This document shows positions 1 to 41,777 of a stretch of 41,777 nt of DNA, in pieces. A program made the translations under genes and the position numbers. The DNA lies in the NCBI GenBank assembly GCA_026398065.1, contig JAPLTR010000672.1:1-41777 (forward strand), in the 5' to 3' direction. The notes under the pieces were generated by a model. That model was given only the letters and a program-made list of their open reading frames with translations, was not told the DNA's origin and did not search any database. The stretch is from Verrucomicrobiota bacterium (GTDB taxonomy: Bacteria > Verrucomicrobiota > Verrucomicrobiia > Opitutales > Opitutaceae). How positions within the stretch are numbered: the first letter of the stretch is position 1; every line of letters starts with the position of its first letter.

Positions 1-220
1 CGACGGCCGCGGCATCCCCGGCGGCGCCGCCAACTTCCGCGAGGACAAGACGCGTCTCGCGAAGAGCGACGCCGACCTGCTCAAGGTCATCGCCGAGGGC
101 AGCGAGCTGAAGGGCATGCCCGCCTTCGGGGCGATCGCGACCGCGGGCCAGCGCCGCGCCGTGCTCGCCTACATCCGCGCGACCTTCGGGGACGGCGCCA
201 GGGCCGAGGCGGCGAAGTAG
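1..220 (+). CDS. C-terminal end of a c-type cytochrome (partial)
   Basis: The reading frame is open from the window edge (codons from base 2) to TAG at 218-220 and gives about 72 residues. The end of the protein contains LKGMPAFG followed by a helix with VLAYIRATFG. This is the distal methionine-ligand loop and C-terminal helix typical of small class I cytochrome c domains, where the Met of KGMPAF is the likely sixth heme ligand. The CXXCH heme attachment site would lie upstream, outside the window. Such domains carry electrons in the periplasm, alone or fused to dehydrogenases, so the full architecture cannot be told from this fragment. The TAG stop lies in a palindrome shared with the convergent kinase gene. 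Confidence 0.7.
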   Translation, partial: DGRGIPGGAANFREDKTRLAKSDADLLKVIAEGSELKGMPAFGAIATAGQRRAVLAYIRATFGDGARAEAAK

Positions 221-243
221 GTCCGGGCGTCCCGGAAACCTAC
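217..243. terminator. GTAG-ended hairpin between convergent genes
   Basis: GTAGGT at 217-222 pairs with ACCTAC at 238-243, and inside it CCGGG pairs with CCCGG around a CGT loop, with an AA bulge. The TAG of the cytochrome gene (218-220) and the TAG of the kinase gene (240-242, minus strand) both lie in the outer arms. It probably acts as a bidirectional terminator. There is no clear T-run, so factor-independent termination is uncertain. Confidence 0.5.
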
Positions 244-1964
244 CGGCTCTCCGGTATCACAAATACAAATACCGACCCCGCGACCGCGGAGGGCGGTTCG
301 CACCACACCCGGCCGTTCATCGCGCTCGCCAGCTGCCGCACGATCGACAGGCCGAGCCCGGTCGATTTCTCCCCGCCGGTGGGCCGGGCGCTGCCCCGGA
401 CGTATTTGGCGAAGATCCGTTCCGTCTCGCTCACCGGCACCCCCGGTCCCTGATCGTGGACCTCGAGCCGCACGAAGCCGTTCCATGGGCGCAGCACGAC
501 CCGCACCGTGCTCCCGCGCGGCGAAAACTTGATGGCGTTCGAGAGGAGGTTGTCGCCGATCTGGTTCAGGGCGGTCCGGTCGGCCTTCACCGGCGGCAGG
601 GTCTCGTCGCAGGTGAACTCGAGGCGGATCTGCTTGTTCGCAGCGATGGGCGAAAGGCGGGCGACCGAGCTGCGCGCGAGCTCGGCGGCCTCGATCCGCT
701 CCATCGTGAAGTCGCGGCGTCCGCTCTCGAGCGCCTCGACGTCGAGCACGTCGTTGAGGATCGCCGACATCTGCTTCACCTGCTGCTCGACCATGCGCAA
801 CGCCTCCGGGCCGGGCACGGCCTGGAGCCGCGTGCTCGCATCGACCACGAGCTGCATGCTCGTGAGCGGGCCGCGCAGGTCGTGGGCGGCGACCTGCAGG
901 AGCTCGCTCTTCTCCTCGTTGAGGCGGACGAGCTGGTTGTGGGCGTCCTCGATCTCGCGCTGGAGGCGGATGCGCTCCTTCAGTTCGCGCGCGAGCCGGC
1001 GGTTGTGGTAGATCACGGCCCCGAGTACGGCACCGCCCACCAGCAGCGTGGCGAGGGCGACTTTCCAGACCAGGTCCCAGCGGATCACCTGCGCGTAGTC
1101 CACGCGGATCCACGGGTGGACGAGCGCCTGGCGGTTGGATTCGTCGAGGTGGGCCAGGGCGCGGTTCAGGAGGGCGGGCAGCTCCGGCCAGTCGCGCCGC
1201 ACCGCATAGCAGATGTCGAAGCGGTCCGGCATCACGCCCGCGATCTTGAGATTCGTGAGGCCGCGGGTCTTGGCGACGAAGCTGGCGTTGGGCAGGTTGG
1301 TGATGAATGCGTCCGCGTCGCCGTCCGAGACCTTGGTCAGCCCGTCGGCCACGCTTTCGGCGGGGACAAAGGTCAGCGTTGGATACGTGCGGATCAGCTC
1401 CGTCGTGGTCGCGTAGTCCTTCACCCCGGCGATCTTTCTCCCGGCGAGGTCGAGCACCGACCAGAGGATCGGCTCCTCGGTGCGCGTGACGATCACGACG
1501 GGAAAGGAGAAATACGGCTCGGTAAACAGGAAGTCCCGGGCGCGCTCCGTCGTCCGGGCGGTGCCGACCAGCAGGTCCAGTTCGCCGCGCTGGGCCGCCG
1601 CATAGGCCTCGGTCCAGCTCGGCCGCACGACAAATTCAAACGTCACCCCGAACTCGCGGCCCAGCAGCGCGAGCAGGTCGGCGTCGATGCCGCTGCATGC
1701 GTTGGGGCCGCCGGCCGCGCTGAACGGCGGCCACGCCGGGTCGAAGCCGACGCGGATTTTCGGATGGACCTGGAGCCAGGCCCGCTCGACGGGAGTGAGG
1801 GAGAAATCCTTCAGCCGCGCCTCGGCGGCCGTTGAATGCAACGGCCACGCGACGGAGGACCACGTCGCGATCAGCGCCAGGCAGCGGATAAACCGGACGA
1901 GAATTCTCACCGCGGGCGCAGCCTGAGCGGTCGGATTGCCCTCGGCAAGCGCCACCCGGCCCAC
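240..1964 (-). CDS. Sensor histidine kinase with periplasmic solute-binding (SBP_bac_3) domain
   Basis: The protein has 574 residues. An N-terminal hydrophobic signal/anchor (about 20-46) precedes a family-3 solute-binding domain (about 66-290, with VGFDPAWPPFS and GIDADLL). A transmembrane helix (about 297-318), a short coiled coil and a kinase core follow. The core has the H-box HDLRGPL with His361, the N-box DNLLSNAIKFS, the G1 box DQGPGVP and the G2 box GLGLSIV. This is the BvgS/EvgS-like plan in which ligand binding outside the membrane controls autophosphorylation. No PAS, receiver or Hpt domain is fused and no response regulator lies beside it, so its partner is elsewhere. The true start may be a few codons inside, since the first ~18 residues are poor signal sequence. 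The ligand is unknown; amino acids are typical for the fold. Confidence 0.88.
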   Translation of the reverse strand: MGRVALAEGNPTAQAAPAVRILVRFIRCLALIATWSSVAWPLHSTAAEARLKDFSLTPVERAWLQVHPKIRVGFDPAWPPFSAAGGPNACSGIDADLLALLGREFGVTFEFVVRPSWTEAYAAAQRGELDLLVGTARTTERARDFLFTEPYFSFPVVIVTRTEEPILWSVLDLAGRKIAGVKDYATTTELIRTYPTLTFVPAESVADGLTKVSDGDADAFITNLPNASFVAKTRGLTNLKIAGVMPDRFDICYAVRRDWPELPALLNRALAHLDESNRQALVHPWIRVDYAQVIRWDLVWKVALATLLVGGAVLGAVIYHNRRLARELKERIRLQREIEDAHNQLVRLNEEKSELLQVAAHDLRGPLTSMQLVVDASTRLQAVPGPEALRMVEQQVKQMSAILNDVLDVEALESGRRDFTMERIEAAELARSSVARLSPIAANKQIRLEFTCDETLPPVKADRTALNQIGDNLLSNAIKFSPRGSTVRVVLRPWNGFVRLEVHDQGPGVPVSETERIFAKYVRGSARPTGGEKSTGLGLSIVRQLASAMNGRVWCEPPSAVAGSVFVFVIPESR

Positions 1965-2023
1965 GCCGCCACAATGTCGTGGGCGAAGGGGCCGAATGCG
2001 CCGCGCCGAACGCCGGAGGGGGA

Positions 2024-3856
2024 CTACTCGCCCTTCTTGCGCGAACGTCCGCCACCGCCGCGGCGGGCCGGCTTCTTGTCGTCGCCTTCGCCCTCGGTCT
2101 CTTCCTCGCCGACGTCCTTGTCGGCGAACTTCGAGGCCTTGGCGTTGAGCCAGAGCTCGTCCTTGGCGTTCTTGTTAAACCAGAAGATCTCGCCCGCGTG
2201 TTCGACGAAGACGGGCTTTTCCTTGGCCTTCTCCGGCACTTTGAGACCGGCGCCAACGAGGGCGGCCGTCAGATCGTCCGGCGATTTGCCGAGTTCGTCC
2301 GCGACGCGGTCGAGCTTTCCGGCGAAGCCACCGGTGCGGGTTTCCTTCATCAGGAGGCGCACCGCGGCCAGGGTGTTGTTGGTCGCGGGTGCCGGCGCGG
2401 CCGGCGCCTGGGCGACCGGTGCATCCGCGATAACGGGAGCCGGATCGGCTGCGGGAGCCGCCGGGGCGGAGGCAATAGGTTCTGCGACGGGCGCGGCGAT
2501 CGCCGCGGATTCCGACGTCGTCTCCGGCATGGGCGTGGGAGCCGTCTCCGTGCCCGCCGCGGCCGGGGCCTCGGCGGTCACAGCAACGGGTGCGCCGGAG
2601 GCGGCCGCGGGAGCGATCACCTCGCCGTCGCGTTTGTCGCGGCCATTGATCCAGACGCCGCCGCGCGAGTCCTGGTTGAGCCACCAGATCTCGTTGCCGA
2701 ACTCGACCAAGAGAGGCTTGTCGTTCGGGTTGGGCGGCAGGAAGAGACCGAGCGACGTAAACGCCGCCGTGATGTCCGCCTCGCTGCGGCGGAGGGCACG
2801 GGCCAGAAAGGTCGCGCTGCCCGAACCGCCGGGGCCGCGGCGGTTGCGGCGCATGTGCGGACGGATCTTGTTGAGCAGTTCGGCTCCGCTCGGAAGCGGG
2901 ACGCCGGAAGTATCCGGTGCAGGGGTGGCAGGAGCGCCGGACGCAGGGACGTCGGTCGCGCCGGCAACCGTTTCAGCCGGTCCGGCGGACGGGGCGGCGG
3001 CATGGGCTTCTTCGCGGCGTTCCTCGCGCCGGGCGCGGGGCTCGAAATGGGGCTTGGCGGACGGCTGGTCGGCGGCGGGGGAGGGCTCGGGTTTCGGCTC
3101 CTCGGCGGGCTGCTCGACGCGCGTGGCCTTGACGTTGCGGAAGACCGGGCGGGGCTTTTCCTTGGTGTTGATCCAGAGTTCGCCGCGGCGGTTGATGTTC
3201 AGCCAGTAGAGATCGCCGTCATATTCGACATACTCGGCCTTGGAATCCTCGTCGGCCGGCAGCACGAAGCCACACTCGACGAGCGCGCCCTTGATGTCTT
3301 CCTCGGACTGGTCCCACTTCTTGGCGAGGTAGTCGGTGCCCACGCTCATGCCGGGGCCGCGCTGGTTGCGGCGGAGGTGGGGCTTGATGGCGTCGAAGAA
3401 GACCGGCAGTTCCTCTTCTTCGGAGGCGGTGAGCTTGTCCCAGTCGTCCTTCGGCTCCTCGTGGGCCTCGGGATCGTCGTCGCGCGAGGTGTCGACGGGC
3501 TTCCGGAAGCCGTCGTCGGGTGCGGACTTCTCCTCGATGAAGCTCGCAGGCGGAGCCTCGGCGGCCCCGCTGGCGGGCGCGGGCCGCGTGGCGGCCTCGA
3601 ATTTGGCGGCAAACTCCGCGCGGAGCTTTTCGGCCTCGGCCTTGGCGGCGGCGGCGGCGGCATCGGCGAGGGTCCAGTCGCGCTGCGTGGAGCGGCGCGC
3701 AAGTCCCGTGAATGCCAGCAAGTTGTCCGGCACGGAGTGATACTGAATGATCTCCCACTCGTCGCGGCCGAGATCGTTCAGAAATTTCTCCAGCATCGCG
3801 GGCGTGGCGAAGCCACCTTTCCCGCTGGTGATGACCTTATATTCCCAGAGTGACAT
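2024..3856 (-). CDS. DUF4177-like protein with three copies of a ~85-residue RGP/WLN/WIN module
   Basis: The 610-residue product begins at MSLWEYKVIT. Residues 1-60 resemble DUF4177 (WEYKVI, then LEKFLNDLGRDEWEII and FTGLARRS). An Ala/Glu-rich helix (62-90) and an acidic linker follow. Three related modules then occur at about 148-235, 323-408 and 494-580. Each has a basic start (LRRNQRGPG or MRRNRRGPG, degenerate in the third copy), two helices with YLAKKWDQSEEDI-like sequence, a GF/GL-xLP turn, and a beta hairpin ending in YWLN...ELWIN. The order suggests a winged-helix-like fold. Ala/Pro-rich linkers separate the modules, and the tail is basic (RRGGGGRSRKKGE), as in nucleic-acid binders. 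The function is unknown; DNA or RNA binding is inference. The upstream in-frame extension lacks conserved character, so 3856 was taken as the start. Confidence 0.85.
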   Translation of the reverse strand: MSLWEYKVITSGKGGFATPAMLEKFLNDLGRDEWEIIQYHSVPDNLLAFTGLARRSTQRDWTLADAAAAAAKAEAEKLRAEFAAKFEAATRPAPASGAAEAPPASFIEEKSAPDDGFRKPVDTSRDDDPEAHEEPKDDWDKLTASEEEELPVFFDAIKPHLRRNQRGPGMSVGTDYLAKKWDQSEEDIKGALVECGFVLPADEDSKAEYVEYDGDLYWLNINRRGELWINTKEKPRPVFRNVKATRVEQPAEEPKPEPSPAADQPSAKPHFEPRARREERREEAHAAAPSAGPAETVAGATDVPASGAPATPAPDTSGVPLPSGAELLNKIRPHMRRNRRGPGGSGSATFLARALRRSEADITAAFTSLGLFLPPNPNDKPLLVEFGNEIWWLNQDSRGGVWINGRDKRDGEVIAPAAASGAPVAVTAEAPAAAGTETAPTPMPETTSESAAIAAPVAEPIASAPAAPAADPAPVIADAPVAQAPAAPAPATNNTLAAVRLLMKETRTGGFAGKLDRVADELGKSPDDLTAALVGAGLKVPEKAKEKPVFVEHAGEIFWFNKNAKDELWLNAKASKFADKDVGEEETEGEGDDKKPARRGGGGRSRKKGE

Positions 3857-4001
3857 AGAAAATTTGGGGGTACGAAGCTCCACCCATCCCCAATTCCGCC
3901 CCGGTTGCCGAGCCAAATCGCGCAGGGGGCACCGGTGTGACCCAGATGGATCATTGGTCCCCAGCTCCGCCTGAGACGTCTCCCTCCCTCGCTTCCACCC
4001 G

Positions 4002-4172
4002 ATGAAGACCCCCCTTTGCCCCGCCTTCGCCGCCCTGGCATTTTTCTCCGTCATCAACGCCGTTTCGGCCTCCGCCGATGTTGCGAGCGTGATTAATTTC
4101 CTCCGCAAAAACGTCGCCGGCTCCGCTCCCGAGGTGACAGCCGCCCAGGCCGCCGCCCAGCGCGGGAAATAG
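4002..4172 (+). CDS. Small putative exported peptide (56 aa)
   Basis: An ATG at 4002 opens a 56-residue frame ending at TAG 4170-4172. The first 25 residues look like a signal peptide: MKTP, then the hydrophobic core FAALAFFSVINAV, then a small-residue ASA cleavage context. The remaining ~31 residues (DVASVINFLRKNVAGS... ending AAAQRGK) could form amphipathic helices. No family is recognised. It is either a genuine small secreted peptide or the remnant of a larger exported protein. A hairpin directly after the stop supports a transcript end here. Confidence 0.4.
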   Translation: MKTPLCPAFAALAFFSVINAVSASADVASVINFLRKNVAGSAPEVTAAQAAAQRGK

Positions 4173-4174
4173 TC

Positions 4175-4202
4175 GTAGCGGACGGCGCTCGTAGGCCGTC
4201 CG
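4175..4202. repeat. GTAG-headed palindrome (REP-like)
   Basis: GTAG at 4175 is followed by CGGACGGC (4179-4186), an 8-nt loop and the complementary GCCGTCCG (4195-4202). It begins 3 nt after the small ORF's stop. The conserved GTAG foot followed by a GC-rich hairpin is the form of bacterial REP elements. It may also terminate the small transcript. Confidence 0.45.
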
Positions 4203-4374
4203 GACCTCGGCGGATATCCCCGCCTCGTCACCGCGCCCGCGACGCTACCGTAAGACACACTCTGCTGGCACAATTTTCCCGCGGCATCCGTCACAGGGAG
4301 TGAGTACCCAGGCTCTGCGTCCCGCTCGACCAGCGTGCCGCGTGCTGCTTTACCCTTCCTCGTTTCCTCGCCCC

Positions 4375-6693
4375 ATGAACCCGTCTCGTTCGCTTGTCCT
4401 TGTCCCACGTTTCGCCACCCTGCTCGCCTTGGCCGCCGCGGCCGTTGCGCCCGCCCAGTCGTCCCGCCTCACCAACAGCCCCGAGCTCGCCACGCTGCTC
4501 AGCTTCGAACGCGCTCCCGCGGCCAATTCTACGGCCCCGGGCGGCTGGTTCGGCGGCCCGCCGACGACCCTCGCGGTCGATGTCGAGATCACGCACGGGG
4601 GCAAGGCGGCGGCGCGGCTCACGCGCGATGCGACCAGCAAAAACGATTTCAGCACGCTCACGGCCTCGCTGCCCGTCGATTTCGCGGGCAAGCGCGTCGA
4701 GCTGCGCGGGTTTCTGCGTCTGGAGGACGTGAGCGGCTTTGCGGGGTTCTGGCTGAGGCAGGACGGCTCGAAAGCCCAATTGGCTTTCGACAGCATGCAG
4801 TCCCGCCAGATCAAGGGCACGAGCGATTGGACGGAGTATTCCGTCTCGCTCCCGGTGCATGCCGAAGCGCGCTTTTTGGTGTTCGGCGTTCTTCTGGGTG
4901 GCACGGGCAAGGTCTGGGCGGACGACCTGCAACTCCTCGTCGATGGCAAGCCCATCTGGGAGGCGGCGAAGGTCGCCCGCGTGGAAACGGTGCTGGAGCG
5001 CGACCAGGAGTTCGACCGCGGCTCGAAGATCGACCTGAAGGAAGTGACCCCGCTCCAGAGCCAAAACCTCGCGACCCTCGGACGCGTCTGGGGGTTCTTG
5101 AAGTACCACCATCCCAAGGTCACTGCGGGTGAGCTGCATTGGGACTATGAGCTGTTTCGGATCATGCCCTCGGTTCTCGCCGCCGCGGATCGCGGCGCCG
5201 CCAATGAACTGCTCGCAAAATGGATCGACAGCTACGGCGAACTGAAGCCGACCGACCCGGCAAAGTTGGTGCGCACCGACGGTGCGGACCATCTGCGCTC
5301 GCAGGTCGCGTGGATCGAGGCGGAGGCCGTGCTGGGCAAACGGTTGAGCGAGCGGCTCCGGGCCGTGTATGCGGCGCGCCCGGCGGGCGACAGCCAGTTT
5401 TATCTCTCCCTGACGCCTCATGTGGGCAATCCCTCCTTCGACCACGAACTGGACTATTCCAAGGTTAAGCCGGACGCCGGCCACCGGTTGCTCGCGCTTT
5501 TCCGCTATTGGAACATCATCCGGTATTGGTCGCCCTACCGGGACCTCATCGAGGGCGATTGGGACCAGGCGCTCGGCGACTACATCCCGCGCCTCGCTTC
5601 GGCCGAAAACGCGAACGACGCCCAGCGGGCTTTCATGGCCCTGATCGCCACCACCCACGACACGCATGCGAACCTTTGGAGTTCACTCAAGGCCCGGCCC
5701 CCCGTCGGCGACCAGCAATTGCCCGCGGTGATTCGCTTCATCGAGGGGCGCGCCACGGTGACCCGCGCCGTCGCGGCCCCGGGCGAGAACGCCCCGGTGC
5801 TGCGGCGGGGCGATGTCATCCTGGAGCTGGGCGGCGCGCCGGTGCCGGCACTGATCAAGGAGTGGACGCCCTATTACGCCGCGTCCAACGAGCCGACCCG
5901 TCTGCGCGACATCGCCCGGAACATGGGTCGCGGCCCGGCCGGCCCCGTCGCCCTGCGCGTGCAGCGCGGCGGCGAAACCCTCGATGTCACCGTGACACGG
6001 ATTCCCCCCGCGGCGGTGTCGCGCCCGGAGGATTTCCGCCATGATCTCCCGGGCGACACCTTTCGCCTGCTCTCCGATGAGGTGGCTTATCTCAAACTCT
6101 CCTCGGTGAAGCTCGACGAGGTGGACGACTACGTGAAAAAAGCGGCTGGCACGAAGGGCTGGATCCTCGACCTGCGGAACTACCCGTCCGCCTTCCTCGT
6201 GTTCGCGCTCGGCTCGCACTTGGTGGAGCAGCCCACGGAGTTTGCCCGCTTCACCAAGGGGATCGCCAGCTCTCCGGGCACCTTCACGTTCACGGACCCG
6301 TTGAAGCTGACGCCGGAGGCCCCGCGTTATCCGGGCAAGGTGGTCATCCTCGTCGACGAGGTCAGCCAGAGTTCTGCCGAGTACCACACGATGGCCTTCC
6401 GCGTCGCGCCCGGCGCGGTCGTCGTCGGCAGCACCACCGCCGGGGCGGATGGCAATGTCTCCAACATCCCGCTCCCCGGCGGGCTCCGCTCCATGCTGAG
6501 CGGTATCGGCGTCTTCTATCCCGACAAGCGTCCGACCCAGCGCATCGGCATCATCCCCGACGTCGAGGCCCGTCCGACGCTCGCCGGCATCCGGGAGGGA
6601 CGCGACGAGGTGCTGGAGGTGGGACTCCGGCAGATCTTCGGTCCGGGGAAAAGCGCCGAGGAGATCCGGAAATTGATCCCCGCCCGCGATTGA
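4375..6693 (+). CDS. S41 family peptidase (C-terminal processing/tricorn-like), exported
   Basis: The protein has 772 residues from ATG 4375, which is placed directly before a good signal peptide (hydrophobic core FATLLALAAAAVAPAQ). Residues ~30-200 form a beta-rich carbohydrate-binding-like domain (GGWFGGPPTTLAVD through VWADDLQLLVDG). A helical S41 linker follows, then a PDZ-like segment around residues 450-540 (APVLRRGDVILELGG). The C-terminal S41 protease domain has ILVDEVSQSSAEYHTMAF, where the candidate nucleophile lies in SQSSAE (664-669), followed by VVGSTTAGADGN and the closing GIIPDVEARPT segment. It probably cleaves peptides in the periplasm. The substrate is unknown. The stop codon lies in a CCCGCG/CGCGGG hairpin without a T-run. 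Confidence 0.85.
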   Translation: MNPSRSLVLVPRFATLLALAAAAVAPAQSSRLTNSPELATLLSFERAPAANSTAPGGWFGGPPTTLAVDVEITHGGKAAARLTRDATSKNDFSTLTASLPVDFAGKRVELRGFLRLEDVSGFAGFWLRQDGSKAQLAFDSMQSRQIKGTSDWTEYSVSLPVHAEARFLVFGVLLGGTGKVWADDLQLLVDGKPIWEAAKVARVETVLERDQEFDRGSKIDLKEVTPLQSQNLATLGRVWGFLKYHHPKVTAGELHWDYELFRIMPSVLAAADRGAANELLAKWIDSYGELKPTDPAKLVRTDGADHLRSQVAWIEAEAVLGKRLSERLRAVYAARPAGDSQFYLSLTPHVGNPSFDHELDYSKVKPDAGHRLLALFRYWNIIRYWSPYRDLIEGDWDQALGDYIPRLASAENANDAQRAFMALIATTHDTHANLWSSLKARPPVGDQQLPAVIRFIEGRATVTRAVAAPGENAPVLRRGDVILELGGAPVPALIKEWTPYYAASNEPTRLRDIARNMGRGPAGPVALRVQRGGETLDVTVTRIPPAAVSRPEDFRHDLPGDTFRLLSDEVAYLKLSSVKLDEVDDYVKKAAGTKGWILDLRNYPSAFLVFALGSHLVEQPTEFARFTKGIASSPGTFTFTDPLKLTPEAPRYPGKVVILVDEVSQSSAEYHTMAFRVAPGAVVVGSTTAGADGNVSNIPLPGGLRSMLSGIGVFYPDKRPTQRIGIIPDVEARPTLAGIREGRDEVLEVGLRQIFGPGKSAEEIRKLIPARD

Positions 6694-6800
6694 GCGCGGG
6701 GAATGCTGTGATCTCTCCGCGACGACTTCGCGCCGGAGCCGTCTAAGCTTTCCTCGGTCGGGCCGTTGGGTAGATAACCCCCCGGCTGCCGCCTCCCTTC

Positions 6801-9072
6801 GTGAATCTCCGTCCCCTTCTCGTCACCGCCCTCTGCCTCGCCACGCTCGGTCACGCCGCTGAGCCGGCGACCGCCGACCCCAAGGCTCAGCAACTCGATG
6901 CCGTCAACGTCAGCGGCGAGCGTTACAAGCCCGCGCCGCTGGAGATTCCGGAGGTCTTTGGCTTTCTCCTGACGCCCAAGGGGCCGGGCTGGAAATTTCC
7001 GGCGCTGAATCTCCTCGGCCCGATGGTCATCACGGCGGCCCGTGCCGCGCAGGCGCCCGAGCACGCCACGGCGACGGTCAAACTGCTCGGCGCGGACATA
7101 CTGACCAAGACCCCCGCGTCCACCCTCGATGGCGCATTGCGCAGCGTGCCGGGCTTCAGCCTGTTTCGTCGCAGCGACAGCTTCACGGCCAACCCCACGG
7201 CGCAGGGAGTCTCCCTCCGCGGCCTCGGTCCGAGCGGTGCGAGCCGTTCGCTGGTCCTCCTCGATGGCGTGCCACTCAACGACCCGTTTGGCGGCTGGGT
7301 GCTTTGGTCGAAACTCCCACGCGAGGGACTTGGGCGGGTGGAACTCGTCCCCGGTGGCGGCGCGAGCGTCTGGGGCAACGCGGCGCTCGGCGGCGTCGTC
7401 CAGCTCTTTACCCAGACGCCCACGACCGAACTTACGCTGGTGGATCGTCCGCCCGCGCCGATGACCGCCATGTGGCGCGGTTCAATGCGTTTTGCCCTGA
7501 CCGCCGGCGACTATGGCACGCGCAGCGCCGAGTTTGCCGTGATCGCCCCGGCCGGCGAGGGCGTCGTACAGGTGCTCGGCAACGATTTTTCCACCGATGG
7601 CTTTCCGCTCGTGGCCCGCGAGCGGCGCAACACGATCGACATCGCCGCGTGGAGCCGCCACCGCTGGGTGGCCGCCCGCTGGCGGCGGTCCGTCGGCGTG
7701 CAGAAACAACTCGAGTTCACCGCCACCGTGCGCGGCTTCGAGGAGTTCCGGGGCAACGGCACGCCTTACCAGCGCAACGGCTCGCGGGAGAAGTTCGCCT
7801 CGCTTAACTTCGCCGGCACGCCTTCGGTCAATTTCACGTGGACGGCCGTCGCGTACGCACAGGACCAGTCGTTCGCCAGCACCTTCAGCTCGGTCAACGC
7901 CACACGCACCGCGGAAACTCCCGCCAGCGATCAGTTCGCCGTCCCTGCCACCACGTTTGGTGCCGCGTGGAACGCCCTCTGGCCCCATGCGGACGGCAGT
8001 CGCACGTCCTTCGGTGCCGACACCCGCTATGTCCACGGTGAGACGCGTGAGAATTTCACCTTCACCGCCGGCAATTACACCCGTCTGCGCGTCGCGGGCG
8101 GCTCGCAGGCCGTGAGCGGCCTATTCGTCCTGCATGAGCGGCCGATCACCGCCGATCTCCGCTTCACCCTGGGGGGTCGCCTCGACGCCTGGAACGAGGC
8201 CAACGGCCACCGGCGCGAATCCGACCGCGCCACCGGAGTGACGAGCCGCATGGACGCCGGTGAAAGCCTGGCGGCTCCGCGCCAATGCCCAGCACGCCTT
8301 CCGCCGTCCGACGCTCAACGAACTCTACCGCCCATTCCGCCAGGGCGCCAATGTCACCGAGGCCAATCCCGCGCTTCGCACCGAGTCCATCACCTCCGGC
8401 GAGGTCGCCATCGAGCATTCCTTTTACCGCTCGCCGGCCCTGCCACCGAACGCGCGACCCGGGTCCAAGCCCCCGCCCCCGGCAAAGTTTCTCACCGTCG
8501 GCGCAACCGCCTTTTGGAACGACCTCCACGATGCGGTGGGCAATGTCACCATCGCGCGCGGACCCGGCACCTTCCCCATCGTCGGTACGCTCGCCGCAGG
8601 TGGCCTCGGCCGTCAGCGCCTCAACCTCGACCGGACGCGCACCCAGGGCGTCGAGCTTTCCGCGACCTGGACCGCGTCGGCCGACCTCTCGTTCAATGCC
8701 GCCGCCCTCTTTAACGATGCCACGGTCCGCCGCGCGTCCATCGCTCCGGCCCTCGTTGGCAGGCAGGTTGCGCAGGTCCCGCGCCGCAGCGCGACGCTCG
8801 GCGCGACGTGGAACGCCCCCGGCAAGCTCACGTTCACCCCGCGCGTCCGTTGGATCGGCCGCCAGTTTGAGGACGACGAAAACACCCTCATCCTCGGTGA
8901 GACCGTCGTCGCCGATCTCGGCGTCAACCGCCCGCTCACGAAAAATCTCAGCCTCTTCCTCACGCTCGAAAACCTCACCAATGCCCGCGTCGAAACCGGC
9001 CGCAGCGCCGATGGGGTGGTCAATGTAGGTACGCCACGGCTGTTGCTCGGCGGTTTGAGGGGGAGTTGGTGA
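6801..9072 (+). pseudogene. TonB-dependent receptor, interrupted by a frameshift near 8240-8262
   Basis: A GTG start at 6801 gives a signal peptide (LLVTALCLATLGHAA), a TonB-box-like segment (LDAVNVSGE) and a plug domain (about 85-220) with TLDGALRSVPGFSLF, GVSLRGLGPSGASRSLVLLDGVPLNDPFG in parts, and GGASVWGNAALGGV. The outer-membrane barrel then runs to about residue 485. The barrel resumes in another frame from about 8260 with WRLRANAQHAFRRPTLNELYR, a strongly conserved receptor motif, and ends at TGA 9070-9072. The upstream stop of the new frame is at 8239, so the junction lies between there and about 8265. Relatives usually have more residues between these blocks, so a small deletion seems likelier than a single-base slip (inference). 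The gene is either inactive or misassembled. The substrate is unknown. Confidence 0.8.
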
Positions 9073-9074
9073 AA

Positions 9075-9172
9075 AGCTCCAAGCTCCAGTGAATCACCCA
9101 TGATCAGGCACCCGTTGCCGGAAACTTGGAAATTGAAGTTTCACGGGAGCTTGGAGGTTGGCGTTTGGAGCT
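9075..9172. repeat. Inverted pair of 7-nt-period degenerate repeats
   Basis: The left part (9075-9095) reads AGCTCCA, AGCTCCA, GTGAATC on the plus strand. The right part (9121-9172), read on the minus strand from 9172, is AGCTCCA, AACGCCA, ACCTCCA, AGCTCCC, GTGAAAC and further diverged units. The two parts are inverted, so they can form a long imperfect hairpin. It begins 3 nt after the receptor stop and lies upstream of msrP. Confidence 0.55.
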
Positions 9173-9259
9173 TTTTCTCCCCGGCGCTCGCCTTTTTTCG
9201 TCCATTTCGCATCGTTGCGGAATATCGACCGCTCCCCAGCGCTCTCATCCCCACTCGCC

Positions 9260-10219
9260 ATGCACATCCGCACCCCCAAGGACTGGGAACTCCCCGAGTC
9301 CGCCGCCACCTCCGAGTCGCTCTACCACCTTTCCAAGCGCCGCGATTTTCTGAAGACGCTTGGCGTGACCGCGGTGGCGATCGCGGCCCGCGATGCGTTC
9401 GGCGCGGCGGCCCCGTTTCAGACCAAGCCGAATCCCGCGTACCGCGATCCCGCGCTCAAGCCCACCGGTTACGACTACATCACGAGCTACAATAATTTCT
9501 ACGAGTTCGGCACCGACAAGGCCGAGCCCAAGGACCTCGCCAACCGCGGCTGGAAGACCGATCCGTGGACGGTCGAGGTCACCGGCCTGGTCAATACGCC
9601 GCTCAAGCTGGATATCAAGGACATCGTCGAAAAGGTCGGCGGCATCGAGCAGCGCGTCTATCGTTTTCGTTGTGTCGAGGCGTGGTCGATGGTGATCCCG
9701 TGGGACGGGTTTCAGCTCTCGAAGCTTCTGATGCTGGCCGACCCGAAACCCGCGGCGAAGTTCGTGAAGTTCACCACCTTCCTCGACAAGAAGGCCGCGC
9801 CCGGGCAGGCCGATGGCAATCTCGACTATCCTTACGTCGAGGGTTTGCGCGTGGACGAGGCGATGAACGAGCTGTCGTTCATCGCGACGGGGATCTACGG
9901 GAAGGCGATTCCCAATCAGAACGGTGCGCCCCTGCGGCTCGTCACACCGTGGAAATATGGTTTCAAAAACATCAAATCGATCGTGAAGATCGAACTGACC
10001 GAAAAGCAGCCCCGCGGCACGTGGGAGGCCATGCAGGCCCGCGAGTACGGGTTTTACGCCAACGTGAATCCGCAGGTGGACCACCCGCGCTGGACGCAGG
10101 CAAGCGAGCGGGTGATCGGCGGCGGTTTTGGCGGGCGCCAAAAAACCCTCATGTTTAATGGCTACGAGAAACAGGTCGCCGCGCTGTATCAGGGCATGGA
10201 CCTGCGGAAGTTTTACTAA
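9260..10219 (+). CDS. msrP: Protein-methionine-sulfoxide reductase catalytic subunit MsrP
   Basis: The 319-residue product starts at MHIRTPKDWELPES and carries a Tat signal (KRRDFLKTLGVTAVAIAAR). The mature part has the sulfite-oxidase-like molybdopterin fold of MsrP/YedY. It includes YDYITSYNNFYEFGTDK, WTVEVTGLV, and RFRCVEAWSMVIPW with Cys138 as the likely molybdenum ligand, then ATGIYGKAIPNQNGAP and PWKYGFKNIKSIVKIE. MsrP repairs oxidised methionines of periplasmic proteins and takes electrons from the membrane heme protein MsrQ, which is encoded next. Length and motifs match the family closely. A 93-nt gap with an inverted repeat separates it from msrQ. The longer in-frame upstream extension is rejected because the family starts near this Met. 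Confidence 0.95.
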   Translation: MHIRTPKDWELPESAATSESLYHLSKRRDFLKTLGVTAVAIAARDAFGAAAPFQTKPNPAYRDPALKPTGYDYITSYNNFYEFGTDKAEPKDLANRGWKTDPWTVEVTGLVNTPLKLDIKDIVEKVGGIEQRVYRFRCVEAWSMVIPWDGFQLSKLLMLADPKPAAKFVKFTTFLDKKAAPGQADGNLDYPYVEGLRVDEAMNELSFIATGIYGKAIPNQNGAPLRLVTPWKYGFKNIKSIVKIELTEKQPRGTWEAMQAREYGFYANVNPQVDHPRWTQASERVIGGGFGGRQKTLMFNGYEKQVAALYQGMDLRKFY

Positions 10220-10230
10220 GCCGCTCCTTA

Positions 10231-10300
10231 GTAGCCGCGAGCGTGAGCGAGTGGATCGCTCCTGAGTGACGGGGTGCCACTCGCTCACGCTCGCAGCTAC
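10231..10300. repeat. 24-nt inverted repeat with GTAG ends between msrP and msrQ
   Basis: The arm 10231-10254 (starting GTAGCCGCGAGCGTGAGC) and the arm 10277-10300 (ending GCTCGCAGCTAC) are reverse complements at 23 of 24 positions, with a 22-nt loop. Both outer ends carry GTAG. The form is that of a paired REP element. It may attenuate msrQ expression or stabilise the msrP message. Confidence 0.7.
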
Positions 10301-10311
10301 GGTCTGACCCC

Positions 10312-10974
10312 GTGCCCTTCCTCGAAAAACTTCTCCGCTCCAAGGCCTTCATCTGGACCCTGCTCGTGCTGCCGGGCCTCTGGCCGCTCTGGCCGATCTT
10401 CGTCCGGCCCGATCCGAGTGTCACGGCCGATGCGCTGAAATACGTGCTGCACCACCTCGGTTTCGTCGCGTGCATCCTGCTTGCGACTGTGCTCGCCTTC
10501 ACTCCGCTGCGGGTGCTCTGGCCGAAGTGGGGTGTCTCGCAGGCTCTCAACCGCCATCGGCGCCTTGTGGGGGTCGCGGCATTTGTGTACGCGGCGCTGC
10601 ACCTGATCGCGCATCTCATCTACGAAGGTGGTTTCGAGGTCTCGGCCATCCCCGCGACCCTCAAGACGGCGCTGACGAAACCGTTTCAGCTCACCGGGCT
10701 CATCGCGTTTTCGATCTTGCTCGTGCTTGCCGTCACAAGTCCTAACGCCGCGATCAAATGGCTCGGCGGCAAACTGTGGAAAAATATCCACCGCCTCGCC
10801 TATGTCGCCGCCGGCCTCGCGGCGTATCACCAAGCCGCCGCGCGCAAGGTCTTTCCGATGCAGGTGCTGTGGATCTTCGTGCCGCTCGCGCTGCTGGAGG
10901 TCGCGCGCATCTGGCGGCAGAGAAACCCGCGCGTTACCGCCGTCACTCCATCCGGTGCGGCACGAAGCGGCTGA
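10312..10974 (+). CDS. msrQ: Protein-methionine-sulfoxide reductase heme-binding subunit MsrQ
   Basis: The 220-residue polytopic membrane protein starts at GTG 10312. It belongs to the ferric-reductase-like heme protein family (MsrQ/YedZ). Hydrophobic segments include FIWTLLVLPGLWPLW, VACILLATVLAFTPL, LVGVAAFVYAALHLIAHLIY, LIAFSILLVLAVTS and VLWIFVPLALLEVARI. Likely heme-ligating histidines lie in AALHLIAHL and in the WKNIHRLAY and AAYHQAAA segments. It passes quinone- or flavin-derived electrons across the inner membrane to MsrP. Its 3' end overlaps the convergent ATP-grasp gene by 32 nt. The order msrP-msrQ is the usual one. Confidence 0.93.
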   Translation: MPFLEKLLRSKAFIWTLLVLPGLWPLWPIFVRPDPSVTADALKYVLHHLGFVACILLATVLAFTPLRVLWPKWGVSQALNRHRRLVGVAAFVYAALHLIAHLIYEGGFEVSAIPATLKTALTKPFQLTGLIAFSILLVLAVTSPNAAIKWLGGKLWKNIHRLAYVAAGLAAYHQAAARKVFPMQVLWIFVPLALLEVARIWRQRNPRVTAVTPSGAARSG

Positions 10975-12067
10975 GATTGCCGGTGATGCGGCGCGTGTCC
11001 TCGCGGATCCCGAGGCCGCAGGCTTCGTGGTTGACGGTCCATACCCCGCACACGGGGCGGTTGCCCGCGAAGTCCGGGATCGGGGCGAGTGCCTGGTAGA
11101 TGAAGCCTTCTGCACCATAGTCTCCGTTGTTTTCCTCCACGGTGGCGCCGCGCTCGACGAGCGTGACGTTGGCGCCTTCACGACTGAGCACGGGCTTTCG
11201 GACGTAGTTGCCTCCGAGCGAGGCGTGGGCGGTTTCGAACGCCGGGAGGAGATTGGGATGGCCGGGATTGAGCTCCCAGAGGATCGGGAGCAGGCCCTTG
11301 TTGCTCAGAAGCAGTTTCCACGGGGGCTCGATAAAAAGGTTCTTTGCCGCCGGAAGAAAATCCGCGAAGGTCTCGTGCCACATCCATTCCCACGGGTAGA
11401 GCTTGAACAGCGCGTTCACCTCCGCGTCGTCGGCGTCCACGAACCGCCCGGCGGAGGCGTCCCAGCCGAGCGACTCGATGGGGACCCACTTCGTTTGAAA
11501 GCCCGCCTGCTGGCAGGTATCCATGAGGTAGGTGATCGTCTGCGTGTCCTCGGGCAGGTCGCTCACGGCGGCGAAGTGGACGCGTTCGGCGGCGACGTTA
11601 CGCCAGGCCTCGATCAGCCGCTCATGGATGGAGTTGAACTGGTCGGCGCGCGGAAAACATTCTTGGAGCCAGTACCATTGCACGACGGCGGCCTCGATGA
11701 GGGCGGTCGGCGTGTCGGCGTTGTACTCGAGAAGCTTGGGCGGCGACTCACCATCGTACGCGAGATCGAAGCGGCCGTAGAGGCTGGGGTCGTCGCGTTC
11801 CCACGAAGCGAGAATGGCCGGGACGGCGTTCTCGGGGATGCCAAGACGCGACCACCAGCCGCGGTCGATCACGACCTGCGCGGCATCGAGGCCGAGCTGG
11901 TGCAGGGTGTTGGCCGCGGCCTCGAGGTCGTCGACCTCGCGCGGGGAAAAAACATAGCACGCGCTCTCATCCCAATACGGGCCGCCCTCATGGGTGTGAT
12001 AGGTGAAGCCGAGGGCCTCGGCCTTCGCCCGCCAGTCGGGGCGCGGCGTGAGCGGAAAACGTTTCAT
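10943..12067 (-). CDS. Glutathionylspermidine synthase-like ATP-grasp protein (YjfC/YgiC type)
   Basis: The 374-residue product starts at MKRFPLTPRPDW. It matches the glutathionylspermidine-synthase preATP-grasp/ATP-grasp family throughout: an early GFTYHT...YWDESACYVFS block, LLEYNADTPTALIEAAV, LYPWEWMWHE, EPPWKLLLSNKGLLPILWELNPGHPNLL in parts, and YVRKPVLSREGANV. The standalone proteins of this group (E. coli YgiC, YjfC) lack the amidase half of true bifunctional Gsp synthetase, and their substrate is not established. Its ATG overlaps the stop of the upstream YgiB-like gene by 4 nt, so translation is probably coupled. Peptide or polyamine ligation is inferred from the fold only. Confidence 0.88.
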   Translation of the reverse strand: MKRFPLTPRPDWRAKAEALGFTYHTHEGGPYWDESACYVFSPREVDDLEAAANTLHQLGLDAAQVVIDRGWWSRLGIPENAVPAILASWERDDPSLYGRFDLAYDGESPPKLLEYNADTPTALIEAAVVQWYWLQECFPRADQFNSIHERLIEAWRNVAAERVHFAAVSDLPEDTQTITYLMDTCQQAGFQTKWVPIESLGWDASAGRFVDADDAEVNALFKLYPWEWMWHETFADFLPAAKNLFIEPPWKLLLSNKGLLPILWELNPGHPNLLPAFETAHASLGGNYVRKPVLSREGANVTLVERGATVEENNGDYGAEGFIYQALAPIPDFAGNRPVCGVWTVNHEACGLGIREDTRRITGNLSRFVPHRME

Positions 12068-12756
12068 GAGCCGGAACTGCCCCCGGAACTGTGGCCGGAG
12101 GAGCCGAAGCCACCGCGCTGGATCGAAGGCTTTGACGCAGGGGACGGCGACGAGGGTTTCGAGGCGGAGGGAGGGGCGCTCGACGGCTTCGAGGTCGTGG
12201 GAGGCGTTGTCGTCGGCTTGGCGGTCGTGGGCCGTGGCGAGCTGGGTGAACTTGGCGGAGTGGAAAAGAACGCCGGGCCGCCGGACTGACGGCGTCGGTT
12301 GCTGCCGAAGCTGGAATACGACGACGGGCGGGCGCGTCGCTCCTGTTCGTAGCGCTGCTGGGCGGCAAACGCGCTCGAGGCGGCGGTCGGGCTCGGCTGG
12401 GAACTCTGCATGGCCAGGATGAAGGGCACGGCCTGCCAGAGGCCGCCGCCGAAATAGCCACGGACAGGATCGTGGTGGTTGTACGGGTACGGATAAAACG
12501 CGTGATACGGCGCGTGATAGTAGCCTGCACCGGGGACGTACTCGTTGTTCGAATACGTGCGGTCCGCCGCGACGGGCGCGGCCGGCGGGCCGCCCTGTTC
12601 GACCAGGGTGTTGTCGGCGCTGTCCAAGCCGGCGCGGCGCCAGGCGTCCCAGGCCACCACCCCGCCGACGACCCCCATCGTGCCGAGGAGCACGAGCGCG
12701 ACCTGCTTGCTGCGGCGCCCGGTGTTCGCGGGCGGCACTGGAAGGTACTCGCTCAT
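12064..12756 (-). CDS. YgiB/YjfM-like membrane-anchored low-complexity protein
   Basis: The 230-residue product starts at MSEYLPVPPANTGRRSK. One transmembrane helix follows at about 17-35 (VALVLLGTMGVVGGVVAW). A Tyr/His/Pro-rich region comes next (YVPGAGYYHAPYHAFYPYPY), and a long Ser/Thr/Pro/Lys-rich tail ends in glycine/serine repeats (GGFGSSGHSSGGSSGS). This composition and its position directly upstream of the ATP-grasp gene match the DUF1190 (YgiB/YjfM) partners of YgiC/YjfC. It shares 4-nt ATGA overlaps with both neighbours. Family membership rests on context and composition rather than clear motifs. The function is unknown; it may be a substrate of the downstream ligase (inference). 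Confidence 0.7.
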   Translation of the reverse strand: MSEYLPVPPANTGRRSKQVALVLLGTMGVVGGVVAWDAWRRAGLDSADNTLVEQGGPPAAPVAADRTYSNNEYVPGAGYYHAPYHAFYPYPYNHHDPVRGYFGGGLWQAVPFILAMQSSQPSPTAASSAFAAQQRYEQERRARPSSYSSFGSNRRRQSGGPAFFSTPPSSPSSPRPTTAKPTTTPPTTSKPSSAPPSASKPSSPSPASKPSIQRGGFGSSGHSSGGSSGS

Positions 12757-13019
12757 CCCATGATGGCGGCGGCAACGACGACGCAGACGCCGAGGATGAT
12801 TGCCGCGCCGAGGATGGCGGCGGCGACGTTGCGGTTCTTGATGATCTCCTCGTGGAGATTGCCGGGCGTGCAGAGATCGAAGATCTTGTAGCCGACGATT
12901 GCCAGCACGGTGCCGGCGAGAGAGAACACCGCCGTGGAAAGCAGGGCGCCACCGAGCGAGGTGGAGTGCCATTCGGACGGGGCGGGGGTCTGGGCAAGAA
13001 ACGAAACGAGCGGTTGCAT
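12753..13019 (-). CDS. DUF350 (YjfL-like) membrane protein
   Basis: The 88-residue product has two hydrophobic helices (LLSTAVFSLAGTVLAIVGYKI and AAAILGAAIILGVCVVVAAAIMG). They are linked by a conserved hydrophilic loop FDLCTPGNLHEEIIKNRNVAAAI, quoted here in part as LHEEIIKNRNVAA. The loop is the DUF350/UPF0719 signature with its N-(V)-A-A-A-I element. E. coli YjfL has two such units, whereas this is a single one. It is the first gene of a three-gene unit with ATGA overlaps (DUF350, YgiB-like, ATP-grasp), the same order as yjfL-yjfM-yjfC. Confidence 0.85.
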   Translation of the reverse strand: MQPLVSFLAQTPAPSEWHSTSLGGALLSTAVFSLAGTVLAIVGYKIFDLCTPGNLHEEIIKNRNVAAAILGAAIILGVCVVVAAAIMG

Positions 13020-13042
13020 GAGTTTTGAAGAAGAACTGAATC

Positions 13043-13072
13043 AATATAGGACCCTGCGAACGACGCCGTAAA
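13043..13072 (-). promoter_or_regulatory. Candidate sigma-70-type promoter for the DUF350 operon
   Basis: On the minus strand TTTACG (-35, 13067-13072) is followed after 18 nt by TATATT (-10, 13043-13048). Transcription would start near 13036, about 17 nt before the ATG at 13019. The match is fair and was found by eye. Confidence 0.35.
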
Positions 13073-13128
13073 TCAAAACACGGGCTTGTGGAAAAATCGT
13101 CGCGCGCTCCACTCGCGCCCCTTTTGAC

Positions 13129-14256
13129 TCAGCGGGTCGTCGCGGCGAGAAACCACTCGACCGCATAGGTCGTGAGCTGGCCACCGGGGCCGGCGAGATT
13201 GTACTCGAAGGCGTGCGTCGCCCACGGCAGCGAAACGAACACGTGCGGGACCCGGTTCTCCGTCAGGCGCGCGTCGAGCCGTTCGCTCTGCCGGTGCCAC
13301 ACGAGCGTGTCGAGCTGGCCGTGGATCAGCAGCGTCGGCGGAGTGGAGGACGACACATGCAGGTAGCCGCTCGCGCTGTCGTAGAGCGCACGAGCCGTCT
13401 CCGGGGTGCCGCCGAGAAACTGCCGCATGAGTTGCGGGGATTTGAGCACGTCGTCCTCGCGCGAGTATTGCCACGCAAAGTGCAGGTCGGCGGGGGCGTA
13501 GAGCGCGATCACGCCGCGGATCGCCGGATCGCCCGCGGTGTAGCCGACGGCCTCGGCGATGTTGCCGCCCGCGGAGCGGCCGAGCAGCACAAAGCGCGCG
13601 GGGTCGAGGCCGAGGTGGGCGGCGTGGGATTTGAGGTAGGCGATGGCGGCGAGCGTGTCGTCACGCTGGGCGGGCCAGGGGGATTTCGGCGCGAGGCGGT
13701 AGTCGATGGCGGCGACGGCGTAGCCGAGCCCTGCCAGCCAGTGGTTGAAGTGCGCAAGTTCGGTGCGACTGCCGCGGTCCCAGCCGCCGCCGTGGATGAG
13801 CACGATGCACGGCGCGCGATCGCGCCCGAGGGCGCGGTAGAAATCGAGGGAAAGATCGCCCGCATAGACGAGTGTCTCGGACGGCACGGGCGTTGGGGAA
13901 CGCGAGAACAGTCTGCTGAGCGAAAATGGCGTTCGGTCGATGGTCACCGGACCGAACTGGCGGGTGAGTTTTCCCGGCAGGCCGCCAGCGAGCCGCCACG
14001 CCTCGAGGCTCGGGCGCGTGAAGAGGCCGAATGCGAGCGCGCAGAGGAGGGCAGTCGCGACGGCGGGGGCGGTGGACGGGCCGCGGAAAACCCAGGCCAG
14101 CGTGCCGATGACGAGCGGGAGCAAGGCGAGCCAGTGGCCAAACTCTCCGGCGAGGAGTGCGAGTTTCCATTCGGACCAGTCGGGCGACTTCACGACCGTC
14201 AGGAGCGCGAGAACGAGGGTGGCGAGGGCGAGGAAGAGCAGGGACCAGCGGAGCAT
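13129..14256 (-). CDS. Membrane-anchored alpha/beta hydrolase (HGGG esterase type)
   Basis: The 375-residue product begins with three hydrophobic helices (SLLFLALATLVLALLTVV; about 38-57; about 65-80). A linker and an alpha/beta-hydrolase domain follow. The oxyanion-hole motif HGGGW is at 155-159 and the nucleophile elbow GRSAGG has Ser228. The likely acid is Asp316 in HGQLDTLV and the catalytic His is His348 in ATHAFEY. This is the hormone-sensitive-lipase/esterase branch (BD-FAE-like), and the catalytic domain probably faces the periplasm. The ester substrate is unknown. The start was set at MLRWSL because the first helix begins there and the upstream extension is low-complexity Arg-rich. 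It is divergently placed from the pseudouridine synthase gene. Confidence 0.85.
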   Translation of the reverse strand: MLRWSLLFLALATLVLALLTVVKSPDWSEWKLALLAGEFGHWLALLPLVIGTLAWVFRGPSTAPAVATALLCALAFGLFTRPSLEAWRLAGGLPGKLTRQFGPVTIDRTPFSLSRLFSRSPTPVPSETLVYAGDLSLDFYRALGRDRAPCIVLIHGGGWDRGSRTELAHFNHWLAGLGYAVAAIDYRLAPKSPWPAQRDDTLAAIAYLKSHAAHLGLDPARFVLLGRSAGGNIAEAVGYTAGDPAIRGVIALYAPADLHFAWQYSREDDVLKSPQLMRQFLGGTPETARALYDSASGYLHVSSSTPPTLLIHGQLDTLVWHRQSERLDARLTENRVPHVFVSLPWATHAFEYNLAGPGGQLTTYAVEWFLAATTR

Positions 14257-14381
14257 GTCACGTAGTACGACCGGGATGGCCGCACAGAGGCGCGAAAAGC
14301 GCGAAAGAAATCGCCGCCGGTGGGATTGGCGAGTGCGGGCTTTTCTTTTCGGCCGCATTCTGCGCGTGTTGGCGCCCGCCC

Positions 14382-15086
14382 ATGCGCCGCCTCGACCAAC
14401 TCCTCGCCAATCTCGGATACTGCAGCCGCAGCGAAGCGCGCGATTGGGTGAAGTCCGGCGCCGTGACGGTCCGCGGGGAGGAGGCGGATGACTTTGGGGC
14501 CCGGGTGAACGCCGCGGACGTGTGCGTCGACGGCGCGCCGCTCGATCATCCCGACGGCCTCCTCCTGTTGTTGAACAAGCCGCTCGGCCTCGTGTGCTCG
14601 CACGAGGCCCGCGAAGGCCCGAACGTCTACTCACTGCTGCCGGAGCGCTGGCGGCGGCGAAATCCCCAGATCACCAGCGTGGGCCGGCTCGACAAGGACA
14701 CGAGCGGACTGATCTTGCTCACCGACCTCTCGCCGCTCGTGCACCGGCTGACCTCGCCGAAGCACAAGGTCGCGAAGGTCTATCGTGCGACGGTGGATCG
14801 CGATTTGTCCGACGACCTCATCCCGCGCTTCGCCGCGGGCACGCTCATGCTCGAAGGCGAGACGGAGCCGTGCGCGCCGGCGGATTTGAGGATCATTTCG
14901 TCCCGGGAGGCGGAGCTAACCCTGACGGAGGGCCGGTACCATCAGGTACGACGGATGTTTGCGGCGTGTGGGGCGACGGTGCTGACCCTGCATCGGGCGC
15001 GCTTTGGCGAATTGGACCTCGGTGACCTCGCGCCGGGCGCGTGGCGCGAGCTGCCGCTGGACCAGTTCGGCAGCGTTGCCCGGTGA
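14382..15086 (+). CDS. 16S/23S rRNA pseudouridine synthase, RsuA/RluB family
   Basis: The 234-residue product has an N-terminal S4 RNA-binding domain (MRRLDQLLANLGYCSRSEAR, residues 1-60) followed by the synthase domain. The catalytic motif GRLDKDTSGLILLT carries Asp104. LLLNKPLGLVCSH and GRYHQVRRMFAACG are family motifs. Enzymes of this group convert specific uridines of rRNA to pseudouridine. Single-copy RsuA, RluB, RluE and RluF share these motifs, so the exact target is not assignable here. The start at 14382 aligns with the family's S4 domain. Confidence 0.93.
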   Translation: MRRLDQLLANLGYCSRSEARDWVKSGAVTVRGEEADDFGARVNAADVCVDGAPLDHPDGLLLLLNKPLGLVCSHEAREGPNVYSLLPERWRRRNPQITSVGRLDKDTSGLILLTDLSPLVHRLTSPKHKVAKVYRATVDRDLSDDLIPRFAAGTLMLEGETEPCAPADLRIISSREAELTLTEGRYHQVRRMFAACGATVLTLHRARFGELDLGDLAPGAWRELPLDQFGSVAR

Positions 15087-15138
15087 CCGGGGCAGGTGGG
15101 GGAATTACTTAAACACGCCGGGAAATTCCCCGGTGCCT

Positions 15139-15165
15139 TCATTTTGTGGTTCCCTGTGCCGATTA
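15139..15165 (+). promoter_or_regulatory. Sigma-28-like promoter motif before HDOD gene 1
   Basis: TCAT at 15139-15142, then 15 nt, then GCCGATTA at 15158-15165. The -10 closely matches the sigma-28 (FliA) consensus GCCGATAA and the spacing is the canonical 15 nt, but the -35 matches TAAA only partly. The second HDOD gene has TCAG, 15 nt, GCCGATAG in the same place, which strengthens the call. Confidence 0.5.
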
Positions 15166-15175
15166 GACCAAGGCC

Positions 15176-16021
15176 ATGGTCGCATCCGTCTTTTCCGATA
15201 CCGAACTCATTCAAGTCGCGCAGGAGCTGCCGGCCGGCCCGCGGCTGCTCGTCGAGCTTGGCCAGCTGATCCGCAATTCGCGGACCGATTCGCGCGAGGT
15301 GGTGGCGTTGCTTCGCCAAGATCCGGCGTTGGTCGCCCGCATCCTCCGCATGGCCAATAGCGCCGCTTACGCGCGTGCTGAGCCGGCGGGGTCGCTCGAA
15401 GAGGCGGTAGCCGGGATCGGCTTTCGTGAAGTCCACCGCCTCGTCGGCGCCGTGGCGGCCTCCCAACTGTCCGACCAGAAGCTGCCGCTCTACGGCATGG
15501 ACGGCGTGCGACTGCGCGAGAACGCCCTGTTTGTCGCGGTCAACATGGAGGAGATCGCGGAGGAGTGCGGCGAAGAGCCTCGCAGCTGCTACACCGTCGG
15601 TTTGCTGCGCTCGATCGGCAAGATGGCGCTCGAACTGCTCGGCAAGCGCGATCCGAGCATCCAGTCCTTTGCCGCAAGTGGCGAAACCGACTTGGATGTT
15701 TGGGAGAAGAAGACCTGGGGCGTGACCAATTGTGACGTGGCGGAGAAAATCCTCGTCCACTGGCGTCTGCCGCACGAGACCGTCATCGCGATCAAGCACC
15801 ACTATCACCCGGCGGGAAAGCACAACCCGGTGATCCACCTCCTTACCCTCGCCGCCGGTTCGGCAGAGGACCGTTGCTACGGCCTGCCCGGCGAGGAAAA
15901 GATCCTTAAAATCACGCCGGAGAATTTTGCCAAGGCCGGTCTCGACGAACGGACCTTCTTCAAGGCCTGCGAGCGCGCGCAACGCACGTTCCAGCGGCTG
16001 CATGCAGCCTCGGGGGCATGA
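15176..16021 (+). CDS. HDOD domain protein (paralog 1)
   Basis: The 281-residue protein is almost entirely an HDOD (HD-related output) domain: ELPAGPRLLVELGQLI, then VVALLRQDPALVARILRMANSAAY, then GSLEEAVAGIGFREVHRLVG. A helical C-terminal half has YTVGLLRSIGKMAL and TWGVTNCDVAEKILVHWRLP. HDOD proteins are non-catalytic signalling proteins that in several bacteria link to chemotaxis, biofilm or stress output. No receiver, GGDEF or kinase domain is fused. Two more genes of the same length and plan lie at 38.5 and 40.3 kb. A sigma-28-like promoter just upstream suggests co-expression with motility genes (inference). Confidence 0.92.
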   Translation: MVASVFSDTELIQVAQELPAGPRLLVELGQLIRNSRTDSREVVALLRQDPALVARILRMANSAAYARAEPAGSLEEAVAGIGFREVHRLVGAVAASQLSDQKLPLYGMDGVRLRENALFVAVNMEEIAEECGEEPRSCYTVGLLRSIGKMALELLGKRDPSIQSFAASGETDLDVWEKKTWGVTNCDVAEKILVHWRLPHETVIAIKHHYHPAGKHNPVIHLLTLAAGSAEDRCYGLPGEEKILKITPENFAKAGLDERTFFKACERAQRTFQRLHAASGA

Positions 16022-16144
16022 GTTGGGGTTCGGCGGCGACGCGCCGCTGAGGCGGGCCGACCTCGGGTGAAGAGATATCCGTGGCGTGTGCTGAGCGCCG
16101 TCCCTGCGGCTGCCTCTCGCGGAGCTCGTTCCTCTGAAATGAAA

Positions 16145-16168
16145 AGACGGCGACCGGAGTCGCCGTCT
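16145..16168 (-). terminator. Rho-independent terminator of the carbonic anhydrase gene
   Basis: AGACGGCGAC (16145-16154) pairs perfectly with GTCGCCGTCT (16159-16168) around a CGGA loop. Read on the minus strand it lies 26 nt after the carbonic anhydrase stop (16195) and is followed by TTTC. On the plus strand it lies after HDOD gene 1 and might also act there. Confidence 0.7.
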
Positions 16169-16194
16169 GCAATCAAAACGGCCGTGCTTACGGC

Positions 16195-17070
16195 TTACGG
16201 AATCAGCTCGATGCGACCGCTGTCGAGGTCGTAGCGGGCCGCGAAGATCTTGATCTCCCCGCTCTGGACGGCGTGCGAGATGATCGGCCCGGTGGCGGTG
16301 AGGGCCTGGGCGGCGCGCCGGGCGTTGCTGCGGATGGCGTTGTCGGTCTTGTCGCCGGACTGGTTACGGGTCTCCTTCACGGCCGGGCGGATGGCCTCGA
16401 TGATGGTGCCGATGCGGCCGTCGGCGCGACCGCCGGCGATGGCGGCGGCAACGGCGCCGCACTTCTCGTGGCCGACGACGAGCACGATGGAGGCGTGCAG
16501 GTGTTCGACGGCGTATTCGATGCTGCCGATGACATGGTCGTTGAGGGTGTTGCCGGCGTCGCGCACGACGAAGAGGTCGCCGATGCCTTGGTCGAAATAG
16601 AATTCGGGAGAGACCCGTGAATCGGAGCACGTGAGGATGACGGCGAACGGCGCCTGGCCGGCGGCGGTCTCGACGCGGCGGGCCACACTTTGATTGGGAT
16701 GTTCGGCGTGACCGGCGACGAAACGGGCATTGCCGTCGAGCAGGCGTTGCAGCGCGTCCTCGGGCGAGGGGCGTTCAGCGGAGACGGGGGCGGCGTGGGC
16801 TGGCTTCGCATGGGCGGCGGGTTTGGCGGCGGGCGGAGCGACGTGGGCGGCGGGAGCCGGTTTGACCGGGACGGGCGCGGCTGCCGGGGCCGCCGGCGGG
16901 GGCGTGGCCGCAGCCGGGGCAGCGGCCGCAGGTGCGGGCGTGGCAGGCGCGGCGGCCGCCGGAGCGGCATGGGCGGCCTCCGAGGCGCGCAGGGGCAGGA
17001 GCACGAGGGCGGGCAGCGCGAAGGCTGCACGCAGGACCGCGGCAGAGAGAGAAAGGGGAGCGTGCTTCAT
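16195..17070 (-). CDS. Exported beta-class carbonic anhydrase
   Basis: The 291-residue product has a signal peptide (LSAAVLRAAFALPALVLLPLRASEA) and an Ala/Pro-rich spacer (about 33-97). A complete beta-carbonic-anhydrase domain follows (about 102-291). Zinc ligands and the catalytic dyad are visible: Cys148, Asp150 and Arg152 in CSDSR, His201 and Cys204 in GHEKCGAV. Further family blocks are RNAGN-like VRDAGNTLNDHVIGSIEYAV and the C-terminal GEIKIFAARYDLDSGRIE in part. It interconverts CO2 and bicarbonate in the periplasm or cell envelope. Most beta enzymes are cytoplasmic, so the signal peptide plus spacer is notable. A terminator lies directly downstream. The Met at 17070 is the only start that gives a proper signal peptide. 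Confidence 0.93.
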   Translation of the reverse strand: MKHAPLSLSAAVLRAAFALPALVLLPLRASEAAHAAPAAAAPATPAPAAAAPAAATPPPAAPAAAPVPVKPAPAAHVAPPAAKPAAHAKPAHAAPVSAERPSPEDALQRLLDGNARFVAGHAEHPNQSVARRVETAAGQAPFAVILTCSDSRVSPEFYFDQGIGDLFVVRDAGNTLNDHVIGSIEYAVEHLHASIVLVVGHEKCGAVAAAIAGGRADGRIGTIIEAIRPAVKETRNQSGDKTDNAIRSNARRAAQALTATGPIISHAVQSGEIKIFAARYDLDSGRIELIP

Positions 17071-17191
17071 AGTGCAAAAAGCGCGAAGACCGAGGGTCCT
17101 CGCGCCCCTTGCTGACATCGGCCCGGGGAGCGAAAACTGAAGATCCGGGCCGGCCCTCCCGGGGTGGAAACTACGCAAGGGTTTTCCTGAC

Positions 17192-18130
17192 TCAGGAGCC
17201 AGAGAAGAGCTCGTGCATCTCGCGAAGATAGCGGGGTACCGCCGTAGCGGAATCCTCCTTGGCCTCGTACTCTAGTGCGACCCAGCCCTGGTACCCTCCG
17301 TCGCGGAGGAGCTGGGTGAAGCGCTTGAGGTCCGCGGGGCGCGCGGTCGTCGCGGTGCCCTTGATCTCGGTCTTGAACTGGATGTTGACGGCATAGGGCA
17401 CGCACTCGGCAAAATCGCGGTAGGGGTCCTCGGTGTGGAAATTGCCGGAATCGAGGTTGATGCCGACCCAGGGGCTGCGCACGGCCTTGATCATGGGCAG
17501 GAGGCTGGCGGCGCTGCCGATCGAGTCGTGGTTTTCGAGGCCGAGGAAGATGCCGCGCTTGCCGGCATAGTCGCAGCACTCCTCGAGGGCGGTGATCACC
17601 AGCTTGTCGGCGTCGGCGCGGGGGAGTTCCTTGGTCACGCCCGCGAAGACGCGGATGTGCGGGGCGCCGAGCAGCGCGGCGCGGTCGATCCACTGCTTGG
17701 TGGCGGCGATCTCGGCGTCGCGCTTCGGGCCGGGCGGGTGGGAGAAGTTGTTCCCGATGGCGGTGCCGCTGATGGCGATGCCGCGCAGGAAACAATGCCG
17801 GCGCAACTTCAGGAGGTAGTCTGCGCTCTCCTCGGCAAAAAAATAGCTCGTCAGCTCCGCGCCCTCGCAGCCCTGGGCCACACAATAGTCGGCGAAGGCG
17901 AACATGTCCGTGGCGCGGCCGGGCGGGACCTTGGGGTTCGGCTTGCCGCGCATGATCGGAAAATTCTCGCGAAAGGAATACGCCGCGAGGCTGAGCCGGA
18001 GACGGGGCCGGCCGGAGCGGCCCAGCGGACCGGGCGCGGCGGTGGCACCGGCCATGGAGAGAGGCGCGGCGGCGACGGCCAGGCCGGCGGCGGTGAGCTG
18101 AAGGAAACGGCGACGGGAGATGGGGTGCAT
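17192..18130 (-). CDS. Tat-exported sugar phosphate isomerase/epimerase-like TIM barrel protein
   Basis: The 312-residue product begins with a twin-arginine signal (MHPISRRRFLQLTAAGLAVAAAP). A xylose-isomerase-like TIM barrel (AP_endonuc_2 family) follows. Barrel motifs include LSLAAYSFRENFP, GAELTSYFF, APHIRVFAG, GIFLGLENHDS with a probable metal-binding Glu, VGINLDSGNFHTEDPY with Asp/His, and a final WVALEYEAKED. Such exported enzymes are common in Planctomycetes and Verrucomicrobia, often near oxidoreductases acting on sugars. Here no sugar operon surrounds it. The substrate is unknown. The start was chosen at the Met that opens the Tat signal; the longer upstream frame has no family character. 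Confidence 0.88.
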   Translation of the reverse strand: MHPISRRRFLQLTAAGLAVAAAPLSMAGATAAPGPLGRSGRPRLRLSLAAYSFRENFPIMRGKPNPKVPPGRATDMFAFADYCVAQGCEGAELTSYFFAEESADYLLKLRRHCFLRGIAISGTAIGNNFSHPPGPKRDAEIAATKQWIDRAALLGAPHIRVFAGVTKELPRADADKLVITALEECCDYAGKRGIFLGLENHDSIGSAASLLPMIKAVRSPWVGINLDSGNFHTEDPYRDFAECVPYAVNIQFKTEIKGTATTARPADLKRFTQLLRDGGYQGWVALEYEAKEDSATAVPRYLREMHELFSGS

Positions 18131-18283
18131 GGGGAGCAAGACGTGGTAGGGAGCGGTCAGGGTGCGGGTTGATTGCGGCGCACGGGGCGGAGCATTCCGA
18201 CGAAGAAGGGTGAGGTTTGAGCAAGGGATGCGCAGCGGAAAAACGCCGGCAGGAGTACTCTGGGCCAGAACCCAATCACTACC

Positions 18284-18520
18284 ATGAAAACAAATGTTGG
18301 TTCGTATGATGCCGGGGTGCGTTTCGTGATCGGCTGCTGCGTCGTGTTCATGAGTGTCAACGGCTGGGGCTGGTGGGCGTTGCTTGGCCTGGTCCCGATC
18401 CTGACTGCCGCATGCAGTTTCTGTCCGCTCTACCTGCTTTTCCACATCGACACCGAGGCGTGGGAAGAGGGCTACGAGGCGCGGCACAACCACCACCTCC
18501 ACGACAAGCACGGGCACTAG
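18284..18520 (+). CDS. DUF2892 (YgaP-like) small membrane protein
   Basis: The 78-residue product contains the DUF2892 pattern: a short soluble start (MKTNVGSYDAGVRFVIG), two hydrophobic segments (VIGCCVVFMSVNGWGWWAL and LLGLVPILTAACSFCPLYLLF) and the typical SFCPLY element. The tail is His-rich (HNHHLHDKHGH), which might bind metal, but that is speculative. DUF2892 domains are often attached to rhodanese sulfurtransferases; this one is standalone. The His-rich tail is longer than the core family requires. Confidence 0.85.
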   Translation: MKTNVGSYDAGVRFVIGCCVVFMSVNGWGWWALLGLVPILTAACSFCPLYLLFHIDTEAWEEGYEARHNHHLHDKHGH

Positions 18521-18606
18521 TTCCGGGTGCTGGGCAGGTGAAGGCCCCATCGGGTTGAGCGCGTTGGCGGAGAACCGCGCCGCGAAGCGGGAGTCTGTGC
18601 AGGGGT

Positions 18607-19134
18607 ATGAATATCCCCGCTTCCGCCCCCCGTCCGAAGTCCGGCGCGATCCAGCAGGCGCCGGCCGGCTTGGCGCTTTGCCTCGTCGCGCTGCTCGCCG
18701 GCTGTGCGTCCGAACCCGTTTCCCACGTGGTCTCGGCCCCGCCGCCGCCTCCCCCGATGGCTGCGCCCACTGCCACGGTGGTGACCTATCCGGCCCCCGC
18801 TGCGCCCACGACGCAGACCACGCAGACGACCCAGACGACGCCCTCGGGCACCGTGGTCACCACGACGCAGACGCAGCCGGTGGCCCCGCAGTCGCCGCCC
18901 GTCAGCACGATCATTGTCACGCAGGCTCCGCCGGCGATGCAGACGGAGGCCGTGCAGGCGCAGCCGACTTCCTCTCACGTCTGGATCGCGGGCTACTGGA
19001 CGTGGCGCACCACCCAGTACCAATGGATCTCCGGCCACTGGTCGCTGCCGCCGTATAACGGCGCGAAGTGGATGACACCCCGTTGGGAAACGGAAAACGG
19101 AGCCTATCGTTTTTACGAAGGCTACTGGAACTGA
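18607..19134 (+). CDS. Lipoprotein with WXXGXW-type repeat
   Basis: The 175-residue product has a lipobox (LVALLAGCASEP, with Cys about residue 34) after a hydrophilic start. A Pro/Thr/Gln-rich spacer follows, with four-residue TQTT-type repeats. The C-terminal part contains tandem aromatic repeats: VWIAGYWTWRTTQYQWISGHW, quoted here as WIAGYWTW and WISGHW, then WMTPRWETENGAYRFYEGYW. This matches the WXXGXW/YXWGXW repeat family of secreted proteins. It is probably anchored in the outer membrane. The function is unknown. Confidence 0.82.
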   Translation: MNIPASAPRPKSGAIQQAPAGLALCLVALLAGCASEPVSHVVSAPPPPPPMAAPTATVVTYPAPAAPTTQTTQTTQTTPSGTVVTTTQTQPVAPQSPPVSTIIVTQAPPAMQTEAVQAQPTSSHVWIAGYWTWRTTQYQWISGHWSLPPYNGAKWMTPRWETENGAYRFYEGYWN

Positions 19135-19166
19135 GTCCCGTAGTCTGCCAGGAGTCAGAAAAAATT

Positions 19167-19188
19167 CGGCGCGGAACGGTCCGCGCCG
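19167..19188 (-). terminator. Terminator hairpin of the VOC gene (possibly bidirectional)
   Basis: CGGCGCGGA (19167-19175) pairs with TCCGCGCCG (19180-19188) around ACGG. On the minus strand the hairpin is followed by a run of six T. It lies 73 nt after the VOC gene stop and also 32 nt after the plus-strand lipoprotein gene. Confidence 0.65.
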
Positions 19189-19261
19189 TCTGTATTTCTT
19201 GGATACGGCCGCGGCGGTTCCCCACGCTCGGGAGCGGGCGCGGCCTGTCCTCGCACCCGCG

Positions 19262-19714
19262 TCAGCCCGCGGAGCCGTCCTTGCGGGAGTGGAGGCAGAG
19301 GCGGTTGCCGGCGGGATCGGCGATCCAGGCCATCCAGCAGACGCGGGTCTCGACGGGTTCGATGAGAATCTTCACGCCGCGCTTCCGGCATTCGGCGATG
19401 GCGGCGGGCACATCGTCGACGGCGAGGGCGACGCAGGCGGAGCCGTGCCAGTCCCATTTCTTGTCCCCTTTGCGCGAGGTGCCGTCGTTGAGGCAGAGCG
19501 TGATCGGCGCGGTGTCGAACTCGGACCAGAAATCCTCCCACTCCTCGCCCGGCCGGAAGCCGAAGAGGTCCTGGTAGAAGGCGCGGGTGCCCGGCATGTC
19601 CTTCGTGTTGTACATCACGAAGTCGAGGGCGCGGACGGGGATCGCGGCGTTCTTGCCTGATAGGGATTTTGGCTTCGTTTTCTTCTTCGGATTTTTGGTG
19701 GTGGTGCGCGCCAT
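19262..19714 (-). CDS. VOC (glyoxalase/bleomycin resistance) superfamily protein
   Basis: The 150-residue product has a basic, Lys-rich start (TTTKNPKKKTKPKS) and one vicinal-oxygen-chelate unit. It shows LDFVMYNTKDMPGTRAFYQDLFGF, CVALAVDDVPAAIAECRKRGVKIL and MAWIADPAGNRLCLHSR, quoted in parts. These are the two beta-alpha-beta-beta-beta halves of the fold. Members are lyases, dioxygenases or antibiotic-binding proteins and usually act as dimers. The specific reaction cannot be told. A terminator-like hairpin lies downstream. Confidence 0.82.
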   Translation of the reverse strand: MARTTTKNPKKKTKPKSLSGKNAAIPVRALDFVMYNTKDMPGTRAFYQDLFGFRPGEEWEDFWSEFDTAPITLCLNDGTSRKGDKKWDWHGSACVALAVDDVPAAIAECRKRGVKILIEPVETRVCWMAWIADPAGNRLCLHSRKDGSAG

Positions 19715-19785
19715 GGGGAAATTTCAAACCGGAGACCGGGTGCGGAGCACGCTGGAAATGGCGCAGAGCTACACGAGCGGGCAGG

Positions 19786-19809
19786 GTGAACCGCAAAGAC
19801 ACATAGGTC
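19786..19809. repeat. Degenerate copy of an ACAGAGGCAC-type repeat
   Basis: The bases GAACCGCAAAGACACATAGG resemble the better-preserved element at 24151-24225, which has ACCACAGAGACACAGAGG. It lies between the VOC gene and the toxin-like gene. Confidence 0.3.
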
Positions 19810-19839
19810 GGCGCGAAGGCGGCGCGGACCAAGTCTGGA

Positions 19840-20097
19840 TCAAACGATTTCGATCCTGAGCACGCAGACCTCCTTCACCGCGTGGTCGGGGTGCCAAGTG
19901 ACGAGAAATTTGTTCTCCACCAGCGCCACCTCTAATGCGAGACCGTGTTCACCACGCTCCTGATAGTCGCCGACGGTGAAAGCATTTGAAGCCAGGCGTT
20001 GGAAGAAATCGAGCAACCGATCTCGCGAACCTCGTGGCAGATCGTTCAACGCCTCGCAGCTCGCGCGATTGAGGACGTAGTCGTAGCCGAGGCTCAT
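19840..20097 (-). CDS. RelE/ParE-like toxin candidate
   Basis: The 85-residue product has the size and shape of a RelE/ParE-fold toxin: YDYVLNRASCEALNDLPRG, a helix RDRLLDFFQRLASNAF, and strands ending VALVENKFLVTWHPDHAVKEVCVLRIE, quoted in parts. The ATG overlaps the stop of the upstream 71-residue gene by 4 nt, the usual coupling in antitoxin-toxin pairs. RelE-family proteins cleave mRNA on the ribosome, while ParE members act on gyrase. This sequence is too diverged to choose, and activity is not proven. The last residues are VLRIEIV, a typical final strand. Confidence 0.65.
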   Translation of the reverse strand: MSLGYDYVLNRASCEALNDLPRGSRDRLLDFFQRLASNAFTVGDYQERGEHGLALEVALVENKFLVTWHPDHAVKEVCVLRIEIV

Positions 20098-20309
20098 CGG
20101 CCATCCCGGCAGAGATCCTGATGCAATTTCTCCACCTCGACTCGCGATACGCGGTCACCTTGTTCCATGCGCTCCATGCTACGGGTTAACTCCGCCTTGT
20201 GCGCGGGGTCGTTGACGCGGGAAAGGTGCAGCAGGAAGGCTCTCACCCGATTGCGGTCCTCGGGCGACATGCCTTCCAAGGCGGCTTGGACTTCCTGCAC
20301 CGTGCTCAT
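20094..20309 (-). CDS. Antitoxin-like partner protein
   Basis: The 71-residue helical, charged product starts at MSTVQEVQAALEGMSPEDRN. It contains LSRVNDPAHKAELTRSMERM and ends VSRVEVEKLHQDLCRDGR. No DNA-binding family is clear. Its size, acidic/basic helices and 4-nt overlap with the RelE-like gene mark it as the probable antitoxin. A longer start at 20393 would add 28 residues with no conserved features. Neutralisation of the toxin by its C-terminal helix is inferred from gene order. Confidence 0.6.
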   Translation of the reverse strand: MSTVQEVQAALEGMSPEDRNRVRAFLLHLSRVNDPAHKAELTRSMERMEQGDRVSRVEVEKLHQDLCRDGR

Positions 20310-20417
20310 GACGGAGAGGATGCGACAGAGCAGGCGATTGGCAAACTGGATTTCAGCCCCGGGGGATGACCCGCGGGCGGGCTTGATTGTCAAAGAACGA
20401 TGGACTGAAAATGAGGT

Positions 20418-20810
20418 GTGATCAAAACGAAGTCAGTGCATTCGCCGATCGCGGCGGACGACGGGCTGCGGATTCTGGCGACGCGGTTTCGCGGGCGCGG
20501 GCTGCCGGCGGATCGATACGACGTTTGGATGGCGAACCTCGGGCCGAGCGAGGGGCTCTTGAAATCGGTGCTGGCGGGGGAGATCGCGTGGAAGGAGTTT
20601 GCGAAGCGTTACCGGGACGAGCTGTTCGCGCCCGCCGCCAGCGACGAGGCCAACGAGACGATCAAGAACCACGGCCAGAAATTCACCCTGCGCCTGTTGG
20701 GCCGGCTCGCGGAGAAGGAGAATGTCACGTTGCTCTGTCATTGCGCGGAGGATACGACGGAGTGTCACCGGTTTTTATTGCAGAAGCTGATTGAGCGGGA
20801 GTGTGAGTGA
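20418..20810 (+). CDS. DUF488 family protein (YeaO-like)
   Basis: The 130-residue product begins at GTG 20418. It has the DUF488 hallmarks: ATRFRGRGLPADRYDVWMANLGPS near the start (in part TRFRGRGLPADRYD), then WKEFAKRYRDEL, and the Cys/His motif LCHCAEDTTECHRFLL near the end. The HC...ECHR cluster suggests metal binding or a reactive cysteine. The function of the family is not established. It stands alone, divergent from the toxin-antitoxin pair. Confidence 0.85.
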   Translation: MIKTKSVHSPIAADDGLRILATRFRGRGLPADRYDVWMANLGPSEGLLKSVLAGEIAWKEFAKRYRDELFAPAASDEANETIKNHGQKFTLRLLGRLAEKENVTLLCHCAEDTTECHRFLLQKLIERECE

Positions 20811-20822
20811 CGGGCGAGCGGT

Positions 20823-20849
20823 GGTCCGTCGCGCTACGGCGCGCGGACC
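20823..20849. terminator. Hairpin holding the stop codon of the prp-linked membrane protein gene
   Basis: GGTCCG (20823-20828) pairs with CGGACC (20844-20849), with further CGCGC/GCGCG pairing inside. The TAG stop of the minus-strand gene (20834-20836) lies in the loop side and is preceded by G, giving GTAG. It is probably the transcript end for the prp operon and/or the DUF488 gene. Confidence 0.4.
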
Positions 20850-21346
20850 GGTTTGAGTTCGAGCACTCGCTCCTCGCCGTCCTTGTTCGCGAGCAGGACG
20901 ACCTGGCTCGGCGGCGAAAGGCCGACGACCGTGAATAGAACGCTGTTTTTTCCCGCAAAGTAAAATGAACCAACGTTGGCGTTTTTGATGCGCACTGCCG
21001 GCGGGTGACTTTGGGTTGGGCGGCTGGCGAGCCTGATATCCACGCAGAGGATGAACTCCGGGGCGATTTGCCGGCGGGTGATGAGCGGGCCGAAGGATTC
21101 AGGGTAGGTGCGATGCTCAAGCCACGCCCGGTCGACGCGGTACGACTCGCCGCCGAGTTCAAATTCGACCGGAGCGACCGCGACCTCTGAGGCGAAGATG
21201 CCGAGCTCCTGCGACTGTTTCACACTGGTGGTGGGGGTGTGATTGCGCAGCCAGGAGGCATATGCCTTGGCCTCGTTGTAGCGCCATACGGCCAGCAGGA
21301 CGACGAGGAAGATCGCTGTGACCCACCAGATTTTCTTCGTGTTCAT
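20834..21346 (-). CDS. Membrane-anchored protein of unknown function, coupled to prpD
   Basis: The 170-residue product has one N-terminal membrane helix ([18 protein letters not shown]) and an exported beta-rich part, including [27 protein letters not shown] in segments and a closing [17 protein letters not shown]. No family is recognised. Its ATG overlaps the prpD stop by 4 nt, so it is probably translated from the prp message as the last gene. Base composition is slightly less GC-rich than its neighbours. Nothing in its sequence explains a role in propionate metabolism; passive linkage is possible. Confidence 0.7.
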
Positions 21347-22839
21347 GAGCGGGGCGCGGAAAGGGCGGCGAGCATCGCGGAAAAATTATGAACGCTTGTG
21401 CGCTCGAGGCCGGGGAGATCGGCGAAGAGCGAACTGAGTTCATCGGACTTCGATTTTCCGTAGTGCGCGGTGAAAGCCGTTTCCGCTTTCTGCCGGAGCA
21501 GCGGGATGCCGTCTTTTCTCCGGCGGCGGTGGCCGATGGGGTACTCGATGGCGATTTTTTCGGTGGCCGTGCCGTCGGTGAAGAAGACCTGGACGGCGTT
21601 GGCGATGGAGCGTTTTTCGGGGTCGAGGTAGTCGCGGCTGTAGGATTTGTCCTCGGTGACGACCATCTTGGCGCGTAGGGTGTCGATGCGGGGATCGGCG
21701 GCGAAGCGGTCCTCGTAATGCTCGGCGGTGAGGTTGCCGACGATGAGGCCGACGGCGGTCATGTACTGGAGGCAATGGTCGCGGTCGGCGGGGTTGTGGA
21801 GGGGGCCGGTCTTGTCGATGATGCGGATCGCGGACTCATGGGTCGTCAGCTCGATGCGGGTGATTTGGTCGAGGCGGTTGTGGACTTGTGGATACAGCTT
21901 CACGGCGCATTCGACGGCGGTCTGCGCGTGGAATTCGGCGGGAAAGGAGATCTTGAAGAGAATCTGCTCCATCACGTAGCTGCCGAGGGGACGCGCGAGG
22001 GTGACGGGTTTGCCTTTGAACGAGACGTCCTGGAAGCCCCACGTTGTGGCGGTGAGGACGCTCGGGTAGCCCATCTCGCCGGTCATCGCGATGAGGGCGA
22101 GGCGGACGGCGCGGCTGGTGGCGTCGCCGGCGGCCCAGCTCTTGCGCGAGCCGGTGTTGGGCGCGTGGCGGTAGGTGCGGAGCGCGGAGCCGTCGACCCA
22201 GGCGTGGGAGAGGGCGTTGACGATCTGCTCGCGCGTGCCGCCGAGGAGCGCGGTGGCGACGGCGGTGGAGGCGACGCGGACGAGGAGGACGTGGTCGAGG
22301 CCGACGCGGTTGAAGGAGTTGTCGAGGGCGAGGACGCCCTGGATTTCGTGGGCTTTCACCATCGCGACGAGGAGGTCGCGGACGGTGATTTTCGATTTCG
22401 GAAATTCGATTTTTGATTGGAAGGCGGCGACGGGGGCGCCGGCGGCCTGGTTGCGGCTGAGCCAGTCGGTCACGGCGAGGATGGCGCCGAGGTTGTCGGA
22501 TGGGTGGCCCCATTCGGCGGCGAGCCAAGTGTCGTTGAAGTCGAGCCAGCGGACGAGGGTGCCAATGTCGAAGGCGGCCTGGACGGGGTCGAGTTCGTAG
22601 GCGGTGCCGGGGACGCGCGCGCCGTTTTGAATCGTGGTGCCGGGGACGACGGGGCCGAGGAGCTTCGTGCACGCCGGGTAGGCGAGAGCCATGATGCCGC
22701 AGGCAAGCGTGTCGAGGAGGCACCAGCGTGCGGTGTCGAGGGCCTCGTCGCTCGGGGGCGTGGGATCGAGGACGTAGTCGGCGATCGTCGTGAGGAGGGT
22801 GTCGGTGGGCGGTCGGACGTTGGAGAGGGGGGCAGACAT
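21343..22839 (-). CDS. prpD: 2-methylcitrate dehydratase (MmgE/PrpD family)
   Basis: The 498-residue product is full length for PrpD. Motifs include [45 protein letters not shown] in parts, the helical core [40 protein letters not shown] and [11 protein letters not shown]. PrpD dehydrates 2-methylcitrate to 2-methyl-cis-aconitate in propionyl-CoA breakdown. Neighbouring prpC and prpB on the same strand support this over other MmgE/PrpD enzymes. It lies 96 nt after prpC, and the gap holds a degenerate ACAGAG-type repeat. Confidence 0.93.
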
Positions 22840-22847
22840 TTTTATTG

Positions 22848-22889
22848 AGTCACAGAGAGCACGGAGAGGAACACAGAGGTCACGGAGCG
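22848..22889. repeat. Degenerate CACAGAG/CACGGAG repeat between prpC and prpD
   Basis: Four spaced units of the type CACAGAGAG, CACGGAGAGG, ACACAGAGG and CACGGAG follow one another. They share the vocabulary of the inverted repeat at 24151-24225 in the same operon. Confidence 0.45.
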
Positions 22890-22935
22890 GAAGCTTGGGA
22901 GGCTGGAGGCGGTGAGGGGATAGGACGACGAGCCA

Positions 22936-24132
22936 TCAGCGTTGTGCGAGCGGCACGTAGGGGCGGTCTTCGGGGCCGGTGTAGTGGGCGCTGGGGCGGA
23001 TGATTTTGCCGTCGGCGCGCTGCTCGATGATGTGGGCGCACCAGCCGGCGGTGCGGGCCACGACGAAGAGCGGGGTGAACATCGCGGTGGGCACGCCCAT
23101 CATGTGGTACGCGGGGGCGCTGAACCAATCGAGGTTGGGGAACATTTTCTTCAGATCCCACATGACTGTTTCGATGCGCTCGCAGATGGCGAAGAAGTTT
23201 TCCTCGTGGCCGGTGGCGCAGAGGGTGCGGGCGACCTCCTTGATGATCGCGCTGCGCGGGTCGCTGATCGTGTAGACGGGGTGACCGAAGCCGATGACGA
23301 TCTCGCGGCGGGCGACGCGGGCGCGGATGTCGGCCTCGGCCTCGTCGGGGGTGCGGTAGCGGAGCTGGGTTTCGTGGGCGACCTCGTTGGCGCCGCCGTG
23401 CTTGGGTCCGCGGAGGGCGCCGATGGCGCCGGTGACACAGGAGTAAACGCCGGAGCCGGTGCCGGCGATCACGCGCGCGGTGAAGGTGGAGGCGTTGAAC
23501 TCGTGCTCGGCGTAGAGGATGAGCGACTGGTCGAGCGCGCGCACGTGCGCGGGCGACGGGACGCGCTGGTGGAGGAGCGTGAGAAAATGGGCGGCGACGG
23601 AATCGGTCGGGGTCTCGACAGAAATGCGGCGGCCGTGGCGCGCGTAGTGGTGCCAGTAGAGGAGCAGCGAGGGGAGGCAGGCGATGAGGCGGTCGGCGAT
23701 GGCGCGGGCGGTGACCGGATCGGTGGGGCCGGCGCTGCCGGGCACAAAGGGCTCGGGGTGGAGTGCGCCGAGGGCGGAGACGCCGGTGCGCAGGACGTTC
23801 ATCGGATGCACGTCGGCCGGGAGTTGCTCAAGGATGGCGCGGATGGGCTCGGGCAGGTAGCGGAGCGTCGTGAGGCGTTCGCGGTAGCCGGCGAGTTCGG
23901 CGGCGTTGGGCAGGCGCCCGTGGACCAGCAGGTGGGCGACCTCCTCGTAGGTGGCGTGCGCGGCGAGATCGGCGATGTCGTAGCCGCGGTAATGGAGATC
24001 GTTGCCCGACTGGCCGACGGTGCAGATGGCAGTCTCGCCGGCGACGACGCCGGAGAGGGCCACGGATTTTTTCGGGGTGCGAGCGACCGGGTGCGGCGTG
24101 GAGGAGGCGGGCGGGGTGGGGTCGGTGCTCAT
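22936..24132 (-). CDS. prpC: 2-methylcitrate synthase / citrate synthase family
   Basis: The 398-residue product has the citrate-synthase fold: [24 protein letters not shown] in parts, [33 protein letters not shown] with a catalytic His, [12 protein letters not shown] and [13 protein letters not shown]. Length is that of the short methylcitrate/type-II-like branch. It condenses propionyl-CoA with oxaloacetate. The assignment to methylcitrate rather than citrate synthase rests mainly on prpB and prpD beside it. The start at MSTDPTPP was preferred over an upstream Met that would reach into the inverted repeat at 24151. Confidence 0.92.
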
Positions 24133-24150
24133 GGGGGGAAGAAAGGAGTT

Positions 24151-24225
24151 AACCACAGAGACACAGAGGCACAGAGAAAGACCAGGAGAGAAGGGAGTGC
24201 TCCGTGCCTCTGTGTCTCTGTGGTT
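24151..24225. repeat. 22-nt perfect inverted repeat of ACAGAG type
   Basis: The arms at 24151-24172 (starting AACCACAGAGACACAGAG) and 24204-24225 (ending TGTCTCTGTGGTT) are exact reverse complements with a 31-nt loop. Each arm is itself built of short CACAGAG-like units. It lies 18 nt upstream of the prpC start, so it is in the prp transcript leader of prpC and could fold into a strong hairpin. Confidence 0.75.
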
Positions 24226-24316
24226 CAGATATTTTTGGTGGCCGAGGACATTTCCGGGGTGCGAGCGACTGGGTGGAAGTGGACGAGGGAGGAGGAAGGA
24301 GGGGAGGAATTTTGAC

Positions 24317-24343
24317 CGCGGATTACGCGGACGGCGCGGATAA
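24317..24343. repeat. 9-nt tandem repeat CGCGGATTA-type
   Basis: Three units in exact 9-nt register: CGCGGATTA (24317-24325), CGCGGACGG (24326-24334), CGCGGATAA (24335-24343). A related, less regular copy lies at 26229-26257. Confidence 0.5.
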
Positions 24344-24354
24344 AGGCACGAGGC

Positions 24355-24819
24355 TCAATCGAGCCCATCGGCGATTCGGTGTTCCACAGTGGCATCAAGA
24401 GCAGTCATAACACGGCCGAGCAGCCCGGGAGGGCGCTGTGGCTTAGAAAATACGAACAAGGGTTTGCCGTGGTGCTTTGGCGGCCAGAGGACGTGGCTCT
24501 CGAACGAGGTTGAGCCGCAAAGGCCTAGCTGGCTGACGCCGGGGAATGTCCTCTCAAGCGCCGACAGAGTTGGGTCACGGCCATCGGCGTAGAATGAGGC
24601 TTCCCACCATTCTTGGCGCGATTCCCCGACGAAGATCAGGAAGTAGTCGTCGAGGTAGGGCCCGTTTTGATTGGTGTACTCACCGATGATGGAGATCGAA
24701 TCGAATTGAACAGACCACGAGCCAAAGGTGGCTGACGAATAGTGAATCTGCCCGGCATCGCAGCACAATTTGCCGGAGTCGGGTGACTGCGAACTATCTG
24801 CGGATCCGAAGAGGCTCAT
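24355..24819 (-). CDS. Protein of unknown function inside the prp operon
   Basis: The 154-residue product has no signal peptide or membrane helix. Recognisable blocks are YSSATFGSWSVQFDSISIIGEYTNQNGP in parts (IIGEYTNQNGPYLDDYFLIFV), EWWEASFYADGRDPTLSAL and ESHVLWPPKHHGKPLFVF. It resembles small uncharacterised proteins of Verrucomicrobia and Planctomycetes, from memory only and without a named family. It begins 12 nt after the prpB stop and sits before prpC. Base composition is visibly less GC-rich than prpB and prpC, suggesting insertion or transfer. Two different short repeats lie between it and prpC. Confidence 0.65.
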   Translation of the reverse strand: MSLFGSADSSQSPDSGKLCCDAGQIHYSSATFGSWSVQFDSISIIGEYTNQNGPYLDDYFLIFVGESRQEWWEASFYADGRDPTLSALERTFPGVSQLGLCGSTSFESHVLWPPKHHGKPLFVFSKPQRPPGLLGRVMTALDATVEHRIADGLD

Positions 24820-24831
24820 GGGTGAGACGCA

Positions 24832-25713
24832 CTAGGCTGGCGGCTGTGGAGATTTGTAGCCGAGGACATCGTAGAGGTCGGCGCGGGTCTGCATTTTGGA
24901 AACGACATTGCGCTGGGTGCCGTCGCGGCGGAGGGCGGTGTAGACGTCGAGCGAGGCGGAGGCGGCGGCGCGGCTGGCGCCGAGGGGATAGAGGACCATC
25001 GCCACGCCGGCGGTGCGGAGTTCCTCGACAGTGAAATAGGGGGTCTGGCCGAACTCGGTGAGATTCGCGAGGACGGGGACGGTGAGGGCCGCGGTGAAGG
25101 TGCGGTAGTCGTCGAGGGTGCGGAGGGCTTCGGCGAAAATCATGTCGGCCCCGGCGGCGACGTAGGCCTGGGCGCGGGCGAGGGCGGCGGGGACGCCTTC
25201 GACGGAGGCGGCGTCGGTGCGAGCCATGACGACGAAGGCGGGGTCGGGCTTGCCGGTGACGGCGGCGCGGATGCGAGCGGCCATCGCGGCGGTGGAGACG
25301 AGCTGTTTGCCGGGGAGGTGGCCGCAGAGCTTGGCCGGGACCTGGTCCTCGAGATGGACGGCGGCGACGCCGACGGCGGCGAGTTCATGGACAGCGCGGG
25401 CGGGATCGTCCCAGCCGGTGTCGATGTCGACGAGGAGGGGGAGCGGAACGCGTTGGGCGATGCGGCGGGCGTCGATCGCGACGTCGGCGAGGGTGGTGTC
25501 GCCGGTGTCGGGGATACCGTAGGAGTGGTTGGCCACGCCGGCGCCGGAGAGGTAGAGGGCGCGGAAGCCGGCGCGCTGGGCGAGGAGGGCGGCGTAGGCG
25601 TTGATGGCGCCGGCGATCTGGAGCGGACGTTCGGCGGCAAGGGCGGCGCGGAAGTGCGACCCGGGGGACGGCGCGGTGGTGCTCACAAGCGGTAGATATA
25701 GGGAAGGGGACAT
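24832..25713 (-). CDS. prpB: 2-methylisocitrate lyase
   Basis: The 293-residue product belongs to the isocitrate-lyase/PEP-mutase family. Family motifs are GAINAYAALLAQRAGFRALYLSGAG in parts, the metal site VDIDTGWDD, and the lyase signature KLCGHLPGK with catalytic Cys130, followed by VVMARTDAASVEG and GADMIFAEAL. It splits 2-methylisocitrate into succinate and pyruvate, the last step of the methylcitrate cycle. As the first gene of the minus-strand unit its promoter should lie in the 25.7-26.2 kb repeat region. The start is at ATG 25713; a GTG at 25686 is an alternative. Confidence 0.93.
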   Translation of the reverse strand: MSPSLYLPLVSTTAPSPGSHFRAALAAERPLQIAGAINAYAALLAQRAGFRALYLSGAGVANHSYGIPDTGDTTLADVAIDARRIAQRVPLPLLVDIDTGWDDPARAVHELAAVGVAAVHLEDQVPAKLCGHLPGKQLVSTAAMAARIRAAVTGKPDPAFVVMARTDAASVEGVPAALARAQAYVAAGADMIFAEALRTLDDYRTFTAALTVPVLANLTEFGQTPYFTVEELRTAGVAMVLYPLGASRAAASASLDVYTALRRDGTQRNVVSKMQTRADLYDVLGYKSPQPPA

Positions 25714-25781
25714 GGTGTCGAGGACCCTGCGTGGGCCGCGGATCGGGCCGGCGCGGGGAGCGAAGGCGCCGGGAGGAGGTT

Positions 25782-25821
25782 GGATTTGGTGCGATTTGGT
25801 CGGATGGGGTACGATCTGCCT
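25782..25821. repeat. 10-nt-period repeat, cluster 1
   Basis: Four units in exact register: GGATTTGGTG, CGATTTGGTC, GGATGGGGTA, CGATCTGCCT. The cluster lies 69 nt upstream of the prpB start. Confidence 0.7.
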
Positions 25822-25958
25822 CGAGACCTTGTCGAGCGCGACGGTGGCATGAGGTCGGTACCTACAGGAGCCAACCAACGGCGCGGCGAGGCCGGCCCCG
25901 CTTCGTGGGTGGTGAGGTGGTTGGCCGGTGGTCTGGCGGCGGCGGGTTTCATGAGGTC

Positions 25959-25988
25959 GGATCTGGTCGGATTTGGTGCGATTTACCG
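25959..25988. repeat. 10-nt-period repeat, cluster 2
   Basis: Three units in exact register: GGATCTGGTC, GGATTTGGTG, CGATTTACCG. It is preceded by the 11-mer CATGAGGTCGG, which also follows cluster 1. Confidence 0.65.
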
Positions 25989-26105
25989 CTGAGGTGGTTT
26001 TGACGGGGCGGGCTCGCCCCGAAATCGCCAACTCCGCTGAACGTCACCGGTGTCTGGCGGCGGTCGCTGGGGCGGTGGGACGGGACGGTCAGGCCGGAGG
26101 TACCT

Positions 26106-26175
26106 TGATCTACCTTGATTTGGTCGGATTTGCTTGGATTGGGTGCGATCTGGTTGGATTTGCCTGGAGACGGAC
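26106..26175. repeat. 10-nt-period repeat, cluster 3
   Basis: Seven units in exact register: TGATCTACCT, TGATTTGGTC, GGATTTGCTT, GGATTGGGTG, CGATCTGGTT, GGATTTGCCT, GGAGACGGAC. The consensus is KGATTTGGTS, with the GAT core nearly invariant and the last unit degraded. Confidence 0.7.
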
Positions 26176-26228
26176 TTTGTCGCGGGGCGGGGGTGGTGGT
26201 CGGTTGGAGGTCGGGGAAATTTCATTTT

Positions 26229-26257
26229 CCGCGATGGCGCGGATGGGCACGGATCAA
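26229..26257. repeat. 9-nt-type CGCGGAT repeat, second locus
   Basis: The units CCGCGATGG, CGCGGATGG and a diverged GCACGGATC follow each other. They resemble the tandem units at 24317-24343. Confidence 0.4.
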
Positions 26258-26761
26258 GGCAGGACGGGGCCGGCCCAAGGGCGGGCAACCCAGGCCCGTG
26301 AGATCGGACCTTTCGGCGGATCGGCTGCCCTGGGCGTGAATCCGCGTGCTTCGCGGCGTGGTTGGAGTGGGTGGGAGGTGATCGGATGCGGCGTGCGGGC
26401 GGTGGGAGAGGACGGGACTTTGTCCGGGCATGCCCCGGCTTCGGCGGCGGGGGCGCTGCCGGAGCCGAGTGAGAAGAATGGATGTTCTTCCGACCTTTTA
26501 GAACAATAATCAAGTATAAAAGTTCTTAAAAGAAACAAAATATGGGCCTTCGCCACGGTAAGGGCGGCTGCGGCTTCCGGGGGAGGGTTTATACTCAGAG
26601 GATTGGGCGAGCTTCCCGCAAATGTGCCGAGGCGGGGCGGGATGCGGGTTTTCCTGACGGGATTTGGCCGGGGTGGAGCGCCGAATCCCCTCAGGTCAGC
26701 GACTTGGGGGGCGAAGGAATTAGACGCGGCCCCGCGGTCGCATCCAATCCCTACTGACCCC

Positions 26762-28366
26762 ATGCAACTCGGAACTAAAATCATCGGGGCTGCGCTTGCG
26801 GCCGTGGCACTGACCGTGGCAGCGACACTCACGGTGCAGAAACATGTCATCGAAAAGCAGGGGGTGGAGCTCACGGTGGGCACGATGCGGGCGGCGGTGA
26901 TCGAGGCGGAGAACGTGCGCGAGAGCATCTCCTTCCTCGGAAAGAACGGGGCGTTCGACCAGAAGAAGCTGCTGGCCGACTACCGGGCGTCCGGCGACCT
27001 GCGGACCTCGACGATCTACGACACGATCCCCGTGGTGGCGGCGTGGGAGGCGATCAAGAAGGTGGCGGAGCAGGAGGGGTTCGAATTTCGCGTGCCCAAG
27101 AACCAGGCGCGCAACCCGAAGAACACCCCGACGGCGGACGAGCAGGAAATCCTCAAGGCGCTGGAGTCCGGCAAGCAGACGGAATACCTGCGGGTGGACC
27201 GCGCGGCCAACCAGATCGTGTTTGCCCGGCCGATCAAGCTGACGGCGGACTGCCTGACCTGTCATGGAGACCCGGCGACGAGCCCGACCAAGGACGGCAA
27301 GGACATGGTGGGCTTTGCGATGGAGAACTGGAAGACCGGCGAGGTGCACGGGGCCTTTGTGCTCAAGGCGGACCTGAAACGCGTGGACGCCGTGGTGCTG
27401 GCCGGGATGGTGCGCAGCGTGGCCTGGGTGGTGCCGCTGATGGTCGGCATCAGCGTGGGCTTCTATTTTCTCAACCGGCGGATGATCGTGCGGCCGCTGC
27501 TGGCCTCGATCACGAGCCTGCGGGCGGCGAGCGAGCAGACCTCGGCCGCGGCCGGGGAGATTTCCAACGCGAGCCAGGGCCTCGCGCAGGGGGCGAGCGA
27601 ACAGGCGGCCACGCTGCAGGAGACGAGCGCCTCGCTGGAGGAGATCGCGGGGATGACGCGCCGGAACTCCGACACCGCGGGCACGGCCAAGGCGCTGGCC
27701 CACGAGACGAGCGTGGCGGCGGAGAACGGGGCGCGGGGGATGCAGGACATGAACCGCGCGATGGCCGAGATCAAGACGGCGAGCGGCAACATCGCCAAGA
27801 TCCTCAAGACGATCGACGAAATCGCTTTTCAGACAAACATCCTCGCGCTCAACGCGGCGGTCGAGGCGGCCCGCGCGGGCGAGGCCGGCATGGGGTTCAG
27901 CGTGGTGGCGGAGGAAGTGCGCGCGCTGGCCCAGCGCAGTGCGGCCGCGGCGCGGGAGACGGCCGAGCGTATCGAAGATTCGATCCAGAAGAGCGCCAAC
28001 GGCGGGGAGATCTGCTCGCGGGTCGAGGTGAGCCTGCAGGAGATCGTCACCAAGGTGCGCCGCATGGACACGCTCGTGGCGGAAATCACCGCCGCGTCGG
28101 GCGAGCAGCATCAGGGCGTGGTGCAGGTGAATGACGCCATGGCGCAGCTGGACAAGGTCACGCAGGGCAACGCGGCGGGCGCCGAGGAGACCGCGAGCGC
28201 CTCGCAGGAGCTCAGCGCGCAGGCGATCGAGATGGATCGCGCTGTCCAGGACCTGCTGAGCTTGGTGGGCGGCGGCCAGGAGGCGGCCGCCGGGCGCGTT
28301 GGCAGCGTGATGCCCGTGGCCCAGCCCGACGCTTCCGAGCGGACGGTCGAGACGAGCGCGGGCTAA
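26762..28366 (+). CDS. Methyl-accepting chemotaxis protein with c-type-heme sensor domain
   Basis: The 534-residue product has TM1 (about 7-25), a periplasmic DUF3365/Tll0287-like domain (about 26-205), TM2 (about 210-237) and a cytoplasmic signalling rod. The sensor contains CLTCHGD at 164-170, a CXXCH covalent heme site, so it should sense redox state or a gas. The rod has the hairpin tip [22 protein letters not shown] in parts and [17 protein letters not shown], the kinase-CheA contact region. No obvious HAMP domain separates TM2 from the rod. No C-terminal pentapeptide for CheR is seen. The start at MQLGTKIIG directly precedes TM1. No che genes are adjacent. Confidence 0.92.
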
Positions 28367-28854
28367 GCGCGGCGGGCCAGCCGGCGGAGCACCGGGCGCA
28401 ACGGATAGTAGAGGACGGCGACGATCAGGGGGACGCTGACGAACCAGGCCGTCGCGGCGTGGACCCCGGTCAGGCCGAAGCGTTCGAGAAAGGCCCACGG
28501 GTCGGCGCGGAAGGCGGCGACGAGCGTGGGGATCGAGAGCGGCACGGGCTCGGCGCGCCAGATCCATTCGCCGGCCCGCACGTAGGCGAGAATCAGCACG
28601 AGCTGCAGCGGGCCGAGGAGCTGGTTGAGGACTTGGAGGATCGGCTGGTTGAGCCGGAGGGCGAGGCCGACGCCGAGGTTGAGGAGGGCGGTGAAACCGA
28701 GGAACGGCAGGAGGGAGCAGGCCGTGCCCACCGCGAGCGTGAGCGCGAGGCGGTCGGGGGTGACGCCCTGCGTGAGCTGCGCGCGCAGCGGGGCGATCAG
28801 GCGGCGTTGCCAGAACGACGGGCGCGGGGCGGCGGGGGCGGGGGAGGCGGTCAC
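28363..28854 (-). CDS. DUF2062 membrane protein
   Basis: The 163-residue product matches the DUF2062 pattern: an N-terminal amphipathic part ([24 protein letters not shown]), then [16 protein letters not shown]-like sequence (here [20 protein letters not shown]), [19 protein letters not shown], and a C-terminal membrane helix ([23 protein letters not shown]). The function is unknown; the domain is found alone or fused to glycosyltransferases. It converges with the chemoreceptor gene, and the two stops overlap by 4 nt. Confidence 0.85.
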
Positions 28855-28941
28855 GGGGAAGGACTACGCGTGGCGGGCGGCGGCGGATTCCCGCCGGGAG
28901 CGCGGGACGGGGAGAAGTTTTTTCGCGAAACGGTTGGCAAG

Positions 28942-28957
28942 CGGCACCCTTATTGCA
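28942..28957 (+). promoter_or_regulatory. Possible sigma-54-type site before the ABC transporter
   Basis: CGGCAC-CCTTA-TTGCA keeps the GG and GC pairs exactly 12 nt apart as in -24/-12 promoters. The transcript would start about 1 nt before the ATG at 28969, so it would be leaderless. This makes the call doubtful. Confidence 0.25.
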
Positions 28958-28968
28958 TCGTTGGGACC

Positions 28969-29646
28969 ATGCTGGCCATTGCCGATCTCACGAAATCGTT
29001 TGTGTCGCCTGAGGGTGAGCGCGTGGAGATCGTGAACGTGCCGAGCTTTACCTTGGCGGCCGGCGAGCAGGCGGCGCTGCGCGGCGAGAGTGGCTCGGGC
29101 AAGACGACGTTTCTCCACCTGATCGCGGGCATCCTCGCGGCGGACAGCGGGCGGGTGACGATCGACGGCGCGGAGATGACGGCGCTCGGCGAGGCGGGGC
29201 GCGACCGGCTGCGGGCGGAGAAACTGGGCTACGTATTTCAGACGTTTAACCTGCTGCAGGGCTTCACGGTGCTGGAGAATGTGGTGCTCGGGATGAGCTT
29301 TGGGCCGCGCGGGGCGGACCGGGCGCATGCGAAGGAAGTGCTGGAGCGCGTTGGGCTGGGGCACCGGCTGGATCATTTTCCGCGGCAGCTCTCGACGGGG
29401 CAGCAGCAGCGCGTGGCGGTGGCGCGCGCGCTGGCGAACCGGCCGAAGCTCGTGCTGGCCGACGAGCCGACGGGGAACCTCGACCGCAAGCACTCGCGGG
29501 ACGCTCTCGCGCTGATCCGCGAGGTGTGCCGGGAGAACGGCGCGGCGCTGCTGCTGGTGAGCCACGACGAGGAAGTGCTCGGGCAGTTTGAGGGGCACCG
29601 GGATTTTTCCGTGATCAACGCGGCGCTTAAGGAGGCCGGCCGATGA
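28969..29646 (+). CDS. ABC transporter ATP-binding protein (LolD/MacB type)
   Basis: The 225-residue product is a complete ABC ATPase: Walker A GESGSGKTT, Q-loop YVFQTFNLLQGFTVLENV in part, signature LSTGQQQRVAVARAL, Walker B LVLADEPTGNLD and switch His in LLVSHDEEV. The TFNLL and NLD features mark the MacB/LolD/FtsE group that drives FtsX-like permeases in lipoprotein release, peptide export or cell-envelope work. It overlaps the following permease gene by 4 nt (ATGA), so the two form one transporter. The substrate is not evident. Confidence 0.93.
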   Translation: MLAIADLTKSFVSPEGERVEIVNVPSFTLAAGEQAALRGESGSGKTTFLHLIAGILAADSGRVTIDGAEMTALGEAGRDRLRAEKLGYVFQTFNLLQGFTVLENVVLGMSFGPRGADRAHAKEVLERVGLGHRLDHFPRQLSTGQQQRVAVARALANRPKLVLADEPTGNLDRKHSRDALALIREVCRENGAALLLVSHDEEVLGQFEGHRDFSVINAALKEAGR

Positions 29647-30854
29647 CAACGCCGCTCATTGTCTACCGGTCGCTGCGCCAGCACGCGCTCTCGACCGTCA
29701 TCACGGCGGGGAGCATCGCGCTCGCCTGCGGGCTGCTCATGTGCGTGTGGATGGTGAAGACGCAGTCGCTGACGGCGTTTACCCAGACCACGACGGGGTT
29801 CGACGCGGTGCTCGGCGCGCGCGGGTCGAAGCTGCAGCTCGTGCTCAACGCGATCTTCCATCTCGAGGCCTCGCCGGGAAACCTGCCGTGGGCGGACTAC
29901 GAGATGGTGAAGCGCCACCCGGCGGTGAAGACGGCGATCCCGCTGGCGGTGGGCGACAACCTGCGCGGCTACCGCATCGCGGGGACGATTCCCGAGCTGT
30001 TTGAAAAGGTGGAGTTCGCGCCCGGGAAGAAATTTGCGGTGGCGGCGGGCGGAAAATTTTTCTCGGATGCGGCCGGCGCGCGCGAGGCGGTCGTGGGAGC
30101 GTTTGCGGCGCAGCGCCTCGGGCTGAAGGTCGGCGACACGTTTCAGCCCTTTCACGGCCTGGCCTTCGACGAAAAGAACAAGCACGACGAGACCTACACG
30201 ATCGTGGGCATCCTCACGGCGACGAACACGCCGGTGGACCGCGTGGTGTGGATCCCGATCAAGGGTGTGCAGACGATGAGCGGGCACGACGCAAAGGCGG
30301 CGACGGACATCAGCGCGGTGCTGATCCAACTGCGCACGCCGAGCGCGGGCTTCATGCTCGACATGCTGTACAACAAGCAGGGCAACCGGCTGACGCTCGC
30401 CTATCCGGTGGGCGCGATCATCGCGGAGCTGTTTGGCAAGATCGCGTGGTTTGACCAGGTGCTGACCCTCGTCGCGTACCTCGTGGCGCTGGTGGCGGCG
30501 GGCTCGGTGCTCGCGAGCATTTATAATTCGATGAGCGCGCGGCGGCGCGACCTCGCGATCCTGCGCGCGCTCGGGGCGCGGCGGCGGATGATCTTTGGCG
30601 CGGTGGTGGCCGAGGCGGCGTGCATCGGCGTGCTCGGCGCGGCGGCGGGGTATGCGGTGTATTTTGCGCTGCTCACGGGCGTGGCGGAGGTAATCCGCGC
30701 GCAGACGGGCGTCGTGCTCGACGTGGGCGCGAAGCACGCGGTGCTCTGGGCGTGCCCGCTGGCGATGGTCGCGCTGTGCGCGCTCGGCGGCGTGGTGCCG
30801 GCGATCAAGGCGTATCGGACGCCGGTGGCGGAGACGCTGACGCCGACGTCGTGA
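29643..30854 (+). CDS. FtsX/MacB-like ABC transporter permease
   Basis: The 403-residue product has an N-terminal membrane helix (STVITAGSIALACGLLMCVW), a large periplasmic MacB-PCD-like domain (about 45-265) and three C-terminal helices (VLTLVAYLVALVAAGSVLASIY, AACIGVLGAAAGYAVYFALL and AVLWACPLAMVALCALGGVV). Between them is the conserved RRRDLAILRALGARRRMIF coupling segment. This is the mechanotransmission type of permease, working with the ATPase just upstream. No membrane fusion protein or TolC gene follows, so a DevC/LolE-like or SalY-like exporter is possible. Confidence 0.9.
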   Translation: MTTPLIVYRSLRQHALSTVITAGSIALACGLLMCVWMVKTQSLTAFTQTTTGFDAVLGARGSKLQLVLNAIFHLEASPGNLPWADYEMVKRHPAVKTAIPLAVGDNLRGYRIAGTIPELFEKVEFAPGKKFAVAAGGKFFSDAAGAREAVVGAFAAQRLGLKVGDTFQPFHGLAFDEKNKHDETYTIVGILTATNTPVDRVVWIPIKGVQTMSGHDAKAATDISAVLIQLRTPSAGFMLDMLYNKQGNRLTLAYPVGAIIAELFGKIAWFDQVLTLVAYLVALVAAGSVLASIYNSMSARRRDLAILRALGARRRMIFGAVVAEAACIGVLGAAAGYAVYFALLTGVAEVIRAQTGVVLDVGAKHAVLWACPLAMVALCALGGVVPAIKAYRTPVAETLTPTS

Positions 30855-30875
30855 GGCGGGGATAGCGAGGCGAGG

Positions 30876-30900
30876 AGCCCGGTCAGGCTGACCGGGCTAC
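30876..30900. repeat. GTAG-headed palindrome at the MutS-like stop codon
   Basis: AGCCCGGTCA (30876-30885) and TGACCGGGCT (30889-30898) pair perfectly around GGC. Read on the minus strand the element starts GTAG, and this TAG (30897-30899) is the stop of the MutS-like gene. It sits 21 nt after the plus-strand permease stop and can terminate both transcripts. Confidence 0.6.
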
Positions 30901-32546
30901 GCGGCGGTCGGGGCGCGGCGCGGGGAGGTTTCGAGGTGGCTGGCGAGCTGCGTGGCCTCGGCGACGATGGAGGGGGGATAGCCGCTGAGTTCGAGGAGTT
31001 TGATGGCGTTGCGCGAGCGCACGGGGCCGGGGCGGATGCGGTAGTCGAAGCCGTAGCGGCCGTCCACGACCTGGTCGCTGAAATGATAGAGCGCGTAGGT
31101 GTCGGCGAGGAGGTCCTGCAACTCGAAATCGTGCGTCGTCGCGAAGACGATATGGTGTTGGGCGAGGTGGCGCAGCACGGCGGCGGAGGCGGCGATGCGC
31201 TCGACGGTGTTGGTGCCGCGGAAAATCTCGTCGATGAGGAAGACGTGGAGCGGGCCGTCGGCGGGCGCCTGCGTGAAGCCGAGGACCTGTTTGATCTCGG
31301 TGAAGAAATAGCTGCTGCCCTCGACGAGGGCGTCCTCGCGGCGGATCGCGGAGCGGACGATGGCGCGGGGTAAAATGGCACGCTGCGCGAGGCAGAAGTG
31401 GAGGGTTTGGGCGAAGACGAGGTTGAGGGCGAGGGTGCGGACGAAGGCGGTCTTGCCGGCCATGTTGGGGCCCGCGACGAGGGCGCTGCGGTCTGTGAGG
31501 GCGAGGTCGTTGGCGACGGCGGCGGGGATGAGCGGGTGATAGAGGCCGGTGACGTCGAGGTGGCGGGACGCGACAAGGTTCGGGACACACGCGCCGGGCA
31601 CGCTTTCCAGGTAGGAGGCGACGGCGATGGAGGCGTCGAGCGCACCGACAGCCTCGAACACCTCGACGAGGGTCTGGCGGTGGGTGCGGAGGGAGCGGAT
31701 GGCGTGGAGAAAGACGACGGTGTCCAGCAGGCAAAGCATGTTGAGGTAGCCGAAGAGCGCCTGGATCAGTTCGGGGAGGGAGGTGCGGTCCATGGCGAGC
31801 CAGCCGAGCTGCTTTTGCACCGTGGTGATCAACGCGGACGAGCCGCGCAGTTTGGCGAGCGGGGGCAGGGCATGCGAATCGGGGAGCTGGCCGAGTTCCT
31901 TCGCGGTGGCGAGGAGCGCGACGACCTGGGAAAATCCGGTGAAGTGAGGGAGGATCTTCTGGCCGTAGGTGGCGTAGATGACGACGTTGATGCAGACGAG
32001 CAGGAGGGCGGGCAGGAAAAGGGCGTGCAGGAAGAACATGCCCACGAGACAGGCCGGGGTGAGCGCGCTCAGGAGCAGGAAGAGCCACGCAGCGGGGGGC
32101 GCGGGCGGCAGTTCCCTCACCAGCAGGGGGACCAGGTAGGCCGCGCCGGCGCCGTCGAGGCGAGTCATGAGGAGTTGGATACGCTCCCGTGCCGTGGCGT
32201 CGCGGCGAAAAATCCCGTGCTGGCGGGCGCGCTCCGCGAGCACCGCGGGATCGGTCTCATAGGTGCGCAGCCGGTGGTAGAGCACCTGACGGCCGGGCAT
32301 ACCGGTGGTGCGGTCGATGGTCGCAAAAACCTCGTCGAGGCCGAGATCGCTCCAGGTGGAGTCGTCGATGACGGATGGCTTGGCGAGGGAGGCGGCGTGC
32401 CGGTGAAAGAGCGCGATCAGGTCGGTGGGCCGCTCGCGGGCGACGGGCTGGCCCCAGGCCTGACGGAGGTCGGCGAGGCGCTGGCGGTCGCGGCCGCTCC
32501 GGGGAACGAAGGGGGGGGCGGGGCGCGACGATGGGTCGGGACTCAT
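30897..32546 (-). CDS. Membrane-anchored MutS-like ATPase
   Basis: The 549-residue product lacks the MutS mismatch-recognition and connector domains. It has an N-terminal helical part, two hydrophobic regions (about 152-193, a likely hairpin; about 262-282) and the C-terminal MutS ATPase: Walker A GPNMAGKTAF (359-368), SSYFFTEIKQV, Walker B HVFLIDEIFRGTNTVER in part, and HHIVFATTHDFEL. Proteins of this type form a little-studied MutS subfamily and are unlikely to do classic mismatch repair. Membrane insertion is visible from hydrophobicity. Its stop codon lies in a GTAG-headed palindrome. It stands alone; the next gene upstream is an oxidoreductase. Confidence 0.87.
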   Translation of the reverse strand: MSPDPSSRPAPPFVPRSGRDRQRLADLRQAWGQPVARERPTDLIALFHRHAASLAKPSVIDDSTWSDLGLDEVFATIDRTTGMPGRQVLYHRLRTYETDPAVLAERARQHGIFRRDATARERIQLLMTRLDGAGAAYLVPLLVRELPPAPPAAWLFLLLSALTPACLVGMFFLHALFLPALLLVCINVVIYATYGQKILPHFTGFSQVVALLATAKELGQLPDSHALPPLAKLRGSSALITTVQKQLGWLAMDRTSLPELIQALFGYLNMLCLLDTVVFLHAIRSLRTHRQTLVEVFEAVGALDASIAVASYLESVPGACVPNLVASRHLDVTGLYHPLIPAAVANDLALTDRSALVAGPNMAGKTAFVRTLALNLVFAQTLHFCLAQRAILPRAIVRSAIRREDALVEGSSYFFTEIKQVLGFTQAPADGPLHVFLIDEIFRGTNTVERIAASAAVLRHLAQHHIVFATTHDFELQDLLADTYALYHFSDQVVDGRYGFDYRIRPGPVRSRNAIKLLELSGYPPSIVAEATQLASHLETSPRRAPTAA

Positions 32547-32667
32547 GCGGGGGCGCCACCGTGAGCAGCGAGGGGAGCCGAGGCAACTGCGGCTTGGATG
32601 GGCGGTTCGCGGAGCGGGCGGGCGGCGGGCTGGACGCCGGCCGCGATGCACGAAGCAAGAGGAGCGG

Positions 32668-33792
32668 TCAGGCCGAGCGGGCCACGGGCGCCTCGTCGTC
32701 GCGGCGCGGGGAGCCCCCGCCGTGGAGGGCGGTGTAGAACGGGTCGCCGGGGCGGATCGAACCGCGTTCGACGGGCCGGCCGGTGAAGGCGCTCTTGTAG
32801 AGGGCGGTGAGCAGCTCGAGGGTGCGGCGGGCGTCGTCGCCGCTGGTGAGCGGACGCGTGCGCGTATCGAGATTGTGGATAAAATCGGCGAGCTGGGCGG
32901 TGTGCGTCGAACCGGTGTCGGCCGGGGAACTCTGCCAGGCCTGGGCGAGGCTGTTGCCCTCCTCGTGGGCGTTGGGGGCGAGGGTGAAGCGCCAGTTGTC
33001 GCGGGTGTAGCCGTAGAGGTGGGTGAGCTCGAGGGTGGCGCGCTGGTAGTCGAGGCGGATGTAGGTCTCCTGCCGCGGGCTGAGCGCACTGTTGACGACG
33101 GAGGCGAGGGCGCCGCTGGCGAAGCGGATCAGGGCCATCGAGACATCCTCGACCTCGATGGCGCGGTCGAGGGTGGCGGCCTGGGCGCGGATCTCAGCCC
33201 AGTCGCCGAGGAGGTGGAGGAGGTGGTCCATCGCATGGATGCCGAGGCCGGTGGTGGGGCCGCCGAAATCGGTGGCCCATTTGCCGCGCCACGGCACGGC
33301 GTAGTAGCCGGCGTCGCGGAACCAGAGGGTGTTGCAGACCGCCACGAGCGGGCGGCCGAGCAGGCCCTCGGCGGCGAGGCGGCGGACCTGGGCGGTGGAC
33401 GAGGCGAAGCGCTGTTGGAACACGCAGCCGGCGAACCGGCCGGTGCGGCGCTCGGCGGCCTCGATGCGGTCGAGTTCGGCGAGGGAGGCGCAGAAGGGTT
33501 TTTCGCAGAGGACCCAGGCGCCGGCCTCGAGGGCGGCGATGGTCATGTCGGCGTGGAGCGCGGGCGGGGCCGCGATGAGGACGAGGTCGGGGCGCACGTC
33601 GCGCAGGGCGGCGGCGTAGTCGGTGCTGAGCGCGGCGATCTTGTGGCGGGCGCCGAAGATCCGCAGGCGTTCGGCATCGACCTCGACCGCGCCGACGAGC
33701 TGGACGCGGCCGGCGGAGCCTTCGACGGCGCGGACGTGGGATTCGGCAACGCTGCCGGTGCCGACCAGGAGGGCGCGATAGGTCTGGCTCAT
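32668..33792 (-). CDS. Gfo/Idh/MocA family oxidoreductase
   Basis: The 374-residue product has an N-terminal Rossmann domain (ALLVGTGSVAESHVRAVEG, and later LVLIAAPPALHADMTIAAL) with the conserved CEKPF containing the family's Lys. The C-terminal alpha/beta domain has GIHAMDHLLHLLGDW, where an HxxDxxxxL-like motif holds likely catalytic residues. Members oxidise or reduce sugars and related compounds with NAD(P). No signal peptide is present, so it is cytoplasmic. The substrate cannot be told and no pathway partners are adjacent. It lies 121 nt upstream of the MutS-like gene on the same strand. Confidence 0.9.
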   Translation of the reverse strand: MSQTYRALLVGTGSVAESHVRAVEGSAGRVQLVGAVEVDAERLRIFGARHKIAALSTDYAAALRDVRPDLVLIAAPPALHADMTIAALEAGAWVLCEKPFCASLAELDRIEAAERRTGRFAGCVFQQRFASSTAQVRRLAAEGLLGRPLVAVCNTLWFRDAGYYAVPWRGKWATDFGGPTTGLGIHAMDHLLHLLGDWAEIRAQAATLDRAIEVEDVSMALIRFASGALASVVNSALSPRQETYIRLDYQRATLELTHLYGYTRDNWRFTLAPNAHEEGNSLAQAWQSSPADTGSTHTAQLADFIHNLDTRTRPLTSGDDARRTLELLTALYKSAFTGRPVERGSIRPGDPFYTALHGGGSPRRDDEAPVARSA

Positions 33793-33965
33793 GGGGTGGG
33801 CGGTCTGAGTGCCCCCGCGCCCGGGGTGGGTCAATGGGCAATGCCGCCCCCGGGGGCGCAAAGATTGCCAGACAGTCCGAACGTAACCGGCTGGTGCGCC
33901 GGCTCCGCGCAAAGTGAAAAGAATTTTTTGACGAACGTCCTTGGTCCGCTATCGTCTAGCCCGCT

Positions 33966-34520
33966 ATGAAATCCTCGCGCTTGCTTTCCCTGGTCCTGGT
34001 CTCGGCGGTCTTGGGCGGCGGCGTGGCGACACGGGCGGAGGACACGAAGGCGGCGGCCGCACCGGCGCCGACGGCTCCCGTGGCAGCACCGGCCGTCGAG
34101 AACGGCTACCTGAAGCTTGGTTTCGACCAGCTGGCGTCGTATGCGTTTACGCCCCCGCCCTTTGACCCGTCGGCCGATCCCAAGGCGACCCCGCCGAGCG
34201 GCGAGGAGCAGATCCCCGCGGCGGTGAAGGCGTGGAACGGCAAGAAGGCCGTCGTGACGGGCTTCATGGTGCCGGTGAAAATGGAGAAGGGTCTCGTCAC
34301 GGAACTCCTGCTCATGCGCAACACGATGGCCTGCTGCTATGGCTCGGTGCCGAACATGAACGAGTGGGTCGTGATCAAGATGAAGAACGGCATCCAGCCC
34401 CTGATGGATGTGCCGGTGGCGATTTACGGTTCGATCAAGGTCGGCGCGATGTTCGAGAACGGCTACATGACCGGGCTCTACGAGGTGACCGGCGAGAAGA
34501 TGGCGGAAGTGAAGGAATAA
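33966..34520 (+). CDS. DUF3299 domain exported protein
   Basis: The 184-residue product has a signal peptide (LLSLVLVSAVLGGGVATRAED) and an Ala/Pro-rich spacer. A DUF3299 domain follows: YLKLGFDQLASYAF, IPAAVKAWNGKKAVVTGFMVPVK in part, LLLMRNTMACCYGSVPNMNEWVVI and VAIYGSIKVGAMFENGYMTGLYEVTG, quoted in segments. The CC pair in MACCYG is characteristic. The fold is OB-like and the function is not established. In many genomes it accompanies ABC transporters of the MacB type, and such a pair lies 3 kb upstream, though two minus-strand genes intervene. Confidence 0.88.
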   Translation: MKSSRLLSLVLVSAVLGGGVATRAEDTKAAAAPAPTAPVAAPAVENGYLKLGFDQLASYAFTPPPFDPSADPKATPPSGEEQIPAAVKAWNGKKAVVTGFMVPVKMEKGLVTELLLMRNTMACCYGSVPNMNEWVVIKMKNGIQPLMDVPVAIYGSIKVGAMFENGYMTGLYEVTGEKMAEVKE

Positions 34521-34550
34521 GCGGCAACGCCCCACTGCAGTATCCGAGGG

Positions 34551-34646
34551 GTAGGGACGCCTCTCCGAGGCGTCCGTTCAGGGCCTGCGCAGGCCTTGGA
34601 GGGGGCCAAATATCCTGAGGCGGACGGCTCGGAGAGCCGTCCCTAC
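34551..34646. repeat. Paired REP-like element with two covarying hairpins
   Basis: Unit 1 (34551-34576) starts GTAG, and GGACGCCTC pairs with GAGGCGTCC. Unit 2 (34621-34646) is inverted, ends CTAC, and GGACGGCTC pairs with GAGCCGTCC. The two units match at 24 of 26 positions in reverse complement, and the two differences compensate each other so both hairpins are kept. A central 14-nt palindrome (34582-34595) lies between them. Unit 2 supplies the TAG stop of the ACT gene (34643-34645). Confidence 0.7.
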
Positions 34647-35098
34647 CGGGAGATGTCGATCTGCGTGAGCGTGCGGAAGCCGCGCTGGCCGAGGGCCTGG
34701 GCGGCGACGTCGGAATCTTCGGCATTGATCGCGAGGGCGGACTTTCCCTCGGGGCGCTTCATGAAACTGTAGACGTAGTGGACGTTGATCTCGGCCTCGT
34801 AGAGGGCGGCGAGGACGTTTTTCAACTCTGATTCGTCGGTGATCTCGACGGCGAGGACGTTGCACTCGGTGTAGGGAAAATCGTTGTTCACCATCAGCTC
34901 GCGGGCCTTGTCGGGGTCGTCGACGATGAGGCGGACGATGGCGCTGTCCGTGGTGTCGAGCACGGTGATCGCGATGATGTGAACGTTGTTGTCCTTCAGG
35001 AGGCCCGTGAGATCGAAGAGCCGGCCGACGCGGTTCTCGCAGAAGACGGAGAACTGTTTCACGGGATCGTTGGAGGAAGTGCTGATTTGCGCGGCCAT
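34643..35098 (-). CDS. Double ACT domain protein
   Basis: The 151-residue product contains two tandem ACT domains and nothing else. The first (about 15-80) has FSVFCENRVGRLFDLTGLLKD, quoted as VFCENRVGRLFDLTGLL, and ITVLDTTDSAIVRLIVDD. The second (about 84-150) has VLAVEITDESELKNVLAALYEAEINVHYVY in part. ACT domains bind small ligands, often amino acids, and regulate partner enzymes. Standalone double-ACT proteins of this kind often lie near acetate/branched-chain metabolism genes, but no partner is adjacent here. It is divergent from the cation-efflux gene. Confidence 0.87.
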   Translation of the reverse strand: MAAQISTSSNDPVKQFSVFCENRVGRLFDLTGLLKDNNVHIIAITVLDTTDSAIVRLIVDDPDKARELMVNNDFPYTECNVLAVEITDESELKNVLAALYEAEINVHYVYSFMKRPEGKSALAINAEDSDVAAQALGQRGFRTLTQIDISR

Positions 35099-35182
35099 GG
35101 CGGAGGAAAGATGGCGCAGACGGACAAAACGGTCAATTGCGGGCTGGCTTCCGGCGCGGCGCGGCGCGTAGCGTGCGGCGGA

Positions 35183-36088
35183 ATGCCGCCCGTCCCGCCC
35201 AACCCCCACGTGGCCCTGCAGCGTCGCGCCCATGACAGTGCGCGACTGGTGTTGCGCGGCATCGCGCTGAACGCGGTGCTGGCGGCGGCGAAATTCGCGG
35301 GCGGGATCTTCGGCCACACCTACGCGCTGATCGCCGACGGGGCGGAGTCCACCCTGGACATCCTCTCCTCGCTGCTGGTGTGGGCGGGTTTTCGCGTGGC
35401 GGCGCGGCCGCCCGATGCGGACCATCCCTACGGCCATGGCAAGGCGGAGCCGCTCGTCGCGCTCGCGGTGGCGCTGTTTGTCTTTGCGATGGCGGGCTGG
35501 ATCGCGTTGCACGCGGCCCACGAGATCGTCACCCCGCACCAGGGGCCGGCTTGGTGGACGCTCCTCGTGCTGGCGGGCGTGGTCGTGACGAAGATGTGGT
35601 TTTCGCGACGCATGGACGCCGCGGGCGAGGAAGTCGGCAGCACGCTGCTGGGGATCGAGGCGATGCACCACTGGTCCGACGCGATTTCCTCCGGGGCGGC
35701 GTTTGTCGGCATCTGCATCGCCCTCTGGGGCGGCAAGGGCTGGGAAACGGCGGACGACTGGGCGGCGCTCTTCGGCTGCGTGATCATCGCGATCAACGGC
35801 ATCGGGATGTTCGGCAAGGCCCTGCGCGACGTGATGGACACTGCGGTGGCGGTGGATTTTGAAAACGAGATCCGCGCGCTCGCGCTGGCCGTGGACGGCG
35901 TGAAGGCGCTCGACAAGGTCCGCGTGCGCAAGAGCGGGCTGTCGCACCTCGTGGACATCCAGGTCCGCGTGGAGGGTGCGCTCACGGTGCGCGAGGGGCA
36001 CGCCATCGCCCACGCGGTGAAGGATGCCCTGATCGCGTCGGCGCCGCATACGATCAGCGACGTGACGGTGCACATCGAACCGGCGTAG
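35183..36088 (+). CDS. Cation diffusion facilitator (CDF) family transporter
   Basis: The 301-residue product has six expected membrane helices and the family's metal sites: ALIADGAESTLDILSSLLVW in TM2 with its Asp, the HPYGHGKAEPL loop, and GIEAMHHWSDAISSGAAF in TM5 (His/Asp). A C-terminal cytoplasmic domain (KVRVRKSGLSHLVDIQVRV, then AIAHAVKDALIA and VTVHIEPA) is the ferredoxin-like dimerisation domain. CDF proteins export Zn, Fe, Mn or Co in exchange for protons. Metal choice cannot be set from sequence alone. An upstream in-frame Met at 35111 would add 24 residues without conserved features. Confidence 0.9.
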   Translation: MPPVPPNPHVALQRRAHDSARLVLRGIALNAVLAAAKFAGGIFGHTYALIADGAESTLDILSSLLVWAGFRVAARPPDADHPYGHGKAEPLVALAVALFVFAMAGWIALHAAHEIVTPHQGPAWWTLLVLAGVVVTKMWFSRRMDAAGEEVGSTLLGIEAMHHWSDAISSGAAFVGICIALWGGKGWETADDWAALFGCVIIAINGIGMFGKALRDVMDTAVAVDFENEIRALALAVDGVKALDKVRVRKSGLSHLVDIQVRVEGALTVREGHAIAHAVKDALIASAPHTISDVTVHIEPA

Positions 36089-36530
36089 GGTCGCGCGGTC
36101 CGGCGGCACGAGCCTGCGTATGGGGGGGACGGGGATTCTCTTCGACGCGAAACCGTCGCTCTCGAACGATTCCCGCGGCTGCGACGTCGGACGCCACCAT
36201 TCGCTCGTACGCGGCTGACGTGGAGCCTGCAGCTCACGAAGCAGCGGTAGGCAAGTGCATAAGAAACCGCGTCTGGTTTCACGGCCGACCGCGGTTTTTT
36301 TGTTCATCGGCGTGGCTGCGGGAATCTCGTTTGATTCTCTCGGCTGTAGCGTAAGCTATTATTAATTAACGTAATAAAGATAAAACCATCTAGTAGATTT
36401 TCTGCATAAGAAAGGCAGGTGCCCGGGTCGGCCAACCCTTATGAAATGCGGTAAACCAGCTTCTTCCACGCGGCCACGAGCGGCTTTCCGGTTTACTCCG
36501 GTGGTGCGCCGAACATCGTTTAAGTTTGAA
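36089..36530. other. Intergenic region before PEP carboxykinase
   Basis: The 442-nt gap holds a terminator-like hairpin (36264-36297), a strongly AT-rich stretch at about 36350-36405 in otherwise GC-rich DNA, and two copies of the 11-mer TGCATAAGAAA (36256-36266 and 36403-36413). The AT-rich part probably holds the pckG promoter. No gene was recognised. Confidence 0.55.
36264..36297 (+). terminator. Terminator-like hairpin downstream of the CDF gene
   Basis: AAACCGCG (36264-36271) pairs with CGCGGTTT (36290-36297) across an 18-nt loop and is followed by more T (TTTT). It lies 175 nt after the CDF stop. The loop is long for an intrinsic terminator. Confidence 0.5.
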
Positions 36531-38357
36531 ATGAAAAAAAGAAATCCCTCCACCCCACTCAGCAGCAACAAGAACCTCCTGCGCTGGGTCGAGAAGATGG
36601 TTCAGCTTTGCCAGCCCGACGCGATTCACTGGGTCGACGGCTCGCAGGAAGAATACGACGCGCTCTGCGCGCAGATGGTCGCCGGCGGTACGTTCATCAA
36701 ACTTAACGAGCAGAAATGGCCCGGGTGCTATCTCGCCCGCTCCGACGCCAGCGATGTCGCGCGCGTCGAGGACCGCACCTACATCTGCGCGCTTTCGAAG
36801 GAGGCGGCGGGCCCGACCAACAACTGGGTCAATCCCTTCGAGATGCGGAAGACGCTGAAGGGCCTCTTCACGGGCTGCATGAAGGGCCGCACGATGTTTG
36901 TGCTGCCGTTCAGCATGGGCCCCATCGGATCGCCGATGTCGCAGATCGGCGTCCAGCTCACGGACTCGCCCTACGTGGTGGTGAACATGCGCATCATGGC
37001 GCGCATCGGCCTCCGGGTGTTTGAGCTGATCGACAAGGATTTCGGCCGCGTCGTCCCGTGTGTCCACTCCGTGGGCATGCCGTTGGACGCGGGGCAGAAG
37101 GATGTCGCCTGGCCGGCCAACAAGGAGAAGTACATCGTCCACTTCCCCGAGACCCGCGAGATTTGGAGCTTTGGTTCCGGCTACGGTGGCAATGCGCTGC
37201 TGGGCAAGAAGTGTTTCGCCCTCCGCATCGCCTCCGCGATGGCGCGGGACGAGGGCTGGATGGCCGAGCACATGCTCATCCTCGGCGTGGAAAACCCGCA
37301 GGGCGAGAAGACCTACGTCGCCGCGGCCTTCCCGAGCGCGTGCGGCAAGACCAACTTCGCCATGCTGATTCCGCCCGCGCATTTCCAGAAGCAGGGCTGG
37401 AAGGTGTGGACCGTCGGCGACGACATCGCCTGGATCAAACCCGACGCGGAGGGCCGCCTCCGCGCGATCAATCCCGAGGCCGGTTTCTTCGGCGTCGCGC
37501 CCGGCACGTCGAACAAGACGAACCCGAACGCGATGGCCTCGCTCGCGAAGAACACGATCTTCACCAACGTCGCGCTCACGCCCGACGGCGGGGTCTGGTG
37601 GGAGGGCATGACGGATGAGCCGCCCGCCTCGGCCATCGACTGGCAGGGCAAGCCGTGGACGCCCGCGATCGCGAAGGAGACCGGCGCCAAGGCGGCGCAC
37701 GCCAACTCCCGCTTCACCGCACCCGCCAAGCAATGTCCGACGATCGACGCCGACTGGGAGAGCCCGGAGGGCGTGCCAATCAGCGCGTTTATCTTCGGTG
37801 GCCGCCGCGCCACCACGATGCCGCTCGTGTTCCAAGCCTTCAACTGGTCGTGCGGCGTTTATGTCGGCGCGACGATGGGCTCGGAGATGACCGCCGCCGC
37901 CGCCGGGACGATCGGCAAGGTCCGCCGCGATCCGATGGCCATGCTCCCGTTCTGTGGCTACAACATGGGCGACTACTTCCGCCACTGGATCTCGATGCAG
38001 CGCAAGCTCACCGAGACCCCGCGGGTCTTCCACGTGAACTGGTTCCGCAAGGACAAGGACGGCAAGTTCATCTGGCCGGGCTTCTCGGAAAACATGCGGG
38101 TCCTCAAGTGGATCGTCGACCGCGCCCGCGGCGGCGGCCGGGCCAAGGAAACGCCCATCGGCTGGGTGCCCCGTTACACCGACATCGACTGGACCGGCAT
38201 GGACTTCCCACAGGAGAAGTTCGAGGAACTGCAGGCTTTCGACCGCGCTGCCTGGCGTTCGGAAGTGCTTGGCCACGAGGAGCTCTTCATCGACCTCCAC
38301 TCCCACCTGCCGAAGGAGATGATCTACGAGCGCGAGCTCCTGATCTGCCGGATGTAA
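36531..38357 (+). CDS. pckG: Phosphoenolpyruvate carboxykinase (GTP)
   Basis: The 608-residue product has the full GTP-PEPCK length. It contains the kinase-1a loop FPSACGKTN (267-275) with the reactive Cys271, the metal/kinase-2 block [23 protein letters not shown], and [11 protein letters not shown]. It interconverts oxaloacetate and PEP with GTP, linking succinate/pyruvate products of the methylcitrate pathway to gluconeogenesis. The start at [12 protein letters not shown] matches family length; an upstream Met at 36441 would add 30 unrelated residues. No strong ribosome binding site precedes the ATG. An intrinsic terminator follows. Confidence 0.96.
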
Positions 38358-38378
38358 CGCAGATATTTTGCCAGATCA

Positions 38379-38406
38379 GGGCGCGGTGAATTCCGCGCCC
38401 TTTTTT
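38379..38406 (+). terminator. Rho-independent terminator of pckG
   Basis: GGGCGCGG (38379-38386) pairs with CCGCGCCC (38393-38400) around TGAATT and is followed by six T. It lies 21 nt after the pckG stop and is the clearest intrinsic terminator in the window. Confidence 0.88.
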
Positions 38407-38418
38407 GTGGATGAAATT

Positions 38419-38445
38419 TCAGGTCCGCTCCGGATGTGCCGATAG
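38419..38445 (+). promoter_or_regulatory. Sigma-28-like promoter motif before HDOD gene 2
   Basis: TCAG (38419-38422), 15 nt, then GCCGATAG (38438-38445). The -10 differs from GCCGATAA at one base. The distance to the start codon (17 nt from the motif's G) nearly equals that at HDOD gene 1 (18 nt), and TGTGCCGAT plus the following GACC are shared. Confidence 0.5.
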
Positions 38446-38454
38446 GACCGGGTG

Positions 38455-39315
38455 ATGAGCGCTGTATTGTCCGTTAACCCCGTTACACGGGAAAAGATTC
38501 TGACTACCGCCCGGCTGTTGCCGGCCGCGCCGCAAGTGATGGCGGGGCTGTGCGAGCTCCTGCAGGACGTGAATTCCGACCTCGACCAGGTCGCGAATCA
38601 GATCCGCGTGGACCCGGCGCTGTCCGCCCGGGTGATCCGGATCAGCAACAGCCCGGCCTATGGCGGCAGCCGGATCGGCTCGGTGGACGAAGCCGTCAAT
38701 CGCGTCGGTTTTGGCGAAATTCTCCGCCTGGTCGGCATCGCCTCGGTGTCGGGGCTCGTGGACCGCGCGCTGACATTTTACGGGATCGGGGCGGAGCGCA
38801 TGCGCGAATCGCTGCTGATGCACGCGCTGGCCAGCGAGGCGCTCGCGCGCCGGGCCGATGTCGACCCGCGCACCGCCTACACGGGCGGCATCCTGCGCAC
38901 GCTCGGCGTCATGGTGCTCGACCGCATCGCCCGGGAGCGGAAACCGGCGCCGGAGGTCTACAGCCCGGAGCGGTTCCTGAGCTACCCGGCGTGGGAGAAT
39001 TTTTCGTTCGGTGTCACCAACACCGGGGTCACGACCACGGTGCTGGACGAATGGCGGTTTCCGGCCGAACTGGTGGCCGGCTTGGAGGCGCATCTGCTGA
39101 TCCACGACAGCGACTACGACGACCGGCTTGCCGTGGTGCTCAATCTCGGCGGGGCGATCGTCGCCGAGGCCGGCCTGGCGCTGGCGGGCGAGGCGAGTGC
39201 CTGGACGCCGACGGACAACAAATTTTCGGCCACGGGCCTCGACCGCGAACAGTTGCGCGAGGCGGGAGCCGAGGCACGCACGCTGTTTGACCGGCAGCGC
39301 GTGGCGTTCGCCTGA
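38455..39315 (+). CDS. HDOD domain protein (paralog 2)
   Basis: The 286-residue protein has the same plan as the genes at 15.2 and 40.3 kb: LPAAPQVMAGLCELLQDV, VANQIRVDPALSARVIRISNSPAY, GSVDEAVNRVGFGEILRLVGIA and YTGGILRTLGVMVL. The C-terminal half has FSFGVTNTGVTTTVLDEWRFPAELV, quoted in part. No second signalling domain is present. HDOD proteins are regulatory. Start choice: GTG 38452 and ATG 38455 are adjacent, and ATG is preferred. The 39-nt distance from the pckG terminator and its own promoter motif argue for independent expression. Confidence 0.9.
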   Translation: MSAVLSVNPVTREKILTTARLLPAAPQVMAGLCELLQDVNSDLDQVANQIRVDPALSARVIRISNSPAYGGSRIGSVDEAVNRVGFGEILRLVGIASVSGLVDRALTFYGIGAERMRESLLMHALASEALARRADVDPRTAYTGGILRTLGVMVLDRIARERKPAPEVYSPERFLSYPAWENFSFGVTNTGVTTTVLDEWRFPAELVAGLEAHLLIHDSDYDDRLAVVLNLGGAIVAEAGLALAGEASAWTPTDNKFSATGLDREQLREAGAEARTLFDRQRVAFA

Positions 39316-39364
39316 GCGCCGGCGCCGGGGTTCCTCCCGGCTTGCGGAACAATTTCTGCTCAGT

Positions 39365-39382
39365 ATGGTTCCGACGAACCAT
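39365..39382. promoter_or_regulatory. Palindrome covering a start codon
   Basis: ATGGTTC (39365-39371) pairs with GAACCAT (39376-39382) around CGAC. The last two bases are the A and T of the start codon at 39381. It could hide the start codon in the mRNA or be an operator. Confidence 0.4.
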
Positions 39383-40154
39383 GCGACGAGCGATTTACAT
39401 CCTGTTACTGAGCCTCACGGCCGCGGCGCGCGCCGCCGTGCCCCAGATACTGGAGGACGCGGTCAAGAAACTCGCCCAGGACAACGATCGCTGGGCTTAC
39501 ACCCAGACCGCGATCCAAAAGGACACCAAGGGCAAGACCACCAGCGAGGTCGTGTTGCGTTTCGATCCGTCGAAGCCCTACGCCGAGCAATACACCCCGA
39601 TCAAGATCGACGGGAAGGCTCCGACGGAGAGTCAGATCAAGAAATACCGCCGCCAGGGCGAAAAACGCGGCGAAGCCATGGAGAAGGCCGCCACCACCGG
39701 CATCGTCGAATCGTCCCCCAAGCGCAAATCGGTCGGCGAGCTGATGGACTTGGAGAAGGCCACGGTGACCGAGGAAAATGACAAGGAGATCGTTTATGAG
39801 GTGCCGCTGAAAAAAGACGGCAACGACCGGCTCCCGCCCGAGAAATTTCGGGTGACCGCCCGCGTGAGCAAAGAGCTCCGCGCGCTGGAGAGCGTCTCGG
39901 CCACCTTGCGGGCCCCCCTGCGTGAAAAGCTGATCATGAAGCTGAGCTCGGGCGAGGGCCACGTCGAATTCAAGACCGTCGATCCGAAGCACCCGCCGCA
40001 GCTCACGGAGGTCCGGGGCAGCGGCGCAGGCTCGATCCTCTTCGTCCCGATCGGCCGCGCCTTTGAGATGCGCCGGGAGGACTACAAGCGCGTGAAGCCC
40101 TACGGCGACCGCTTCGATGTCCAAATTGGCACGCTGAAGGCGATCGATTTCTGA
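39381..40154 (+). CDS. Exported protein of unknown function between two HDOD genes
   Basis: The 257-residue product has a signal peptide (MRRAIYILLLSLTAAARAAVP) and a soluble, Lys/Glu-rich part: WAYTQTAIQKDTKGKTTSEVVLRFDPSKPY in parts, a helical KKYRRQGEKRGEAMEKAAT, and beta-rich ends such as MKLSSGEGHVEFKTVDPKHPP. It resembles no family with confidence; the end resembles outer-membrane-lipoprotein-sorting-like folds only vaguely. The WAYT...RFDPSKP pattern also occurs in uncharacterised Opitutaceae proteins as far as memory serves. It starts within a palindrome. Confidence 0.75.
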   Translation: MRRAIYILLLSLTAAARAAVPQILEDAVKKLAQDNDRWAYTQTAIQKDTKGKTTSEVVLRFDPSKPYAEQYTPIKIDGKAPTESQIKKYRRQGEKRGEAMEKAATTGIVESSPKRKSVGELMDLEKATVTEENDKEIVYEVPLKKDGNDRLPPEKFRVTARVSKELRALESVSATLRAPLREKLIMKLSSGEGHVEFKTVDPKHPPQLTEVRGSGAGSILFVPIGRAFEMRREDYKRVKPYGDRFDVQIGTLKAIDF

Positions 40155-40240
40155 GCGGGCGGGTCGGACGGGGCGGGGGGCGGGCGACTTACCCGGCCGA
40201 CGCCCGGCTGCGTAGTTTTTGCAGTGCAACAGATTTTCCT

Positions 40241-40267
40241 TAGCTGGGAGTCCGGTTGTGCCGAGAG
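40241..40267 (+). promoter_or_regulatory. Weak sigma-28-like motif before HDOD gene 3
   Basis: TAGC (40241-40244), 15 nt, then GCCGAGAG (40260-40267), preceded by TGT as at the other two HDOD genes. The -10 differs at two positions and it lies farther (40 nt) from the start codon. Confidence 0.3.
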
Positions 40268-40299
40268 AGGAGGAACGCGCCAAACGCGCATTTCCTTCC

Positions 40300-41130
40300 A
40301 TGCCACTCAATCGCGAGACGATCATCACCCTTGGCAGCAAGCTAGCCCCCTCCGCCGCCACCTTTGGCCGGCTGCGCACCCTCCTGCAGGACCCCACCAC
40401 GGAGATGGAGTCCATCGTTGACCTCGTGCGCCTCGATCCCGCCCTCAGTTTCCATGTGATCCGGATGAGCAACAGCGTGCTCTTCGGCCTGCGCGAGCGG
40501 AACGACTCCCTCGAGGGCGCCGTCGGCCGGCTGGGCTTCCGCGAGATCTATCGCGTCGTCGGTCTCGCCGCCACCCACCAGATTTGTCAGCGCGATTTGC
40601 AGACCTATCAGCTCCGGGCTTCCCGGCTCTGGGAAAATTCCGTCGCCACCGCCGCCGCTGCCGAGGTGCTCGCCCTGCCCGCGGGCAGCGATGCCGGTCT
40701 GGCCTATGCCACCGGGCTCCTGCGCAACCTGGGCCGCGTGATCATCGACGGGGCGGCGGGCGGCCATGTCTATCCGGGCGAGGCCGAGTGGCCCTCCGTC
40801 GCGGAATGGGAGAAGCGCACGTTCGGTGTCACCTCCGCCGAGGTCGCGGTCACGCTGCTGTCCCACTGGCGTTTCCCGACCGACCTCGTGGACTCGATCC
40901 GCGGGCACTTCGACCCGTTGGCCGATGCCGAGTCGAACGTCGGCGCCTGCGTGCTCAATCTTTCGTGCGGCGTGGCCGCGCGCTTCGGCCTCGATCTGCC
41001 GGGCGAAGCTGGCCACTGGCTGCCCGACACCGCCAAGCTGACGCTCGCCGGAGTGACCGAGACAGACCTCGAGACCTGCGCCGAGCGCGCCCGCGCCCAC
41101 TACGCGGCGCTGTGCGCGAGCGTGAGCTGA
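40300..41130 (+). CDS. HDOD domain protein (paralog 3)
   Basis: The 276-residue protein shows FGRLRTLLQDPTTEMESIV, LVRLDPALSFHVIRMSNSVLF, SLEGAVGRLGFREIYRVVGLA, YATGLLRNLGRVII and, in the C-terminal half, EWEKRTFGVTSAEVAVTLLSHWRFPTDLV in part. The latter block (W-x-x-x-x-FGVT...WR-x-P) is conserved in all three paralogs and lies outside the usual HDOD core. The start at MPLNRETII gives the same length as the paralogs; an upstream frame to 40219 has no family character. It precedes the ammonium transporter. Confidence 0.9.
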   Translation: MPLNRETIITLGSKLAPSAATFGRLRTLLQDPTTEMESIVDLVRLDPALSFHVIRMSNSVLFGLRERNDSLEGAVGRLGFREIYRVVGLAATHQICQRDLQTYQLRASRLWENSVATAAAAEVLALPAGSDAGLAYATGLLRNLGRVIIDGAAGGHVYPGEAEWPSVAEWEKRTFGVTSAEVAVTLLSHWRFPTDLVDSIRGHFDPLADAESNVGACVLNLSCGVAARFGLDLPGEAGHWLPDTAKLTLAGVTETDLETCAERARAHYAALCASVS

Positions 41131-41187
41131 GGACAGGGAGCCGGTGACGCGGAGGCACTCTCCGCCACCACAGCCGTGGAAACAGGC

Positions 41188-41207
41188 CTCTGGCGTTGAC
41201 GCCAGAG
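41188..41207. repeat. Small palindrome downstream of HDOD gene 3
   Basis: CTCTGGCG (41188-41195) pairs with CGCCAGAG (41200-41207) around TTGA. It may end the HDOD transcript; no T-run follows. Confidence 0.45.
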
Positions 41208-41254
41208 TGGCAGGGCATCGTCGGGGAGACGAGGCCCGCAGCCCGACCGGGCAT

Positions 41255-41270
41255 TGGCATACCCCTTGCT
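41255..41270 (+). promoter_or_regulatory. Sigma-54 (-24/-12) promoter of the ammonium transporter gene
   Basis: TGGCAT-ACCCC-TTGCT matches the consensus TGGCAC-N5-TTGCW at all but one position, with the GG and GC pairs 12 nt apart. Transcription would begin near 41281, about 93 nt before the amt start. Nitrogen-regulated amt genes commonly use sigma-54 and an NtrC-type activator, so location supports the motif. Confidence 0.75.
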
Positions 41271-41373
41271 AAATGGGGATGAGCCGTGAATCCGCCTGCG
41301 CGGATTCTCCAGCTGCCCCTGCTTCATTCCACAAATCCACCGTCAGGCCACCACGGATGCACTCCGACTCCCT

Positions 41374-41777
41374 ATGATAACCCGATTCTCAGCCTCCCCT
41401 TGGTTACGCGCGGCTTTCCGTCGGCTCGCGTTGGTCACTTTCCTCGCCGGCCTGTTTGCGGCGCCCATGCAGGCGGCCGATGCGCCCGCACCCACTCCGA
41501 CGCTCGAACAGCGCGTGGCCGGGCTCGAAGCTTATCTGGGCAACGGTGATCCGACGGTCGCGCTCAAGGTGGGCCCGAAGGACAAGGATGGCAACCCGAC
41601 CATCCCGGACAAGCTCACGACCCCCTCGGTCGGTGTCGCCGGTCCCGGTCACAATGGTTTCATGATGATCTGTGCCGCGCTGGTGCTCTTCATGACGCTG
41701 CCCGGTCTCGCGCTGTTCTACGGCGGCCTCGTCCGCACCAAGAACGTCCTCTCCGTGATGGCGCAGTGTCTCGGCCT
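41374..41777 (+). CDS. amt: Ammonium transporter Amt (N-terminal part, partial)
   Basis: The gene begins at ATG 41374 and runs off the window after about 134 codons. The product has a signal peptide (RLALVTFLAGLFAAPMQAADA), a ~60-residue extracytoplasmic extension (TLEQRVAGLEAYLGNGD, then VGPKDKDGNPTIPDK), and the first Amt membrane helix with ICAALVLFMTLPGLALFYGGLVR and KNVLSVMAQC, quoted in parts. GLALFYGGLVR is the diagnostic Amt N-terminal motif. The protein conducts ammonium into the cell. The cleaved signal plus extension is longer than in AmtB of E. coli. A sigma-54 promoter lies upstream, and glnK is often the partner but would lie outside the window. Confidence 0.93.
   Translation, partial: MITRFSASPWLRAAFRRLALVTFLAGLFAAPMQAADAPAPTPTLEQRVAGLEAYLGNGDPTVALKVGPKDKDGNPTIPDKLTTPSVGVAGPGHNGFMMICAALVLFMTLPGLALFYGGLVRTKNVLSVMAQCLG

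Follow-up and report, generated by a model that had tools for sequence, protein, structure and literature searches.

A dispersed, directional repeat element of helically phased decamers in a Verrucomicrobiota genome

Introduction

ParR/parC plasmid centromeres carry clusters of about five direct repeats of about 10-11 bp, separated by spacers, with one site per replicon, adjoining the par genes. Unlike these, the decamer element that we describe here, from a bacterium of the phylum Verrucomicrobiota and probably a member of Opitutaceae, is dispersed on the chromosome and, over the 94 flanking proteins scanned, has no par neighbour pattern. Several other described systems share parts of its design. 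BldC of Streptomyces is described as occupying degenerate head-to-tail direct repeats one helical turn apart, in variable number; in that description one turn lies between protected tracts, the subunit sites measure 9 bp and are promoter-bound, and two sites have 2 and 4 repeats (PMC5859096). Phage 186 Apl, in the account of PMC7498355, uses five to seven direct repeats spaced by 10-11 bp, both at att and at promoters, and shares with other excisionases strong cooperativity and weak specificity; for RdfS one molecule per 10 bp is reported (PMC11963761). Among dispersed repeats, the TAACTGA family of Beggiatoaceae is described as 169 sets of short direct repeats, mostly intergenic and differing in abundance between species, with a period of 7 (not helical), 2-6 copies, mostly forward, upstream of start codons (PMC4679880). 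REP/BIME sequences are described as more than 100 interspersed extragenic composite copies with known protein-binding sites (PMC2817692).

Like the BldC operators, the arrays reported here are direct repeats one turn apart, with GAT cores spaced by 10, and the BldC unit AATTXXXX(C) given in PMC5859096 resembles GATTTGGTC. Unlike those operators, the element has 10-bp units, mostly four to seven together, at many loci and with no promoter geometry, and no clear HTH_17 protein was found in its own genome. With the Apl and RdfS sites it shares tandem repeats spaced by one helix turn, whereas those sites, as far as they are described, belong to a mobile element with an integrase gene and the present element has many copies, several boxes in each and no integrase that we saw. 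We take the likeness to BldC, Apl and RdfS to be one of putative mechanism, not of membership. The TAACTGA set, judged by what its description covers, is the nearest in the literature, but the period of our element is 10 nt and its distance from genes and orientation to them vary. REPs are palindromic and alternate in orientation in the account of PMC2817692, whereas decamer boxes are direct, on one strand and not palindromic, with no covarying hairpin.

Decamer arrays in the window

The window, meaning the whole 41,777-nt stretch of DNA that was analysed, is contig C454 of a 7.22-Mb MAG in 1,004 contigs (89.5% complete, 5% contaminated). Between a prpB-like gene and a divergent chemoreceptor gene it carries three decamer clusters (Table 1). 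A preliminary description had reported three clusters with GAT every 10 nt at these positions, and we confirmed this, far beyond what dinucleotide shuffles produce. The GAT cores start at 25783, 25793, 25803 and 25813 in cluster 1, at 25960, 25970 and 25980 in cluster 2, and at six positions from 26107 to 26157 in cluster 3, all in exact 10-nt steps. Of the unit counts first proposed (4, 3 and 7), the last two stood and the first became five, the extra unit being the weak GGAGGAGGTT recognized by a trained 10-column profile.

Summed over the window arrays, the profile score came to 156.8, and the best of 1,000 dinucleotide shuffles reached 47.4; similar periodic clusters in shuffled sequence of the same composition, named at the outset as an outcome that would refute the observation, were thus not obtained. 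The longest run of GAT at step 10 was six; a run of four arose in one of 5,000 shuffles and a longer one in none. Elsewhere in the window the profile found two weak matches alone, with scores of 14.7 and 16.0. Cluster 3 aligns without gaps, over 26100-26152, with a 53-nt ordered consensus drawn from the whole genome, and its stretch has at least 16 other BLAST matches in the same genome, at up to 92% identity.

The window PrpB has its nearest relatives in Opitutus/Opitutae MAGs, which points to Opitutaceae as the family, and is 84% identical to an Opitutus MAG homologue. Its reading frame stays open upstream through clusters 1 and 2, as a 399-aa ORF on the minus strand (24832-26031); the start assigned by automatic annotation may be misplaced.

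Table 1. Coordinates of the features in the window.
Feature	Position	Strand	Details
Decamer cluster 1	25772..25821	+	5 units, GAT cores 25783-25813, first unit degenerate; profile score 41.5
Decamer cluster 2	25959..25988	+	3 units; profile score 35.4
Decamer cluster 3	26096..26165	+	7 units; profile score 79.9
AT-rich right-end site (degenerate dyad)	26486..26543	+	downstream end of the element; alignment
Whole intergenic element, limits approximate	25725..26740	+	sequence similarity to L042 and L043, two relatives that share the gene pair, ends by 25724 and begins again at 26737-26760
prpB-like gene (PEP mutase / isocitrate lyase superfamily)	24832..25686	-	Pfam PF13714 1.7e-42
Chemoreceptor with Tll0287-like sensor	26762..28366	+	Pfam PF00015 6.5e-43, PF11845 1.9e-24

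Architecture of the element

The unit considered in the preliminary description is too small: the real unit is a larger composite element, and the three clusters of the window are one copy of a dispersed element. Beyond that description, we find a genome-wide repeat whose clusters tend to an ordered 53-nt 'sentence' within a directional element that, in the window, ends at the AT-rich site of Table 1. BLASTN with window positions 25700-26250 returned 103 matches in the own genome, the window included, and the pattern BGATNNRSYY three times over followed by BGAT had 314 exact matches in the MAG (169 forward, 145 reverse) and none when read backwards. In 60 stretches, 210 clusters reached a profile score of at least 18, and reversed sequence gave none. 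Our full sample consists of 88 own-genome stretches (the window, 59 found by array searches and 28 by the right-end dyad); it is not exhaustive and contains 296 of the 314 strict-pattern matches. At a profile score of at least 25 it yielded 85 element calls, which are spread over 84 stretches and comprise 265 clusters made up of 1,480 units. One of these calls, on the opposite strand inside another element in L174, is probably spurious, and for 24 of the 85 the edge of the stretch is no more than 300 bp away; loci C515 and C13, which surfaced in the TCA control alone (see below), were left out of the element count. We estimate that this MAG holds roughly 90 copies.

The element is organized at three levels. 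The first is the decamer, [GTC]GAT[TC][TC][GA][GC][TC][CTG] genome-wide, of which the originally proposed consensus KGATTTGGTS gives a fair picture. The core described at the outset as nearly constant is so throughout the genome (GAT at 99, 98 and 92% per column), G precedes it in 67% of units, and 449 different units occur among the 1,480 sampled. The 10-nt register is likewise kept in the other genomic copies, with 1,035 GAT-GAT pairs at distance 10 versus 14 at 9 and 6 at 11. The second level is a box of 3-12 decamers, with a mode of five and with four to seven in 222 of the 265 clusters. Units within a box are non-identical but ordered, the common sentence being CTACCTTGATCCACCTTGATCTGGTCGGATTTACTCGGATTTGGTCGGATTTG; 116 of the 265 clusters agree with the consensus at 38 or more of its 53 positions, and among the 207 clusters with at least five units, 89 agree at 42 or more, versus 13 after the unit order is shuffled.

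At the third level, one to seven boxes (three in 34 of the 85 elements), with a median start-to-start distance of 197 bp, stand on one strand and are followed downstream, in most elements, by an AT-rich site. Within each of the 84 stretches that contain clusters, these share a single strand, except for the opposite call in L174. Larger monomers are tandemly duplicated inside elements, spacers are duplicated within elements and homologous between them, and the 26 longest inter-element matches show 65-86% identity over 344-557 bp. A CRISPR array was rejected on the diversity of the units and on these duplicated, homologous spacers, which also spoke against an integron-like array, rejected after comparison by eye with core-site motifs. 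A second unit spelling, CCTTGAAATG/CCTTGATTTG, appears in own-genome arrays on C60, C267, C387, C469, C515 and C13.

The AT-rich right-end site has a consensus close to TATAAATCAACnnTAAAGTTGATTAAAAGAACA and is frequently preceded by a stretch like TCGATCCGTGTTCATCGGTGG; the upstream side of the element has no prominent motif, the commonest 9-mer there occurring in 6 of 49. A sequence-only model of the site built from 37 copies (R1) matched the own genome 71 times, three of these being a site read a second time on the other strand; its match in the window, at 26491-26539 (E=1e-4), is to one of the training copies. As an independent test of the composite, we took all 28 R1 matches on contigs that had not been used before. 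A same-strand array lay upstream in 24 of these 28 dyad-only loci (in one, L241, there are in addition two weak calls of two units each on the opposite strand), and in three of the remaining four the site is within 300 bp of a contig end. Among the 53 element calls flanked by 900 bp on either side, a dyad was found downstream in 47 at a score of at least 15 and in 46 at 18 or more, training copies included; it is missing in six (L027, L151, L154, L159 and L171, plus the L174 artefact), and the single upstream dyad belongs to that same L174 call. The median distance from last box to dyad is 152 bp (66 elements). Symmetry is moderate: an inverted repeat with at least 8 of 9 arm positions occurs in 9 of 37 dyads versus 2.4% of shuffles (any arm position, gap 3-8), and the dyad is imperfect in 28 of the 37. 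At L267, about 950-990, a right-end dyad (TGTTCTTTTTAAGAACTTAAGTCAACATTTAAGTTGACT) stands without an adjoining decamer array.

Constraint on the GAT core

The GAT core is selectively kept. In 35 homologous pairs within elements, the GAT columns were 98, 98 and 95% identical, the last six columns of the unit 84-92% and the spacers 88%. Because boxes were called with a GAT-heavy profile, a column was counted if either copy was called, which limits the resulting bias but leaves some of it in place. A whole GAT was kept within elements in 597 of 632 cases in boxes (94.5%) versus 65 of 110 in spacers (59%); between elements, where pairs are not independent of one another, the counts were 4019 of 4323 versus 423 of 1244. 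Gap openings per kb numbered 5.3 in clusters versus 12.4 in spacers within elements, and 13.8 versus 37.0 between them. The higher retention of GAT in boxes than in spacers suggests that it is probably read by something.

Gene neighbourhoods

Gene orientations were taken from gene calls by a home-made codon score. Across 61 element groups, the neighbouring gene on the upstream side was on the same strand in 20, on the opposite strand in 29 and absent in 12, and downstream the corresponding numbers were 27, 23 and 11, so that there is no consistent promoter geometry. A scan of 94 of the 98 distinct flanking proteins, all from the first 60 stretches, found no Pfam family in more than two proteins (25 of 113 families listed), ABC_tran, GntR and AAA_21 being the sole families with two, and we saw no recurrence of transposase, integrase, par or cargo genes. 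BLASTP among up to 99 flanking proteins gave just seven rows, comprising one three-member family and one pair, on which a common neighbour gene was rejected. A replication-direction signal was rejected as well: oriented GC skew, over short flanks, was positive in 19 of 48 elements, with a mean of -0.016.

A link of the arrays to prpB, upstream of which the preliminary description had placed them, was not supported. In two relatives (L042 and L043) the same divergent prpB-chemoreceptor pair is separated by a spacer of under about 200 bp with no array, and other arrays flank unrelated genes in all orientations. Because the flanking genes share neither family nor orientation, prpB is incidental; we do not think it and the array functionally linked, and we rejected control of the prpB promoter on the lack of conservation at the gene pair and of promoter geometry.

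Distribution among relatives

The 76-nt third cluster had no match in 56 relatives, 8 congeners among them; R1 had none in the 8 congeners at E<=0.01; and the AT site had none at E<=0.001 in 251 other family genomes, under stricter filters that find 22 instead of 71 sites in the own genome. A GAT repeated over five consecutive 10-nt steps is present in 20 of the 252 family genomes, one of which is the own. Congeners G004 and G005 match this loose pattern through CACGGATGAA-type words, genus g2 has the related words GATTCACCTT and GATTAGGCTT, plus GGACTGGGTG/CGACTAGGTT in L194, and others have perfect or unrelated tandem repeats or a CACGGATGAA-type element. A TCA-core control, run to gauge the bias of choosing GAT, matched 14 of 252 genomes, versus 20 for GAT; in g2, in G130 and G149 and in the own genome many of its matches belong to decamer arrays of this kind, and others, such as those in G058 and some of those in G130, are short simple repeats. 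Given this control and the unrelated tandem repeats, the 20 of 252 do not amount to 20 genomes with the element.

At the level of the phylum, GAT at six 10-nt steps was found in 19 of 387 genomes, the own included. An unbiased lag scan for period 10 detected 94 segments in the 88 own stretches (chosen for arrays or dyads), none in 22 Opitutaceae-type loci and none in 56 others, indicating that this class of element is not general. G347, from another Verrucomicrobiota family and with a single-contig 5.73-Mb chromosome (C1), has 120 matches to a TCGAT decamer pattern; among the matches listed (L298-L307), nine places are on the plus strand and one on the minus, and the eight inspected are long, frequently near-perfect TCGATTGCCG- or TCGATAGCAG-type arrays. 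Decamer arrays thus arise elsewhere in the phylum in other spellings, and the composite element is so far confined to this species. The third cluster had no match in plasmids or phages and the exact pattern none in viral contigs (IMG/VR), on which mobile carriers were rejected. A literature search by word and by six repeat, relative and dyad strings, the latter over 5.39 million papers with few subscription papers among them, found no description of the element, and an Rfam search gave no match besides tRNAs, in line with the initial statement that no named element has this form.

Interpretation

The observed architecture, abundance, strict register, conserved unit order and selective GAT retention are best read, with about an even chance of being right, as a platform for a putative head-to-tail DNA-binding protein, in which several boxes and a dyad serve a chromosomal role. 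One unit per helical turn is compatible, as first suggested, with predicted cooperative binding of a repeated-module protein. Each decamer would be bound by one subunit of this putative protein, reading GAT once per helical turn; subunits would polymerise head to tail along the box; and several boxes together with the dyad might form one larger nucleoprotein structure. Three constrained bases per turn, strict phase and same-strand polarity favour a binder of duplex DNA that reads sequence and oligomerises. Since neighbouring genes share neither family nor orientation, the role would be a chromosomal one, possibly as a site that anchors or organises the chromosome, comparable to those of nucleoid-associated or centromere-binding proteins; this purpose is the least certain step. 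At phage 186 Apl sites the spacing is looser, at 10-11 bp, and duplication history could be the source of the strict 10-bp spacing seen here. Several results count against the platform. Within elements, the positions of the unit other than GAT are about as variable as the spacers; the identities of the longest inter-element matches are those that a decaying repeat family would show; five genuine full-flank elements lack a downstream dyad and one dyad lacks an array; and the 8 congeners gave no match to the third cluster or to the dyad model, nor the 251 other family genomes any to the dyad. In the own genome, a MAG 89.5% complete, a search for a BldC-type binder (Pfam HTH_17, PF12728) gave a single sub-threshold match, at C730:6593-6739 (E=8.4e-4), which makes a BldC-type protein an unlikely binder.

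A possible reading that agrees with many of the same facts is a non-autonomous mobile family, mostly decayed, whose boxes and dyad would be sites for a transposase or recombinase encoded elsewhere or lost, with no host function. The empty prpB-chemoreceptor spacer in two relatives, the many dispersed copies in one species only, the long diverged homology between copies, the conserved right end beside a left end that is not, and the absence of gene preference at the flanks all speak for it, but no near-identical long pair exists among the 26 longest matches (top identity 86% over 371 bp; assembly may lose identical copies, and the sample does not cover every element), no transposase family recurs among the 94 flanking proteins, and plasmids, phages and IMG/VR gave no match. 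We think it somewhat unlikely. The selfish short-period repeat, offered at the outset as the other option, likewise keeps some probability. A recombination site of att type, in which an Xis/RDF-like filament would form on the boxes and a tyrosine recombinase would use the AT dyad (consensus AAATCAAC-N6-GTTGATTA) as its core, would suit the excess of inverted repeats among the dyads and the head-to-tail repeats, one helix turn apart and beside the att core, that excisionases are described as binding. It is made improbable by the many copies, by an integrase-bearing version not having been seen, by the imperfect dyad in most copies and by the lack of recurrent cargo or neighbour genes.

Slippage could also have left a functionless short-period minisatellite whose 10-nt period is historical, as the near-perfect decamer arrays elsewhere in the phylum (G347, G449, G522) and the tandemly duplicated larger monomers inside elements would allow; selective GAT retention, a low indel rate, the conserved order of non-identical units and the linkage of dyad to arrays leave it little probability. 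That the array acts as RNA, either structured or as a protein sponge (for example, for GGA-binding CsrA), we hold to be very improbable. On the array strand the folds of 70 clusters are indeed a little more stable than those of shuffles (z averages -1.02, with a fraction of 0.23 under -2; the other strand has 0.21, and spacers have -0.39 and -0.35), and the right end falls below spacers on both strands (z -1.09 and -1.21, 48 sites). However, covariation is negligible in 72 clusters, with a double change in one of seven predicted pairs (-3.14 kcal/mol), GGA is not invariant, with G before GAT in 67% of units, and Rfam yielded tRNAs alone; a structured RNA family was rejected on the missing compensatory pairing pattern and this Rfam result. 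As for a local operator of prpB and/or the chemoreceptor gene, the array does sit in a divergent intergenic region, but its absence from L042 and L043, the 61 groups without consistent promoter geometry and the unrelated neighbours leave this next to no chance.

We know of no bacterial repeat family built on these three levels, in which decamers in helical register make up ordered boxes of about 60 bp, and several boxes a directional element that a dyad terminates. The platform for a head-to-tail binder has a bolder form, which we advance as speculation and consider distinctly doubtful: the roughly 90 directional sites scattered over the chromosome, each with several boxes and an AT dyad at its end, would nucleate a filament with one subunit per 10 bp and constitute a species-specific code for chromatin, anchoring or segregation, a 'dialect' that turns over between Verrucomicrobiota lineages. 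A polymerising reader protein, if there is one, would mean that a phylum which has been little studied has a binding system of chromosome scale that is new; if there is none, the repeat family is still striking for holding its helical phase. From hundreds of natural variants it can be seen that GAT is kept and which other bases are free, making a binding code directly testable.

Other short-period repeats

Several further repeats were seen in addition to the decamer arrays. In the window, short-period CACAGAG / CTCTGTG words occur at 22851-22892 and 24154-24222, inverted at the second site, and resemble a widespread class of 8-10-nt word repeats. The prpB neighbourhoods of relatives (L041-L062) contain period-7 repeats in four or five segments, depending on the threshold. 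CACGGATGAA-type decamer repeats are another word of 10-nt period in several family genomes, sometimes as inverted pairs, with sites in L009 (about 2128 and 2208), L194 (1770-1819), G005, G249 and G076. No more than 45 bp downstream of the box, 12 of the 265 own clusters (for example, in L011, L020, L023 and L189) have a hairpin-like repeat with GGGAGCGC, where about one would be expected from its density of 0.078 per kb, and the same repeat interrupts or borders arrays in the unrelated genome G347 (L298 and L304).
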